This document shows, in pieces, positions 1-64,000 of a stretch of 64,000 bases of DNA. This DNA comes from Levilactobacillus yonginensis. GTDB lineage: Bacteria; Bacillota; Bacilli; Lactobacillales; Lactobacillaceae. The notes under the pieces were generated by a model that was given only the letters and a program-made list of their open reading frames with translations, was not told the origin of the DNA and did not search any database. Where the stretch lies: contig NZ_OZ061549.1 in the NCBI RefSeq assembly GCF_964065165.1, forward strand, positions 1,116,001 to 1,180,000, written 5' to 3'. Within the stretch, counting starts at the first letter, position 1; each line of letters starts with the position of its first letter. The position numbers and the translations under genes are program-made.

Positions 1-10
1 GATTAATTTT

Positions 11-238
11 TTAATACTTTGTTCTACGAAAGTTTGTTAACCGACGCTCTGCTTCCTCTTCACACGGTGTGAAGACGCGAGCAATATCTCGGTTGATCAA
101 AGCCATTGCCTGATACCCAACAATCAAAGCCAGCTTACGTGAAGCTGCTGCCCGCAATGGAATCAGCGCCTGATGACGTTGTCTGCGGGAAATGTGTCCT
201 CGTAACCGTGGTCGTTCTAATTGCTGCGATTGAGCCAT
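11..238 (-). CDS. Small basic protein of unknown function
   Basis: A 75-residue protein rich in Arg and Ala (about 12 Arg in the first 45 residues), with no signal peptide or membrane segment. A strong GAGGAGGG ribosome binding site lies 5-6 nt before the ATG, which is the main reason to call it a gene. It lies 81 nt downstream of alr on the same strand and may be the last gene of the acpS-alr transcript. I do not recognise the family. The N-terminal half resembles a nucleic-acid-binding basic stretch, but that is only composition. Confidence 0.6.
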   Translation of the reverse strand: MAQSQQLERPRLRGHISRRQRHQALIPLRAAASRKLALIVGYQAMALINRDIARVFTPCEEEAERRLTNFRRTKY

Positions 239-319
239 GAATTGCCCTCCTCAAGTAAATTCACTTCGTCTCATACAGTTTACCACGAAACACCATCTCT
301 GGACACATAACACGATAAA

Positions 320-1447
320 TTAATGACGATAGACCCGCGGTACCCGTGTGGTGAAACCACAGGCAATTTCATAATGAATCGTGTCACAGTAGTCCGCGAT
401 GTCTTGCAGTGTAATCCGTTCGTGACCATCTTGGCCGATCAACGTGACCTTAGTTCGCCGAGGATACCGGTGTGGCAGCCGCACCATCAATTGATCCATG
501 CAAACACGACCAACAATTTCACAGCGCTGACCGTCAACTAGGACGTCAAACCCTTGCATCCGTCGTGGGTAGCCATCGGCATACCCAATGGACACCGTTC
601 CGATCCATTCATCCTCCGGTAAAGTGTAAGTTGCCCCATAACTGACTGATGAGCCCGCTGGCACCAACCGGGCTTGCATTAATTCACTGGTCAGGCTCAT
701 CGCCGGTTGCAGCGGATACGGTTCAGCAATAGCCGTTCCCGACGGATTCAACCCGTAGCCTGCCGCTCCGAAGCGCACCATGTTGCCATTGCAAGCGTCA
801 TGCCACAGGCTCGTTGCCGAGTTGGAGACGTGCACATACCGTGGCTTTTGCGGTAACCAGTCCGTTAAATCGTGCCATTTAGCCACTTGCTTCTGAAAAT
901 AATCGTCATTGGGATCATCCGCCGTGGAGAAGTGGGTAAAAATCCCTTCGAAATTGAACTGTGCCGGATGTTGTCGGAGAAAATCAACGACTCCTTCGAC
1001 CTCGACCTTGGTCTGAAAACCAATTCGACCCATTCCCGTGTCTAACGCTAGATGAACAGACAATGGTTGCACCGTTTCAAATAACGACAGTGACCGCATC
1101 GCCAATTCAAGCCATTCCAAATCAGCTACGGCAACGGAGATATTCTGTTCGACCATGACCGGTGCGTCAGCTGGCTCCGTGACCCCCAAAACCAGAATAG
1201 GTTCATCAAATCCGGCTGCCCTGAGTTCTAAAGCTTCATCCAATATTGCCACGCAAAATCCCGTGGCACCGGCTTCCTTTGCCGCCTGAGCGACCTGTAC
1301 GGCCCCATGACCGTAGCCGTTGGCTTTCACGACCATGAATAAGTCACAACCCGTGGCTAAACGATCAACTTCCGTGTGAATATTGGCCCGCAAGGCCTGA
1401 CGATCAATTACCAGCTGTGTTGGCCGGTGCCCCCCTACTACTACCAT
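320..1447 (-). CDS. alr: Alanine racemase
   Basis: A PLP-dependent racemase converting L-Ala to D-Ala for the peptidoglycan stem peptide; cytoplasmic, normally a dimer. At 375 residues it has the family's usual length. The PLP lysine is K41 in [10 protein letters not shown], and the opposing catalytic tyrosine is Y270 in SVSYGATY. The TIM-barrel part comes first and the beta domain, with GYADGYPR and [10 protein letters not shown], follows. The start lies 5 nt after the acpS stop, so the two are co-transcribed and probably translationally coupled. D-Ala made here supplies the D-Ala-D-Ala used by MurF, encoded upstream. Confidence 0.97.
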
Positions 1448-1452
1448 GAACC

Positions 1453-1809
1453 TTACCCTCTTTCTAAAATTACCTCCGTCATGACCATCGTCGCCGTATG
1501 TGAGATTGACACAAAGGCGTTGCCCCCGAAGGGATGACGGATTACGCTTGGACGGCCGGTCTGGTCGTCACGAATCTCGATATCTTGAAATCCTACGGTC
1601 CTGCCAATACCAGTCCCCAAAGCTTTGCTGTATGACTCTTTGGCCGACCACCGTCCGGCGATGAATTCAACGGCTCGTTGCCCACTTAGCTGACCATAGT
1701 CGGTCAACTCATTGGGAGTCAGAACCTTATCTAGGAATCGCGGATGCTTAGCCACAACCGCGTTGACCCGAGCCAAATCAGTGATATCGATGCCAATTCC
1801 GTAGATCAC
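1453..1809 (-). CDS. acpS: Holo-[acyl-carrier-protein] synthase
   Basis: Transfers 4'-phosphopantetheine from CoA to a serine of apo-ACP, activating fatty acid synthesis. Family marks are GIGIDITDL near the N-terminus (metal-binding Asp), the [17 protein letters not shown] helix with its catalytic Glu, and SISHT near the C-terminus. I chose the GTG start that gives MIYGIGIDI (118 residues). An AGAGGTG ribosome binding site lies 6 nt before it, while the upstream ATG and GTG codons sit inside or against that site. Directly upstream of alr. The acpS-alr pair is common in Firmicutes. Confidence 0.95.
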
Positions 1810-1958
1810 TATCATCACCTCTCTTTATTTTGTCCAGACTGTATTTTATCACAGCAAAGCGTGATTACCGCAACAAGTTACCCAGTTAAGCGTAATTGTA
1901 AACTAATGTTAAGAAGCGGGTCAGCTTTCAGGTAGTCGTAATCCCACCCAATTTAGTC

Positions 1959-1997
1959 AAAAAGGGAGAGTGGGCTCGCGATCCGCACTCTCCCTTG
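1959..1997 (-). terminator. Rho-independent terminator after the eRF1-like gene
   Basis: On the minus strand an AAGGGAGAGTG arm pairs with CACTCTCCCTT around a GC-rich loop, followed by T residues. It lies just past the stop at 2006. Confidence 0.85.
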
Positions 1998-2005
1998 TCA
2001 CTAGA

Positions 2006-3148
2006 TTAATGCATCACAGCCTCGCGGAGCCGGAGTTGTGCAGCTACAGGTTGACTCGTTGGCATCATCTCAGCTGGTAACAGGTGAACCTCACCACCAA
2101 GCTGACTAACCAAGAGTGCCAAATCATTGTAGAGATTGTTCTGCCGGCTTAGAGCCGTCACCGTCAGCACTTCACCCTGTTCATTCAAATGGCCCGGTTG
2201 AAAGGCATCCGTTCGAATCCAGAGTTGCGTCAGCTGGCCTTGAACGGCCGCCGTGGCTAACCGGCCGAGATCCATGACAATTTGTTCATTTTGCCGGGCC
2301 TTAGCAAAGGCATCTTGACGAATCTGGGCGGCCTGTTCATAACGTTGGCGGTTCACACCAACCGTTAAGGCAGCGAGTGTTTGATTAGCAGCCGCCAAGT
2401 TTGGCACCTGCGTTACCCGCACAATGGACTCCAGGTAAGCGTTTTGGGAAAGCTTACGGAAATTTCCTTGCTCACTGGCACCAGCCACTAAGATCAGGGG
2501 AACCTGAGCAACATTTGAATAATGCTGGGTCACATAAGCATCAACCTGCTGGAAATAGTTTCGCTGGTCGGCGGCTTTAGCAGTGTCCAATGAACCGGTG
2601 CCACTGTAATGAGTCCCAACACCAGCCGATCGCTGCCAACGACCCCGGTCACGAACTTCCTCACCTAGTGCTTGCGCCATAGTCGTGGGAGCCTCGATAG
2701 GTAAATTAACCAGCTCGGCGCGGCTGTTCCTAACCTGAGCCAGTTCAAAGGCTTCACGACCAAGTAAGAGCAGATCATAATCACTCGCTTGATCTTGTGC
2801 CTGTAAAATTGGAAGCACGTTCGGCTGATAAGTTACCGCCAAGGTCGGCATTACCGGACTGTGCACCCAATAATGGTAGCTTGTCGTTGGCCCGGCCATA
2901 ATTAGAAGACCCATGGCACTCCCGTTGGTTAACGCACCGTGGGTAAACGGAGCAAAGGCCGGTTCATACGCAGACCACACTCTGTCAGGTGCTAACTCGG
3001 TTAATTGAGACCGTGCCTGTTTCAGCAAACTATTAAATTGCGTTCGGTCGGTATTCGGAATCCCTGTAATGGGTAAGGTCATTGTCACAAAAGGACCTGG
3101 CTTCGTGGCGAGCGTCAGTGCTGCGTGTAAGTCAAAGTGGTTTGCCAT
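2006..3148 (-). CDS. Putative baeRF-type (eRF1-like) protein
   Basis: A 380-residue cytoplasmic protein with no signal peptide or membrane segment. The middle (YDLLLLGREAFELAQVRNSRAELV) and the later alpha/beta region (QVPLILVAGASEQGNFRKLSQN) resemble the bacterial archaeo-eukaryotic release-factor (baeRF) families, whose domains recall eRF1 domains 2 and 3 and pelota. No GGQ motif is present, so peptidyl-tRNA hydrolysis in the eRF1 manner is not supported. Members are usually hypothetical proteins thought to act on or near ribosomes. It forms its own transcription unit, with a 17-bp-spaced promoter upstream and a terminator downstream. The family call is from pattern recognition and is moderate. 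Confidence 0.55.
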   Translation of the reverse strand: MANHFDLHAALTLATKPGPFVTMTLPITGIPNTDRTQFNSLLKQARSQLTELAPDRVWSAYEPAFAPFTHGALTNGSAMGLLIMAGPTTSYHYWVHSPVMPTLAVTYQPNVLPILQAQDQASDYDLLLLGREAFELAQVRNSRAELVNLPIEAPTTMAQALGEEVRDRGRWQRSAGVGTHYSGTGSLDTAKAADQRNYFQQVDAYVTQHYSNVAQVPLILVAGASEQGNFRKLSQNAYLESIVRVTQVPNLAAANQTLAALTVGVNRQRYEQAAQIRQDAFAKARQNEQIVMDLGRLATAAVQGQLTQLWIRTDAFQPGHLNEQGEVLTVTALSRQNNLYNDLALLVSQLGGEVHLLPAEMMPTSQPVAAQLRLREAVMH

Positions 3149-3207
3149 AATGATTTATCCTCCATAGTCGATTGCCATAAGATCCTTCGTATCAATTCGA
3201 TAAGCAA

Positions 3208-3236
3208 ATAATACCATGGCCAGTCACCAAACGCAA
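3208..3236 (-). promoter_or_regulatory. Promoter of the eRF1-like gene
   Basis: Minus strand: -35 TTGCGT (3231-3236), 17-bp spacer, -10 TATTAT (3208-3213), 60 nt before the start at 3148. The -10 is close to consensus; the -35 is weak. Confidence 0.5.
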
Positions 3237-3256
3237 CTAATATTTTTAACTAATAT

Positions 3257-3275
3257 AGATTTATAGTATAAATCT
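3257..3275. promoter_or_regulatory. Perfect 19-bp palindrome, possible operator
   Basis: AGATTTATA and TATAAATCT flank a central G with no mismatch. It lies about 20 bp upstream of the predicted -35 of the eRF1-like gene and beyond the cshA terminator. It has no T-tract and is AT-rich, so it fits a protein-binding site better than a terminator. No regulator for it is encoded nearby. Confidence 0.4.
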
Positions 3276-3341
3276 GTTTGACGATCCGCGATTTACCGGC
3301 GTTCCAGACTAGAAAAAATTTTTTCAATAATCTGGCACAAA

Positions 3342-3376
3342 GAAAAAGCCCCTACCGGTTGCCGCCGGTAGGAGCT
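3342..3376 (-). terminator. Terminator of cshA
   Basis: Minus strand: CTCCTACCGGC pairs with ACCGGTAGGGG, then GCTTTTTCTTT. It lies 25 nt past the cshA stop. Confidence 0.9.
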
Positions 3377-3401
3377 CACTTCTAATCAATTTTAGATAAA
3401 A

Positions 3402-4997
3402 CTAGTCTTTCTTACGAATGGTGAAGCCGCGGCTGCCACCTTCGTTACGCCGACCACTGTTACCGCCGTTACTCCGACGGTTCCGGTTGTCGCCACCATG
3501 ATTACGTGAATCATGACTCCGAGAAGAATCATGACCGCCACGTGATCCACCGTGACCGCCGCCACGTGAGTCATTGCTCCGATGGCCACGGTAACCGCCG
3601 CCACCATTGCCATTGCGACGATGGTTACCGCCACCGTGATGGTAGCCACCACCGCCATGACGTTTGCCCCCACGCTTAGGCAATGGCCGTTCTGGCGTGA
3701 TCTTAACGGGTACTTGGTTGCTGTTATCCTTGGTTAGGTCGTTTAAGAGCGCCGCAACCAAGTCTTCAGCATCGTATTCGTTCAAGAGGCTCTCGGCCGT
3801 CTTAGCGAACTTTTCGGTATCCGTCTTGCTGACCAATTCGTCAACTGCTTTTTTAGCAGCGCCCAATTGGCTAACCAAGGCTTCTTCATCCGAAGGTGGC
3901 TTCAAAGGAAGCATCCGCACCTTCGTCAACTTTTCGATTTCACGCAAGTAGTCCATTTCATTTGGCGTTACGAAAGTCATGGAAACCCCATGCTTCCCGG
4001 CACGACCAGTACGGCCAACACGGTGAACGTAACTATCTGGATCTTGTGGAATATCGTAGTTATAAACGTGCGTCACGTCATTGATATCAATCCCACGAGC
4101 AGCCACGTCGGTTGCAACTAAGATGTCTAATTGACCATGACGGAATTCGTTCATGATTTGTGTCCGACGCTTCTGCGTCAAGTCCCCATGAATCCCTGCA
4201 GCGTTATAGCCACGAGCTTGCAGCCCACTAGAGATTTCATCAACCCGACGCTTCGTCCGTGTGAAGACGATGGTCAAATCTGGTGATTGAACGTCAAAGA
4301 ACCGCGTCATCACATCAAACTTTTCAAAGTCACGTGAACGAACGTAGAATTGATCGATCAAGTCGGTCGTTAATTCCTTAGCCTTAATCTTCACGTGCTT
4401 AGGGTCTTGCATGAACTGAACACCAACCCGCTTAATTTCGGGTGGCATCGTTGCTGAGAAGAGCATCGTTTGACGTTCTTCTGGCAATTGCTTGATGATG
4501 TCTTCAATATCATCCAAGAATCCCATGTTTAACATTTCATCAGCTTCATCTAAGACCAACATTTGAACATGGTCCAGCTTCAGCGTGTGTCGGCGAATAT
4601 GATCCAATAACCGACCCGGGGTCCCAACAACCACTTGCGGGTGGTTCTTTAAGGATTTGATTTGACGACGAATATCTGCCCCACCGTAAACGACTTGGAC
4701 ATTTGCCCGTTCGTTACGGCCTAATTTATAAATTTCTTCTTGGGTTTGGATAGCCAGTTCCCGTGTTGGGGAAACAACCAACGCTTGCACGTTTTCGTTG
4801 CTTTTATCAATCTTTTCCAAGATTGGTAAAGCGAAGGCCGCAGTCTTCCCAGTACCAGTCTGAGCTTGGCCGATAACATCTTGACCAGCTAAGACCATTG
4901 GGATTGTCTCGGCTTGAATTGGGGTCGCTTCTTCATAACCTGCTGTGGTAACTGCTTTCAGTAGGTCTTCAGAAAGACCTAGTTCGTTAAACTTCAA
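3402..4997 (-). CDS. cshA: DEAD-box ATP-dependent RNA helicase
   Basis: An RNA helicase of the CshA group, acting in RNA turnover and ribosome assembly, notably in the cold. Motifs in order: Q motif (TPIQ, about 25-28), Walker A AQTGTGKT (45-52), PTREL (78-82), DEAD (150-153), SAT (181-183), and HRVGRTGRAG near residue 320. From about residue 445 the protein is a disordered tail of Gly, Arg, His, Asn and Ser with repeated RGG and HGG units, suited to binding RNA. The start is a TTG with AGGAGG 9 nt upstream. It lies downstream of murF but has its own long leader. Confidence 0.96.
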   Translation of the reverse strand: MKFNELGLSEDLLKAVTTAGYEEATPIQAETIPMVLAGQDVIGQAQTGTGKTAAFALPILEKIDKSNENVQALVVSPTRELAIQTQEEIYKLGRNERANVQVVYGGADIRRQIKSLKNHPQVVVGTPGRLLDHIRRHTLKLDHVQMLVLDEADEMLNMGFLDDIEDIIKQLPEERQTMLFSATMPPEIKRVGVQFMQDPKHVKIKAKELTTDLIDQFYVRSRDFEKFDVMTRFFDVQSPDLTIVFTRTKRRVDEISSGLQARGYNAAGIHGDLTQKRRTQIMNEFRHGQLDILVATDVAARGIDINDVTHVYNYDIPQDPDSYVHRVGRTGRAGKHGVSMTFVTPNEMDYLREIEKLTKVRMLPLKPPSDEEALVSQLGAAKKAVDELVSKTDTEKFAKTAESLLNEYDAEDLVAALLNDLTKDNSNQVPVKITPERPLPKRGGKRHGGGGYHHGGGNHRRNGNGGGGYRGHRSNDSRGGGHGGSRGGHDSSRSHDSRNHGGDNRNRRSNGGNSGRRNEGGSRGFTIRKKD

Positions 4998-5141
4998 AAA
5001 TATTTTCCTCCTAATGGATACGTCGCCCTAGTGCCTCAAAATACTTGGAAAAAATCCGTTTTCCTTGGTGCGGATGATGATTGGCTAGAACGGGGTAATT
5101 TCGTTTCTTAAATACAACTAAGCCATCATACAACGCTGAAA

Positions 5142-5178
5142 CAAAATAAGCAACTCCCAACACTCGTGGAAGTTGCTT
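5142..5178 (-). terminator. Terminator of murF
   Basis: Minus strand: AAGCAACTTCC pairs with GGGAGTTGCTT (11 bp, one G-T), followed by ATTTTGTTTC. It starts about 10 nt after the murF stop. Confidence 0.8.
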
Positions 5179-5188
5179 CATTTTCACT

Positions 5189-6574
5189 TTAGTTTTCAGT
5201 GGAATCCCGCAGTGCGGCCAACACTTGCTCCAAATGAATACCATGGGATGCCTTTAATAAAATCTGATCAGCAGGGGTTAATTTCGCCTGTAAATCAGTT
5301 GTAAGCGTTGTCAGCTCATCCGCAGCATAATGGGCTACTGGCAAGCTTGGATAACGATCTGCCAATGCTTTAGCCAGTGACTCCATCAGCGGACCAACCA
5401 AGTAGACGCCAGCAATGGCCGCTGGGTCAATTGACGTAGCAAGGCCAGCGTGCATTGCACTAGCCTGATCGCCCAACTCCAACATATCTCCTAACACCAC
5501 GTAGCGCTTACCGGCAACTGGCGTCTGTGAGAAGGCAGCTAAGACTTCTTTGACAGCCGTTGGATTGGAGTTGTAAACATCACTCAGGATAGCTGTTCCA
5601 GTACTACTCTCCAGCCATTCAGCTCGGTTCTCAGTCAGGTTGACCGTGGCTAACGCCTTCTGCGCACTCTCGGGACGAATCCGGTAAACGGAAGCCACTG
5701 AAAGCGCTGCAAGGGCGTTGTTCACATTGTAGGCACCAATCATGGGAATCGTAAAGGTCACTTTGGGCCACTGATTGGTCACAAAGCTCGTTGACGTGGA
5801 CGTCGCTTGAACGTCGGTAGCAAAAAGATCGTCGGTTCCCTCTTGACCAAAAGTTACTTGCCGTTGAACCAAAACCGTTGAACGTTCACGCAGTAATGGT
5901 TCATCCCCATCATAGACGAAAATCCCATCGTCACTAAGACTGTGGGTAATCTCCATCTTAGCATCCGCAATCTTGTCCCGCGTCCCAAAGAATTCGATGT
6001 GGGCTTCACCAATCATGGTAATCACTGCCAAATCTGGCATGACTAAGTGACTCAGAAAGTCAAGCTGACCCGGCCGGTCCATGCCCATCTCAACCACTAA
6101 CATTTCGGTATTGGGTTCCATGGACAGAACTGTCATGGGGACACCAATCTCATTATTGAAGTTAGCATGGGTCTTGGTCACATTGAACTGCGTGGCCAGC
6201 ACTGCAGCAATCATGTCTTTCGTGGTAGTCTTACCGTTACTACCAGTAATGGCAACCACTCGCGGATTGATCTTAGATAAATAATACTGAGCCAGGTCCT
6301 GTAAAGCCTTCAGAGAATCCGCCACTTGGAGAACGGGAAAATCAGCGGGAGCACTAGCCATGTCGCGGGCCCATAACGTGGCAACTGCCCCGTGGTCAAT
6401 GGCTGATTGAATAAATTGATGGCCGTCCTGTTCACCAGTCAATGGGATAAAGAGGCCCCCTGGCTGGAGGTGTCGACTGTCAAAAGCCACGCTGGTCACA
6501 CTGACACTACGCCATTGTTCGAAATCATTGATTGCTCCAACTGCATGAGCAATTTCAGCAAGCTGCATCTTCAT
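5189..6574 (-). CDS. murF: UDP-MurNAc-tripeptide--D-Ala-D-Ala ligase
   Basis: Adds D-Ala-D-Ala to the UDP-MurNAc tripeptide, the last cytoplasmic step of peptidoglycan precursor assembly. At 461 residues it has normal length. The N-terminal substrate domain includes SVAFDSRHLQPGGLFIPL. The ATP loop is VAITGSNGKTTTKDM, and NFNNEIGVP is the typical follow-on motif. SDVYNSNPTAV in the C-terminal half and DMLELG further on are also characteristic. TAGGAG lies 7 nt before the ATG. Functionally linked to alr in the same window through D-Ala. Confidence 0.97.
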   Translation of the reverse strand: MKMQLAEIAHAVGAINDFEQWRSVSVTSVAFDSRHLQPGGLFIPLTGEQDGHQFIQSAIDHGAVATLWARDMASAPADFPVLQVADSLKALQDLAQYYLSKINPRVVAITGSNGKTTTKDMIAAVLATQFNVTKTHANFNNEIGVPMTVLSMEPNTEMLVVEMGMDRPGQLDFLSHLVMPDLAVITMIGEAHIEFFGTRDKIADAKMEITHSLSDDGIFVYDGDEPLLRERSTVLVQRQVTFGQEGTDDLFATDVQATSTSTSFVTNQWPKVTFTIPMIGAYNVNNALAALSVASVYRIRPESAQKALATVNLTENRAEWLESSTGTAILSDVYNSNPTAVKEVLAAFSQTPVAGKRYVVLGDMLELGDQASAMHAGLATSIDPAAIAGVYLVGPLMESLAKALADRYPSLPVAHYAADELTTLTTDLQAKLTPADQILLKASHGIHLEQVLAALRDSTEN

Positions 6575-6684
6575 GTTTTCTACTCCTAATTGGCGGAATG
6601 GTCACTGGGACCGTCCCGTTGTCAAATTGATTTCTGTTCGGTAAGTCAGCCAAACAGTTCTAATCGCAATAAAATCTGTTTTTC

Positions 6685-6690
6685 ATTATA
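6685..6690 (-). promoter_or_regulatory. Probable -10 box upstream of murF
   Basis: A perfect TATAAT on the minus strand, about 110 nt before the murF start. The matching -35 is not close to consensus. Confidence 0.4.
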
Positions 6691-6723
6691 CCATGAATTA
6701 CGCTCACCTAACTTAAAACGCAA

Positions 6724-6760
6724 ATAAAAACCACTGAGGGCAAGGACCCAACAGTGGTTG
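6724..6760 (-). terminator. Terminator of the conserved unknown gene
   Basis: Minus strand: AACCACTG and CAGTGGTT arms, then TTTTATTTG, directly after the stop at 6770. Confidence 0.85.
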
Positions 6761-6769
6761 ACAAACTTT

Positions 6770-7555
6770 CTAAATGGAATCAGCTACGTCACTAAAGACC
6801 TGGTTGTCGTGAATGCTCAACGCCCACTCACCGGTAGTTAAATCGTAACGTAAACTCGCAACTTCTCGTGAATCCGCATAGACCTCTTCTTGAGAATACC
6901 AGGTATTCTGTCGCTCTGGATGAGTGATTGCCCGCACCGGAATCACGTAAACCCGGTGACGTTCAACCAATTGATCAAACGCAACAATCATACCATCCAT
7001 CAGTCCTTGTGTTAGCTGTAACACAATTTCATGAGGCAGGTCGCTAATCGCCAACGGCCGGGCAAACACCCATCGGTTGTTGTGCATCGCGCGTAAATGC
7101 CGCTTAATACTAACTTCTAACACATGATCAAAATCCGCTAAATTCCGATAATAGATTTTGTAGAACCCATCCCTTAACGTTAGAAATGCATACGCGTTCT
7201 GTAATTTAGCATAAAACGGTGTGCGAATGTGCGTTTCCATATGGGCCAGATAAAGGAGTTCCGCTAATTCACCTGGTAAAAGAAAATCGAGGTCGTCACT
7301 ATGCGTGTAGTCTAACCATTTCACCGCATGCTCGTGCTTACCTAGTAGGTAACGCCGAACTTGCGCCTGGCCCGTGACCGTCTGTAACCGGGTGTGCGGA
7401 TTAATTTCCACATCATTACCGGATTCTTCATTCAGCAAAAGCAACTGATTTGGGATGGCCGGAACGCCATTTAAAAAATCAGCTGGTGATATGCCCAACG
7501 AATAAATCATATTCGTCACGGGTTCTAGACTTAAATAAATGAAATTTCCGCGCAT
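6770..7555 (-). CDS. Conserved protein of unknown function
   Basis: A 261-residue protein with no signal peptide, membrane span or metal-binding motif that I can see. It is rich in aromatic residues and alternates predicted helices and strands. The middle part (ELAELLYLAHMETHIRTPFYAKLQNAYAFL split by loops) looks like a helical bundle. The end has a strand-rich section with EWALSIHDNQVF. It is transcribed alone between htpX and murF, with its own terminator. The ribosome binding site is weak (GGGGAAAGAG about 8 nt upstream). I do not recognise the family. Confidence 0.75.
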   Translation of the reverse strand: MRGNFIYLSLEPVTNMIYSLGISPADFLNGVPAIPNQLLLLNEESGNDVEINPHTRLQTVTGQAQVRRYLLGKHEHAVKWLDYTHSDDLDFLLPGELAELLYLAHMETHIRTPFYAKLQNAYAFLTLRDGFYKIYYRNLADFDHVLEVSIKRHLRAMHNNRWVFARPLAISDLPHEIVLQLTQGLMDGMIVAFDQLVERHRVYVIPVRAITHPERQNTWYSQEEVYADSREVASLRYDLTTGEWALSIHDNQVFSDVADSI

Positions 7556-7630
7556 ACGCCAACACTCTTTCCCCTAGTATCAATCATGTTTAATTGTACT
7601 ACGAAACCGCCTCCAACTGTCCATAAATTT

Positions 7631-8521
7631 TTACATTTTTTCGAGTCGTTCAATCCGATCGGCCATTGGTGGATGCGTGGCAAATAAATCAGCAAAATTT
7701 TTCTTTCCTTTAAAAGGATCACTGATGTAAAGCGCCGCACTATTGGCATCAGCCGCCTTCATAGGTGCACTATCGTCGATTTTCTGTAACGCACTGATTA
7801 GACCTTGCGGGTTCCGAGTCAGTTCAACGCTAGAGGCATCAGCTAGGTATTCTCGGTTCCGGGACAAGGCCATCTGAGCAATGCTAGCAGCAAGCGGTGC
7901 CAAGATGATCAGCACAATTGAGATGACCAAGCCGATGGCATTGCCACCAGAATCACGATCATCTCGCCGCCGCGCACCACCCCACCAGAGCCAGTTGCTG
8001 GCAAAATTAACCAGCAGACCAATAGCTGCCGATAACGCTAAAGCAATCGTTTGTAGGCGGATATCATAGTTACGGACGTGAGAAATTTCGTGGCCAATAA
8101 CCCCTTCCATCTCTTCACGATTCAACCGTTCTAGAATACCAGTCGTCACCGCAACCGCTGCGTGTTCGGGGTTATTTCCCGTCGCAAAAGCGTTAGGACT
8201 GGCGTCATCAATAATGAACACTCGCGGCATGGGTACTTGACCTACCATCGCCATGTCTTCTACCAAGTGCCACAGCTCCGGCGCCTGATTTTCATCAGTA
8301 ATTTCCTTGGCGTGGTTCATACTCATAATCACGTTAGTCGACTGACTAATCATAATTAGCATGTAAACCCCAGTAACCACAGCTGCCAACAAAATTCCCA
8401 ACTCCCAGTTCGCCCAAAATAGGTCGCCTAATGCCGCACCAATGGCGAGCACTAATACGCCAAATCCAAACATCACATAGCCGGTCCGGCGCTTATTCAT
8501 GGCAATTTGATCATACAGCAT
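7631..8521 (-). CDS. htpX: HtpX-type membrane zinc metalloprotease
   Basis: A membrane-embedded M48 peptidase for quality control of membrane proteins. Four hydrophobic segments are visible: about 13-35, 40-60, 155-175 and 195-215. The zinc site is HEISH (144-148), with a third ligand in the later NREYLAD motif, so the active site is on the cytoplasmic face between the second and third spans. At 296 residues it has normal length. It lies 8 nt downstream of lemA, and the lemA-htpX pair is a common operon in Lactobacillales. Confidence 0.95.
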
Positions 8522-8529
8522 AGTATCGC

Positions 8530-9105
8530 CTACTTATCTTGGCCAAAGTCATCAAAATCAACCTTCGGCGTCGTCTTTTCTTCTTCAGGGACTTGCAAGT
8601 AGTCGCTCTCTTGGAAATGATGGATCTTGGCGACGATGTTACTTGGAAAGGACTGAATCTTCATGGTCAGATTGGCCACCGAACTGTTATACAACTGCCG
8701 TGAGTAGGCAATTTTGTTTTCAGTATTCGTCAATTCTTCCATTAATTTGCTAAATTGTGCGTTGGCCTTTAAGTCCGGATAATTTTCAGACAAGGCAAAC
8801 AGTGACCGTAACGTCGTAGATAATTGATTAGAAACTTCCATAGTTTGTTGATGATCATCAGCGGGAACTTCAGTCAATTGATTTCGTAGAGCAATCACCT
8901 TTTTTAGGGTGGACTGCTCGTAGTTAGCATACCCTTTCGTCGTTGAAACTAAATTAGGAATCAGGTCATTCCGTCGCTTCAGCTGAACGTCAATCTGACT
9001 CCAAGATTCTTGAACGTGCGTCCGTGTTCGAATCAACCCGTTGTAGGCACCAATGTACCACGCCACCAGGATGACCAGCACGATAATTAAAATTATTGCA
9101 ACCAT
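8530..9105 (-). CDS. lemA: LemA family protein
   Basis: A membrane-anchored coiled-coil protein. A single N-terminal segment (residues 2-20) is followed by a short N-terminal linker ([20 protein letters not shown]) typical of LemA. The long helical region contains [17 protein letters not shown] and the conserved FPSNIVA near the end. At 191 residues it has the usual length. The molecular role of LemA is not settled; it is usually found beside htpX, as here. GGAGGAG lies about 9 nt before the ATG. The last 20 residues are acidic and probably disordered. Confidence 0.94.
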
Positions 9106-9211
9106 TCTCTATCACTCCTCCAATGGATTCTGGTAAACTCATCATAACAAATGAAAAATTGTGAGGCCAGTAGCTTTGCCTGACTTTAACATTAAATTAG
9201 GAGGTTCCCCC

Positions 9212-9673
9212 ATGCAACACGTTCTGTTTGTCTGTCTCGGTAACATCTGCCGTTCGCCAATGGCGGAGGCCATCTTCAACGATCTTTTGGAACAGCGCCA
9301 CCTCTCCGACCAATTTGAGGTGATATCCGTCGCCACCAGCCCCGAAGAAGAAGGTCATCATCCCCATCCTGGGGCCCTCAAAGCTATGCGCGCTCATGGA
9401 CTAGATGCTAGTCACCATCGCTCCCGCCCCATTACGGCCACGGACTTTGACTGGGCAGATACCATCATTACGATGGACCACGCCAACGTGACTAATCTCC
9501 AACGAATGGCTCCCTCAGCGACCGACGCAGCCAAGGTTCAGCTCTGCCTGGATATTCTCCCCGGTCGCACTGGTGAAGCCATTGACGACCCCTGGTACAC
9601 CCATAAGTTTGAACTGACTTATCAGGAATTGGCAGCGGCATTACCTGCTTGGCTCGATGAACTGACTAAGTAA
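9212..9673 (+). CDS. Low-molecular-weight protein tyrosine phosphatase
   Basis: A cytoplasmic phosphatase of about 17 kDa acting on phosphotyrosine. The P-loop CLGNICRSP (Cys8 to Arg14) opens the protein and the general-acid Asp sits in DDPWY near the C-terminus, so the catalytic set is complete. I start it at the ATG preceded by AGGAGG (8-9 nt), giving 153 residues; the upstream in-frame ATG at 9161 lacks a site and adds an unconserved segment. Divergent from lemA. No kinase or capsule gene lies nearby, so its substrate is unknown. Confidence 0.93.
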   Translation: MQHVLFVCLGNICRSPMAEAIFNDLLEQRHLSDQFEVISVATSPEEEGHHPHPGALKAMRAHGLDASHHRSRPITATDFDWADTIITMDHANVTNLQRMAPSATDAAKVQLCLDILPGRTGEAIDDPWYTHKFELTYQELAAALPAWLDELTK

Positions 9674-9907
9674 GCGACGTTCTGAAGCCATAATTCCTGC
9701 TGTTAAGGTTTGGTGGAAGTGTATTTCTGATAGATCTCGTAAGTCTATTCATACCAGCATGCAGGCAATAATAGTGATATCACTGACTTTTAGCTATTGG
9801 TAATTTTGACAGAAGCAAATTTATTCTGGCAAACGTTGGTAAACGGGTATCCTATAATGAATTTCTGGATAATCTTTAAATTAAAGTCGGAAATAGTTTT
9901 AAAGAGG

Positions 9908-9973
9908 CCTCGCATTTACGGTTCTTCTTTCTGGTTTAGTCACCTTAGAAGCTACTGCAAATGCGGGCTTTTT
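9908..9973 (+). terminator. Terminator-like hairpin with a nested inner stem
   Basis: CTCGCATTT pairs with AAATGCGGG, followed by CTTTTTG. Inside the 40-nt loop CTTCT pairs with AGAAG. It may end the phosphatase transcript, though it lies 240 nt downstream, or be the remnant of a leader attenuator whose gene is gone. Confidence 0.5.
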
Positions 9974-10021
9974 GCGGACTATTTGATCTGATTTGAAATT
10001 CGCTCTGCTAAATGTTACATG

Positions 10022-10039
10022 ACTAGCACTACGCGTTAA
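10022..10039 (+). repeat. Short direct repeat, left copy
   Basis: An 18-bp sequence, ACTAGCACTACGCGTTAA, matched 16/18 by the copy at 11015-11032 in the same orientation. The pair brackets the AT-rich HAD gene. Confidence 0.55.
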
Positions 10040-10043
10040 ATTA

Positions 10044-10790
10044 CTAAATACATAAGGCTTGAATTACTGATGATACTTGATTTGGTTCTAAAATGTAATC
10101 GAAAGTTGACGCTTGTGCTAACAAATCAGGCTTACTTTTAACCCAAAAACTTTTTATAGCACCAGATAGCATTTTTAAATCATTCAGATCATTACCAAAG
10201 GCAATGTATTGATTGATACCTAGCAAGCTTAATGTGCTGCTTTTATTGATACCTTTTGAAGTCATGTCCAGATTTCCTTCACCAATATGTTCTACCAGTT
10301 CTAAATCGGTATTTAACCTTATCATCTTGGTAATCTGTGACATTTGCTTATTATTCATTCCTAGAAGAATGGCTTTTATAGGAGTTAAAATTTTTTCAAT
10401 CGGAACATTTTTTGCTAGTCTATCTGGATCAAGTTGCCTAATAATGGCATTTTCAGAAGAAACTTGTGCTGAATAATGCCAATCTCCATCCACCACGTGT
10501 TCCAAATCATATTTTTTTATTAGCCGCTTTAAATAGTTAAAATCGTTTTCAGAAATCGGAGACATAACCGTTATAGTATCTGCTACGGAAACTATTGCAC
10601 CGTTCCCACCAATTAACATATTATGCTGGAATTCTGGAATGATTGGTATTAGATCTCTTATTGGACGTGCCGATGCAAAAATTATTTGATTACCCATTCT
10701 TTCTAGCCTTTTTATGCAGGCAATAATATCTGGTTCAATACTGGTTCCATCAAAGCTAAGCGTTCCATCAACATCAAATACATAGTTCAC
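10044..10790 (-). CDS. Cof-like HAD-superfamily phosphatase
   Basis: A 248-residue HAD hydrolase of the IIB (Cof) type, probably acting on a small sugar phosphate or nucleotide; the substrate cannot be read from sequence. Motif I is FDVDGTL at the N-terminus, motif II is the Ser in FASARP, and motif IV is FGNDLND near the C-terminus, with a cap domain between them. The start is GTG with AGAGGA 9 nt upstream. Its DNA is clearly more AT-rich than its neighbours, and it is flanked by 18-bp direct repeats, which suggests acquisition. Confidence 0.88.
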   Translation of the reverse strand: MNYVFDVDGTLSFDGTSIEPDIIACIKRLERMGNQIIFASARPIRDLIPIIPEFQHNMLIGGNGAIVSVADTITVMSPISENDFNYLKRLIKKYDLEHVVDGDWHYSAQVSSENAIIRQLDPDRLAKNVPIEKILTPIKAILLGMNNKQMSQITKMIRLNTDLELVEHIGEGNLDMTSKGINKSSTLSLLGINQYIAFGNDLNDLKMLSGAIKSFWVKSKPDLLAQASTFDYILEPNQVSSVIQALCI

Positions 10791-10966
10791 GCGTACTAAT
10801 CCTCTCTTATTTGTAAGTAGCTTGGTAAATGAGAACTATCCAAATTCAGCGTTATTATCAAAGCTTCTTAAAGTTGATTGATTCATTCCATCCACAACGC
10901 TATCCAAAGCTCAAATTGATTTCATCACCATCGATTCACTTAAGCCGGGGTGAGTTTTTCTTTGCC

Positions 10967-11000
10967 AAACAGCTCCCACCATGGTGGGAGCTGTTTTTGT
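10967..11000. terminator. Perfect bidirectional hairpin terminator
   Basis: AACAGCTCCCACC and GGTGGGAGCTGTT pair without mismatch, followed by a T-run on the plus strand and preceded by an A-run. No gene on the plus strand clearly feeds into it. Confidence 0.75.
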
Positions 11001-11014
11001 TCAAATCTTAAGCA

Positions 11015-11032
11015 ACTAGCACCAAGCGTTAA
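11015..11032 (+). repeat. Short direct repeat, right copy
   Basis: ACTAGCACCAAGCGTTAA, differing at two positions from the copy at 10022-10039. Confidence 0.55.
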
Positions 11033-11113
11033 GTAGTCTATTATAAGATGTCAAACTATCTCGTTGTCCTAGGCATAGTAGTTAATCTTCAAATAGTCCC
11101 CACAAGATACTTC

Positions 11114-11143
11114 GGGCCGAGATAATATGTCTCGGCCCCTTTG
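11114..11143 (-). terminator. Hairpin after the 737-residue lectin/WxL gene
   Basis: GGGCCGAGA pairs with TCTCGGCCC about 25-50 nt past the stop at 11163. The T-tract is poor on both strands, so terminator strength is uncertain. Confidence 0.5.
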
Positions 11144-11162
11144 TCACAAAATCTTTGCAAAA

Positions 11163-13376
11163 TTAGGTGCGCGGTGTGTCCGCAAGCGTCCAGGTAATAC
11201 TCCCCGAATAAATGCCCTGTTGCGCTCCCGCATTCACTTGCAGAAATAGCCCATACAGTTGTTGCCATTTAGCGGTCACATCGATTACCTGATCACTCCC
11301 ATCAGTCTCACCGTGCGCAACGATTTGATCTGTGCGCGAGAGCTCCTCACGATTTCCCCAGGTCGTTGCGTAATACAGGTCGCCAAGTAGCGGTTGCTTA
11401 GTCACTACATTGGTCAATGGCTGATTCAGTCTAGCTTTTAAATCCCACCCATGACCGGCTGAACGTGAATCTTCAATCTGCAGATCCAGTGTCGAATGAT
11501 TGGGTAGTGCTTGCCGGTTTCCCGTTAGTTTACCGGAGAAATCAGCTTGGCCAGCTAGGTTGGCAAATCCCAGAGCACCAGTAGCTTGCGGCTCGTTAGT
11601 CGCCGTCAAATAAGTTGTGACTGTGTTAGAAAATGCCTCATCCGGGTCAACTGCTGTCAATTTTAGCGAGTTTTGCCCTTTACGTAACGTGTTGGCCGGA
11701 ATCTTGTAGTTAAAAGCTCCTCGTGCGTCAGAAGCTACTAGTCTTTGCTCCGGTAACTGGACATCGCCGTTCAGCTCTCCTCTGATTTTCACATCGCCAC
11801 TCTGATATTGCGTCTTGGAGAGATCAACCATCCCTGGCAATGAAATCGACTGGCTGTTATCCACGGTAAGGTTAGCCGTCGACGTTAAATGCAAGATCAT
11901 ACTATTGCTTCCTTGCACGCGAAACTCTGGTGTTGATGTGGACGCAACAGCTTCGTCCCCTTTAAATTCACTGGTGGTTGACGGGACGGGTCCCGTCGAA
12001 TCCTTCACGACGCCCGTCAACTCAATGGTCGCTTGATTACGGTTATCAGAGAGTGTCTCAATCTTCTGCCGAATCAATGATTGTGTCAGGTCTGTTCCGG
12101 TCAGGTCTGTTTCTGTCCCATCAGGATAATGAATCTTCATTGTGTTGAAACGCAGCCGTTGGGGCAAGCGAAGTTGAGCCTCAATATTGTGCCACGAGCG
12201 GCTACCATTGAGATATCGTAACTGATAGGATAGACTCACTTTGTTGCCAGTAGCCAAGGTATCCCCCGCCTGCACAGGAATCATCTTACCGGCTGATCCT
12301 GCTAATTGCACCCGCAAGTCTGCTTGCGCCTCACTGTCAACCAAATCTGGAATCTCATCAAATACGACTAAGTTGTTTTCTTCCATACTACCCGTTGAAC
12401 CCGTAAAGCCCCACCAAGCCTGACCCGTATGAGCTGGATCGATGATATTTCGGTCGATGGGAACGGTCGCTGTCATGCCAGATCGAGCTGTTACACCAGT
12501 GACCGGATCCCGATCATTGAAAGAATACGTCATACTAGCTTCAGAAGAATCCGGTGTTGTTGGTTCATACGTCAGGGTCAGGTGATGCCACTTAGCGTTA
12601 GAAAGAAAGTTAAAGTCATCGCCCGCGAGAACACCATTATGTAAGAGGGCATAGGATTGGGCAAAGCGAACTAAGCTGTAATTGTCTTTAGGAACGTAAC
12701 TACTGGCTTCCCCCGGATAATTAGAAGCAATATGCGGCGTCTTTAAATTATGACTATCACTGTCGAGATCAAATGCGTCGCCCTTTCCCCCGCTGTTTAA
12801 GTCAGCTGTCTTATTCAAAAAGGTATCAAATTCTAACGCCCAACTATGCTGAATAGCTGTCTCAGCAACATCCTTAGCAGAAGAAAAATAATCATTCAAA
12901 TTATCAATTCCCCACACCCCTAAGGATTCACCAAAGATTTTCCCAGGATACTTAGGTGCCGCCTGAACGCCCCCACCATTTTGCAGAACAAAGGCCATGC
13001 CATCCCCGGCAACGTTTCGATCCGCTCGGAAGCTTCCCCCATCACCAAAATACAACCACATCGATACAGTCTGCCGATGGTTTAGATTGAACCGAAAATC
13101 CTTTTTAGACCAAATCGCCCCCACTTGCCCCGCATCGTCTGTGAGTTGGACCACCTGAGTTGTTGGCGTTCGCTGATTCTGCGAGTGAACGACAGTGGCA
13201 TGATTCCAAGGCGATTGGCCAGCTTCGAATACCTTAGGTAAGGTAATTCCTTGCGGCGTCGTCGCTAGCCCGTGTTTTAAATCCAACGGTGTCCGTGCCT
13301 GGGCGGTTACAACAAATAGGTAAAAACTAGCAACCAAGAGACTAGTGAAACCTATCATAACTCCTTTAACCATCAT
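11163..13376 (-). CDS. Secreted L-type lectin / WxL-domain surface protein
   Basis: A 737-residue exported protein. The signal peptide covers about residues 1-27 (hydrophobic core, AQA cleavage site). Residues 30-320 form an L-type lectin-like domain with WLYFGDGG, GDGMAFVLQN and WALEFDTF, expected to bind carbohydrate. Repeat-like beta-rich domains follow. The C-terminal WxL domain (from about 610) has GWDLKA and the closing ITWTLADTP, which anchors such proteins non-covalently to peptidoglycan. Paralogous to the 748-residue protein at 13676. AAGGAG lies 8 nt before the first of two adjacent ATGs. Ligand and partner surface are unknown. Confidence 0.9.
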   Translation of the reverse strand: MMVKGVMIGFTSLLVASFYLFVVTAQARTPLDLKHGLATTPQGITLPKVFEAGQSPWNHATVVHSQNQRTPTTQVVQLTDDAGQVGAIWSKKDFRFNLNHRQTVSMWLYFGDGGSFRADRNVAGDGMAFVLQNGGGVQAAPKYPGKIFGESLGVWGIDNLNDYFSSAKDVAETAIQHSWALEFDTFLNKTADLNSGGKGDAFDLDSDSHNLKTPHIASNYPGEASSYVPKDNYSLVRFAQSYALLHNGVLAGDDFNFLSNAKWHHLTLTYEPTTPDSSEASMTYSFNDRDPVTGVTARSGMTATVPIDRNIIDPAHTGQAWWGFTGSTGSMEENNLVVFDEIPDLVDSEAQADLRVQLAGSAGKMIPVQAGDTLATGNKVSLSYQLRYLNGSRSWHNIEAQLRLPQRLRFNTMKIHYPDGTETDLTGTDLTQSLIRQKIETLSDNRNQATIELTGVVKDSTGPVPSTTSEFKGDEAVASTSTPEFRVQGSNSMILHLTSTANLTVDNSQSISLPGMVDLSKTQYQSGDVKIRGELNGDVQLPEQRLVASDARGAFNYKIPANTLRKGQNSLKLTAVDPDEAFSNTVTTYLTATNEPQATGALGFANLAGQADFSGKLTGNRQALPNHSTLDLQIEDSRSAGHGWDLKARLNQPLTNVVTKQPLLGDLYYATTWGNREELSRTDQIVAHGETDGSDQVIDVTAKWQQLYGLFLQVNAGAQQGIYSGSITWTLADTPRT

Positions 13377-13675
13377 TCTGGTGGCTCCTTCCCTATCAGG
13401 AGCAATTAACGATTTTTTACACTTTCCGAGTGATTATAACTATTTTTATATAGTTCTACCTATATAATACTAACACCCCTGACCACTTTCATCCAGTATA
13501 CCACGCTCATCGCTCAAATGTGTCAAAAGTACTGATATAACAGCATTTATAATCGTTTTAACTTTTAAAATTTCTCACAGTTATCTAGCATAAATTCGCT
13601 TCATTTCCATCTTAGACAATAAAAAAAGCTACCCAATTACTCGGATAGCTTCACACTGAATATCAATAGCTTTCT
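13377..13675. other. Intergenic region between the two lectin/WxL genes
   Basis: About 300 bp, AT-rich, holding the promoter area of the downstream gene (several TATAAT-like boxes near 13430-13470 on the minus strand) and the terminator of the upstream gene. No gene seen. Confidence 0.5.
13619..13652 (-). terminator. Terminator of the 748-residue lectin/WxL gene
   Basis: Minus strand: AAGCTATCC pairs with GGGTAGCTT, followed by TTTTTATTG, about 25 nt past the stop. Confidence 0.85.
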
Positions 13676-15922
13676 TTAACTAGTCGCCATCGTATTTTGC
13701 AGCGTCCAGTGAACGGTCGTCTTATACGTACCGATGGTTAACCCAGGATTCGTTTTCAGCAGGAGCCCCTGACTTTTGTTCCAGTCCTGCATAACATCAA
13801 CCACATCGTTGTCTGACGTCGTCGTATGTTTCATAATCGTCACGGCCCCCGCTAATAGGCTGTTCTGCTGGCCATTCTGATCAACGTACGTTAGGTCACC
13901 ATTGATTGGATTCCCTTGCAGCTCTGCTACCATCGGATCTGCCGAGGCCGTTAGTGTCCATTGGTCACCCGTCCCCATGGTGTCGTTGACGCTCACGTGA
14001 AGATTACTGTCCGGCGCAAAAGTCATCGACTTTCCGGTCAATTTTTGCGGATCATCACCATTGAAAGACGATTCAGTAGGAACGTCAAGCTTAATCGTCC
14101 CTTCCTTCACGTTGACCGTATAGACCGTATCATTGGTCGACCGCCCGGACTGATCGCGCGCATACATAATTAGTTGATTACCGTCTTTTAGCCCAGAAAT
14201 AAGTGAGGCGGCCGGAATCGTATAGCTAAACTGCCCCGCCAGATCACTGTCTTTTAAGGTTACCGGAGTCAGGTCCTCACCATTCAACGTGGGATGTAAG
14301 GTGATGTCGCTATTCTTACTGGCGTTCCCACTCACATAGTTGACCTTCCCAGTGACCGTCACGTTCTTAGCACCAGTCATAGTTTCACTACTCGTCGTGC
14401 CACCAATACCAACTTGACCACTGGTCAGCACCATACTCATGGCCCCCGCAGCTGGTTGCGTCACGTTAAAGGCGTTCAAGCTGGCATCGGTCAAAGCGTT
14501 AGAGCCATCAAAATTACTCAGCGTTGACTTAGATGTCGCCGCGGTCACACCACTTGCGAGCATCCCTTTTCCCTTCAAGGTAACCGTGGCCGTCTGGTTG
14601 CTACCCGATAAATTGTGGTCAGTGGCTAACGCAACGTTAACGGTTTGACCAGAAATATTGCTATTATCTAAACCAGTAATCCGTTGCTGATAACCATCCG
14701 CGTAATTAATTGTCGCCGTATCATTAAACGCCACGTTGGCTGGTAACCGCAACCTCGCCTGAACATTTTTCCAAGGTTCACGGCCTCCATCATATCTCAA
14801 ATGGTATTTCACGGATAACCGGTCACCAGCATAAATCTTGTCAGTTGATGTAGAAGTCATCACTTTGTCATCTTGAGAATTATCGGTAATATCAGCCGTC
14901 GCACTGGCATTGACCAGCCCAGGAACTTGCTCAAAGACGACCGCATTTTCTTCCGCGTTCTTGGCAATCCCGGTTGAGCCAGTGAAGCCCCACCGAACGT
15001 GGCCATCGCTACCAACGCCTAATTTGCTAGGATCAATCGGAACGGTCGCGGTTTGTGCCGTCCCGCCATTGGCAACGGTCGCAATCGGTTCGCCAGTCGA
15101 CGGATCCTTATCACCAAACGTATAAGTCATGGTCTTAGCATCCTTGTTCCAATTCAAGGTTAAGTGATGCCAAAAACCATCTGAAAGATAACTGTAACTC
15201 TTTTTCAAAACCCCTAAGTGATTGAGCTTCGCATAGTATTTACCATTGCTAAGGGTTCCCTGTGCGTAACTGTTCTTGTCCCCAGGATAGTTAGACCCGA
15301 TATGTGGATACCCGCCTGCGATGTCGGCATCAAAATCGTTATCCGCACTACCACTTCTCAAATCAGATGAAGTCCCGTTCACAAAGGTATCAAATTCTAG
15401 CGCCCAGCTCTTTTGAATTGCACTGTCCGCAATTGCCTGCGTATCAACCGTCTTGGTAAAGTCTGTCCGTGCGTCACCACCCCAAACACCTAGGGTCTGA
15501 CCATTAAGTGGTTGGCCGGCCGCATTAGTTGAACTGGCCCCGGTTTTTCGATCATCATTTTGCATAACAAAAGCAATTCCATCCGCAGCGGAAGAATTTC
15601 CATTACCCAAGTAAAGCCACATCGAGGCTTTTTCATTTTCATTCAAATTCATCGCCGCTTCATCGCTGGTCCAAATTGTTCCCAATTCAGTCCCGACCCG
15701 CCGATTCGTTAGCTTGACGGCTTGTTTTAACCCATGCCCTGTATCCATCAGTTTGGCAGCATTATTGGCAATCGTTCCGGGCGAGAAATAACTACCGACT
15801 GTGATTCCTGCCGGTGCATTCACCGTAACTGAATCCGTATCTGCCTGCGCCGTTAATAAATGGCACCCTAACAGGCTCGCCGTTAAGGCAATCATCCCTA
15901 GTAAAATTGCTTTGACTTTCAA
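13676..15922 (-). CDS. Secreted L-type lectin / WxL-domain surface protein
   Basis: A 748-residue exported protein of the same design as its downstream neighbour. The signal peptide is residues 1-27 (ending LTAQA). An L-type lectin-like domain covers about 30-330, with MWLYLGNGNSS, DGIAFVMQN and WALEFDTFVNG. Beta-rich repeats follow. The C-terminal WxL domain has QWTLTAS and ends VHWTLQNT. The start is TTG with GGGAGG 6 nt upstream. The two genes are separated by a terminator, so they are separate units. They share domain order but not detailed sequence, which points to an old duplication. Confidence 0.9.
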   Translation of the reverse strand: MKVKAILLGMIALTASLLGCHLLTAQADTDSVTVNAPAGITVGSYFSPGTIANNAAKLMDTGHGLKQAVKLTNRRVGTELGTIWTSDEAAMNLNENEKASMWLYLGNGNSSAADGIAFVMQNDDRKTGASSTNAAGQPLNGQTLGVWGGDARTDFTKTVDTQAIADSAIQKSWALEFDTFVNGTSSDLRSGSADNDFDADIAGGYPHIGSNYPGDKNSYAQGTLSNGKYYAKLNHLGVLKKSYSYLSDGFWHHLTLNWNKDAKTMTYTFGDKDPSTGEPIATVANGGTAQTATVPIDPSKLGVGSDGHVRWGFTGSTGIAKNAEENAVVFEQVPGLVNASATADITDNSQDDKVMTSTSTDKIYAGDRLSVKYHLRYDGGREPWKNVQARLRLPANVAFNDTATINYADGYQQRITGLDNSNISGQTVNVALATDHNLSGSNQTATVTLKGKGMLASGVTAATSKSTLSNFDGSNALTDASLNAFNVTQPAAGAMSMVLTSGQVGIGGTTSSETMTGAKNVTVTGKVNYVSGNASKNSDITLHPTLNGEDLTPVTLKDSDLAGQFSYTIPAASLISGLKDGNQLIMYARDQSGRSTNDTVYTVNVKEGTIKLDVPTESSFNGDDPQKLTGKSMTFAPDSNLHVSVNDTMGTGDQWTLTASADPMVAELQGNPINGDLTYVDQNGQQNSLLAGAVTIMKHTTTSDNDVVDVMQDWNKSQGLLLKTNPGLTIGTYKTTVHWTLQNTMATS

Positions 15923-16411
15923 CTAATTCCTCCCCTTTAGACGTGAAAAGCTCGTCGACAACCTAGTTCTGCCGATGAGCCACACTCTCTACTCGCTACT
16001 TACCGTAACACCTAGCGGGCACTTAACTTTACCTTTAGTTGTACAGTCGACTTATCATGGCATCTCTGTACACGCGATTGCGTTCACCACTGCTTGACAA
16101 TCCTAGTCAAATTGCCAAAAAGCCAACATCCCTGTACTACTTCTCTTATTAATCAGTATAAGTATATGTGGTCTCCTTACAAAATTCAAGCCTTTCACCT
16201 TCCACACATTAACCTAAATTCATTAGTAAACAACCGTTTTTTGAATATTTAGTTTTACCATCAATTAACTGCACCATTCCCGTGGTTCCGGGCTTACTTT
16301 GGAAGGTTGAGCCGAATACTAGTAATCTCGAATTATCTATTATTGCTAATACTGTTAATTAATATACATTATTTGTGAAAAAATTCATCGATTAATTTTT
16401 GATAAATCGCC
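15923..16411. other. Intergenic region upstream of the 748-residue gene
   Basis: 489 bp, AT-rich, with no reading frame I can support. It must hold the promoter of the lectin/WxL gene. A short dyad, TTGAC(7)GTCAA, lies on the minus strand near 16097-16113. No known regulatory element recognised. Confidence 0.5.
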
Positions 16412-16449
16412 AAAAAATGCCCGGTATCTTGACTAGATACCGAGCATTA
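16412..16449 (-). terminator. Terminator of the WxL operon
   Basis: Minus strand: AATGCTCGGTATC pairs with GATACCGGGCATT, then TTTTTGG. It lies directly after the DUF916 gene stop. Confidence 0.92.
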
Positions 16450-16461
16450 CCGTTAATCTTA

Positions 16462-17511
16462 TTAGCCTTTGCTTACCTTATCATCATCGTCATCACGTTT
16501 CTTGTTCTTCAACAACAAGTAGATAATGACCAACAATAACAGAATAATGATTGCCCCACCGGCAACGAACCACCAGAAGTAGTTCTTCTTAGGCGCCGGT
16601 GTATTAAACTTGTTTTGTAGTTGCCCAATCTTCTTTTGGGTCAGCTTGAAGTCCTTCACGAAGTGCCAGTGATACCCACCTTGCGCATATGCATCCAGCG
16701 TTAACGTATAGGTACCAGCCTTCAACTGCTTGTCACCCCATGGAATGGCGTAATTGAAGTTACTATTTGGTGCCATGGCCATGGAAGACTTTTCATTACT
16801 TAAAATGGTTTTGCTTTCGCCCTGCTTGGTAATCTTCGTCTTGACCTTCAAATTGCTCATCAGACCTGGACGAGGGTTCTGCAAGTTAGCCTCCACCTGA
16901 TTGTACTTGTTTGACTGGCCGTTCTCGACTGAAAGCAGCTTCATGTCCGGTGCAACGTCCACATCACTCTCCCGCAATCGCAGACCAATGACGTAGGCAA
17001 AGGCGTTCTTGATGCTAACCCCCTTCTTATTGCTGGCAGCTTCATTAGCCGTAAGCTGCTTGACGTAAATACCACCTAAAATCATCCCATCCAGTCGCTT
17101 AGCAGGCATCTTGTAAGAAACGTAAACTTTTTGCTTGCTCTTAGCTGGCACGGTGACCCGCTGCGTTTTGTTTCCGAATAAATCCTTGATTCCCACCTTT
17201 AAAGAAGAATCCAGCTTGGGACTCGCCATGCTGTAATCAACGACCCCATTACTGTTGGTAACGGCCTGATTGACACCAACCTGGTACGTCTTTTTCTTAC
17301 TCCCCGTATTACTGATTACAATGGCTAACTTCTGCTTTTGATTGGGTTTAACCCGTAAAGCAAAGTAAGTCACCTTTTTGTCGTCCTGATTTTTTGGTAG
17401 CACGGCCCCAACCGTGTACCCGACACTTTCTGCGCGTGCGGATTGCTGAAACCACCCGAACGCTAACAGTAACGCCCCAAATGTTACCAATAACCGTAAC
17501 CATTTTTTCAT
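16462..17511 (-). CDS. DUF916/DUF3324 WxL-interacting membrane protein
   Basis: A 349-residue cell-surface protein of the WxL-partner type. The signal peptide ends near ARAE (about residue 27). The extracellular part has the DUF916 beta domain (YFALRVKPNQKQKLAIVISN) followed by the DUF3324 domain (MLSVE.. to YHWHFVKDFKL). A transmembrane helix (KNYFWWFVAGGAIIILLLLV) and a short charged tail with a DDDDD run end the protein. Such proteins accompany WxL proteins and link them to the wall or membrane. The ATG at 17511 gives a proper signal peptide; the upstream extension is unlikely. Last gene of the WxL operon. Confidence 0.9.
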   Translation of the reverse strand: MKKWLRLLVTFGALLLAFGWFQQSARAESVGYTVGAVLPKNQDDKKVTYFALRVKPNQKQKLAIVISNTGSKKKTYQVGVNQAVTNSNGVVDYSMASPKLDSSLKVGIKDLFGNKTQRVTVPAKSKQKVYVSYKMPAKRLDGMILGGIYVKQLTANEAASNKKGVSIKNAFAYVIGLRLRESDVDVAPDMKLLSVENGQSNKYNQVEANLQNPRPGLMSNLKVKTKITKQGESKTILSNEKSSMAMAPNSNFNYAIPWGDKQLKAGTYTLTLDAYAQGGYHWHFVKDFKLTQKKIGQLQNKFNTPAPKKNYFWWFVAGGAIIILLLLVIIYLLLKNKKRDDDDDKVSKG

Positions 17512-17607
17512 GATTAATTCGGCCTCCCATATCCACTCTCTTTTTTGTTTCATTGTAACAAAGAATGCGGTAGCTGTCGCCACCGCATTCTTTAAAACTC
17601 GTCATTT

Positions 17608-18309
17608 TTAAGGTGTGTCTGTTAACTGCCAGGTCAATATTCCCGTGTAAAGTTGCTGTTGGGTTACCTCGCCGGCATTGACGAACAGACGCGCCGGTAA
17701 ACTTGAATTTGCGTTGATGCGCATCATCCACGTCCCTAACCCGTGGTCCGGTGCGGCATGCGCCACAATTTCCGCCACATTCATCGTCATGTCTTGCTTC
17801 GCACCAACAGTTGCGGTTGGTGCCCCGCTGACAGTTCCTGCTGCCTTTGGCTTGAAGGTTGACTGACCCAGAGCTAAGTCGCCGTGAGTCACCTGATGGT
17901 GATCATTTTGACCAGTCAGGGACCCCACCGTCAGGTACAGTTTCCAACCGGCGCCATTATAACGCCGGTCACTGACCTGAACAAAGGCTCTGGAATTCTC
18001 GGCGGTCGTGTTGATCACTTGACCCGTCACAGAATCTTGCTTGAAAGTTAGGTTCGGAACGTAGTCCAACGTAAGCGAGCCGGTTGAACCAGTTCCCCCG
18101 TTACCTGAATCTCCTGGATCGCCGGGAAAGGGTTTCTCCGGTGTTTCCGGATCGACGGGTTTCACCGATCCACTAGTATCTCCGGGCTTCAGGTTCGTTG
18201 AAGCAGTTGTTCCATACGTATCGGCTGATGCTGGGCTTTGTAGTAACCCCACGCTAAGGCTGAAGGCCAAAGCAAATGAGGCCACTATTTTAGTTATTTT
18301 GTTGGTCAC
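17608..18309 (-). CDS. WxL-domain surface protein (233 residues)
   Basis: Exported; signal peptide of about 29 residues ending SASA. A Pro/Gly-rich linker (about 45-75) leads to a WxL domain that fills the rest: GWKLYLTV in the first half and LTWQLTDTP at the very end. It binds peptidoglycan non-covalently by family precedent. GTG start with AAGGAGGG 7 nt upstream. It lies about 96 nt upstream of the DUF916 gene and 41 nt downstream of the other WxL gene, so the locus is an operon. Confidence 0.9.
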   Translation of the reverse strand: MTNKITKIVASFALAFSLSVGLLQSPASADTYGTTASTNLKPGDTSGSVKPVDPETPEKPFPGDPGDSGNGGTGSTGSLTLDYVPNLTFKQDSVTGQVINTTAENSRAFVQVSDRRYNGAGWKLYLTVGSLTGQNDHHQVTHGDLALGQSTFKPKAAGTVSGAPTATVGAKQDMTMNVAEIVAHAAPDHGLGTWMMRINANSSLPARLFVNAGEVTQQQLYTGILTWQLTDTP

Positions 18310-18350
18310 TACGCAGCCCTCCTTTGCTTATAGCAACGGATTAGCGTGTG

Positions 18351-19145
18351 TTATTTATCAGTTGATGGTTGTCCTGGTTGCGCTGGTTCTGGAGTGGATG
18401 GCGTTTGTGTACTTGCACCAGTCGTGTCAGGCGTGTTAGCTAACGTCCAAGTCAATTTAGAAGTATAGTTACCAGCTTTGTTACCTGCAGCAATTACAAA
18501 TGAGCTGGTTTCCTTGTTGAATTGAGAAATCCAAGTCCCGATACCCTTACCAGCAGAAGCTTGGAAAATTGGCAAGTTACCCGTAGTACCGTCAGAGTTC
18601 AAAGTTACCTTGTTACCAAGAGGTGAAGCACTTTGGTTGTTGCTATCCTTAGCACTAACTTTTGAAGCATCTAGTACCAGTTGGGAAGCTGCCAGAACCT
18701 TTGAGTCCTTTGTAACATTAACGTCCTTAGCCGCTGGGTTATTGAGATTAAACGCATCGGCGGATACTTGAACGTTCCAACCAGTTTCATAACCTTGGTT
18801 TCCAACAACTAAAGTACCATCTGCGGCTTCTTTAGGAGTCTTTGACTGCTCCCCAAATACCACATTAGTGAAAGTTACATCGTTCAGGGTTTGCTGTTCC
18901 CCAGTTAAGGTACCGGAGAAGGCAACGCTAGGAGCACTAATCAAGTGAATACCACCAGCAGCGTTACCACCTTCATCGCCACCACCAGTTAAGCTAACAC
19001 TAGCGTCAGTCTGTGCCTTAACTGAAGTGGCATCTTTTTCAGCTGGGTTCACCGTAGCCGCACTAGCAGTAACAGTGTTAAAGCCTAACCCAGCAAGCAG
19101 TGCAGTAGTAGCAAGTAATTGTAAAGTTTTCTTAGTCATCATCAT
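18351..19145 (-). CDS. WxL-domain surface protein (264 residues)
   Basis: Exported; signal peptide of about 29 residues ending ASAA. A Gly-rich segment (GGGDEGGNAAGG) precedes the WxL domain, with GWNVQVSA and LTWTLANTP. After it comes an unusual Thr/Pro/Gln tail of about 25 residues. Most WxL proteins end within the domain, so the tail is notable. I use the first of three ATGs (MMMTKK), which has GAGGGAG 6 nt upstream; the upstream TTG lies inside that site. Member of the WxL operon. Confidence 0.9.
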   Translation of the reverse strand: MMMTKKTLQLLATTALLAGLGFNTVTASAATVNPAEKDATSVKAQTDASVSLTGGGDEGGNAAGGIHLISAPSVAFSGTLTGEQQTLNDVTFTNVVFGEQSKTPKEAADGTLVVGNQGYETGWNVQVSADAFNLNNPAAKDVNVTKDSKVLAASQLVLDASKVSAKDSNNQSASPLGNKVTLNSDGTTGNLPIFQASAGKGIGTWISQFNKETSSFVIAAGNKAGNYTSKLTWTLANTPDTTGASTQTPSTPEPAQPGQPSTDK

Positions 19146-19156
19146 TATAGTCTCCC

Positions 19157-19606
19157 TCAACTTTTTGTCTTTTTCCGTCTACTCGTCAAAAATCCTATCC
19201 AAACCGTAAGCAACAATATGATACCGGCCATCGTACCTAAGCCGAACCACGCCTCAGAAGTCTGAGGTAAGCGGCCCTTCGAAGTCTGGTTGGTTGGGCT
19301 GCTGCCCGTCGCCGGACTCGCGGTAGCCCCCTGACCACCCGAAGTACTCGTGTTGACGGGCTTCGAAGTTGTCCCGGGGTTACCATCGTCAGCGCCACCG
19401 CCGCTCACTAGATCGCCGTCATGTCCCCCACTAACCGAACCACTAGGTGTCGTGATCGTTGGTGTCGTAGGTGGCGTTAAAGTGACCGAGTAATGCGACT
19501 GTTGTACATCCCCTGACGATTGGTCAGCAGCTCGAGCAGTTGTTGGAATTCCCCAACCGACGGTAAGCAGGCTCAGTATCAGCAATCCTAGTTTTTGAAA
19601 ACGCAT
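19157..19606 (-). CDS. Small LPXTG-anchored protein of the WxL locus
   Basis: A 149-residue exported protein. The signal peptide ends near ARAA. The middle is low-complexity (Gly, Ser, Thr, Pro, Asp), followed by the sortase signal LPQTSE, a hydrophobic span and a RRKK tail. A sortase should attach it covalently to peptidoglycan; a sortase gene lies about 500 bp upstream. Small LPXTG proteins of this kind are regular members of csc-type WxL clusters and may scaffold the surface complex. First gene of the four-gene operon. Its stop lies just before the start of the next gene. Confidence 0.88.
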   Translation of the reverse strand: MRFQKLGLLILSLLTVGWGIPTTARAADQSSGDVQQSHYSVTLTPPTTPTITTPSGSVSGGHDGDLVSGGGADDGNPGTTSKPVNTSTSGGQGATASPATGSSPTNQTSKGRLPQTSEAWFGLGTMAGIILLLTVWIGFLTSRRKKTKS

Positions 19607-20053
19607 CGCTGTTCCCATCCTCACGTCCGTGTCTTTCCAAGCAACTCATTACCATTTCCAATGGACCTGTCTTGCAAGGCGAATCGAATCTCATCTGATT
19701 ACAGGCCATATACTATCACGACCCAATTAACTTGTCCACAATCTATAATCTGTGGTGAAAACAAGAACTAGCCCCGACCAACCCGCATCGTACCTCAGTT
19801 CATGCGTATTTATATTTTTTAGATTAAACACTGTTATATCAGCGTTTTTGCGTACATTTTCGCTATTAAAAACGCAATCAGCCCGCAAAAACTCTTGTGA
19901 ATATTTTAAAAAGCACCCGGTACATCATAGGGTAATTGGGTTCTTATACAACATGTCTAATGTATATCCTATGTACTATAAACCCTTGGGGCTTATGGCC
20001 TTAGACCATGAAAACAATCCCGCTTTTTTTATTCCAAAAAAAGGCAAAAAAAT
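19607..20053. other. Intergenic region upstream of the WxL operon
   Basis: About 450 bp. A possible minus-strand promoter near 19708-19737 (TGGACA, 17 bp, TAGTAT) would drive the WxL operon. Nothing else recognised; a plus-strand 101-codon frame here has no ribosome binding site or family resemblance. Confidence 0.4.
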
Positions 20054-20096
20054 GTAAAAAAAATGACGTTTTCTTAGAATGCTCTAAGAAAACGTC
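20054..20096. terminator. Strong terminator after the sortase gene
   Basis: A 14-bp perfect stem (GACGTTTTCTTAGA with its complement) and a 4-nt loop. On the minus strand it is followed by eight Ts, directly after the sortase stop. Confidence 0.92.
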
Positions 20097-20108
20097 GGTT
20101 TTATAAAA

Positions 20109-20831
20109 CTATTTATTGTTAAAGCCGCTATGGAAGCCTTTTTGTACGGAAACTGGTGCATTCTTGTACGCCATCTGCTTGACGTAAGTTCCGCGAATCA
20201 TCAATCGATTAGCTCCAGTTGCATCACAGGTAATCAGAGTTACTAGCTTCTTCTTAGTCTGATCAACCACTTTCACGTCGGTCGCTGGAATAAATTTCCG
20301 CACACTCACCTTGTACACGAAAACCTTCTTAGCGTTCGTTAAGTAGATTGTCTGCCCGACCCGGGTCTTCCAATACAACGGGCTAAACAGAATCGTCTGT
20401 GAGCTCATGTGGTGCCCAGCCAGCGGATAATTCCCCTCACCCATCTTTTGGTCCGGCCGCATAGTCCCCGCTGTTAACGCGAGAACCTCGTTGCTAACTC
20501 CCCGGGCAATTGGCAAATGAATCTTAGACTGGGGCATCAAGATCTCCCCAACCACGTGAATATCAGCCGTGTTCCACCGTGCGTTAGCCACAGTTGAGAA
20601 ATCCAGTGACTTGACCTTACTGAAATCAAACGACGCCTTTTTCTTCTCGTTTTTCTTAACGGACTTCTGCGTAATCTTCGGTTGATAGGAAGAAATCAAC
20701 CAGTTTTTGATCTGCTCATTGAAAATCAAGCCCAGGGACACCACAATCAACAGGACAAAGAGCGTCGACCAGAACCACCGCCACCGACTCTTCTTTTGTT
20801 TTTTGGGTGCTTGCTTGTTATTATCTGCCAT
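20109..20831 (-). CDS. srtA: Class A-like sortase
   Basis: A membrane-anchored transpeptidase that cleaves LPXTG signals and links proteins to peptidoglycan. One N-terminal membrane segment (about 18-38) follows a Lys-rich cytoplasmic tail. The catalytic domain has the His in YPLAGHHM, the Cys in LVTLITCDATG and the Arg in RLMIRG, so the triad is complete. The start gives MADNNKQ with GGAG 9 nt upstream. It is close to the small LPXTG protein at 19157, a likely substrate, but being the only sortase visible it may serve the whole genome. Confidence 0.93.
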   Translation of the reverse strand: MADNNKQAPKKQKKSRWRWFWSTLFVLLIVVSLGLIFNEQIKNWLISSYQPKITQKSVKKNEKKKASFDFSKVKSLDFSTVANARWNTADIHVVGEILMPQSKIHLPIARGVSNEVLALTAGTMRPDQKMGEGNYPLAGHHMSSQTILFSPLYWKTRVGQTIYLTNAKKVFVYKVSVRKFIPATDVKVVDQTKKKLVTLITCDATGANRLMIRGTYVKQMAYKNAPVSVQKGFHSGFNNK

Positions 20832-21032
20832 AATTACATACTCCATTCCCCAAATAATTCGGTCTCTTCGCTTTTGTATTTTACGCCCTTTACTGACTAA
20901 AACAAAGCCGAATACACCGAGAACGAGTTTATTCGTTGGAACTTAGCCGGCTACCTGGGGGGGCTACTCCAAGAATACCTAATGTCAAAGAGCCGCCCCT
21001 CCTTAATATGGAAGAACGACTCTCCGTCAGCT

Positions 21033-21413
21033 CTATTTATAAAGGGTGGAGCGATGCCCAAATCGCTTAAAAGTCACATGGTGTTTATTGATAAAGTGCA
21101 TCGTCACTGTCGATTGATATTTCCCCGCTTCAAATTCATAACCACGGAATTTATACCGGCGATTCCCCATTCTCTTGTATTTCAAGTGAGTGAGGTGCGG
21201 ATCATTATCGTCTAAAACAAATAGTTTCTTACTGATGTACATGGTCTCACCCATACGGCCCCTCATCACATCCTTGTCGTGCCAATGACCCCGGGCAATC
21301 CTAGGTGTCCCCTTGTGCCACCTAGCCGCTTGCGCCTGGGTATTACCACTAACCAGGCCACCCAATCCCAAGCTGCCGACTAATAATAACGCAGCTATCG
21401 CTTTACGATACAT
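21033..21413 (-). CDS. Small secreted basic protein of unknown function
   Basis: 126 residues with a signal peptide (about 1-29, cleavage after AQA). The mature part is basic and rich in His, Arg, Lys and Tyr, with the motif KLFVLDDNDPHLTHLKYKRMGNRRYKFRG spread over its middle. No Cys, no anchoring motif, so probably released or charge-bound to the wall. AGGAGA lies 5-8 nt before the ATG. Short His/Lys-rich exported proteins are common in lactobacilli, but I cannot name this one. Confidence 0.75.
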   Translation of the reverse strand: MYRKAIAALLLVGSLGLGGLVSGNTQAQAARWHKGTPRIARGHWHDKDVMRGRMGETMYISKKLFVLDDNDPHLTHLKYKRMGNRRYKFRGYEFEAGKYQSTVTMHFINKHHVTFKRFGHRSTLYK

Positions 21414-21473
21414 CTTGCCATCTCCTAAATAATAAATAGACTATCTCTCTAACGTTTAGCAGATTCACCCTAC

Positions 21474-21505
21474 AAAAAAACCGGCAACAGTTGAACTGTC
21501 GCCGG
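21474..21505 (-). terminator. Terminator of rpmE2
   Basis: Minus strand: CCGGCGACAGT and ACTGTTGCCGG arms with a 3-nt loop, then seven Ts. Confidence 0.92.
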
Positions 21506-21529
21506 CAAGACAAATCATAAATTTTATAA

Positions 21530-21781
21530 TTAGTCGTTGGACAAACCGTACTTCTTGTTGAAACGGTCCACAGCACCATCGGCCGTAGTAAACTTTTGCT
21601 TACCAGTGTAGAATGGGTGGGAATCAGAAGTAATTTCGACACGGATCAATGGGTACGTGTTACCGTCTTCCCATTCAACCGTTTCGTCAGAAGTTGCAGT
21701 TGAACCAGACAAGAACTGGAAACCAGTACTTGAGTCTTGGAACACAACTTCGTGGTAATCTGGATGAATTCCTTGCTTCAT
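21530..21781 (-). CDS. rpmE2: 50S ribosomal protein L31, type B (cysteine-free)
   Basis: 83 residues starting [14 protein letters not shown]. It has the L31 fold signature but no Cys at all, so it is the zinc-independent (C-minus, type B) form; in other bacteria this form replaces the zinc form when zinc is scarce. The C-terminal [16 protein letters not shown] is typical. I drop an upstream 10-residue extension because AAGGAG precedes the ATG at 21781. A Zur-type box occurs later in this window at the zinc importer, but none is evident here. Confidence 0.95.
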
Positions 21782-21881
21782 AATGTATTTCGCTCCTTTG
21801 CCCTGATCCATCTACTGGACCAGAGATTGATTTAATCGTCAACCGTTGAATTATACCATGAAATTATAATCGCGGCAATGC

Positions 21882-23168
21882 TTAATCTTGGCCGTTTTCA
21901 ACCAAGCTATCATCAACGATTTCTACATCGGCGTTTAGCGCCGTTAATTTTTCGACAATTCGATCATAACCGCGCAGAATATTATCCGCCTGACTGATTT
22001 CGGTGTCACCTTCAGCCATCAAACCGGCAATTACCAGCGACGCCCCAGCCCGAATCTCGCCAGCCTGAACTTGGCTGCCCACTAATTCGTCGCTCGGATC
22101 GATGATGATGGTGCCCTCTTCCGAACGAATGTGGGCCCCCATCTTCCGTAACTCAGCGATATGCTTAATGCGCTTAGGATAGATGGTATCAATAACCACA
22201 CTACTCCCGTCTGCCTTAAATAACAGCGGCGTCAACGGTTGCTGTAAATCCGTGGCAAAGCCAGGAAATGGCATCGTCTTGACCTGAATGGGCTGCAACT
22301 CCTCGGACCGCGGTACATAAATACTGTCTTCGTTGATCTCCAAAGGGACGCCCATTTCAATCATCTTAGCGGTAAAGGCCTCTAAGTGTTCTGGAATCAC
22401 ATTCTTTAACACCACACCATCCCCAACGGCCGCCGCCATGGACAAGTATGTCCCCGCTTCGATTCGGTCGGGAATAATGGTATGAGTGTTCATCGCCCGT
22501 AACGTTGGAACGCCTTCGATCCGAATCACGTCAGTACCGGCACCACGAACGTGCGCCCCCATGTTGTTCAGGAAAGTAGCGATATCAATGATTTCCGGTT
22601 CCTTCGCGGCGTTTTCAATCACCGTCGTCCCAACTGCTTTAACTGCAGCCAAAATCGAGTTGATCGTTGCACCAACCGAAACCATATCCAAGAAGATCCG
22701 CGCACCATGCAGGCCTTCTGGTCCTGTAGTGATACGGACCGTTCCGTCGTGCTCATCAACCTGAGCACCCAAGGCCTTGAACGCCTTGATGTGTTGGTCA
22801 ATTGGCCGTGGCCCAATGTTGTCGCCGCCAGGAAAACTCAGCGTGGCCCGTTGGAACCGCCCCAACAAGGACCCCATAAAATAATACGACGCACGCAAGC
22901 TCTTGATAGCCTTGCTGGGTAACGGTGCTTCGACGATTTCCGTCGGGTCAATGGTGAGGACCCCATCTTCAAAGGTTGATTGCACATTCATTGATTTTAA
23001 AATAAGCATTAAGTTATGCACATCGAGGATATCCGGTACCATATCAAAACGCACTGGAGTATCAGCTAGAATCGCTGCCGGAATTAATGCTACTGTGCTA
23101 TTTTTGGCGCCGCCAATCGTCACTTCTCCAGAAAGGCGCTGGCCGCCATGAATAATCATTTTCTTCAT
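21882..23168 (-). CDS. murA: UDP-GlcNAc 1-carboxyvinyltransferase with Cys-to-Asp change
   Basis: Transfers enolpyruvate from PEP to UDP-GlcNAc, the first committed step of peptidoglycan synthesis. At 428 residues it has normal length; [13 protein letters not shown] at the N-terminus carries the catalytic Lys. In the active-site loop the sequence is [12 protein letters not shown], so the residue equivalent to E. coli Cys115, the fosfomycin target, is Asp116. Asp at this site is known in Mycobacterium and Chlamydia and gives active, fosfomycin-insensitive enzymes. The murA-rpmE2 order is usual in lactobacilli. A second murA copy may exist elsewhere. Confidence 0.95.
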
Positions 23169-23294
23169 TGTGATGTGTTCCTCACTTAAATTTATCTTCC
23201 ATATAATTCCATACAGTCAGATACCATGATAAATAATACCAGGCAAAAAGACAACTGTTTCCCAGCATTTCACGCAAAATGTAATATTCAGCGA

Positions 23295-23831
23295 CTACAA
23301 GACCTGGTCTCGTAGGTCATCTAGGTCCCTGGCTAGAATGGTGTCAATAATAATTTGGGTCAGTTGCTGGGGTGTCTCAGGCATCCCAGCTTTGACCCAT
23401 TTTTTTAGGATACTTTGCAAACCGGCGCCAATGTAGGTGCCCTGGTAATCGTCAATCAGTGGCGGTTCCGGGCCATTTTGCCGCATTAGTTCCTGCATCC
23501 GCTCCAATAGTTTGGTTTTGCCTTCAACAAATACCAAATTGCTTAACTTTTTGTCTTCATAGAACGCCATTAATAGGTGCTCTAACGCCTGCGTTGGCGT
23601 TGCCCCCTCTAGCGGGTTCAATGCCGATACAAAGTCCTTCTCGATGCTCGCAACGCAATCGTAGATGTCCGTATAGTATCGATAGAACGTTGTGCGATTC
23701 ACATCGGCCTGCGCGCAAACCTCCGTCACCGAGATGGCGTTAATCGGTTTACTTTCCAGTAATGACAGAACCGTTTGCTGAATGATCCCCTGCGTATACT
23801 GGGCGCGCCGATTATTTTTCACACCAACCAT
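23295..23831 (-). CDS. TetR/AcrR-family transcriptional regulator
   Basis: 178 residues. The N-terminal helix-turn-helix is clear (AISVTEVCAQADVNRTTFYRYYTDIYD, split over residues 34-57). The C-terminal ligand domain is weakly conserved, as usual. AGGAGTG lies 7 nt before the ATG. Divergent from the ABC exporter at 24120, which it probably represses; palindromes at 23969-23984 and 23989-24002 near the exporter promoter are candidate operators. The inducer is unknown. Confidence 0.9.
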   Translation of the reverse strand: MVGVKNNRRAQYTQGIIQQTVLSLLESKPINAISVTEVCAQADVNRTTFYRYYTDIYDCVASIEKDFVSALNPLEGATPTQALEHLLMAFYEDKKLSNLVFVEGKTKLLERMQELMRQNGPEPPLIDDYQGTYIGAGLQSILKKWVKAGMPETPQQLTQIIIDTILARDLDDLRDQVL

Positions 23832-23968
23832 AGATCTTCACTCCTAATTTTGCCACACACCCGCCCGACCACGAGAGATATTACGTGCTGTCACCACTAT
23901 TTCTATGGTATGGTAAGGACCGCAAAACCTGGCGTGCGTAAGTATCAAAACAACATGTTCATAAAAAC

Positions 23969-23984
23969 TGTTGCGTTTACAACA
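23969..23984. promoter_or_regulatory. Candidate TetR operator 1
   Basis: TGTTG(6)CAACA, perfect 5-bp arms, about 20 bp upstream of the exporter -35. Confidence 0.4.
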
Positions 23985-23988
23985 CTTC

Positions 23989-24002
23989 CGTCAACATTGA
24001 CG
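23989..24002. promoter_or_regulatory. Candidate TetR operator 2
   Basis: CGTCAA-CA-TTGACG, perfect 6-bp arms, ending 1 bp before the predicted -35. Binding here would block polymerase. Confidence 0.5.
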
Positions 24003-24003
24003 C

Positions 24004-24032
24004 TTGTTCTGTCGACCATTTGTTTTTATGAT
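24004..24032 (+). promoter_or_regulatory. Promoter of the ABC exporter
   Basis: -35 TTGTTC (24004-24009), 17-bp spacer, -10 TATGAT (24027-24032), about 90 nt before the start. Confidence 0.6.
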
Positions 24033-24119
24033 ATAAGACACGGTGTTGCAATAATGCTATTTTATCAGAAAAACCGAAGCAACAACAGCCAAAATCAAAA
24101 ATTGGAAGGATTATTTCAA

Positions 24120-26453
24120 ATGCTGGAACTCAAACATATCAAAAAGTACTACCACGTGGGCGATTCCGTCACGAAGGCTCTAGATGACGTTTCCGTGGCC
24201 TTCCGTTCCCAAGAATTTGTGGCCATTCTGGGCCCTAGTGGTTCCGGGAAGACAACCATGCTAAATGGTATTGGTGGCTTAGACATTTATGATTCTGGTG
24301 ACCTTGCCATCGAAGGTAAGTCTACCAAAGACTTCTCCGCCTCCGATTGGGACGCTTACCGGAACAATTCCGTTGGTTTCATCTTCCAAAGCTATAACAT
24401 CATCAGTCACTTAAGTATTCTCGACAACGTTGAAATGGGGATGACTCTGAGTGGGGTCTCCAACCAAGAAAAGAAGGAAAAGGCGCTTAAGGCTCTGGAC
24501 CGCGTTGGCCTAACCGAACACATCAACAAGAAGCCGAACCAACTTTCTGGTGGTCAACTACAACGGGTCGCCATTGCCCGGGCGATTGCCAACGAGCCAG
24601 AAATTCTGCTCTGTGACGAACCAACTGGTGCCCTGTATACTGAGACCAGCAACGAAATCATGCAGCTGATCAAGGAACTTTCCGCTGAACGGCTGGTTAT
24701 CATGGTGACGCATAACCCCGACTTGGCTCGGCAATACGCTGACCGGATCATCGAATTCGCCGATGGTAAGATTCAAAACGACTCGAACCCCTACAGCGAA
24801 CACGCAGATGCCGAACAGTTTAAGTTGAAGAAAACGCGGATGACCTTCTGGACGGCTTTGAAACTTTCCTTCAATAACATCCGGACCAAGAAGGGGCGAA
24901 CTGCTTTGACAGCCTTCGCCTCCAGTATCGGCATCATCGGTATTGCCGTCGTCTTGGCCCTGTCCAACGGATTCCAGACGCAGATCAACAAGACTCAGGC
25001 CAACACCTTGGCCCAATTCCCGGTCACAATTTCACAGACTGCTACCAGCACCACCGGTACCCAAGCCAACGACAAAGTGAAGACGAACAACGCTAAACGC
25101 GTGACGGCTAAAGTTAGCCAACAGGACAAGGCTACTCACACCAACAAGCTTACCAAGGGTTACTTAAACTACGTTAAAAAACTCGATAAGAATTTGAGCA
25201 AGAATGTGACGTACACTTACTCGACAGGGATGAACTTGTTGCGTCAAGTGGACGGTAAAGCCAAGACGGTCTCCTTCTCCAACGTCGATAACAGTAACTC
25301 TAACGGCCCTAGTGCCATGCAATCAGCCATGGCAGCTAACACTGGTGTCGGTGGTTCCGTCTACCCCAGTGCCAATGATGGTGGCACCAACTTCTTGAAG
25401 AAACACTACAAGTTGGTTTCTGGTTCGTATCCTAAGAGTGCCAACGACATTATCTTAATCGTTGACCGCGACGGCTCAACCAACATCAACGCATTAAAGA
25501 ACCTGGGTTACACTGCCAAAGACAACCAGAAGTTTAGCTACGGTAATATCGTGGGCACTAAGATCAAGGTCGTCAACAACAACGATTACTACCAAAGCCT
25601 CCCCACTGGCAACTACGTGCCAAACAAGGCGACAAACACCTTGTACAACAACAATCACAACATGACGTTGAAGGTTGCCGGTATCGTAAAGGTCAAATCT
25701 AAGTCCTCTGAAAACGTTCTGGCTGCCGGTATCGCGTACAGCGATAAGTTAACGCAAAACATCATTCAAGCAAATAAAGGTTCCAAGATTGTTAAGGCTC
25801 AAAAGAAGGCCAGCGACAACGTCATTACAGGCCAAAGCGTGGATAAGACCACGAAGAAATCGTTGGTCAGCTACTTAGGTGGTTCCACCACACCTGCTAG
25901 CATTCTGATCTACCCCAACACCTTTAAGAACAAAGACAAGGTGTTGAAGTACCTCGACAAGTACAACCAAGGTAAGAGCAAATCTGACAAGGTGATTTAC
26001 ACCGATATGGCCGGGACCGTTTCCAGTCTGACTGGTGGGTTGATGGATGCCATCACCTACGTATTGGTCGCCTTTGCCGGCATCTCACTGGTAACCAGTA
26101 TGATTATGATTGCCATCATCACCTACACGTCCGTGCTTGAACGGACCAAGGAAATTGGGATTCTGAAAGCATTAGGGGCCCGGAAGAAAGACATTACCCG
26201 CGTCTTCGATGCTGAAACCTTTATCCTGGGTGTTGGCTCTGGTGCACTGGGTGTCGTCATTGCCTGGTTACTGACGTTCCCAATCAACGTGGTGCTGAAG
26301 AGTATCACTGACTTGAGTAACGTGGCCCACCTGAACCCCGTCCACGGTATTATCCTGATTATCATCAGTACCGTCCTGACGATGTTAGGCGGTCACATCC
26401 CCGCACGGATGGCGGCCAAGAAGGACGCGGCAACTGCCTTACGTTCTGAATAA
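24120..26453 (+). CDS. MacB-like ABC transporter, ATPase fused to FtsX permease
   Basis: A 777-residue fusion. The ATPase comes first: Walker A GPSGSGKTT (about 38-46), signature LSGGQLQRVAIARA and Walker B ILLCDEPTGAL. A membrane span follows at about 275-295 (SSIGIIGIAVVLALSNG). A large extracellular domain of about 350 residues is rich in Lys, Asn, Ser and Thr. Three spans form the FtsX domain at the end. This build matches type VII (MacB) transporters linked to peptide resistance or mechanotransmission rather than simple transport. The ATG follows GGAAGG by 10 nt; an upstream in-frame extension is non-coding. Under the divergent TetR. Confidence 0.92.
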   Translation: MLELKHIKKYYHVGDSVTKALDDVSVAFRSQEFVAILGPSGSGKTTMLNGIGGLDIYDSGDLAIEGKSTKDFSASDWDAYRNNSVGFIFQSYNIISHLSILDNVEMGMTLSGVSNQEKKEKALKALDRVGLTEHINKKPNQLSGGQLQRVAIARAIANEPEILLCDEPTGALYTETSNEIMQLIKELSAERLVIMVTHNPDLARQYADRIIEFADGKIQNDSNPYSEHADAEQFKLKKTRMTFWTALKLSFNNIRTKKGRTALTAFASSIGIIGIAVVLALSNGFQTQINKTQANTLAQFPVTISQTATSTTGTQANDKVKTNNAKRVTAKVSQQDKATHTNKLTKGYLNYVKKLDKNLSKNVTYTYSTGMNLLRQVDGKAKTVSFSNVDNSNSNGPSAMQSAMAANTGVGGSVYPSANDGGTNFLKKHYKLVSGSYPKSANDIILIVDRDGSTNINALKNLGYTAKDNQKFSYGNIVGTKIKVVNNNDYYQSLPTGNYVPNKATNTLYNNNHNMTLKVAGIVKVKSKSSENVLAAGIAYSDKLTQNIIQANKGSKIVKAQKKASDNVITGQSVDKTTKKSLVSYLGGSTTPASILIYPNTFKNKDKVLKYLDKYNQGKSKSDKVIYTDMAGTVSSLTGGLMDAITYVLVAFAGISLVTSMIMIAIITYTSVLERTKEIGILKALGARKKDITRVFDAETFILGVGSGALGVVIAWLLTFPINVVLKSITDLSNVAHLNPVHGIILIIISTVLTMLGGHIPARMAAKKDAATALRSE

Positions 26454-26468
26454 TTTCTAAATCCACTT

Positions 26469-26507
26469 AAAACGACCTCCCCGCTTAGTTGGGGAGGTCG
26501 TTTTTTT
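26469..26507 (+). terminator. Terminator of the ABC exporter
   Basis: AAAACGACCTCCCC pairs with GGGGAGGTCGTTTT, followed by Ts. Confidence 0.95.
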
Positions 26508-26568
26508 CTGTTTATTAGGCTGGCTGGTAACAACTAGCCTATTGGCCGGTCAGCTTAATCCTTGAAAA

Positions 26569-27825
26569 TTATTCGCCGTATTGCGTTGAAACGACTTTGT
26601 ATTTCCCTGTAACTATATCTTGTTTCATCAATTCTCCCTTAGCATTAATTTCGTAAGATGCCACTCTGGGAGAGACATCGGGAGATGCACCAGCCTCTTG
26701 CATCCGTCTGGTTGAATGGTTTTCATGAACCTCAATATCTAAATTGCCTTTTTTATTCATATCTTGTAAAAATAAATAGTCGCTCTGTGCAAATTTATCT
26801 GGATTGCCCTTAAGATCATCCTTTAACATATTCGTCCAAATCCAATCATTCACCTGAGCCGTTGTTAAGTTACTAGTATCCACACTGCCACTCGTAGCGG
26901 TGGTGGAGGATCTGGAGTTGTCAGTACCGTTGTCACTAGAGCTACTAGATTCACCGTCCACTACTGGCGTATCCTTGGTTGATTTTCGGGTCATTACCGG
27001 AGTATCACCCAACGTATCAATCAATTTCAACCGCTTACCAGTCAGGTTGACTCGATAAACATCTGGGGCTACTTTTCGACCAGTCCAGTATGACTTCAGC
27101 AGGTAATCCCCACCAGTCAACTTTTTGTAAGACACATTCGAATTGGCACCCCAACCAGCACCATCACCGACCTTATTCCCTTGCTGATCATAACTATTAT
27201 TCAAGCCATCGAGAGTCGTCTCGAGAATATAAAAATAGGTCTTTTCTTTAGGCGCCTGTTTATCTACCGAGGAACTGCGACCGTTCAGCTTCCCGCCTAA
27301 CTTCAATCGCTTGGCATCATAAATACCAGTCTCCCAAGTCCCTTTTAATTCTGAAGGAACGCCCTTCTTCCAGGCCGTTCCATCATCACCAATAATAAAG
27401 TTTCGACTTAATTGAGGCGTGCTGCTTTTAAGACTGTAAGATTGCAGCCCACCATCCAGCCACGACAAGGTCAACGCCATCTTCTGACCATTATTCCGCT
27501 TAATCGTCAGCCTCTGGTCAGAATCTTTCTTCTGGCTCTTCGTTACGATTCCCTTAACAATCGTCTTGCCCCTGGTAGTCAACGCCCACCGCCAGTGGTT
27601 TTGGTGATAGTAAAACCGCGAATAGGTCACTTGGTGATTACTCTGCGTACCGGCATCCTCCGCCGCTTTTTGGCTAGCTGGCTTCAATGCCGTCGTCAAC
27701 TTGGACGGTTGGGGCTGATCAGCCAGCTTCGTTTCCGACTGGCTAGCATTCTGTTTAGCATGGCAACCGCTCACGACCACCATGGCTAGCAATGCTAACC
27801 CCACTAATCTGACCTTGGTTTTCAT
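26569..27825 (-). CDS. Lipoprotein of unknown function
   Basis: 418 residues. The lipobox VVSGC places the lipidated Cys at about residue 21, so it is anchored on the outer face of the membrane. The mature part opens with a Gln/Ser/Ala-rich spacer, then a beta-rich domain (about 60-270). A Ser/Asp/Asn/Thr linker (about 280-310) and a short helical C-terminal domain with TTAQVNDWIWTNML follow. The end of that domain suits a ligand-binding or regulatory role, but no family is certain. The start at the second ATG has AGGAG 7 nt upstream. It faces the exporter tail-to-tail, so no operon link. Confidence 0.8.
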   Translation of the reverse strand: MKTKVRLVGLALLAMVVVSGCHAKQNASQSETKLADQPQPSKLTTALKPASQKAAEDAGTQSNHQVTYSRFYYHQNHWRWALTTRGKTIVKGIVTKSQKKDSDQRLTIKRNNGQKMALTLSWLDGGLQSYSLKSSTPQLSRNFIIGDDGTAWKKGVPSELKGTWETGIYDAKRLKLGGKLNGRSSSVDKQAPKEKTYFYILETTLDGLNNSYDQQGNKVGDGAGWGANSNVSYKKLTGGDYLLKSYWTGRKVAPDVYRVNLTGKRLKLIDTLGDTPVMTRKSTKDTPVVDGESSSSSDNGTDNSRSSTTATSGSVDTSNLTTAQVNDWIWTNMLKDDLKGNPDKFAQSDYLFLQDMNKKGNLDIEVHENHSTRRMQEAGASPDVSPRVASYEINAKGELMKQDIVTGKYKVVSTQYGE

Positions 27826-28001
27826 TGTCATTCTCCTTTATATTTTGGCAAAATAAAAACGGCCTGTCTGCCCCAATAACACGATGAACAAGGTCTATCT
27901 ACCAACTGTCATTATGTACTGTGCCATTAATCAAAAATAGCCACCGCTTACACTGTAAGCATACACCCACGACTGCAAAAAACGTAGTGCCATTTTATCC
28001 T

Positions 28002-28053
28002 AAAAAAGTGTCGCATTAATGCCCAGTAATCCTGAGAAATAATGCGACACTGT
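28002..28053 (-). terminator. Terminator of the alsS-budA operon
   Basis: Minus strand: AGTGTCGCATTA pairs with TAATGCGACACT around a 21-nt loop, then six Ts. Confidence 0.9.
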
Positions 28054-28073
28054 TTGAATTAATGATTATTGGT

Positions 28074-28784
28074 TTACCCTTCAGCTTGATGGACGTCTTC
28101 CTTGATATTATCTTCAGCAAAGTCGTGAGCGCGGTAGTCCGGATCATCAATCGGTAAGTGCTGTTCCAACGTACTGAACGGTTGAACATTGACCTCGCCA
28201 GTCACCGTTTCAAAGTCCAGCAAGTGGCCACCAAAGCTCCGATCATCTGCCAGGAAGTGGTGATGAAAACCGCCGACGGCAATGCCATCAAATAACTGCG
28301 GTGAATAGTAGCCGATCAAAGTTCCCTGAACGCTATCCCGAGTGAAAACACTCTGGTTCTTAGCAGTTTCTGCCAAGGACTGATAAGGCTGGCTCGACTT
28401 TGCCACGGCCCGGGTCTTCACGTTGGTAAAGGTTCCCGTTGCCTTGACCGAGAAGAACGCATTATCCAGCTTGCTTAGCGCTAGGATCTGTTGATTAAAC
28501 GCGGTTTTGCTGGCATTTTCCACCGTCATTAGGGGTTGGTAGTCGGCAAAGTGACTGTTTGCAAATGGCAATGTAAAGTCGTCACCGACGACCTTCACCT
28601 CGCCACGACTATTGACCTGATAGGGTTGACCCTCTAAAATAATCAACTCACCATCCAGGCCTTCACCAGTTCCAATGCCAGTGTCCCCGTGTTGAAGTAA
28701 TTCCTTCATCGTAAGGGTTCCGGTCAAAAGGCCCGGGACCAACAGGGCTAACGTCCCATGTTGAAATAATTTTGTCGTATCCAT
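28074..28784 (-). CDS. budA: Alpha-acetolactate decarboxylase
   Basis: Converts alpha-acetolactate to acetoin, draining pyruvate without acid production. 236 residues. The zinc site is visible as H174 and H176 in GGFHHHFLADD and H187 in GGHLLDF. The N-terminal TGIGTGEGLDGELIIL motif is typical. AAGGAG precedes the ATG. It lies 13 nt after alsS, so the pair is an operon in which the decarboxylase uses the synthase product at once. Confidence 0.96.
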   Translation of the reverse strand: MDTTKLFQHGTLALLVPGLLTGTLTMKELLQHGDTGIGTGEGLDGELIILEGQPYQVNSRGEVKVVGDDFTLPFANSHFADYQPLMTVENASKTAFNQQILALSKLDNAFFSVKATGTFTNVKTRAVAKSSQPYQSLAETAKNQSVFTRDSVQGTLIGYYSPQLFDGIAVGGFHHHFLADDRSFGGHLLDFETVTGEVNVQPFSTLEQHLPIDDPDYRAHDFAEDNIKEDVHQAEG

Positions 28785-28797
28785 TCCGCATGCTCCT

Positions 28798-30474
28798 TTA
28801 GTTTAAAACATCTTTCAAAAGTAAGGACTTCAATTTAAGATTATCACGGTAGTCAACCGGAATCTGAATCACGATTGGTCCGTCAGTGTGCATCGCCTTA
28901 GCCAGCGTACCCACTAAATCAGCGGCATGGTCAACGCGCACGCCCTTGGCACCAAAACTCTCAGCGTATTTTACGTAATCAACGGGACCGAAATCAACGC
29001 CGGCATCGTGACCGTACTTCGCGATTTCCTGGAACCGCACCATGTCATAGTGTCCATCATCCCAAATGAGTTGTACAATAGGTATCTTCAAGCGAACGGC
29101 CGTTTCTAATTCCTGACCAGAAAAGAGGAAGCCACCGTCACCCGCAACGGAGACGACGAGTTGACCCGGTCGTTCAAGCGCGGCCGCAATGGCCCACGGT
29201 AACGCCACCCCTAACGTCTGCATACCGTTACTGAAGAGTAAATGCCGGGGTTGATAGCTTCGGAAATATCGGGCCAGCCAAATATAAAAGCTACCGACGT
29301 CAGCGGTGACCGTGGTGTCATCATCCACAGCGGCCTGTAATGCCTTGATAATGGCTAACGGATGGATGCCATGGGCGTCGTCTGCTGCTGGTACTTCCGT
29401 CTGATCAGTGAATTTTTGCCAAAGTTCGGTCAGTTCAGTCTGAACTTCCGGTGCCAACTTCCAATCACTAGGCAGCTTAGTCGCAATGGCATCGAGGGTC
29501 TTGGCAACGTCAGCGTGCACCACCATTTCTGGCTGGTAATCGGTTGTGATCTCTGGCACCACGCTATCCAAACTGATGACTTCACCAGTCCGGTCGGTAT
29601 TCCAGATCCGCGCTTCATATTCCACGGGATCGTAGCCCACAGTAATCACTAGGTCACTACGTTTCAGCAAGTTGTCTCCCACTTGATTCCGAAATAAACC
29701 GACTCGTCCAAAGTAGTTGGCAACCAGATCACGCGACACCACGCCGGCTCCCTGGAACGTCTCAACAACTGGTAAATCTACCCGTCTCAGTAAGTCCCGA
29801 ATGGCTGCCGTCACATCGTTGGCTGAAGCACGCATCCCAGCCAAGATAACCGGCAACTTTGCGGCCTGAATCTTAGTCACGATACTAGCTACGGTAGCTT
29901 CATCAGCAACCCCCTGATTAACCACTGGTACCGCGCCAATTTCTGGACGGGTCACTGCATCATCTAACACGTTTTGCGGGAGTGACACGAAGGTTGCACC
30001 CGCCTTTGGGGCAACGGCCGTCTGATAGGCATTGGCAAACGTTTCAGACAGGCTGTCAGCGTTTTGAACTTCCACACTAGACTTCGTGGCCGCATCCATC
30101 AATTCCTTGCTGGGAATACTTTGATGAGTCAATCGAGCTAAATCATCTTGCGGCACCTGGCCACCTAGGGCGATAACGGGATCCCCTTCGGCCGTCGCCG
30201 TAATCAAACTAGTCGTCAGGTTGGAGACACCCGGACCAGAGGTAGTGGCCACCACACCAGGCTTGCCGGTCAAACGACCAATTCCCGCAGCAATCAGTGC
30301 GGCGTTTTGTTCGTGACGGGTGACAACTAGTTTAGGAGTCCGTGGATCTTTGCTATACTGGAGTCCCTCAAACAATTGATCGACCTTCGCACCTGGAATC
30401 CCAAAAACGTACTTGATTCCTTGATTGATCATGCTTTGGATTAGGGCTTGCGCGCCCGTCTTCGTGTCTGTCAT
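28798..30474 (-). CDS. alsS: Catabolic acetolactate synthase
   Basis: Condenses two pyruvate to alpha-acetolactate; TPP-dependent. 558 residues. The catalytic Glu lies in the VTRHEQNAALIAAGIGRLTG region (about residue 55), and the TPP/Mg site is VAGDGGFLFSGQELETAVR in the C-terminal domain. Pairing with budA and the absence of a regulatory subunit gene point to the catabolic (acetoin) form rather than IlvB. GTGAGGT lies 6-8 nt before the ATG. An IS5-family element begins 41 bp upstream of the start, so its native promoter is disturbed. Confidence 0.95.
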   Translation of the reverse strand: MTDTKTGAQALIQSMINQGIKYVFGIPGAKVDQLFEGLQYSKDPRTPKLVVTRHEQNAALIAAGIGRLTGKPGVVATTSGPGVSNLTTSLITATAEGDPVIALGGQVPQDDLARLTHQSIPSKELMDAATKSSVEVQNADSLSETFANAYQTAVAPKAGATFVSLPQNVLDDAVTRPEIGAVPVVNQGVADEATVASIVTKIQAAKLPVILAGMRASANDVTAAIRDLLRRVDLPVVETFQGAGVVSRDLVANYFGRVGLFRNQVGDNLLKRSDLVITVGYDPVEYEARIWNTDRTGEVISLDSVVPEITTDYQPEMVVHADVAKTLDAIATKLPSDWKLAPEVQTELTELWQKFTDQTEVPAADDAHGIHPLAIIKALQAAVDDDTTVTADVGSFYIWLARYFRSYQPRHLLFSNGMQTLGVALPWAIAAALERPGQLVVSVAGDGGFLFSGQELETAVRLKIPIVQLIWDDGHYDMVRFQEIAKYGHDAGVDFGPVDYVKYAESFGAKGVRVDHAADLVGTLAKAMHTDGPIVIQIPVDYRDNLKLKSLLLKDVLN

Positions 30475-30530
30475 GAAGATTACCTCACTTTTTTATAATT
30501 TCTTCTATTCTACTAGGGTCCGTCTGAAAA

Positions 30531-30983
30531 CTACTTAAGTAAGATGCAAATTGAGGCAATGTAGACCGTAGCCAGATAAACATGAGCGAGCTTATCATAA
30601 CGCGTTGCAATCCTACGAAAGTTCTTCAACTGATTGAAGAAGTTCTCAATCAAATGGCGCTCACAATAAACGTGGTAATCACAGGTCCACTTGTCTTTGG
30701 TATTTTCCTTTGGCGGAATGGTATAGACGCCTGCTTTATCTTCAATATACTGGCGAAGTTTCGCGGTGCCATAGGCTTTATCCGCGATAATATTTGATTG
30801 AGAAATATCGAAGCCTTCCAGCAACTCACTGGCAACTTGGCTATCATGTACTTGACCACCTGTTAGGCGAAAACCCAAGGGATTCCCTAATCCGTCAACG
30901 AGTGCGTGAATCTTGGTCGTTCGGCCACCTCGACTTAGTCCAATAGCTTGATTTTCGACCATACATTCGGCGTTTTTTTTACC
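30531..30983 (-). CDS. IS5-family transposase, OrfB (DDE part)
   Basis: The second transposase frame, open from about 30983 to 30531. It carries the second catalytic Asp in IIADKAYGT and the Glu in HLIENFFNQLK. It has no convincing independent start and is probably made by -1 slippage on the A8 run at 30973-30980, joining it to OrfA. The frame is intact, so the element may still be mobile. Confidence 0.85.
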   Translation of the reverse strand, partial: GKKNAECMVENQAIGLSRGGRTTKIHALVDGLGNPLGFRLTGGQVHDSQVASELLEGFDISQSNIIADKAYGTAKLRQYIEDKAGVYTIPPKENTKDKWTCDYHVYCERHLIENFFNQLKNFRRIATRYDKLAHVYLATVYIASICILLK

Positions 30984-31306
30984 CCAGTGGCCTTTTGATG
31001 CGCTCGAACGATCGTTGAATCTAAGCTCAAGTTTTCCATGTCGGGATCTTCAATCAATTCGAGAAAAACCTGTTCGAACAAGCCTGAACTTACCCAGGCT
31101 CGGAAGCGGCTATACACCGTTTTCCAAGAGCCATAGCGTTCAGGTAGATCACGCCAAGGAGCCCCGCTGCGCATGAGCCAGAGGATAGCATTGAGGGCGG
31201 TACGGTTGTCTAGGCTTGATGGACGGCCAGTCCGGTATGGTGGGAAGTATCCTTTGATTCGGTCCCACTGAGCATCTTCCAGTTCGTATCGTTTAGGTGT
31301 TGTCAT
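30935..31306 (-). CDS. IS5-family transposase, OrfA
   Basis: 123 residues: the helical N-terminal domain (WDRIKGYFPP, LNAILWLMRSGAPWRDLPERYG, split) plus the first catalytic Asp in LSLDSTIVRAHQKA. It ends 48 codons... past the first Asp, just after the slippery A8 run where frame B takes over. Together A and B give one DDE transposase of about 260 residues. Confidence 0.85.
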   Translation of the reverse strand: MTTPKRYELEDAQWDRIKGYFPPYRTGRPSSLDNRTALNAILWLMRSGAPWRDLPERYGSWKTVYSRFRAWVSSGLFEQVFLELIEDPDMENLSLDSTIVRAHQKATGVKKTPNVWSKIKLLD

Positions 31307-31392
31307 CGGAATGCCTCGATTCGTTTTTCCTCAGATTATACCTGAATTTTTAGTTTTCAGACAGTCCCTAATTAAATTAAAAATCCGTTCGT

Positions 31393-31406
31393 GTTGACAA
31401 GTCAAC
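31393..31406. promoter_or_regulatory. Candidate MarR operator over the -35
   Basis: GTTGAC-AA-GTCAAC, a perfect palindrome containing the -35 TTGACA of the MarR gene. Confidence 0.6.
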
Positions 31407-31422
31407 ATAGAACTATGATAAT
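31394..31422 (+). promoter_or_regulatory. Promoter of the MarR gene
   Basis: -35 TTGACA (31394-31399, perfect), 17-bp spacer, -10 GATAAT (31417-31422), 47 nt before the start. Confidence 0.75.
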
Positions 31423-31427
31423 CAGGT

Positions 31428-31447
31428 TGTGTTGTTTTGTCAACACA
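31428..31447. promoter_or_regulatory. Candidate MarR operator downstream of the -10
   Basis: TGTGTTG(6)CAACACA, perfect 7-bp arms, over the likely transcription start. Two palindromes around one promoter suggest strong autorepression. Confidence 0.6.
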
Positions 31448-31468
31448 TCATTTCGAAAGGAGTTTCAC

Positions 31469-31888
31469 ATGAAAGACTTAGGCTACCTGGCTCAGGACAT
31501 TTCCATCCTGCACCGTAAATATTATAAAGATACACGGGAAGCGTTCGCCGAACTGGGGCTGAACCCAACCGCAGCCTGCGTGTTGCTCACGATTCACGAA
31601 CAGCCCGGTATTAATCAGAACCAGGTGGCCAAATCACTGGTCATCGACAAGGGATTGACCACTAGAGAGGTCAATAAACTCCAAAACTTAACCTACCTGA
31701 CTAAGACCGCCGGGGCCGGTAAAGCCCAGTTGCTCTCACTGACCGCCACGGGTGAAACCGTGGTTGACCAGGTACAAACTATTCGTCGGAGCTGGTGGCA
31801 GGCCCGGTTCGATGAAACCGGCATCGATGCACAAAGTCCCCTGATTCCCGCCATCGAAGCCGCTGTAGCTAGTATTGTTGAAAAATAA
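31469..31888 (+). CDS. MarR-family transcriptional regulator
   Basis: 139 residues starting MKDLGYLAQDIS. The winged helix-turn-helix covers about residues 45-95 (INQNQVAKSLVIDKGLTTREVNKL, split) with the wing around KTAGAGKAQLLSLTATG. AAAGGAG lies 7 nt before the ATG. The promoter carries two perfect palindromes, so it probably represses itself. No target gene follows on the plus strand; the divergent alsS-budA operon, now separated by an IS element, is the nearest candidate. Ligand unknown. Confidence 0.9.
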   Translation: MKDLGYLAQDISILHRKYYKDTREAFAELGLNPTAACVLLTIHEQPGINQNQVAKSLVIDKGLTTREVNKLQNLTYLTKTAGAGKAQLLSLTATGETVVDQVQTIRRSWWQARFDETGIDAQSPLIPAIEAAVASIVEK

Positions 31889-32246
31889 CTAGTGTTGGCA
31901 CTGGCCGCCTGCGGCTGGTGGGGGGGGGCACGCTGTGGGGCAACCCCTGAAGCCTCGAAAAAAGCACGAGTCTTCAGGGCGACTGGGAACCCCACCCAAC
32001 CCGTGGGTTTCCCAGTGCGGCCCATGTCGTAAGCCGGGAAAATACCCCGACTAACGACATCGACACTGCGTGCCCCCCCACCAGCCTCCGGCTTTAGATT
32101 GACGTTTTTCAACCTAGATCATGGTCACAACTATTTTACAAGTCAGCCATCATGGACCACCAAATTCTAAATTAGTATTTCTACTGAGCTTGCCTGATAA
32201 AGTAAAGTTTACAAATTTAAATTAATATATCTGAACTACAGACAAA
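31889..32246. other. Gene-free region with a large structured palindrome
   Basis: About 360 bp between the MarR gene and the pyrG terminator. Its first half is the structured element at 31904-32094; the second half is AT-rich with nothing recognised. Confidence 0.7.
31904..32094. repeat. Large imperfect palindrome, three-hairpin structure
   Basis: The outer arms 31904-31936 and 32066-32094 pair over about 25 bp, including a G9 run against C7. Inside are three hairpins. A (31945-31979): CCCTGAAG/CTTCAGGG with inner CTCG/CGAG. B (31982-32016): ACTGGGAA/TTCCCAGT with inner CCCAC/GTGGG. C (32024-32060): ATGTCGT/ACGACAT with inner GCCGGG/CCCCG. The result is a closed multi-way junction of about 190 nt. 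It could be a structured RNA, a palindromic mobile element, or the MarR transcript's terminator in elaborate form. No protein frame fits. Confidence 0.75.
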
Positions 32247-32299
32247 AAGAAGCCCCACCACCAAGCGTTTTATCAACGCTTGGTGGCGGGGCTTCCTCA
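32247..32299 (-). terminator. Terminator of pyrG
   Basis: Minus strand: GAAGCCCCGCCACCAAGCGTT pairs with its near-perfect complement, followed by TTTTTG. Confidence 0.95.
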
Positions 32300-32324
32300 A
32301 TTTCATAATTAAGTCATTTAAAAC

Positions 32325-34013
<1,689 letters not shown>

Positions 34014-34051
34014 ACCGTCCAGTTGTCCTCACTAACAAGTAGCAAGGAGCC

Positions 34052-34088
34052 CAAAAAATATGATACCTGCTTTTGGGGAGGAGGTCAA
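34052..34088 (-). promoter_or_regulatory. pyrG promoter with GGGC start
   Basis: Minus strand: -35 TTGACC (34083-34088), 17-bp spacer, -10 TATCAT (34060-34065). The predicted transcript begins GGGCUCC at 34052, 8 nt past the -10. In Bacillus subtilis pyrG this start allows repeated G addition when CTP is low, and the G-tail then prevents terminator formation. Confidence 0.8.
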
Positions 34089-34103
34089 GCGAACTTAGAA
34101 AAT

Positions 34104-34766
34104 TTATTTCTGTTGATCGTCGTCATCTTCATTATCATCATCGGCTTCGTCATCGTCAGCGGAGAAGTCGAGACTTTCGTCGTCATCGTCGTCCGGCGTT
34201 TCCATTTGGGAAAGTTGGTCTTCGATACCGTCCGGAATATCTTCCGAACCGTCTTCTTCGTCATCGTCGTCGATACCCAATCCAGTCTGGAGCTTGCCCA
34301 GGTCTGGCGTTGAGCCGCTGGTGGTGTCATCATCGTCATCGTCGTCATCAGCATAAGTGCTGTTGTCGTCGTCTTCGGGATCATCATCATCGTAGTCGAT
34401 CACATCATCGTCATCGGTCGTGTCAGCTAAGAAGGCGTTAACCTTCTTACGCTTCTTACGCTTAGGTTGATCTTCGTCTTCTTCAGCGTGAACCGTTGCC
34501 TCATCGATGGATTCAAACGGATACCAAGTTCGCAGTCCCCAAAGGTTATCACCCAGAGAAATGAAACTACCATCGACATTTAAATCCGTATAGAATTGGG
34601 ACAGCCGGTCACGAATCTCTTCGTCGCTGTCGCCCAAGTATGATTGGACGGCGTTAGCTAAGTCGGCAAACCCCATCACGTCGCCGTGCTGAGACAAAAT
34701 GGCGTGAGCAACTTCGATCATTGATAATTCCTTTTTATTCTGGCCCTCAAAGACTTTTAATTCCAA
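34104..34766 (-). CDS. rpoE: DNA-directed RNA polymerase delta subunit
   Basis: A Gram-positive polymerase accessory subunit that speeds recycling and tunes response to the initiating nucleotide. 220 residues. The folded N-terminal domain ([20 protein letters not shown], residues 1-90) is followed by a very acidic disordered tail with several Asp runs, one of eight. The start is a TTG with AGGA 11 nt upstream; the GTG further up overlaps the binding site. It precedes pyrG, the usual order in Firmicutes. Confidence 0.96.
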
Positions 34767-34799
34767 ACTGGTGCACGTCCTTTCCACAGTCTACGAAAT

Positions 34800-34828
34800 A
34801 TGATACTCGTTTATGCCGTAAATTGCAA
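34800..34828 (-). promoter_or_regulatory. Promoter of rpoE
   Basis: Minus strand: -35 TTGCAA (34823-34828), 17-bp spacer, -10 TATCAT (34800-34805). It overlaps the end of the DUF1934 gene. The same -10 hexamer is used at pyrG. Confidence 0.6.
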
Positions 34829-35251
34829 TCGAATCTTGTAGTTACCAACCAATTCTTCTCCCGCATACAGGAGGTAATCAATTTTAACGTTACCGCTGAA
34901 CGGCCGTTCCTTGAAACTCGTCTCCAAAAATGGCGTAACGGTTTCAATCGGCATAATGCCATAAGGTGTGTTGTACCGGGCTGTAACTCGCTTCCCGCTC
35001 ACAAAGTGGAGTCGTAACTCTGCTTCAGCATTACGGGTCAAATGCACATCACCCTCGGGCGTGAATTTCATGGTGACTGGTGTCTGTTCCCCGGTCTCAT
35101 TATTTGGTTCCAGGTAGCGCAGGTAGAGGTTAGTCCCCATCTGAACCAGCTGACCATCCACATCCAAGCGGTAGTCGGAAACGTCGTCGTTTTGTTTAAT
35201 GTGCGTTTCCAAGTGAATCATGACGGGCACCCCCGTTGATAACTGATCCAT
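34811..35251 (-). CDS. DUF1934 family protein (YwiB-like)
   Basis: 146 residues, an all-beta calycin-like fold by family precedent; cytoplasmic, function unknown. Typical stretches are YLRYLE in the first half, VHLTRNAEAELRLHF in the middle and NVKIDYLLYAGEELVGNYKIRLQF at the end. AAGGAAG lies 7 nt before the ATG. Upstream of rpoE as in many Lactobacillales, where it also neighbours argS. Confidence 0.88.
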   Translation of the reverse strand: MDQLSTGVPVMIHLETHIKQNDDVSDYRLDVDGQLVQMGTNLYLRYLEPNNETGEQTPVTMKFTPEGDVHLTRNAEAELRLHFVSGKRVTARYNTPYGIMPIETVTPFLETSFKERPFSGNVKIDYLLYAGEELVGNYKIRLQFTA

Positions 35252-35376
35252 TTGCACACTTCCTTTCCGTGAATTGTCTGTTCTAATTATAGTTCATTTA
35301 ACTATGAAAACATACTATTTATGCGTTTCTCAACAGGTATAATTTCCCCTTACCGGGCACTTCTCTGGGAGCTGGA

Positions 35377-35433
35377 ACGTGGTGGGCACAACTTGAAGCC
35401 TTGGAAAAACCACCAAATCCTCAAGCTCGACCT
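35377..35433 (+). repeat. Diverged relative of the 31.9-kb structured element
   Basis: This stretch aligns with 31929-31984, sharing TGAAGCC, the A-run loop and the trailing CGAC. The hairpin is kept although bases differ: CTTGA/TCAAG replaces CCTGA/TCAGG and TTGG/CCAA replaces CTCG/CGAG. Later hairpins (AAGCT/AGCTT, CCG/CGG at 35440-35475) are not clearly the same. Confidence 0.5.
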
Positions 35434-35510
35434 TATTCTAAGCTGCGGAGTTTCTGTCAGCCGTGACGGAGCTTGTGATTCCTATGTATTTAGTAAGAAT
35501 GGTCCAGACC

Positions 35511-35539
35511 ATGACGTAGCAAACGTTTTCTAGTATAAT
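35511..35539 (+). promoter_or_regulatory. Promoter of the lipL-HD-Cof operon
   Basis: -10 TATAAT (35534-35539, perfect), 17-bp spacer, -35 ATGACG (35511-35516), 38 nt before the lipL start. Confidence 0.7.
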
Positions 35540-35577
35540 GGGACACTGAAGATATTGTACGAAAGAAGGCGGGTTTG

Positions 35578-36408
35578 ATGGTTCCCTTTAACCTCCCCAC
35601 AGACAAAATTCAGACCGTGACAACGCCGATCCCGGCCAATCAAAAAAATCAGGCGTTTGGTTACACCAATGCTCTACTGGACCTCGTACCACAGCTTCAG
35701 ACGCCCATTCTGCACTTCTGGACGATGCAGCCCACCGTAATCATGGGACTGAAGGACAAACGGCTACCCCACCTTAGAGACGCAATTAGAGCTGTTCAGG
35801 GGCATGGCTACGATGCGGTTCTGCGGAACTCCGGTGGTCTAGCTGTCGTTAGCGATGGTGGCGTCCTCAACGTTTCCCTATTTGCCCCACTCACTACACC
35901 CCCACTCAGTGTGGACGCTGCGTACAGCCAAATGATGGCTCTCGTAGCCGCTGCTTGGCCGGAACTAGCCTTGAAACACTATGAAATCACTAATTCCTAC
36001 TGTCCGGGTGACTTCGACCTTAGCGTCAATGGCCTTAAAATTGCTGGAATTGCCCAACGACGTAGTCCACATGCGTTAGTGACGATGTTGTATCTGGGCG
36101 TAAATGGCAATCAAGCCGCCCGTGGTCACCTGGTAAGGGACTTTTATCAAGCTGGCCTAGCAGGCGAAGAAAATGTATGGGATTTCCCTGACGTGGACCC
36201 GGCCGTCATGACCACCACCACTGACCTTTTACACCAGTCTATCAGCTTAGCCGATGCTGAAACGCGATTTATCAAGGCATTAACCAATTCAGGAATCACG
36301 GTTGGTCACGAATCGTTGACTGCCGCTATGGCAACTTCTGATTTTGCAAATTCCCTAGAACATGCGACCGTTCAGATGGCCCGCCGGCAACCCCGGTTGA
36401 CCCCATAA
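35578..36408 (+). CDS. lipL: LipL-like octanoyl/lipoyl amidotransferase
   Basis: 276 residues of the biotin/lipoate-protein-ligase fold. RNSGGLAVVSDGGVLN is the conserved loop, and the Lys of NGLKIAGIAQRR is the usual catalytic lysine. A Cys in NSYCPGDFDLSVNG sits where LipL keeps its acyl-carrying Cys, so I favour an amidotransferase moving octanoyl or lipoyl groups from GcvH to other proteins over an ATP-using ligase. The ATG follows GAAGG by 8 nt. Followed 20 nt later by the HD protein. Confidence 0.75.
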   Translation: MVPFNLPTDKIQTVTTPIPANQKNQAFGYTNALLDLVPQLQTPILHFWTMQPTVIMGLKDKRLPHLRDAIRAVQGHGYDAVLRNSGGLAVVSDGGVLNVSLFAPLTTPPLSVDAAYSQMMALVAAAWPELALKHYEITNSYCPGDFDLSVNGLKIAGIAQRRSPHALVTMLYLGVNGNQAARGHLVRDFYQAGLAGEENVWDFPDVDPAVMTTTTDLLHQSISLADAETRFIKALTNSGITVGHESLTAAMATSDFANSLEHATVQMARRQPRLTP

Positions 36409-36428
36409 AAAGTTAAGGAGGAATCAGT

Positions 36429-37793
36429 GTGACATACGCCGAAACGCGGTTGCCCCGTGAGAAAGTTTTCCGGGACCCCGTTCACAATTACATTTACGTG
36501 CAACATCAAATTATTCTAGACCTCATCAACACCCGGGAGTTCCAGCGGCTTCGCCGGATCAAGCAACTCGGTACGGCTTCGCTGATTTTCCATGGGGCGG
36601 AACATTCCCGCTTCACCCACTCGCTCGGGGTCTACGAAATTACTCGCCAAATCTGTGATAATTTCCAACGTAACTACCCGACCAAGACGCCGGGCGATGG
36701 TGGTTGGGACGATAACGAACGCTTGACTGCGCTGTGCGCTGCCCTGCTCCACGATATCGGTCACGGACCATACTCGCACACCTTCGAACACATCTTTCAC
36801 ACCGACCACGAAGCCATCACCGTTGAGATTCTGACTTCCCCCGAAACCGAGGTTAACCAAGTCTTACGGCAGGTAAGTCCAACCTTTCCAGCCGAAGTCG
36901 CCAGTGTGATTCAAAAAACGTACCCGAATCCACAGGTCGTGCAAATGATTTCCAGTCAAATCGACGCCGATCGAATGGACTACCTCCTACGTGACGCCTA
37001 CTATACTGGCACACAATATGGAACGTTCGATCTCACCCGGATTCTGCGAGTCATGCGGCCCTACAAGGACGGAATCGCCTTTGCCATGAACGGTATGCAT
37101 GCGGTGGAAGACTACATCGTCAGTCGATTCCAAATGTATCAACAAGTCTACTTCCACCCGGTATCGCGGGCCATGGAAGTCATCTTAGACCACCTGCTGG
37201 GACGAGCTAACGAACTTTATCAGGCCGGGGAAAGTGACGAAAGTTTCATCCCTCACCTCCTCTTACCGTTCTTCAATCACCAGTTCAACCTCCAAGACTA
37301 CTTGAACTTGGACGACGGCGTACTCACGACCTACTTCATCCATTGGCGCCAGTCACCGGACGAAATTTTGGCCGACCTCGCGCACCGCTTTCTCGATCGC
37401 AAACCGCTAAAGAGTGCGGAATACACCGCTGAAACCCAATCCCTGTTGCCCCAACTTCAGGAAATGATTCGCTCCGTTGGCTTTAACACCGACTACTATA
37501 CTGCTACGGATAATAGCTATGACTTGCCATACGATGACGCCTACGATCCGAAAATGACGTATCCGTTGACCCAGATTGAGCTGCAAGAACCAGATGGCAC
37601 ATTGCTCGAACTTTCGACGGTATCCGACTTGGTCAACGCTATTCGCGGTAAATTCAGCGGGGATCAACGCTTCTTTTTCCCGAAGGAAATGTTGAATCCT
37701 GGTGACGACGCACCCGAAATTTTCCAACCAATCTACGACGAATTCGGGAGTTATATTCAAAACAACCAACTCATTCAACCCAAGGAGATTTAA
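36429..37793 (+). CDS. HD-domain phosphohydrolase (YwfO-like)
   Basis: 454 residues. The HD-domain metal site is complete: H in [12 protein letters not shown] in [16 protein letters not shown] and D in [14 protein letters not shown]. The opening [12 protein letters not shown] is typical of the YwfO/SAMHD1-like group, which are metal-dependent dNTP or phosphate hydrolases; the exact substrate is open. GTG start with AAGGAGG 7 nt upstream. Middle gene of a three-gene operon. Confidence 0.9.
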
Positions 37794-37797
37794 CCAG

Positions 37798-38607
37798 ATG
37801 ACCATCAAATTAATTGCAATCGACATCGACGGTACCCTGCTGAACGAAAAGAACGAACTGGCTCCCGCAACGGTGACTGCCGTTCAAGCCGCCCTCAAGC
37901 AAGGCATCAAAGTCGTCCTCTGTACCGGCCGGCCCCTGGCTGGGGTTCAACCCTACCTAGACGCTCTAGGCATTAGTGGCGACGAACAGTATGCCATTAC
38001 GCTCAACGGCTCAGTGGCTCAAACTGTCTCTGGCAACGTATTGACGTACCACTCACTAAGCTACGATAACTATGTTGATTTAGAAGCTGCTGCCCGGAAA
38101 CTCCAAATTAATTTCCAGATTGAAACACCCGACTATATCTACACCACCAACAAAAACATCAGTGCCTACACGATTGGTGAAAGTTATCTGGTCAAGATGT
38201 TGATTCGGTACCGTGAACCTAGCGAAATGAGCCGCGACTTGACCATTTCTAAAGCCATGTTCGTGGGTGACCCGAAAGAAATCGACCGCATCGTGCCGTT
38301 GATTCCACAGGATTTGAAGGACCGGTTCTACGTCGTGCAAAGTGAGCCCTACTTCGTGGAGATCATGAACAAGAACGCCAGCAAGGGAAATACCCTCCAC
38401 GAGCTGGTCACCAAGCTGGGCCTGACGCCGGCTGACGTCATGGCCTTAGGCGATCAAGGGAACGACTTGACCATGATTAAATACGCCGGCCTAGGTGTCG
38501 CCATGGGTAACGCCATCGACGAAGTCAAAGAAGCCGCTCAAGCGGTCACATTGACCAACGCCGAAGATGGTGTAGCCGCGGCCATTCATAAGTACGCATT
38601 AGACTAA
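37798..38607 (+). CDS. Cof-type HAD-IIB phosphatase
   Basis: 269 residues. Motif I IDIDGTLL, motif II in LCTGRP, motif III Lys in [10 protein letters not shown] and motif [13 protein letters not shown] are all present, with a IIB cap. Such enzymes dephosphorylate sugar phosphates or pyridoxal phosphate with broad specificity. The start has AAGGAG upstream and lies 4 nt after the HD gene stop, so translation is probably coupled. An upstream in-frame extension overlaps the HD gene and is rejected. Confidence 0.92.
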
Positions 38608-38628
38608 ATCACCTTACTAAGTCATTGA

Positions 38629-38689
38629 AAATACTATCCCCAAGTGACGAATCCGACTAAACTCGGCGTGACTTTGGATAGTATTTTTT
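38629..38689 (+). terminator. Terminator of the lipL-HD-Cof operon
   Basis: AATACTATCC pairs with GGATAGTATT, with an inner CCGA/TCGG stem, followed by Ts. Confidence 0.88.
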
Positions 38690-38745
38690 AGCTTGCTTTA
38701 TAGGAAATTACCAATGCTTTGATTACCCAAAACATTACAAGTGTT

Positions 38746-38782
38746 ATCGACTTACCCGCCAAGCAGATAAGTCGATTTTTTT
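38746..38782 (+). terminator. Second, tandem terminator
   Basis: ATCGACTTA pairs with TAAGTCGAT, followed by seven Ts, about 60 bp after the first. Confidence 0.85.
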
Positions 38783-38800
38783 ATAAACCAAACGAACCTC

Positions 38801-38822
38801 GGTTAAAATTTGGGATTTAACC
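38801..38822. promoter_or_regulatory. Inverted repeat upstream of the MerR gene
   Basis: GGTTAAA(8)TTTAACC, perfect 7-bp arms, 66 bp before the MerR start. It is a candidate operator. Confidence 0.45.
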
Positions 38823-38887
38823 GCGTTATTTAAACCTTTAGTGGGCGAGCGTGTTATCCTAACGGCAATCAGAGGAGATGATTGATT

Positions 38888-39304
38888 ATGAACATGACTG
38901 AATTTGCGGCTAAGGTGGGGTGTAGTCGAGATACGCTGCGGTTTTACGAGAAGGCTGGCTTGCTAGTCCCCGTAAGAACCGCCCGTAACTACCGCCAATA
39001 CACAGTAAGTGACCTTGCGACTTACCGAATTATTCATAGTTTGAAGCGGGCGGGCCTCCCCCTCGCAGAGATCAAACACATCTTACAGTTGCGTTCGGAA
39101 AATGTAAGCGCCACCTGTTGCGCGGATACCTTACGCTTTATCACGGGTAAACACACCCAGTTCATCGACAATCAGCATTTCTACGCCGCCCTCTCAGGAC
39201 TGACCGATGAAATGGCTGAAGCACTGACTCGTTCCACCCTCTCACACAGTGAGTTAGAAACCATGATTGAACAAATCGGCGAATTAGATGACCAGGTCAT
39301 CTAA
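38888..39304 (+). CDS. MerR-family transcriptional regulator
   Basis: 138 residues. The N-terminal winged helix-turn-helix is typical: MTEFAAKVGCSRDTLRFYEKAGLL then RNYRQYTVSDL. A dimerisation helix follows. The effector region has a CC pair in SATCCAD, which might sense metal or redox state, though it lacks the metal-loop pattern of CueR or MerR. AGAGGAG lies 10 nt before the ATG chosen. No target gene sits beside it, so it may act on itself or at a distance. Confidence 0.9.
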   Translation: MNMTEFAAKVGCSRDTLRFYEKAGLLVPVRTARNYRQYTVSDLATYRIIHSLKRAGLPLAEIKHILQLRSENVSATCCADTLRFITGKHTQFIDNQHFYAALSGLTDEMAEALTRSTLSHSELETMIEQIGELDDQVI

Positions 39305-39603
39305 AATTTGGACCGGATGAGGCAAATTGACATGAAGCAAACCTAGTTTCGGGGTGCCCGTTGGTTGGTACCTCGATTTTTTTGTCGCCAATTTAGTTCA
39401 ACGGTAAGTACCTAATAGCTAACCGTCTATGATTGGCGGTAAACCCCCGATATGATAACGTCATCAAGATTTTTGTTAAAGAAAAGTGGTGTTAATTACC
39501 ACGAACCGGCAATTAACACCACTTACTACTTCAGATTTTAGAGTTTGACCCCAGACCCATTCTTTGATGTATTAATTATTTTCTGGCTATAACCATTGGG
39601 TAA

Positions 39604-40012
39604 TTACTTCACTCTCTGGGCAATAGCAAAAGCATAGAACTTAACGGTAAGGGGAGCATTATCTTTAACCTTATTGCCAGTTGTATTTTCGGCAATATTC
39701 AGCCCAATTTGATAGTTCTTCAAACGTTTTAGCTTTGCAGTTGTTAATCCGTAGTCTTTTGCTAGGATACGCTTAACTTTTTTAACTCGGGTAGCAGTTG
39801 CGACATTATTGCTCTGCTTTAAATAAGCAGTAACTTTAGGGAAATATGTAATATGCGTGTAGTTTTTTGTCTTTAGAGAGCTAGATTTAATACCGGAAAT
39901 CGCCGGGTCTTCATCGGACATAGTTTCCGCAACTTTATAAGCAGCAATATTAGTTAAATCTAAGTTTAACTTCATATTGGGCAATGCTTTGACTAAAGCT
40001 TTAGTAATTCTT
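39604..40012 (-). pseudogene. 3' part of a secreted-protein gene split by an IS256 element
   Basis: The C-terminal portion (about 136 codons, ending FAIAQRVK) of the gene whose 5' part is at 42235-42706. Read from the duplicated target site it begins RITKALVKALPNM. Joining the two at the 8-bp duplication restores one open frame with no other damage. It has no start signal of its own. Function of the product is unknown; the region is Lys-rich and shows no anchor. Confidence 0.85.
40005..40012 (+). repeat. Target-site duplication, left copy
   Basis: TAATTCTT, identical to 42235-42242, flanking the IS256-family element. Confidence 0.9.
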
Positions 40013-40126
40013 GGGTGTTTAAATAATTATGTGTAAATAGAAAAATAAGCAATTGAAAAGGGAAAGCCTCTCCCTTATGATAGTTAGCAACCACACTCAC
40101 TTCATAGGACATAGGAGGCTTTCCCC

Positions 40127-40917
40127 ATGACTCAGTTTAACAAAGAAATTATGGCAGCACTAGCACAAAAGCAAGATTTAGATGAAGTTTTTCGGCAACA
40201 TTTGGAAACGGCCATCAATGATTTAATGCACGAGGAACTTTCGTCGTTCCTCGGTTATGAGCCTTATGATCGCCAAGGTTTTAACAGCGGCAATTCACGC
40301 AATGGGCATTATCTGCGGACCTTTAAGACTAAGTATGGAGAATTAAATTTGGAGATTCCACGCGATCGAAATGGTATTTTTAATACGAAAACTATCCCGA
40401 GCTATCAACGACAAACGGATGGCTTAGAGGCTACTGTTGTCCAGCTCTACGAAAAAGGGATTACCACTAGTGAGATTGCGGATTTGATTGAGAAAATGTA
40501 TGGGGCTCATTACACATCACAAACGGTTTCGAACCTCACGAAGGTCGTTGACCAACAGGTCAACGCCTTCAAAACGCGTCCTCTAGCGAGCCGATACGCA
40601 GTCATTTATGTGGACGCAACATACTTACCACTTCGCCGGGACTCAGTGGCTAAAGAAGCCGTGCATATCGCCATTGGCATTCGACCAAATGGAATGAAAG
40701 AGGTCCTAGCATACCAAGTCGCTCCAACTGAATCCAGTACCGTTTGGGAAGAGCTTCTCGTGGACATCCAGCAGCGTGGTGTAAAGGAAGTCCTCTTATT
40801 CGTGGCCGATGGCTTAGTCGGCCTTACCAACACAATTGGTGACCACTTCCCTAAGGCTAAGCTCCAGCAGTGCCTGATCCACGTCAGTCGGAACATTGAA
40901 GCTCACGTTCGAACTAA
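40127..40917 (+). pseudogene. IS256-family transposase, N-terminal part
   Basis: About 263 codons of a MULE/IS256 transposase, MTQFNKEIMAAL onward. The zone SFLGYEPYDRQGFNSGNSRNG is a family signature. Two catalytic Asp are present, in YVDATYLPL and LFVADGLVGL. The frame stops being transposase after HVRT at the IS5 insertion. The third catalytic residue lies in the separated C-terminal part, so no active enzyme can be made from this copy. Confidence 0.92.
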
Positions 40918-40989
40918 GAACGTGTTTGGATACTTTGACATTCGATTTGATTTTAGTTAAATTAGATCAAAAACAGGAGTTTTTAATCC

Positions 40990-41328
40990 ATGAAAAGCTT
41001 TGCACACCATTATAGTAGCGACATCTCTCGTGAACAATTTGAACTAATCCGGACAGATCTAGAAGGCATACGTAAGCGGACTAAGCCAAGAAAGGTTGAT
41101 TTATATGATATCTTTTGTGCCCTGCTTTATACCTTGAAAAATGGGTGCGTTTGGCGCGATTTACCCAGCGATTTTCCTAAATGGGAAACCGTCTATTATT
41201 ACTGGTTACTTTGGACTAAAACGCCATCTCCTGCTGGTATCACTCCTCTGGATAAGGTTTTAAAAAAATTGTCAGCCAACATCGGTTGGCTCAGAAGCGT
41301 TCAGTTTATACATCGTTCGTCATTCTAG
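40990..41328 (+). CDS. Nested IS5-family transposase, OrfA
   Basis: N-terminal helical domain, including CALLYTLKNGCVWRDLPSDFP and WETVYYYW. The frame runs on to 41328, but the family-like sequence ends at the slippery T-TTA-AAA-AAA at 41260-41268, where a -1 shift leads into OrfB. Intact. Confidence 0.85.
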   Translation: MKSFAHHYSSDISREQFELIRTDLEGIRKRTKPRKVDLYDIFCALLYTLKNGCVWRDLPSDFPKWETVYYYWLLWTKTPSPAGITPLDKVLKKLSANIGWLRSVQFIHRSSF

Positions 41329-41789
41329 ATGCTCAAAGTGTCAAGAATACCGATCCTGCTGAAAGTAGCGGCTACGATGGTGGTAAAAAGGTGAGTGGGA
41401 TTAAGCGCCATCTTGCTGTAGATATCAATGGGCTGCCGATGGCAGTCCATGTGACAACCGCCAATGTTTCTGAGCGTGATGGCGCCAATGCGCTACTGGC
41501 GTTAAACAAATCACAGTTTGACCTGGTTCAACGAGTAATGGCCGATGGTGGTTATACTGGTAACAACTTTGCTCAATCAGTTCAGGCAATGATTAACGCT
41601 GAAGTCATTATTGCTAAACAGAGTGACCTTAGGCACGGTCAAGTGACCCCGCAACGCTGGGTTATCGAACGCAGTTTTAGCTGGCTAGGAAAATATCGGC
41701 GCCTCTGGCGCAATTGTGAGCGAAAGCTGAACACCAGTAAGATGATGATTAGCTTAGCCTTCCTGCGAATACTCTTGAAAAGATTCTAA
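41256..41789 (+). CDS. Nested IS5-family transposase, OrfB (DDE part)
   Basis: Carries all three acidic residues: Asp in VILDAQSVKNTD, Asp in VMADGGYTGN and Glu in RWVIERSFSWL. The frame is open from 41256, so -1 slippage on the A7 run at 41262-41268 would give one protein of about 265 residues. No debilitating change seen, so this element may be active. Confidence 0.85.
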   Translation, partial: GFKKIVSQHRLAQKRSVYTSFVILDAQSVKNTDPAESSGYDGGKKVSGIKRHLAVDINGLPMAVHVTTANVSERDGANALLALNKSQFDLVQRVMADGGYTGNNFAQSVQAMINAEVIIAKQSDLRHGQVTPQRWVIERSFSWLGKYRRLWRNCERKLNTSKMMISLAFLRILLKRF

Positions 41790-41797
41790 ACACGTTC

Positions 41798-42182
41798 TAA
41801 GGACCGACAAGAGGTTCTTAACGACTTCAAACTGATCCATCAAGCAGCTACCATGGACGACGCAAAACAAGCCTTAGCTGACTTCATAGACAAGTGGCAA
41901 AAGACGTATCCAAAAGTAACGAACAAGCTAGAAGATAATCTTCATCTCTTGACCTGTTTCACGTTTCCAGCTGCGATACGCAGTAGCATCTACAGCACAA
42001 ATCTCATTGAATCGTTCAACAAGAAGCTAAAACGACAGACAAAGAAGAAAGAACAATTTCCAAATGAACCAGCGCTAGAACGAGTTCTGGTCACAGTTAT
42101 TCGTGACTACAACGGCCAAAATTTTGAGCGAACGCATCGAGGTTTTAAGCAAATTCAGGACACGTTAGAATCCATGTATTAG
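41798..42182 (+). pseudogene. IS256-family transposase, C-terminal part
   Basis: Continues the frame broken at 40917 (K-DRQEVLNDFKLIHQ...) and includes the catalytic Glu in STNLIESFNKKLKRQ. Joining at the TAA duplication gives an uninterrupted transposase of about 390 residues, showing the nested insertion was the only damage. Confidence 0.9.
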
Positions 42183-42234
42183 AAACTAGCTAATGGGAGA
42201 GGACTTCCATTTACACAAAAAATTTGACACTCCC

Positions 42235-42242
42235 TAATTCTT
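42235..42242 (+). repeat. Target-site duplication, right copy
   Basis: TAATTCTT, identical to 40005-40012. Confidence 0.9.
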
Positions 42243-42706
42243 TGTGATTTAGAGTATTTAATGTAATTGGCATAGTCTGTGTTGTTATAAAATAGTTCTA
42301 TTGGAACATAACGCCGCTTGAGCTGATCCATTGCTAATCCTTTGGTTAAGTATCCACGCCAAACATAGCCAAGCGTTTCTTTAGGATGCTTCTTGGTGCC
42401 ATCAGCACTTACATAATAATAGACGGCTTTTGTATTGCCGTGTTTAAGAACCGCAATTGAAGTACGTGAGAACGTCGCGTTGGGACGATCGGTCAAATAA
42501 CCGTATCTTTTAGTGTGCTTCTTATTCCAAAGGGCAACCTTTTTATTAGGGTACTTGGCCCGAAAACAAATTGGTGTGACAATGCGCCAATTTTCTGAAA
42601 CTACAGTGTACTTTGTCGCAGCTTGAGCTGGTTGGAAAGATAGCAGACATAACACAGTGCCAAGTGCGACACCCAAAACAATACCTAGTCCCCTTCTTAA
42701 TTTCAT
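42235..42706 (-). pseudogene. 5' part of a secreted-protein gene split by an IS256 element
   Basis: The N-terminal portion of a secreted protein: signal peptide MKLRRGLGIVLGVALGTVLC to PAQA, then a Lys/Tyr-rich domain with TKYTVVSENWRIVTP and YYYVSADGTKK. The frame runs into the IS and ends after a few foreign residues. GAGGAG lies 8 nt before the ATG at 42706. The intact protein would be about 290 residues. Paralogous style to small secreted lactobacillus proteins, but no named family. Confidence 0.85.
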
Positions 42707-42715
42707 AGCATTCAC

Positions 42716-43289
42716 TCCTCTTACTTGAGTCTACCATAAATTGGAGACGATTTAAGACAATGTCCGATGGCTAGGCTAAGACAGATAGATCCGGACAATC
42801 TGCTATATCAAGGGATTAGACGGTGTAATTTTGCGATTCATATCCAAGATAGCGGTCCTCTCACCACTTTTAAGTTGGATTGTTTTTTTCCGGTAGGGAA
42901 CTTAATTCTACACTGAACTCCCAACTCCCTTCGTGAATCCGGACCAGTCTTTGCGGTGTCGACTAAAACGAATTGACTTCATTGCTAAGCAGTTACCCAT
43001 TTGGTTAAAGGCACCGCCAGGTTCTGTTATTGGTAATTATATAATACCAACGCTCGTTAGGTTCACTGTAGATGAGTGAGCAAAGTATGCGTCAGTGGAC
43101 AAAACGTCTAAGCTAATTAGACGGTTCACCTTTAGCAGAATGTCACCGATGTTTCGTGCTTCTTAGTGACAGATATGATTGTAATTAGGAAAAACATATC
43201 CGTAGGTACTAACGCTCAACGACGTCACTACTCATAAACTACGTAAAAACTGACAGGCTTCACGCCATTCATTGAAAATTTTTGTCAAA
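42716..43289. other. Long gene-free region with several inverted repeats
   Basis: About 570 bp without a supported gene. Inverted repeats: TGTCCG/CGGACA (42761-42797), TTGGTA(9)TACCAA (43030-43050), CGTCTAA/TTAGACG (43105-43123) and TGTCAC/GTGACA (43141-43171). None has a T-tract. It may be a decayed locus or hold an RNA I cannot name. Confidence 0.5.
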
Positions 43290-43325
43290 ATAAAAAGCGA
43301 CGCTATTTTTCAACGGTCCGTCGCC
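43290..43325 (-). terminator. Terminator after the membrane-protein gene
   Basis: Minus strand: GCGACG pairs with CGTCGC, followed by TTTTTATTTTG. Confidence 0.75.
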
Positions 43326-43339
43326 AGATTCAGGTAAGT

Positions 43340-43687
43340 CTAAATTGTAAATACGATTCCTAAAATAATGTAGCAGATGCCGGTCACTAAACCAAACCGG
43401 GCCAAAGGGTTCACCACAATGGGAGAGTTTTTGACACTAGCCACGTGCCGCACACCTATTTTTTCGCCGGGCAACGGATCTTGGCCCTTTTTCCGACGAT
43501 GTCGCCACCCCGTAAAGAGGTGACCCTTCGCCAACACACAGAGAGCCCCGAAGACCAAGAAAGCTAGTCCCAACATAAAAAGCAGGTTGCCAATCAACAT
43601 AAATGATTGACCTAAGACTTTCATAATCAACGCAATTAACAGTCCCGCCGCAACGGTCCCCGTTGTAGCTCTTTTCCAGTTTTTCAT
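43340..43687 (-). CDS. Small membrane protein, DUF3899-like
   Basis: 115 residues with three hydrophobic segments: about 10-28, 31-52 and 97-115. A basic loop (GHLFTGWRHRRKKGQDP) lies between the second and third. The layout and the GHLFTGWR turn resemble DUF3899 proteins of Lactobacillales, function unknown. AAAGGA lies 10 nt before the ATG. Downstream of prs but separated by 200 bp and a hairpin. Confidence 0.7.
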   Translation of the reverse strand: MKNWKRATTGTVAAGLLIALIMKVLGQSFMLIGNLLFMLGLAFLVFGALCVLAKGHLFTGWRHRRKKGQDPLPGEKIGVRHVASVKNSPIVVNPLARFGLVTGICYIILGIVFTI

Positions 43688-43761
43688 TGAATCACAGTCC
43701 TTTACAGAATCTCATTTGGGCAACTTGATGATGACTAACTTGCTACGTTGCCGATACATGC

Positions 43762-43822
43762 AGAATGAGGCAGTCAGCTCCGCTTAACCCCGTTAATACT
43801 CACCGACTAACCGCCTCATTCT
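43762..43822. repeat. Inverted repeat between prs and the membrane-protein gene
   Basis: AGAATGAGGC pairs with GCCTCATTCT around a 41-nt loop that holds an inner AGTC/GACT pair. No T-tract follows, so it is not a standard terminator. Confidence 0.5.
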
Positions 43823-43888
43823 ACACTCTAAAATTTATAAAAAAAACTCAAGTCAACGCCCAGCGCTGCTCAAGTTTTTCCTGTCGTT

Positions 43889-44869
43889 TTATTGTTCGTG
43901 ACTCCGGAAACGGTTCTTGAACAATGGGCTGACTGGCCGGTTTTCGTTAATCCGCTTGATGGCTTGACCAATCAGTGGACCAACTGAGATTTGTTCAATC
44001 TTATCAATTTGCTTATCTGCCGTCAGTTGAATTGAATCAGTGACCACTAATTTCTTAATTGGCGAGTCCTTGATTCGTTCGATGGCGGGGCCAGACAACA
44101 CGGGGTGGGTACAACTAGCATAAACTTCCGTGGCGCCAGCTTCCATCAACGCCCGGGAACCTAAAGTGATGGTACCGGCCGTATCAATCATATCATCGAT
44201 CATGATACAACGTTTGCCTTTTACATCCCCAATGATGTTCATGATTTCCGCCACGTTGGCTCTTGGCCGCCGCTTGTCGATAATGGCAATTGGGGCCTTC
44301 AAGAATTCAGCTAAGGCCCGTGCCCGCGTCACCCCACCATGGTCGGGTGAAACAACAACGGCGTCTTCTGCTAAACCATTGCTCAAGAAGTAATCCGCCA
44401 GCAAAGGCGCACCCATCAAGTGGTCAACGGGAACATCGAAGAATCCTTGGATCTGTGCAGCGTGCAAGTCGAGGGCCAAAACCCGTGTCACACCAGCTGT
44501 TTGTAACATGTTGGCGACTAACTTCGCCGTAATCGGTTCACGAGACCGGGCTTTCCGGTCTTGCCGTGCGTAGCCGTAGTACGGAATGACCACGTTGATG
44601 GTGGCCGCACTCGCCCGCCGCAGGGCATCAATCATAATCAACAGTTCCATCAAATTGTCGTTGACGGGTGCCGACGTTGATTGAATGACATAAACGTGAC
44701 TGCCCCGGACACTTTGTTCAATGTTAATCCGAATTTCACCGTCACTAAACCGGTCCACCGAAGTTTTCCCTAATTCAACCCCAACTTCGTTAGCGATTTT
44801 TTCCGCCAACGGTTTGTTGGAATTCAACGCAAAGATCTTTAATTTAGGGTCAAAATATTGCGTAGCCAT
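43889..44869 (-). CDS. prs: Ribose-phosphate pyrophosphokinase
   Basis: Makes PRPP from ribose 5-phosphate and ATP, feeding purine, pyrimidine, His and Trp synthesis. 326 residues. Marks: [17 protein letters not shown] (flexible loop), [29 protein letters not shown] and the PRPP loop [18 protein letters not shown] lies 5 nt before the ATG at 44869. It follows glmU, and purR lies upstream of that; PurR in turn responds to PRPP. Confidence 0.97.
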
Positions 44870-44952
44870 AATTTCCTCCAATAGCAAGTAAGCTGCCTGA
44901 ATTTACTACAACAATTTTATGCTAACGGGTCGCGAAACACAAGACCTTAGCC

Positions 44953-46332
44953 TTAATCTTCACCACGATATGGTAGTTTCTGATAATAATTAGGCTTGTT
45001 GGTCTGGCGTTCCCGTGCGATTGCCATGTCATATTGATTAACAGCATCAGTAATCGTCGAACCCGCTGCGATAAAACTATGGTCCGCCACATTCAGTGGC
45101 GCCACTAAGTTAGAGTTTGAGCCAATGAAGGCGTCATCCCCCACCACCGTTTCGTGCTTGTTCTTGCCGTCGTAATTAACGAAGACCACACCACACCCAA
45201 CGTTGATGTTCTTCCCCAACTTGGCGTTCCCCACGTAGGTCAAATGCCCCACCTTGGTTCCTTCGCCAATCGTGGCTTTCTTAACTTCCACAAAATTTCC
45301 AAGATGAACCTTAGGCCCGATGTGTGATTCTGGTCGTAAATGACTGTTAGGGCCAATATTACTGCCACTTGCCATATCGGAGTCTTCCAATAGGGATGAC
45401 GTCACCGTGACGTGGTCAGCTAATTTGGCATTACGTAACTCTGAGTGAGAACCGATGTAACAGTCATCACCGATAACCGTGTCACCCTTTAGCAGGACGC
45501 CAGGTTCGATGATGGTGTCGGAACCAATCTTCACATCCGCCTCAATGTAAGTCGTGGCGGGATCAACCAGCGTTACACCGTTACGCATGTGCTGTTCGTT
45601 GATCCGGTTACGCATAATGCGTGTAGCGGCGGACAGTGCGACTCGGTCGTTGACCCCCATGGATTCGTCGAAATCAGCCATTTGGTAAGCCGCAACGATG
45701 TCACCCTTGCTCTTCAAGATCTCAATAACATCAGTCAGGTAATATTCCCCCTGAGCATTGTCGTTGGATGTTTCGTGCAACGCCTTGAATAACTTTTGGT
45801 TATCGAACACGTAGACCCCAGTGTTAATTTCATGAATTTCTTGTTCTTCGGAACTGGCATCCTTTTGTTCCACGATTTTTTCGACAATACCAATGTTGTT
45901 CCGCACGATTCGACCATAGCCAGTAGGATCTGGTGCCATCGACGTCAAAATCGTTGCTGCGGCGTGCTTCGCTTCGTGATAAGCAAATAAATCTTCAAAC
46001 GTTTCAGCTCGGAATAATGGCGTATCCCCACTGACGATCAGGGTCGTTCCCTCTTCGTCCTTTAACATAGGTTCCGTCTGCAAGACCGCGTGGCCCGTTC
46101 CTAGTTGTTCAGCTTGTAAGGCGTACTGTGTCCGGTCACCCAGCGTTGACTTTACTTCTTCAGCACCGTAACCAACGACCGTCACAATCTTATCCATCTT
46201 AGTCTGTTCAACCTGGCTCAACACGTGGTCGACCATGGCCTTACCACAAACCTGATGTAACACTTTGTACAGCTTAGACTTCATCCGGGTGCCCTTACCG
46301 GCAGCGAGGATAATGGTATTTCTCGTACTCAT
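44953..46332 (-). CDS. glmU: Bifunctional GlcN-1-P acetyltransferase / GlcNAc-1-P uridylyltransferase
   Basis: Makes UDP-GlcNAc, the substrate of MurA. 459 residues. The N-terminal uridylyltransferase has [20 protein letters not shown]. The C-terminal half is a left-handed beta-helix of hexapeptide repeats ([43 protein letters not shown]), which holds the acetyltransferase site. Start with AGGAG upstream; lies 11 nt after purR. Confidence 0.97.
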
Positions 46333-46343
46333 TCCGATATCTC

Positions 46344-47183
46344 CTAGTTTAATTGATTATTTTCATCGCCAAAAATCTGCGTCAGGTAATTACCTGGAGA
46401 GACGCGGATTTGTTCGTCCTTGGTCTGAATCTTCAAGAGCGAGGTGTATTTGCTGACAGTCCGTTGACCGTCAAAATCACCTTCAGCGAATACGGCAACC
46501 CCAGCCAGTTGAGAATCAAATTCATCAACCAACGAACGCAGACCCCCAACGGTCCCGCCGCCTTTCATGTAGTCGTCCACGATTAAGACCCGTGAACCTG
46601 GCTTCACGCTCCGCTTAGAGAGTGCCATGCGTTCAATCCGCTTGGTTGAACCAGATACGTAGTTCACACTGACGGTCGACCCTTCAGTAATTTGTGAATC
46701 ATGCCGGACAATCACGAACGGAACGTTCAAGTAGTTCGCCACACTTTGGGCCAAAGGAATTCCTTTGGTCGCAACGGTCACAACCACATCAACGTTTTGA
46801 TTCAGGTACTGAGTGGCTAGAATCCGTCCAATCTGACGCAATGCTGCGGGCCGTCCGAGAATATCGGACATATACACGTAACCACCTGGCAGGTAACGAT
46901 CCGCTTCGGACAATTCAGAAATCATGTCGTCAACGAACTGCTGTGCTTCCTCGCGCAATACGTACGGAATGAACCGTGCGCCACCAGCAGCCCCAGGAAC
47001 CGTCTCAAGCAAACCAGTTCCCCGAGCCTGGAAGGTCCGCTTCAGAATGGTCAAGTCTTCACTGATTGAAGACTTGGCCGATTCATAGCGCGCTGCAAAG
47101 AACGTCAACGAAACCAATTGATGCGGCCGTTCCAATAAATACCGGGTCATGTCAACTAACCGGTCACTTCTTCTGACTTTCAA
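46344..47183 (-). CDS. purR: Purine operon repressor
   Basis: A PRPP-sensing repressor of purine genes. 279 residues: an N-terminal winged helix-turn-helix ([20 protein letters not shown], then [13 protein letters not shown]) fused to a phosphoribosyltransferase-like domain with the PRPP loop [14 protein letters not shown] start at TTG so that the protein opens [11 protein letters not shown], matching the known family N-terminus, with AGGTGA 5 nt upstream. A PurBox-like site lies 56 nt upstream, suggesting autoregulation. Confidence 0.95.
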
Positions 47184-47238
47184 CTTCTTCACCTCAACAT
47201 ATTATTTTAGAGTTAATCGTAAGGCCAATTTTAGCATA

Positions 47239-47251
47239 ATTGTTCGGGTTT
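47239..47251 (-). promoter_or_regulatory. PurBox-like site upstream of purR
   Basis: Minus strand AAACCCGAACAAT matches the B. subtilis PurBox consensus AWWWCCGAACWWT at 12 of 13 positions. Only one half-site is evident. Confidence 0.6.
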
Positions 47252-47520
47252 TTCGTTACATTTCCGTGAGAATTGAAAAATCTTATGGAAAATCAAGAAG
47301 CCAATGCGAAGAAAAAAGCTTCGCACCGGCTGATTCTCTTGCTTTTCACAAATATAATTATTCTGGAAAGATTTACAGCGACTAAATGCGAACCACTGAC
47401 GACCCAGCTTTCTCCGTTTGTGAGCAAGCTAAAACCACCATCTGAATAGTAATCTCCCAGTAGCCACTTAATTGCCAATAGTGGCGACTTTCTGCCTAAC
47501 TGGCAGCGCTCGCAGCAAAC
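47252..47520. other. Gene-free region upstream of purR
   Basis: About 270 bp. It holds a hairpin at 47285-47336 (GTGCGAAG/CTTCGCAT core, T-rich loop) and nothing else recognised. Confidence 0.5.
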
Positions 47521-47559
47521 AAAAAACGGTGACCGCCATTCAAACTGACTAGTCACCGC
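47521..47559 (-). terminator. Terminator of the zinc-importer operon
   Basis: Minus strand: CGGTGAC pairs with GTCACCG, followed by six Ts, 22 nt past the permease stop. Confidence 0.88.
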
Positions 47560-47581
47560 CGACCTATTGGTTAAATTAAGT

Positions 47582-48379
47582 TTACTCAGCTGTCTGTAAT
47601 TTCTGCCACCCCAACGCAATGAAGTAGAAAATAGCTTCAATGGCTGCAATGAAGAACGAGACAGGATAATTTGTCACGTAACTCAATGTCAAACCGGCCC
47701 AAACACCGACCAAGGCCAGTGCAATTGCCAGCACCATCATTCCACCCACAGTATGGGCAAAGTACTTGGCGGTCGCAGCAGGTAGGGTCAATAGAATAAA
47801 GATCAACAGGGACCCCACGATTTGAGCCGCCACGCTGACGCTCAACGCCAACAACACCAAGAAAGTGATCGACAAAGCGTTGGTCCATAATCCCTTGACT
47901 CGTGCCCCGGTATGATCAAATGAATCAAATTTCAGGAACCGGTAGATTACAAAGATGACTAACAGCACGAATAACGACAGCCACAGCATTTGTTGGACAT
48001 CACCAGCACTGATTCCAATCACGCTACCAAAAAGAATGCTAGTCGCATAGCTAGCGTTCTTATTGGCTAACGAAAGGAATAGAATCCCCAGACCAATGAA
48101 CAACGCTGAGATGGCACTCGTTGCTGCCTCACGACGTTCACTGCGGGCACTTAGCTGGCCCACAATCACCGAACTAACGACCGTAAACAGCAACATCCCG
48201 TTCAGAGGTGCCCAACCGGCGAAGACCCCGAACGCCGCTCCGGAAAAACCAATTTCAGACAGCGTATGTGTCAAAAACGACATATTACGGGCAATGACAA
48301 ACACACCCATGATGCCACAAATGATGGCAATAATGGTTCCAGCCGCGAAGGCGTTGCGCATAAATTCATAACTAAACAT
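47582..48379 (-). CDS. znuB: Zinc/manganese ABC importer, permease
   Basis: 265 residues with about eight hydrophobic segments, of the ABC-3 family. MSFLTHTLSEIGFSGAAFG near the N-terminus is a family signature. Its start overlaps the end of the ATPase gene by 8 nt, indicating coupled translation. Metal choice is inferred to be zinc from the Zur-like box at the operon promoter. Confidence 0.93.
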   Translation of the reverse strand: MFSYEFMRNAFAAGTIIAIICGIMGVFVIARNMSFLTHTLSEIGFSGAAFGVFAGWAPLNGMLLFTVVSSVIVGQLSARSERREAATSAISALFIGLGILFLSLANKNASYATSILFGSVIGISAGDVQQMLWLSLFVLLVIFVIYRFLKFDSFDHTGARVKGLWTNALSITFLVLLALSVSVAAQIVGSLLIFILLTLPAATAKYFAHTVGGMMVLAIALALVGVWAGLTLSYVTNYPVSFFIAAIEAIFYFIALGWQKLQTAE

Positions 48380-49070
48380 TTTCGCCCTCCCAAACCTTCT
48401 GTTGTGTCAAACCAGCGATCTGCCCCTGCTCCGTACCATCCGGTGTCAACATCAAGTACTGTGAACTATACTTACGTGCCATTGGAATATCATGGGTCAC
48501 GAATAGGACCGTCAATTGTAGTTTTGTGTTCAATTCCTGAACCAAGTCTAACAACTCGGTCTTCGTTACAGGGTCCAGACTGGCCGTCGATTCATCCAAG
48601 ATCAACAGGTTAGGCGCCTCAACCAGTGCTTGCGCCAGGTAGGCTTTCTGGCGTTCACCACCGGAGGCCTGACCAATTGGTCGGTTGGCGATCTTCTCTA
48701 AGCCCGTTTCACCGAGAATTTGTTGCACAGCTGCTTTTTCTTTGCGGGAAAGCCATGGCCATTTCCAGCCAGTTAGGTTTAAACCCACAAAGTCGCGAAT
48801 AGTAAGCGGATAGTCCGCATCGATATTCCGAAATTGAGGTACGTAGCCAATACGAACGTCGCCAGCATTCGGCCAATAGCTCACGCGCCCATGGGTTGGC
48901 CGCAACTGATGTAAAATCGTCCGCATCAGTGTTGTTTTACCAACGCCGTTTTTACCAACGATACTCCAAAATTCTCCCTGATTGATGGTGAGGTTCAAAT
49001 CCGTAAAAACCGGATGGTTGGGGAAGGTCACCCCGAGATGTTCAAGTTTTAAAATGGGTGTCTCCTTCAT
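48372..49070 (-). CDS. znuC: Zinc/manganese ABC importer, ATPase
   Basis: 232 residues. Walker A VGKNGVGKTTLMR, signature QASGGERQKAYLAQAL, Walker B LLILDEST and the switch His in VTHD are all present. The start MKETPILK has AGGAGGAG upstream; an 18-residue upstream extension lies inside znuA and is dropped. It overlaps znuA by 4 nt. Confidence 0.94.
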   Translation of the reverse strand: MKETPILKLEHLGVTFPNHPVFTDLNLTINQGEFWSIVGKNGVGKTTLMRTILHQLRPTHGRVSYWPNAGDVRIGYVPQFRNIDADYPLTIRDFVGLNLTGWKWPWLSRKEKAAVQQILGETGLEKIANRPIGQASGGERQKAYLAQALVEAPNLLILDESTASLDPVTKTELLDLVQELNTKLQLTVLFVTHDIPMARKYSSQYLMLTPDGTEQGQIAGLTQQKVWEGENV

Positions 49071-49966
49071 AAGCGACTCTCCTCCTGAATCCGTTGGACT
49101 TGGCGATACTGTTGTAACATCCATGCACGATAAGTTTGCTTGGCTGGCATAGTTTCCGTGACTTTAACCACAGGAATGTGGTGTTTCCGTGCCAGTTTAA
49201 CCATCGCCGTCACGTTCTTACTTGAATTTTGCGTATTCTCAACAAAGAACGCAATGTCGTGCTGCTTAATCTGCTTTTGTAGCTGGGTAATGTCCGTTGG
49301 TGTGGGGTCACTATCCTCCTCAATGGCCTGGGCGAAGTGATTATCACTGACCTCATAACCCATGGCCTTTAACGCCAAATCAAAGACTGGCTCACTGACG
49401 GCTACCTGATGTCCCTTCGCTCGTTGCGCGATCCGCCGAGCAACTTGTGGCAGAATGGCCAATTGCTTTTCATAGGCTAGCCCCCGCTGCTGAAACGCCT
49501 TCGCGTGCTGCGGGTCCACTTTACTGAATTGCTTAACTAGCTGATGGGTCACCAACCGCATCGTCTGAGGATCCGTCCATAAGTGTGGATTAGCCCCAGT
49601 CGTTTTGCCCATCAGTTGCCCAATATTGAGGGTCTTGGTTCCAGAATTCTGATTAGCCGCTACGACTTTATCCATCCAACTATCGTAGCCCAAACCATTC
49701 TCAATCACTACGTTAGCTTTAGCTACCTTCTTCGCAGTGCTAATGTCGGGTTGATAGCTCTCGGCATCAATACTGGGACTGTTGATGACGGTGGTCACTT
49801 GTCCGCGATCACCCAAGATAGCCTTAGCAGCTTCACCGTAAAAGCCAAGTGTAGCAACAACTTGAATCTGACTGGTGTGCTGTGGTTGAGTGTCCTTAGC
49901 ACACCCCGTCAACGTTAGAATCACCGCCAGCAAGCCAATTACGGTGAAAAACCGATACTGCTTCAT
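49067..49966 (-). CDS. znuA: Zinc/manganese ABC importer, substrate-binding lipoprotein
   Basis: A cluster A-I solute-binding protein, 299 residues from this start. The lipobox TLTGC anchors it to the membrane. A metal-ligand His lies in GANPHLWTDP. At the usual second site the sequence is SEPVFDLAL, with Glu where many members have His; the third region is EDSDPTPTDI. No long His-rich zinc loop is present. The ribosome binding site is poor for both the ATG used and the TTG 12 nt upstream, so the start is uncertain. First gene of the operon. Confidence 0.92.
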   Translation of the reverse strand: MKQYRFFTVIGLLAVILTLTGCAKDTQPQHTSQIQVVATLGFYGEAAKAILGDRGQVTTVINSPSIDAESYQPDISTAKKVAKANVVIENGLGYDSWMDKVVAANQNSGTKTLNIGQLMGKTTGANPHLWTDPQTMRLVTHQLVKQFSKVDPQHAKAFQQRGLAYEKQLAILPQVARRIAQRAKGHQVAVSEPVFDLALKAMGYEVSDNHFAQAIEEDSDPTPTDITQLQKQIKQHDIAFFVENTQNSSKNVTAMVKLARKHHIPVVKVTETMPAKQTYRAWMLQQYRQVQRIQEESRL

Positions 49967-50011
49967 CTGCCTGCTCAACGTCCGTCATCTCACTTCATCT
50001 AAAATTTATGT

Positions 50012-50032
50012 AAACAGTAATGATTACCGTTT
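50012..50032. promoter_or_regulatory. Zur-like box at the zinc-importer promoter
   Basis: AAAC-A-GTAAT-G-ATTAC-C-GTTT, a 21-bp palindrome with one mismatched pair. It fits the Gram-positive Fur-family zinc box (GTAAT-n-ATTAC core) and lies just past the -10, over the likely transcription start. Confidence 0.8.
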
Positions 50033-50036
50033 AGTT

Positions 50037-50064
50037 ATTTTACCAGAGATTGAAAACTTGTCAA
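50037..50064 (-). promoter_or_regulatory. Promoter of the zinc-importer operon
   Basis: Minus strand: -35 TTGACA (50059-50064, perfect), 16-bp spacer, -10 TAAAAT (50037-50042). Confidence 0.75.
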
Positions 50065-50081
50065 CAGGCCTTGTGTATTTC

Positions 50082-51014
50082 TTAATCAACGTAAGGTTTT
50101 AGAAAATCTGCCACCATTTGATCATACAAAACGGGGTCTTGGCTGCGCGTCGCGATGTGGGCAGCTACAGGGTCCCGGTACTTCTGCTTAGGTCCGGCGG
50201 CAGCTTGGTACAAGATGTTGAGGTTTTCAACCGGCACCGTCTGATCGTTGGCCCCCTGAATCAGTAAAATTGGTAAATTGCTCTTCTTTAACTGGCCAGC
50301 AATATCGCCATCTGCCAAACGATAGTCAGCAAATCGGGAATATTGATCAGCCAATGATAACGTTGGCGTTGCTGGCAAATGATATTTATGATGCAGCCGG
50401 AACCGGGCTTCAGCCATAACAGAAGCATATCCAGAGTCTGCGATGATCGCTTTAACGTTGTTAGGCAAGTCTTCACCAGCTGTTGCCATGACTGTAGCAG
50501 CTCCCATTGAAATTCCCATCAGGACAATTTGCGTATCCTGACCACACTGCGTCAAGACTTTTTGAATCCAGCCCTGATAATCGATTCGGTCCGGCCAACC
50601 ATAACCAATCGTATTACCTTCACTATCACCATGAGCGCGGGCATCCGGCATTAGGACAGCATACCCCCATTCATGAAAGACGCGAGCGTAGGGAATCATC
50701 TGCTCACGCGCATGGCCCAAGCCATGGGCAAGAATCGCCACTTTAGTCGTCGGCTCATCAGCCTCAATAAAGCTCCCCCGCAAGAGGAGACCATCCAGAC
50801 TCGTTTGTGTCCATTCAATTGGATGTTGACGTAAATACCAAGCGTTATCTGCCGCAGAATTTTCCGCAATCGCACGCTCCTTCGCCTTTAACCGCCCACG
50901 TGAAAAGGACTTTGTCGCCATCTGATAGACGATAGCGGCACCACCTAATACACCGACAGCACCAGCAGCTACCAGCACCCCAGCGCCAGTCGCAAATTTT
51001 TGCCAAGTCTTCAT
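50082..51014 (-). CDS. Membrane-anchored alpha/beta hydrolase
   Basis: 310 residues. An N-terminal hydrophobic segment (about 10-32) anchors it, with the catalytic domain probably outside. The nucleophile is Ser in GISMGA (GxSxG), the acid Asp in IQGANDQTVP and the His in VAAHIATRS. HGLGHAREQM and DARAHGDSEG fit the family. Related to BAAT/acyl-CoA-thioesterase-like and YqkD-type hydrolases; the substrate is unknown. The start has only a weak GGGGTAG site. Confidence 0.9.
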   Translation of the reverse strand: MKTWQKFATGAGVLVAAGAVGVLGGAAIVYQMATKSFSRGRLKAKERAIAENSAADNAWYLRQHPIEWTQTSLDGLLLRGSFIEADEPTTKVAILAHGLGHAREQMIPYARVFHEWGYAVLMPDARAHGDSEGNTIGYGWPDRIDYQGWIQKVLTQCGQDTQIVLMGISMGAATVMATAGEDLPNNVKAIIADSGYASVMAEARFRLHHKYHLPATPTLSLADQYSRFADYRLADGDIAGQLKKSNLPILLIQGANDQTVPVENLNILYQAAAGPKQKYRDPVAAHIATRSQDPVLYDQMVADFLKPYVD

Positions 51015-51242
51015 CGTTCACTACCCCATTTCATTTCTAGTTACCTTCACTGTACCCAAAAAGCGTAAGCGTTACCACTATTTCCAAAAATAATCTTAAA
51101 ATTCTTGAAAACCTGGATAAAATGGTCGTAGCGTCCTAAGCCACCTAAATACAATCCACGGCCTCTTTTACGCTTTTCTTCCCTGCTAGTAGTCCACCTG
51201 GTTTTTAGACCGTCAGCGCGTTATCTGGGGCAAATAGCAATA
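51015..51242. other. Gene-free region
   Basis: About 230 bp with no gene, promoter or repeat that I can support. Confidence 0.4.
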
Positions 51243-51274
51243 TAAAAGCCGGCCACCCCACCGAAATGACCGAC
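51243..51274 (-). terminator. Terminator after the small gene at 51310
   Basis: Minus strand: GGTCGGTCA pairs with TGGCCGGCT (several G-T), followed by TTTTATATT. Confidence 0.6.
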
Positions 51275-51309
51275 CGTCCTTAGTTCATTTGATTGCCAAT
51301 TGTAATTTT

Positions 51310-51459
51310 CTAATCTAATTCAACTTTTTCATGATTCTTAGCAGCCTGATACAACAACTGAATCAGTTCACTCTGACTAAGTTCCGCGTGACGGAGCGCT
51401 TCACACGCTTCCGCTACCAGCTTAGGATCCACGGCCACCCATGATGTCTCTTCTCCCAA
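51310..51459 (-). CDS. Small acidic helical protein, unknown
   Basis: About 49 residues from a TTG with AGGTGAG 5-7 nt upstream (LGEETSWVAVDPKLVAEACEAL...). An in-frame ATG at 51513 would give 67 residues but has no binding site. The product looks like two amphipathic helices and is acidic. No family recognised; small size keeps confidence modest, but it has its own binding site and terminator. Confidence 0.5.
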   Translation of the reverse strand: MGEETSWVAVDPKLVAEACEALRHAELSQSELIQLLYQAAKNHEKVELD

Positions 51460-51593
51460 TCTTCTCACCTCACAAACTTTAGAATGCCGCTTTACTGAAA
51501 CTAGTGCAACCATACCGTCTTACAAATTAAATCATGCTAAGAACGCCGCTAAATCAACGATTTAACTATCACAATTCTTATAAAAACGTCACT

Positions 51594-51630
51594 AAAAAAG
51601 TCGCCCATCAACTGAGCGGCCCACTTGTTT
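51594..51630 (-). terminator. Terminator of the ispE-UDG unit
   Basis: Minus strand: AAGT..GCC pairs with GGC..ACTT with small bulges, followed by six Ts. Confidence 0.6.
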
Positions 51631-51652
51631 GTCTTAACAATAATTTATGTGC

Positions 51653-52243
51653 TTAGCCTATAATCGTATGCACCCGTACTTGAAGCTCTGGGACCACATT
51701 ATCTACAAACCAAGGATGTTGATGCATCCAACCATAATTCAGGGGTGACGGATGGACCAGTGGAAAATACGTTGGTAGATAATCCTGGTAATGGGCCACC
51801 GTCGCCGTTAGCGTCTTCTCCCGTTTGGATAAATACGCTTTCTGCGCGTACTGCCCAATCAACAAAGTCAACCTGATGTCCGGCATTAATGCCAGCAACG
51901 GGGCATGCCACTTCTCCGCGAACCCTTTTCGTGGTGGTAAGTCCCCACCATGCAGATGTTTTCCCGGATAATAAAAGTCCAGCGGTAACACGGCCACCTT
52001 TCCTGAATTGTAGAATTCATCCTTCGTGACGCCCATCCAATCACGCAATCGATTCCCACTAGCATCATCCCAAAAGGTCATGGAGGCTTGAGCTTGCCGG
52101 CTGGGCGCTTGGCTAATCAATAAAATCTCTGCGTGTGGATCAATGTGATACAGCGGCAAGATTCCCTGCGCCGTGAACGTTTGGTTCATTGGATCTGCCT
52201 GAATCGCTTGAAAAATATCATCAGCTGACTGAATCGTAACCAT
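51653..52243 (-). CDS. Uracil-DNA glycosylase-superfamily protein
   Basis: 196 residues. LLISQAPSRQAQ is the motif 1 loop, WDDASGNRLRDWMG follows it, LTLLIGQYAQ is the central strand, and HPSPLNYGW is the HPSP motif 2. This pattern belongs to the UDG superfamily of the single-domain type common in Firmicutes, related to family 4/5 but without the four Cys of an iron-sulfur cluster, so catalytic activity should not be assumed. It starts 8 nt after ispE and is probably co-transcribed. Confidence 0.85.
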   Translation of the reverse strand: MVTIQSADDIFQAIQADPMNQTFTAQGILPLYHIDPHAEILLISQAPSRQAQASMTFWDDASGNRLRDWMGVTKDEFYNSGKVAVLPLDFYYPGKHLHGGDLPPRKGFAEKWHAPLLALMPDIRLTLLIGQYAQKAYLSKREKTLTATVAHYQDYLPTYFPLVHPSPLNYGWMHQHPWFVDNVVPELQVRVHTIIG

Positions 52244-52251
52244 CCACCTTC

Positions 52252-53106
52252 CTAGGGTAACGGTCGAACGAGATACACCTCTCGACAGAAACCCTTCATG
52301 CCATTAAAAACTCGCTGTGCCCGGGACTGCTTCCCACACAGGCCAAAGACCGTGGGACCCGTCCCACTCATCTGAGCAGCATCCGCACCAAACTTCAACA
52401 TTTGCTGCTTCAGCTGCGTAATCTCGGGATAACGATGAGCCGTCAGAGGCTCCAATGCGTTACCCATCCGATCACACATCGCGTTGATGTCTTGATCCCG
52501 CACAGCTCGCAACAGGCCTTCAATATCCGGATGCTCCAATCGATCATAACGAATCTGCTGAAGAATACTGGGCGTTGAAACGCTGACCTTAGGTTTGGCT
52601 AATACGACCCAAGATGCCGGTAATTTAGAAAGCGGCGTAATCCGCTCTCCCCGACCACGAACGTGTGCTGTCCGGCCGTACACACAATAGGGCACATCCG
52701 AATCAATATTTAAACCCAGTTCGGCTAATTCCTGCCAACTTAGATGCAGCTGCCACAACTCATTCAATCCTCGTAAAACGGCAGCTGCATCTGAAGAACC
52801 ACCACCTAGTCCGGCGGCCACAGGGATGTTTTTGGTGATTCGGATATTGACGCCCTCCGCGATATTAAATTTAGTCTGTAGTAAATGCGCCGCTTGAAAG
52901 GCCAAATTTCGTTGATCATTCGGCAAAAAGCCACTATCCGAAGCCACTCGAATGCGTCGATGCTTCGTTAACGTTTGAATTTCTACGTAGTCCGCCAAGT
53001 CCACGGACGTCATGACCATGTTCCACTCTTCCGCCCCATCCTGGTGATGAAAGGGAGTGTCGAGGCCGAGGTTGATCTTGGCTGGCGCCTTTTCAATCAG
53101 TTGCAT
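52252..53106 (-). CDS. ispE: 4-diphosphocytidyl-2-C-methyl-D-erythritol kinase-like GHMP kinase
   Basis: 284 residues, GHMP-kinase fold. APAKINLGL opens it and the ATP loop PVAAGLGGGSSDAAA is intact, as are MSGTGPTVFGL and the later Gly-rich loop. In the MEP isoprenoid pathway this enzyme phosphorylates CDP-methylerythritol. This window also encodes HMG-CoA reductase, so the organism makes isoprenoids by the mevalonate route, and ispE is probably an orphan with another substrate. The place between veg and purR is conserved in Firmicutes. Confidence 0.93.
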   Translation of the reverse strand: MQLIEKAPAKINLGLDTPFHHQDGAEEWNMVMTSVDLADYVEIQTLTKHRRIRVASDSGFLPNDQRNLAFQAAHLLQTKFNIAEGVNIRITKNIPVAAGLGGGSSDAAAVLRGLNELWQLHLSWQELAELGLNIDSDVPYCVYGRTAHVRGRGERITPLSKLPASWVVLAKPKVSVSTPSILQQIRYDRLEHPDIEGLLRAVRDQDINAMCDRMGNALEPLTAHRYPEITQLKQQMLKFGADAAQMSGTGPTVFGLCGKQSRAQRVFNGMKGFCREVYLVRPLP

Positions 53107-53165
53107 GAGCTCACCTGAATTCCAGATAGACCCGCGTCTACCTTCTCGTGAATTTAATTAAGCTT

Positions 53166-53171
53166 ATTATA
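53166..53171 (-). promoter_or_regulatory. -10 box upstream of ispE
   Basis: A TATAAT on the minus strand about 60 nt before the ispE start; the -35 is unclear. Confidence 0.45.
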
Positions 53172-53183
53172 CTATGCTTACCC

Positions 53184-53197
53184 GTAAAATAAAAAGG
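53184..53197 (+). repeat. 14-bp direct repeat, left copy
   Basis: GTAAAATAAAAAGG, identical to 53524-53537, bracketing the gene-free region. Confidence 0.5.
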
Positions 53198-53523
53198 ATT
53201 CTCTGATTTACCGGGTAAGTCGCCCTAATTTTGTTGGCGAGTAGAACAGATGGTTCCTAGCATTTATGTGGCCTGAAACAATCTAAACTGAATCTCAGTC
53301 CCCCGGAAACCACCAAGCATCATTCCTCGATGTAATCGAATGTTGGCAGAGGGGAACTGACTGTGTCACCGGTGTTTACCGATGAATTATCCAGCTTACA
53401 GTGTAGGACTCAGTGTTTTTCTGCGACCGCTAGTCGAGGAACGAGGCCAGATTGTGGCTCGTTTCAGTCTCCACAGCGAGCTCTTCACTGCTAGTCCTCA
53501 GCGAAAAAGTTATCGATTTTTGG
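53198..53523. other. Gene-free region with several hairpins
   Basis: About 325 bp between ispE and veg. Hairpins include CGCC/GGCG (53221-53243), CGGT/ACCG (53369-53382) and AACGAG-CCA/TGG-CTCGTT (53440-53464). The structured part near 53420-53505 could be an RNA; no T-box, riboswitch or known motif recognised. Confidence 0.5.
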
Positions 53524-53537
53524 GTAAAATAAAAAGG
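53524..53537 (+). repeat. 14-bp direct repeat, right copy
   Basis: GTAAAATAAAAAGG. On the minus strand it forms the T-rich tail of a short GGCC/GGCC hairpin after veg, so it may be part of the veg terminator. Confidence 0.5.
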
Positions 53538-53554
53538 CCAATCGGCCCAATTAT

Positions 53555-53791
53555 TTATTCATCAAAGTCTACTTCGATGTTTTTAGTTAAGATATCAGTG
53601 TAACTATATGAAACCCGTTCAAAAGAGTTTTCGTTTTGGTCTAAATCCACAACGAAGACAGCTGGATAGGTTTCCCGAAGAATTCCATGCCGCTCTGTCG
53701 TCTTCTTACGCCCGGCCTGCGCGATCACCATCAACTTTTCGCCGATGCGATCGTCCAGTTTGTTCTTAATGTTCGCTAAACTTGTTGGCAT
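53555..53791 (-). CDS. veg: Veg protein
   Basis: 78 residues starting MPTSLANIKNKLDDRIGEKL, the Veg family signature, followed by AGRKKTTERHGILRETYPAVFVV. A small SH3-like beta-barrel protein; in B. subtilis Veg promotes biofilm gene expression by hindering SinR. AGAGGTG lies 6 nt before the ATG. Position between ksgA and ispE is conserved. Confidence 0.95.
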   Translation of the reverse strand: MPTSLANIKNKLDDRIGEKLMVIAQAGRKKTTERHGILRETYPAVFVVDLDQNENSFERVSYSYTDILTKNIEVDFDE

Positions 53792-53890
53792 GCATTTCAC
53801 CTCTGTGAAACAATTATACCAGGGTTTCACAGAAATTGCAAATTATACCACAACCACTTACAAACCGCAAGAATCAGCAGTTGGTAAGGG

Positions 53891-54781
53891 TTACATCAAT
53901 CCATCATTGTGGAATGCATTGGTTAATTCAATGAAATTAATCAGTGTTAGCCGTTCGGGCCGTAGTTGCCGCGAGATTCCGACTTCATTCAGAACCTTTT
54001 CAATCCGTTCACGAACCTCTGGCTGCTTTCCAAAGATGCCTTGAAGATTGTTCCACAGCGATTTCCGCCGATGAGCAAAGCAACCCTTAACAAACTTGAA
54101 CAGCGCACTATCTTTGTACGGTTCAACTGGTAAGGTCTCACGCGGCGTCAACCGAATAATTGCGGAATCAACGTTCGGCTGTGGAATGAAAGCCGTCCGT
54201 GGAACGGAGAAAGCCACTTCAACGTGAGCCCGATATTGCATAATGACAGACAATGACCCGTAGGCCTTAGTTCCTGGTTCGGCAACTAAGCGATCGGCCA
54301 CTTCCGCTTGCATCATGACTACGATAGCGTCAAACGGTACCGTACTTTGTAGAACCCCCATCAGGATTGGCGTTGTAATGTAGTACGGCAGGTTGGCCAC
54401 CAACTTCAAAGGATGGCCAGGTTCAAACTCTGCCTTCACCACCTCTGGCAAGTTGGCTTTCAGAATATCTTGATTGATGATTTTCACGTTGTCGTAATCC
54501 ATTAAAGTTTCATCCAAGACAGGCAATAGGTTTTCATCGATTTCAAAAGCCACGACTCTTCTGGCTTGCTTAGCGATTTGTTCCGTCAGCGCACCAATTC
54601 CGGGGCCAATTTCGATGACGTTGTCTTGTTTGGAGACGTCACCCGCTACCACGATGTTTCGCAAAATGTTTAAATCTGAGAGAAAGTTTTGTCCCAGACT
54701 CTTCTTAGCTACCAAGTGATAGCGCGTCAGGATGGCCTTTGTCCGGGCCGGAGAACCAATTTCAGGTACACTATTCTTCAT
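53891..54781 (-). CDS. rsmA: 16S rRNA dimethyladenosine methyltransferase
   Basis: KsgA: dimethylates two adjacent adenosines in helix 45 of 16S rRNA late in 30S assembly; loss gives kasugamycin resistance. 296 residues. SLGQNFLSD, the SAM motif [12 protein letters not shown] and catalytic [11 protein letters not shown] are present; the C-terminal helical domain starts near [12 protein letters not shown]. The start at 54781 has AAGGAGG 6 nt upstream and overlaps rnmV by 11 nt. Confidence 0.97.
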
Positions 54782-55343
54782 ACTTATCCTCCTTTGCACG
54801 AACCTGCTTCAGAGCAGTCGCAAAGTCCTCGGGTTGAATACCAAACATTCGGAGACGCTTCGCCAATTGCTTGCCATTAACATAACCAATCTGTAAGATT
54901 TCTCCCAATTGTTCCCGACGTTCTTTGGCGCCGGGACCACCAATCAACCCCGCCGCCATCAAATCCTCGTGCGTAATCAACGTAGGAGCCGCCGTGGTCT
55001 CGGTATAAACGTGATCCAAGGCTGCACGGATAGCGGCCGGACTAGCATGTTCAACCCCTAAAGACCCACCGGCCTTATCTGGGCGACCCTCAGCTTTCGG
55101 CAAAAAAGCGTGCTTAGCGTTGGGAACTGCTTCCGCCACAATTTTTCGAATCTTTTCTCCGGAAAAATCTGGGTCGGTGAAAATGATGACGCCCCGCTGA
55201 TCTGCTAACTTCGCAATTAAGGCCAGCGTATCATCATCAATGGCCGATCCCCGCGTCTCAATGGTATCAGCGTTAACCGCCCGATTAATTTGTTTGGTAT
55301 CATCCTTGCCCTCAACCACGAGGACCTCTTTAATCTTTTTCAT
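54771..55343 (-). CDS. rnmV: Ribonuclease M5
   Basis: Matures 5S rRNA by cutting its precursor. 190 residues. The Toprim domain is clear: [12 protein letters not shown] with the first Glu, and [13 protein letters not shown] with the DxD-type acid cluster. The start [15 protein letters not shown] is the family N-terminus; the upstream Arg-rich stretch overlaps tatD and is not part of the protein. It overlaps tatD by 14 nt and rsmA by 11 nt, in one operon. Confidence 0.96.
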
Positions 55344-56109
55344 TCGTTTTGTAAAACTCCTCTGCGTTTTTAAACGTGGCCGCGGCAATTTTTTCTGGCG
55401 TCGTCTCACGTTCCTTGGCAATCGCCTCAACCGTATAACGGGTAAACCCTGGTTCATTTTGTTCGCCACGGTGTGGTTCTGGGGTCAGGTACGGCGCATC
55501 GGTCTCCACCATCATGACATCAAGTGGCGTAGCCCGTACGGAATCGTGGACCTCATGGGCGTTCTTAAAGCTGGCCACACCAGAATAAGAAATGTGCATA
55601 CCCAAGTCGAGGAACTTCTTCAACCATTCTGGATCACCGTTAAAACTGTGCATGACTCCACCGATTTCACTAATATCAGCATCTTTAATAATTTGATAGG
55701 TATCTTCAAACGCATCCCGATTGTGTACCGCAATAGGTTTACCAACCTCTTTGGCAATTGCAATCTGACGGGCAAATACCTTGCGTTGCACGTCCTGTGG
55801 CGAACTGTCCCAGTGATAGTCCAGGCCAATCTCACCTAAGGCCACCACCCGTTCATCAGCCAACTGTTGTTCCAACAGTTTTTCAGCCGCTGCATCATAA
55901 TTTTTCGAATCTTCAGGGTGCCAACCGACTGCCGCGTACATTTGTGGGTACTGGTGCGCCAGCTTGATGGCATCAGCATTCAACTTCGCGTTGGAGCCAA
56001 TGTTCGTCAACTTAACGACTCCCAAATCCGCCGCTTGTTTAAGGTAACGGGGTACGTCATTGATGAATTCTTCACTGTTCAGGTGCGTATGTGAATCAAA
56101 TATTTTCAT
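55330..56109 (-). CDS. tatD: TatD-family metal-dependent DNase
   Basis: 259 residues, an amidohydrolase-fold nuclease. Metal ligands are visible: HTHLN at the N-terminus, E in LGEIGLDYHWD, His in IAVHNRDAF and GVMHSF, and Asp in ETDAPYLTPE. AAGGAGG lies upstream of the ATG. First gene of tatD-rnmV-rsmA, an order shared by many Firmicutes. Confidence 0.96.
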   Translation of the reverse strand: MKIFDSHTHLNSEEFINDVPRYLKQAADLGVVKLTNIGSNAKLNADAIKLAHQYPQMYAAVGWHPEDSKNYDAAAEKLLEQQLADERVVALGEIGLDYHWDSSPQDVQRKVFARQIAIAKEVGKPIAVHNRDAFEDTYQIIKDADISEIGGVMHSFNGDPEWLKKFLDLGMHISYSGVASFKNAHEVHDSVRATPLDVMMVETDAPYLTPEPHRGEQNEPGFTRYTVEAIAKERETTPEKIAAATFKNAEEFYKTNEKD

Positions 56110-56447
56110 CTTGGTCCCTCCTTGAATTATTTGTTTGTTTTAAATTAGTTTTTTTGTGCCGCCCACGGCAGTCAGGGGCCGTGGCTTTAGTTTGGTGAAC
56201 CTTGCTTAATCAGAACTGCTAGATACCTACAAATAGCCACAATGCCCGATCAATTCTAACGTTCATTAGCCCTGTACGAGAATAACCTGGTTTAAGCACA
56301 TTGTCTACCACTGCAGCCAATTGACGCATTCATTACTCCCTATTGATTATAACAACCACCATAAACAAATAATACCGTCCCCGCTATTTGTTTTGGAAAA
56401 TTGACAACCATCTTAGCCGGCGGCCAATTTTAAAAACTTCCCAAATA
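56110..56447. other. Gene-free region between metG and tatD
   Basis: About 340 bp. At 56158-56190 CCACGGC pairs with GCCGTGG, starting GCCGCC and ending GGCTTTAG, like the outer ends of the 31.9-kb element. No gene seen. Confidence 0.5.
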
Positions 56448-56493
56448 AAGAAAAGCGCGGGCAAGCGTCTCCATAATGGTCCGCCGCCCACGC
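56448..56493 (-). terminator. Terminator of metG
   Basis: Minus strand: GCGTGGGC pairs with GCCCGCGC, followed by TTTTCTTT. Confidence 0.85.
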
Positions 56494-56522
56494 CTCAATT
56501 TTTAATTATCATTCAAATCAAT

Positions 56523-58607
<2,085 letters not shown>

Positions 58608-58729
58608 TTAAATTTTAATGTAAATTCTAATCCAGTATAGCATAAACCCCTGGTGAGCCATAGCGTTCACTTGGGGTTTTTCATCGTTAAATTTTGCTGA
58701 AGCCTCGCCTATTTTACCGGTGAAATGAA

Positions 58730-58769
58730 AAAAAGCACCCCGTCCGTCACGAACAGATAGGTACTTCCC
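58730..58769 (-). terminator. Terminator after the DUF72 gene
   Basis: Minus strand: AGTACC pairs with GGGTGCT, with an inner CTGT/ACGG stem, followed by seven Ts. Confidence 0.8.
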
Positions 58770-58790
58770 TGATTGTTTACCTAAGGACCC

Positions 58791-59639
58791 TTAAAAGAGA
58801 TCCAGTTGTTGCGGCGCCAAATTTTGCCAATGCAGCCCCAAGATTTCCTGAAGCCGCTGGGCATTGGGCGCAGCGTCCCGACCGGAGTTGTTGTTAAAGA
58901 TCACGCAAACAGCCCGCGCCGATGCCGCTAACCGTTTGGTCAGGGCCGCCAGCTCTTGGAGCTCCGCTTCCTGGTAACGGTAAAGCGTCCGCGTCTTGCG
59001 CCAGTTCTGGCCTTGATTGAACCAGCCCTCAGCGTTACGACCATGGAGACGCACCACCGCTAAGTCTGGTGTGGTCACGGTTTCCACCAGCGGAATTCCG
59101 TTATTCAAGTTGTGCGGTTCGTCTGTGATCACGTTGGTAAGTCGTAGCGACTGCAGATATTGCATGACGTCAGCCGTCATCTCTGGGGTCTCAAACCAAC
59201 TGGGGCTACGGAACTCAACGGCCACTGGTAAGTCCCCCATCAGCACTCGAACGTCACGCAAATACTGAATGTTAGCCGTCGTACGGTTAAAGTACGGCGG
59301 AAACTGAAAGAGCACCGTTTGCAGCTGCTGGGCTCGAACTAATGGGCGAATTGCCTGACGGAACTCGTCAAACGCCATGTTCCGCGCAATTTCATCCACC
59401 GGTTCCTTACGGTCATCATGGTGTGTCATGACCTGATTGGCTTTCAAAATGTACTGAAACCCATCGGGAACGGCCGCTTGCCACTTGGCAACAGTACTCT
59501 CCCGGGGAATTCCGTAAAAGGGCGTATCGAGCTCCACCATCGGAAAATTACTGGCATATTCAGATAACGTTACCGGACGGTTTTCCCCACCAATTAGTGC
59601 CGGATGTTCCGTCCACGTCGTCAACCCAATCGTTATCAC
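58791..59639 (-). CDS. DUF72 family protein (YecE/YunF-like)
   Basis: 282 residues, a TIM-barrel family of unknown activity. Signatures are IGLTTWTEHP at the start, ELDTPFYGIP, FQFPPYFNRT, AVEFRSPSW and VVRLHGRN. GTG start with AGAAGGTG 5 nt upstream. It appears to be the last gene of a run beginning with the sirtuin and the small membrane protein. Confidence 0.92.
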   Translation of the reverse strand: MITIGLTTWTEHPALIGGENRPVTLSEYASNFPMVELDTPFYGIPRESTVAKWQAAVPDGFQYILKANQVMTHHDDRKEPVDEIARNMAFDEFRQAIRPLVRAQQLQTVLFQFPPYFNRTTANIQYLRDVRVLMGDLPVAVEFRSPSWFETPEMTADVMQYLQSLRLTNVITDEPHNLNNGIPLVETVTTPDLAVVRLHGRNAEGWFNQGQNWRKTRTLYRYQEAELQELAALTKRLAASARAVCVIFNNNSGRDAAPNAQRLQEILGLHWQNLAPQQLDLF

Positions 59640-59651
59640 GTTGTCACCTTC

Positions 59652-59978
59652 TTATTTGAAACGTTCAAATTGCTTGATCAATTCAGCCTCTGGGGTCGTT
59701 AACCGACCGCTAAGCTGACTGATCAAACGCTTACCAGCCAGTCGATCATTATAGCGAATCCCCGTCACACAGAGATCAATTAGGGCAAACATGACGGTCA
59801 CCATCACCGCCTGCCGCCGAGCAAAGCTCGCATTGAACAGGGTCACTAACTGACTACTGAAAGCTAACTGCAGAATCCCGTAAATCACGAGTGTATCTGG
59901 AATTAGCTGAATCACGTTTAACCACTGCAAACGTCGCACCAGATGCCGCAGTTGATTGATTACTTCTTCATGGTTCAT
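59652..59978 (-). CDS. Small membrane protein, unknown
   Basis: 108 residues with two hydrophobic spans (about 19-42 and 56-74), an amphipathic N-terminus and a Lys/Arg-rich cytoplasmic tail with a final helix. The start MNHEEVINQL has GAGG 8 nt upstream; the upstream extension overlaps the sirtuin. It lies 10 nt after the sirtuin stop and 12 nt before the DUF72 gene, so all three are co-transcribed. No family recognised. Confidence 0.75.
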   Translation of the reverse strand: MNHEEVINQLRHLVRRLQWLNVIQLIPDTLVIYGILQLAFSSQLVTLFNASFARRQAVMVTVMFALIDLCVTGIRYNDRLAGKRLISQLSGRLTTPEAELIKQFERFK

Positions 59979-59988
59979 CGGCAGGACC

Positions 59989-60687
59989 TCACACTCGTAA
60001 GTTGTTGAAAAATTCAGTGGCATCAGCTTGGACCATTTGGTAATCGAATCCTAAATCTAGTTTTTCCTGGTTGACCACGACGACCCGTGCACCATCACTG
60101 CGATAATCCAGCAATCCAGCAAATGGGTAGACCCGCATGGAGGTCCCAACAATCACGACCAGGTCGGCTTGCCCCATAGCGGCCACGGCCCGCTGAACGT
60201 TCAGCGTGTTCAACCCCTCATCGTAGAGTACCACGTCTGGCCGGAGCCAGCCGCCATCGTCCTGATGGTACGGCGATTTCAGGTAGTCCTGCCAGTCGAC
60301 CGTGGCACCACAAATCTGGCAGTAGACCTTGTACAAGTTGCCGTGGAACTCAACCAAATGCTTCGTTTTTGCCACATTGTACAGGTTATCAATATTTTGC
60401 GTAATCACGGTGGCCCGATCCTGCTGGGTCAATGCCGCTTGCTTCTGGTGAATGACGTTGGGTTTGGCATCCGGATAATACAGGTTTTGCTTCACATAGT
60501 CGTAAAAGACCTGTGGTTCCTGAACTAAACAGGTGTGACTCAAATAATACTCGGCGTTACGGTGTCCGGTGTACAAGCCATTTTTCGACCTGTAATCTGG
60601 GATACCAGACGGCGTCGACACGCCCGCACCCGTCAAGAATACGATGTGCTTTGCGTCATCAAAGGTTGCTTGTAAGCGCGCTTCCAT
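59989..60687 (-). CDS. Sirtuin-family NAD-dependent deacylase with half a zinc site
   Basis: 232 residues. NAD-binding motifs are complete: GAGVSTPSGIPDYR, TQNIDNL, the catalytic His in VEFHGN and VGTSMRVYP. The zinc module has the first pair, CQICG, but the second Cys pair is absent: where it belongs the sequence reads SPYHQDDGGWLRPDVVLYDE. Other residues (His, Asp) might replace it or zinc may be missing. Start at the ATG with AAGG 9 nt upstream. Substrate unknown. Confidence 0.92.
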   Translation of the reverse strand: MEARLQATFDDAKHIVFLTGAGVSTPSGIPDYRSKNGLYTGHRNAEYYLSHTCLVQEPQVFYDYVKQNLYYPDAKPNVIHQKQAALTQQDRATVITQNIDNLYNVAKTKHLVEFHGNLYKVYCQICGATVDWQDYLKSPYHQDDGGWLRPDVVLYDEGLNTLNVQRAVAAMGQADLVVIVGTSMRVYPFAGLLDYRSDGARVVVVNQEKLDLGFDYQMVQADATEFFNNLRV

Positions 60688-60712
60688 CCCCATCATCCTT
60701 TCTTAAAAAGCC

Positions 60713-61678
60713 TTAGCGTAAAATATAAGGCATCTTTAATTCCTTGAAAAGTTCTTCAACCGTCATGCTGTAAATCTTCGTAAAATATTCTGGTGTATCG
60801 TTCTTGGGCGCTGGAGCGGGCAGCACAAACGCATTTTGATTGTCTGCGCGGTTAAACCCGACGTAGCCCCGCCGTTGTGTCGTCTTCTCGTGCATATCGG
60901 AATGATATAATTCAAAAATTTGCTTAACGGTCAAGCTAAGTTGCCGCTTGGACAAGACGCTCGTCAGTGTTGTAAATTCCGTGTTGTGCAGCGCTGGTAA
61001 ATGCCAAGCTTCCAATTGTTCATCGAAGGCCTTGAATAGTTTGACCACGTTCCGCCGTAACGTAAATGGCGAATCGATTGGCTTAGCGGTAATGATTGCG
61101 TACAGTTTTTGGGCTGCTTCAAAACTAATTGGATAGTCCCGCTTGAACTGCGCCATCAACTGATCATCATCCGTACCGAAGAAGACCAAGGCATCTAACA
61201 ACGTCAAGGTCCGCAACGTCATTTCATCGTCCACAGGGGTTGGCTCTGGTTTAATCGTGGCTGTGACCCCGTTTAAGTATAGGTCCTTAATATGGTCATC
61301 AATCAAGTGATGCTTCTTTTGTTCACTGACCACCACAATGTGACTGACAATATCGTAGAGTTCAGTTCCCATGATCATCAGCTGCTCATCCAGCTGGTCC
61401 TGACCAGTCGTCAATGAGAAAAAGACCTGTGGGAAACCAGATAAGATCATTAAAAGATGCAGTAATTCATGGGAAGCCGTATAGTTTGGTGCCGTCAGGT
61501 CAGCCACCTGAATGGCAATGTCCTTACCCATTTGCATCTGTTGGGCTTGATCATGTCGGACGAAACCGGCTTGCAGTTCACCAATAAATTGGACTTCAAC
61601 CTTCCCTGGGTACAGGGCGTTGACCTGGTCCAATAAGCCTTGAACCTCATCGTTCAGTTGAATATCTTGTGCTTTCAT
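60713..61678 (-). CDS. HELLH-motif protein (IpaB/EvcA-type annotation)
   Basis: 321 residues, cytoplasmic. ASHELLHLLMI near residue 72-80 is an HExxH zinc-protease motif; a third ligand may be Glu in EQLMIMGTELYD. The rest is helical. Lactobacillus homologues are often labelled IpaB/EvcA family, a name that says little. Whether it is a protease is unproven. The start at the ATG has AGGTGG 10 nt upstream. It lies 14 nt after mvaA, so it is probably co-transcribed. Confidence 0.65.
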   Translation of the reverse strand: MKAQDIQLNDEVQGLLDQVNALYPGKVEVQFIGELQAGFVRHDQAQQMQMGKDIAIQVADLTAPNYTASHELLHLLMILSGFPQVFFSLTTGQDQLDEQLMIMGTELYDIVSHIVVVSEQKKHHLIDDHIKDLYLNGVTATIKPEPTPVDDEMTLRTLTLLDALVFFGTDDDQLMAQFKRDYPISFEAAQKLYAIITAKPIDSPFTLRRNVVKLFKAFDEQLEAWHLPALHNTEFTTLTSVLSKRQLSLTVKQIFELYHSDMHEKTTQRRGYVGFNRADNQNAFVLPAPAPKNDTPEYFTKIYSMTVEELFKELKMPYILR

Positions 61679-61692
61679 GCGTTTCAATCCAC

Positions 61693-62955
61693 CTATTTCT
61701 TTAAATTTGCCCGGCGCACGGCCGCCAATGCTGCTTGGGCTTGAGCCGCGGTCGGTTGTTTAATTGCTTGTAATTGTGCCACAACTGCTGGCAATTCGGC
61801 TGATGTGGTCCCAACGGACAGAGCCAATGACTTTCGTTGCAAAGCCATGTGCCCTCGTTGAATGCCATCGGTTACGAGCGCTCGTAAAGCCGCCACATTT
61901 TGAGCCAGTCCAACCGCCGCCGTCACTCCCATCAACTGCCGTGCACTCGTCAAGTGAGCGACTTGCTGGTTGATGGCTACGAGGGGAAATACCTTAGTAG
62001 CGCCCCCAACAAATCCTAACGCCAACGGAACCGTTAACTCGCCGTGGAGCTCACCATCCGTGAGCCACCAGCGACTGAGTCCACGATACTGACCTGAGCG
62101 ACTGGCATAAGCGTGAACACCACTTTCGACGGCTCGCCAATCATTGCCCATTGCTAAGACGACCGCGTCGATGCCGTTCATGATTCCCTTATTATGGGTC
62201 ACTGCCCGGTACGGATCAACTTGCGCGTACTCACTCGCCGCCACCAGACGTTGTGCCACCACGGCACCAGACATGGTTTTCGTCCGCAATTGAGCAACGG
62301 GCACCACACAAGAGGCAGTTGCTAAACTGTGTGTGGCATAATTACTTAGAATACTCATTAAAATATCTACGTCGCAGCTGGCTTTAATATCCGCCGCAAC
62401 GGCTTCAGTCAACGTATTGACCAAGTTAGCCCCCATAGCTTCACCAACGTCAATGAACAGGTCTAATGAGACCCAATCTGGTGGTAAGCAACGAACCCGA
62501 ATCGAACGGGCCCCACCGCCATGTGTCAATAATGATGGGTGAGCAGCGTCAGCCACCTTTAAAAGACGAGGTGTCCTATGCTTCAACCAGGCTGCCAGCT
62601 CTTCCTGATCTGCCACGTGACTGAAGACAATCTGCCCCATCACTTCACGTTGGCCGACCTGCGTCGTGATACCAACATCGCTGGTTAATAACCGGCCACC
62701 ATTGCTCGCCGCAGCAATCACAGAGGGTTCCTCCGTCACCATCGGTACGGCAATCGTTTGCCTATCGACGCGTAGATTAACTGCAACCCCCTCCGGTAAA
62801 CCATAGGTTGTCAGGTAATTCTCTATGAGATCTTCATCGGTTGCCTGCCGGTGAGTGGCCAACGTTCCTAACTGAGCCACCGCTAAGTGACTCTGGGCAG
62901 CCAGCTGATCTCGCCGAACTCCATAAGGTAACTTGTAGAATGGACGATTGTCCAT
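61693..62955 (-). CDS. mvaA: HMG-CoA reductase, class II
   Basis: Reduces HMG-CoA to mevalonate for isoprenoids. 420 residues. Bacterial class II marks are ENYLTTYGLPEGVAVNL near the start, EAMGANLVNTLTEAV in the middle, the HNKGIMNGIDAVVLAMGNDWRAVE block and ALGFVGGATK. AGGAGGTG lies 6 nt before the ATG. Shows the organism uses the mevalonate route. Downstream of ppx/gppA by 13 nt. Confidence 0.95.
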   Translation of the reverse strand: MDNRPFYKLPYGVRRDQLAAQSHLAVAQLGTLATHRQATDEDLIENYLTTYGLPEGVAVNLRVDRQTIAVPMVTEEPSVIAAASNGGRLLTSDVGITTQVGQREVMGQIVFSHVADQEELAAWLKHRTPRLLKVADAAHPSLLTHGGGARSIRVRCLPPDWVSLDLFIDVGEAMGANLVNTLTEAVAADIKASCDVDILMSILSNYATHSLATASCVVPVAQLRTKTMSGAVVAQRLVAASEYAQVDPYRAVTHNKGIMNGIDAVVLAMGNDWRAVESGVHAYASRSGQYRGLSRWWLTDGELHGELTVPLALGFVGGATKVFPLVAINQQVAHLTSARQLMGVTAAVGLAQNVAALRALVTDGIQRGHMALQRKSLALSVGTTSAELPAVVAQLQAIKQPTAAQAQAALAAVRRANLKK

Positions 62956-62967
62956 CGCAAACACCTC

Positions 62968-63888
62968 CTAGTGTTGACTCACGTACTCAGAAATAATGCC
63001 CTCGCGCACACCACTTTCAGAGAAAATGACTCGGTCAGAGTCCAGCATCTGCAGTAATGTAACCAATGGCAGCATCCCACCGACAATAATGTCGGCTCGC
63101 TCTGCTTCCAAACCGGAAATACGTTTTCGTTCCATCAACGGCACACGGAGTAACCGCTCAAACGTCTGCATCACTTGCCCCGTAGTCAATCGGTAACCGT
63201 GGATATTTTCCACGTGCAGAATCTTTTGTTGCTGGCGATTCATTCGAGCCAGAGTTCGGTTAGCACCGCCTAGCAAGACGAGTGGCAATTGCTTGGCATC
63301 GTTTAACCACCAAATATCGCGGAGTCGTTCACGCAAAAAGACTTGTGCGGAAAAGAGATCGACGGCCGTCACCAAATCGTCCAGGTGGAACTGTTCCGAC
63401 AGGTTGACTGCACCAAAAGGAACACTGATCAGACTGGCATCTTTGCCATCCCGCACATGGACCAGCTCGCAACTGGCACCACCAGTGTCGAGCAACAAGC
63501 AATCCTTGACTTTCAGCCGGTTTACAGCGCCCAGATAATCATAATAGGCTTCCTGGTCACCAGACAATACTTCGATCTGGATTCCGGTAGCGGCAGCGAC
63601 CCGGGTCAAAAATTCATCCCGGTTGCGTGCCTGACGAACAGCCGCCGTCGCAATCCCCCGGACGATGAGGTTGGGGAGGTGTTCATAATAGGGCCTGAAA
63701 GATTTTAAGGCCGCAACGGTCCGATCCATCGCCTTAGGCTGCAGGATTTTCTCGGGACCCATTCCCTCGGACAGACGACTGTCGACCTTTACCCGATTGA
63801 CCTCACGGTAGGAACCGTCGTCATGCAGTTCATTAACGGCCATCCGGACTGAATTAGAGCCCAAATCAACAATGGCTAGGTTTTGCAT
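62968..63888 (-). CDS. Ppx/GppA-family phosphatase
   Basis: 306 residues, ASKHA fold. VDLGSNSVRMAV is the phosphate-1 motif, VRGIATAAVRQARN the second and LLLDTGGASCELV the third. The single-domain length, without the C-terminal helical domain of E. coli Ppx, fits Gram-positive exopolyphosphatases. It may degrade polyphosphate or pppGpp; sequence does not decide. GGGGGAT lies before the ATG. Confidence 0.92.
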   Translation of the reverse strand: MQNLAIVDLGSNSVRMAVNELHDDGSYREVNRVKVDSRLSEGMGPEKILQPKAMDRTVAALKSFRPYYEHLPNLIVRGIATAAVRQARNRDEFLTRVAAATGIQIEVLSGDQEAYYDYLGAVNRLKVKDCLLLDTGGASCELVHVRDGKDASLISVPFGAVNLSEQFHLDDLVTAVDLFSAQVFLRERLRDIWWLNDAKQLPLVLLGGANRTLARMNRQQQKILHVENIHGYRLTTGQVMQTFERLLRVPLMERKRISGLEAERADIIVGGMLPLVTLLQMLDSDRVIFSESGVREGIISEYVSQH

Positions 63889-63908
63889 TGTTCATCCCCC
63901 GTTTCGCT

Positions 63909-64000
63909 TTAGCCGAAGTAATCGATACCAATGGCGTGACGGACTTCGCGAAGCGTTTGAGCAGCCACTTGGTTGGCCTTCTCACTCCCCTGCTTGAGGA
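63909..64000 (-). CDS. trpS: Tryptophanyl-tRNA synthetase, 3' end only
   Basis: The last 29 or so codons of a gene entering from beyond the window: LKQGSEKANQVAAQTLREVR then HAIGIDYFG. The G-x-EKA-x-x-VA-x-x-TL-x-x-VR pattern is the C-terminus of bacterial TrpRS. The stop lies 21 nt before the ppx/gppA start. The call rests on a short piece. Confidence 0.8.
   Translation of the reverse strand, partial: LKQGSEKANQVAAQTLREVRHAIGIDYFG

Follow-up and report, generated by a model that had tools for sequence, protein, structure and literature searches.

Bacterial MITEs such as RUP, BOX, ERIC and Correia/NEMIS are short, gene-less, intergenic sequences of high copy number which are able to fold, and some bacterial MITEs are mobilised in trans by a resident insertion sequence (IS). 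REPs are described, in the available part of the source (PMC3733652), as intergenic palindromes of 20-40 bp that carry the tag GTAG or CGTC and also occur in inverted pairs, and the RAYTs as tyrosine transposases. Stem-loop repeats have been surveyed in genomes that include Lactobacillus johnsonii (PMC2267715 and PMC1590033, available parts). Among insertion sequences, the ISPepr1 subgroup is characterised by a size of 1500-1600 bp, 7-8-bp direct repeats, ends of the form YT-AA-YTT---A and a YREK motif (PMC2266710, available part). In the open-licence papers no description of the repeat presented here was recognised.

The stretch of 64,000 nucleotides from Levilactobacillus yonginensis analysed in this study (the window) contains a large palindrome which is very likely the core of an old, gene-less MITE-like element with the ends of an IS4-type transposase. 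This assignment follows from complete copies that carry terminal repeats (TIRs) together with target duplications, and from an IS with identical ends. The complete relatives possess the TIRs, the window copy has weak remnants of them, and the autonomous element with identical ends is present in other genera. The initial annotation had proposed a possible RNA or palindromic element; the palindromic element stands, as a dispersed and transposon-borne one with TIRs and target duplications, while an RNA gene confined to a single locus does not.

The window harbours one copy of the core, in which an outer stem with a G9/C7 run closes on three hairpins (Table 1). For the region 31890-32110 the minimum free energy is -121.3 kcal/mol, compared to -83.8 +/- 4.5 kcal/mol for shuffled sequences (z = -8.3), and none of 200 shuffles was as stable. 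The description first given for this fold, a 25-bp outer stem enclosing three well-formed hairpins in a closed junction, is correct for the G9/C7 stem and the number of hairpins. However, the fold has 26 pairs in the outer stem, a GGGC/GCCC helix groups hairpins 1 and 2 and leaves hairpin 3 outside, and mismatches conserved family-wide are present in the outer stem and in hairpins 2 and 3. In the outer stem these are a T.C mismatch in 77 of 85 and a C.T mismatch in 82 of 89 copies. On its 5' side the core is neighboured by a MarR-family gene (Pfam MarR_2; stop codon 31886-31888) and on the other side by a terminator-like hairpin of pyrG (CTP synthase) on the opposite strand, which bears out the gene identities assigned before. 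That the palindrome matches no known RNA family was likewise confirmed: Rfam gave no family at gathering score for the window core, the single match at E<=1 reaching 15.1 bits compared to a gathering score of 52, and no gathering-score match for ten further loci with cores or IS. Elsewhere in the window, an L31-Firmicutes ribosomal protein leader was detected at 21793-21825 on the minus strand (35.2 bits, gathering score 33.3).

Table 1. Coordinates of the core and its putative ends in the window, and two-ended elements from the source genome and other species.
Feature	Position or source	Strand	Length	Target duplication	Basis or remarks
Structured core module (outer stem, inner GGGC/GCCC helix, three hairpins)	31904-32093	+			Fold, covariation, covariance-model match (178.4 bits, model positions 1-180 of 180)
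Outer stem, 5' arm	31907-31937	+			Starts within conserved end motif GCCTGCGG; fold and family alignment
Inner helix 31938-31941 / 32020-32023 around hairpins 1 and 2	31938-32023	+			Fold
Hairpin 1	31945-31979	+			C.T mismatch in many single folds; columns poorly aligned across the family
Hairpin 2	31982-32016	+			C.T mismatch, corresponding columns, 78/85 copies
Hairpin 3	32024-32060	+			A.A mismatch, corresponding columns, 91/100 copies
Outer stem, 3' arm	32064-32092	+			Conserved motif CCTCCGGCT at its end, reaching 32093
Putative decayed left terminal repeat	31869-31888	+			GTTGAAAAA at 31877; overlaps MarR stop codon
Putative decayed right terminal repeat	32103-32117	-			Reverse strand CTAGGTTGAAAAACG; element end at 32117
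Two-ended element L309	Source genome		565 bp	ATCCAAC	
Two-ended element L311	Source genome		327 bp	TAACAAA	Weak core match, 20.8 bits
Two-ended element L314	Source genome		275 bp	ATTAGAA	No recognisable core
Two-ended element L312	Source genome			With one mismatch	
Two-ended elements L308, L316	Source genome			None	
Two-ended element L354	Other species		571 bp	TTTGACTAA	Two convergent cores, perfect terminal repeats
Two-ended element L355	Other species		545 bp	TAATTAA	One core
Two-ended element L356	Other species		620 bp	TTACTTA	Two convergent cores, perfect terminal repeats
Two-ended element L357	Other species		384 bp	TTATTAGC	One weak core, 37 bits
Two-ended element L358 (64-287)	Other species		224 bp	TAAGTGAA	Without core
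Two-ended element L353	Other species		536 bp	No exact duplication	One core

Homologues and covarying stems, both named in the initial annotation as worth looking for, were found: matches occur by the hundred, and in 139 distinct copies 42 of the 44 pairs change on both sides while the pairing is maintained. Standard pairs account for 93.3% of the cells in this alignment, and 1232 cells are doubly changed compared to 302.7 in shuffles. The covariation score amounts to 0.561, with a maximum of 0.084 when the partners are slid by 1-3 columns. The alignment of the 139 copies was fitted to the model, which favours covariation; a MAFFT alignment of 23 copies agrees with it (33/44 pairs changed on both sides). 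In pair columns with a Watson-Crick share of 75% or more, 8095 cells conform to this pairing and 169 deviate from it, and G.T or A.C represent about 1% of cells.

A BLAST search with the window region detected 11 places in the source genome and matches in 26 of 35 genus genomes, the source genome included. With a covariance model (R1, 23 copies) at least 141 copies were found in the source genome at E<=1e-3, a lower bound because only the best 150 of 583 candidates were scored. The core, large and covarying and without an Rfam match, thus represents roughly 1% of this genome (141 copies of ~185 nt in 2.88 Mb). Each of six additional genus genomes harbours at least 119 to 150 copies (same limit on the candidates scored), and family-wide at least 29 of 151 genomes and at least nine of 40 genera match, with at most 17 candidates scored per genome. 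In a pattern scan of named genomes, Levilactobacillus makes up the majority among the matches listed, and the scattered matches outside this genus among those listed are taken as chance. No match was obtained by BLAST for the window core in plasmids and phages or for a complete element in plasmids; both are weak tests, because BLAST recovers only 11 of the at least 141 copies in the source genome.

The complete carriers of the core are gene-less sequences of 224-620 bp which are bounded by a 14-bp TIR (CTAAAGGTTGAAAG) and 7-9-bp target duplications, and which contain none, one or two convergent cores. Young copies at unlinked loci of the source genome are up to 94.5% alike; their shared sequence extends beyond the core to up to about 530 bp, mostly ending in ...CTTTCAACCTTTAG, and their left end, where present, is CTAAAGGTTGAAAG or near to it. 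The 26-nt end sequence was found at 13 places of the source genome with up to three mismatches (control 0), and none of the ORFs of at least 120 aa inside these places looked transposase-like by eye. Six two-ended elements of the source genome were studied, three with an exact 7-bp duplication, one with a single mismatch in it and two without any. Among nine stretches fetched from other genomes, six possess both ends, and five of these six show an exact 7-9-bp duplication (Table 1). Because two-ended elements without a core exist (L314 and L358, and L311 with its weak match), the core is not needed for movement.

Cores with a recognisable TIR are a minority. Of 331 copies, 21 have the 14-mer within 120 nt 5' of the core when up to three mismatches are allowed (7, 3 and 0 in the controls); ten of the 21 have 0 or 1 mismatch, and two of these ten belong to another genus. 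Exact TIRs occur in 23 of 35 genus genomes, where the control matches none, and in 28 of 201 family genomes and 11 of 40 genera, where the control matches 6. A blind search for TIRs with target duplications around 294 cores gave four hits, compared to 3.5 in the control, two of the four with the TIR motif, and the similarity between the outer flanks of 78 convergent pairs was not above control. The ends are therefore not visible in most copies.

This also concerns the window copy. Its left remnant is a 7-nt match to CTAAAGGTTGAAAG, which is equalled in 4.5% of the window 60-mers, and its right remnant a 9-nt match (AGGTTGAAA), equalled in 0.3%; no target duplication was seen at the window copy. 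By these decayed ends, the window copy would be an old insertion of the MITE-like element. Beside the MarR-like gene adjoining pyrG, two genomes (G011, G029) lack a core match, and two others (G028, G032) carry a different core where the MarR gene ends. The site was thus occupied in this lineage, and probably more than once. The last codons of the MarR gene (..VEK) and its stop are located inside the putative left terminal repeat. The MarR-like gene has another ending in the species that lack a core (L193, L194), and the element may have donated a new MarR C-terminus. Just upstream of the MarR gene the window contains another IS (30531-31306, minus strand) with two overlapping ORFs (DUF4096, then DDE_Tnp_1), which we take to be a frameshift-type IS5-like transposase from its appearance.

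The possible source of the transposase was found in other genera, where TIR pairs lie 1562-1567 bp apart in at least five genomes. Four of the five IS stretches fetched have this length and one comprises 2814 bp, and in four of the five a target duplication of 7 or 8 bp could be recognised by eye. The ends of these IS are the identical 14-bp TIR of the MITE-like elements. Two of their proteins, with 451 aa each, are IS4 transposases (NF049925, 485 and 501 bits, cut-off 250) with the Pfam domains DDE_5 and DDE_Tnp_1, and both show by eye the Y(2)R(3)E(6)K motif (YGRRWQIECYFKVAK and YGRRWQIEGYFKVAK). The IS end CTAAAGGTTGAAA fits seven of the eight fixed positions of YT-AA-YTT---A, with a G and not Y at position 7. 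In the two-ended copies inspected, MITE and IS ends share an asymmetry, as TT continues the 14-mer at one end and not at the other. The five IS stretches gave no core match at E<=0.01. From these sequence features we infer that the MITE is probably moved in trans by an ISPepr1-type IS4 transposase. In the source genome a broken fragment of the transposase alone was found, 43% identical over 125 residues, and no solved structure was found for the transposase. Relatives are encoded in 211 plasmid records, most commonly from Piscirickettsia (95); Lactiplantibacillus (12), Lacticaseibacillus (9) and Loigolactobacillus (9) are also represented. An identity of 99% or more over the covered part is reached by four records, and 204 are below 60%. 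A spread among lactic acid bacteria by way of plasmids is plausible. The 2814-bp version (L348:172-2985), of IS4 type and with an 8-bp duplication, is ~1250 bp longer than the others, possibly due to a passenger or an inserted IS.

Core neighbours less than 650 bp apart show a distinct arrangement: 80 are convergent, 26 tandem and none divergent, orthologues of different species being counted separately. The complete elements with two cores (L354, L356) suggest the reason for the convergent arrangement. Convergent mates are not more alike than random cores (0.674 vs 0.677), so either the divergence between both cores of a unit is old or a part of the pairs goes back to independent insertions; tandem mates are more alike than random ones. 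Local tandem duplications of a core with ~100 nt of tail, at a period of ~280 bp, form arrays of two to four (L106:3133-4127, L063:864-1319, L089:4819-5286). The 3' tail resembles the inverted 5' flank with a score of at least 22 in 24% of cases compared to 3% of shuffled pairs, in a set mostly from other species; in the source genome this signal is weak (5.5% vs 2.3%, 127 copies). TIRs and the longer outer stems of some subfamilies account for part of it. Inverted arms of ~60-100 nt surround the cores at L061:6567-6742, L116:5282-5449, L048:2539-2726 and L080:2171-2351 and are partly explained by TIRs; long arms extend into ORF ends in a few copies, at L061 into the end of the neighbouring ORF, and along such arms small, mostly one-sided bulges are found at short spacing.

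To what extent the core is maintained in place can be seen from orthologous copies in closely related species. Of 15 pairs compared 14 were kept, three rows of which share sequences; the dropped row (L163/L057), with flanks 54% and 47% alike, is not orthologous. In the 14 pairs the cores are 91-98% identical, and paired bases differ at 44 of 1808 positions (2.4%), unpaired bases at 59 of 722 (8.2%). Five pairs are doubly changed, all of them to Watson-Crick pairs, where about 0.5 would be expected; with the dropped row included, 43 single and 12 double changes are found in 967 pairs, with 1.16 doubles expected. Compared to the cores, 24 of the 28 80-nt flanks are less alike, one is equal and three are more alike. 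Cores are also lost. In G000 (L002) and G016 (L196) the whole core is deleted between short direct repeats at the core ends, with ~12 nt remaining, at L124 two hairpins are deleted between CAGG repeats, and in G028 (L013) the hairpins are gone and a perfect outer hairpin is kept. Deletions of this type are a typical fate of long palindromes.

Taken together, the complete mobile unit consists of the 14-bp TIR CTAAAGGTTGAAAG, usually a core, a spacer, sometimes a second, oppositely oriented core and the other TIR. An IS4-family transposase would recognise the shared 14-bp ends and move this MITE in trans. After insertion the terminal repeats decay, while the core, as seen in the 14 orthologous pairs, retains its pairing through compensatory change and evolves slowly, until it is eventually lost or shortened by deletion, in three of the four cases between short direct repeats. 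The core would be kept as a folded single strand opposite to the window plus strand, either as ssDNA during replication or transposition or as RNA, and this is the most likely role of the core. Whether it is in addition a functional folded nucleic acid, selected independently of transposition and kept long after the ends have decayed, appears rather doubtful to us. If true, transposons would have delivered to each genome a hundred or more intergenic modules of ~180 nt that act as strand-specific ssDNA or minus-strand RNA, for example in delimiting domains, as sites for supercoiling or replication, or in regulating the IS4 transposase.

The strand assigned to this role derives from the wobble pairs. 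With G.U pairing switched off, so that A.C and G.T are handled alike, A.C exceeds G.T on the window plus strand (82 vs 24, and 88 vs 35 in a second set). Because an A.C mismatch corresponds to G.T on the complementary strand, the wobble is tolerated on the minus strand, which is also the stabler fold in 92% of the copies. The A.C fraction is 0.671 (83 copies) for one direction of the neighbouring genes and 0.757 (65 copies) for the other (p = 0.17); as the bias is not detectably tied to this direction, read-through mRNA does not explain it. We read the bias as the mark of a folded single strand, ssDNA or minus-strand RNA, which it would be in our interpretation, and a strand-biased mutation process could also have produced the A.C excess. 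A bias present whatever the direction of the neighbouring genes is at the same time an argument, together with the covariation, the conserved mismatches and the slow change in place, for a dedicated multicopy family of non-coding RNAs, either genes or cis-regulators, in which the transposon ends would be incidental to a few copies. Such a family should not be deduced too readily, since covariation and a stable fold alone do not imply a conventional non-coding RNA gene. Around 294 copies, sigma-70-like promoters reading into the core are not enriched on either strand. An excess exists solely in the 5' flank in the direction away from the core (4.1% vs 1.7% in shuffles), presumably from the promoters of adjacent genes. 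Counted without a control, stretches of five T occur in the 40 nt that follow the core in 6.5% (plus strand) and 7.5% (minus strand) of the copies, and in 21.8% of the 5' flanks. Nor is there a strong relation to gene direction (83 copies same/same, 65 opposite/opposite), and copies between divergent genes (23) are fewer than those between convergent genes (66). Since complete elements with TIRs, target duplications and a core occur in several species, and about 1% of G.T/A.C cells is low for RNA, we regard the non-coding RNA family as improbable.

Two further explanations have to be weighed against the MITE-like element. Functionless palindromes might keep their pairing by template switching between the arms (quasi-palindrome correction), an arm homogenisation which has been described (PMC8604942, available part). 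The nearly pure Watson-Crick pairing with few wobbles agrees with it, and so does the remnant at L013, a perfect palindrome including an end that was once mismatched, just as correction predicts. On the other hand correction would erase the very mismatches which are found in most copies, and it means turnover and not prevention of change, whereas the divergence of paired bases between orthologues is 3.4 times below that of unpaired bases; such a neutral origin is therefore very improbable. Hardly to be credited at all is a repeat of the REP/BIME type that would be mobilised, as folded ssDNA, by an HUH (Y1) transposase from the RAYT/IS200 group. The carriers show DDE-type TIRs and target duplications instead, even though a palindromic, intergenic, high-copy nature, inverted pairs, conserved stem mismatches, the strand bias and eight Y1 transposase matches in the source genome would all be in line with it. 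As to a Y1/RAYT mobiliser, the eight matches are to NF047646 and none is above the NCBIfam cut-off; five of the eight Y1 loci were fetched, with no core at E<=1.

With the MITE-like element as the preferred reading, the carrier and the transposase family of the core are now open to testing, and the difference between decayed ends and conserved cores raises the question whether gene-less mobile elements seeded structures which the host now keeps.

In comparison with the known systems, the cores resemble REPs and BIMEs in being intergenic palindromes that also occur in inverted pairs, as far as these are described in the available part of PMC3733652. They differ from them by a core of ~180 nt, by core ends of GCC..GGCT and not GTAG or CGTC, and by DDE-type ends of the element. 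The partner IS is similar to ISPepr1 of the IS4 family in its size, 5'-CT ends, 7-8-bp duplications and YREK motif (PMC2266710, available part), but the window feature has no transposase gene and is therefore not the IS itself. Like RUP, BOX, ERIC and Correia/NEMIS, the element described here is short, gene-less, intergenic, present in high copy number and able to fold. In contrast to these MITEs it is built from one or two modules of ~180 nt in which 42 of 44 pairs covary and mismatches are fixed, it has IS4-type ends, and it is distributed over nine genera.
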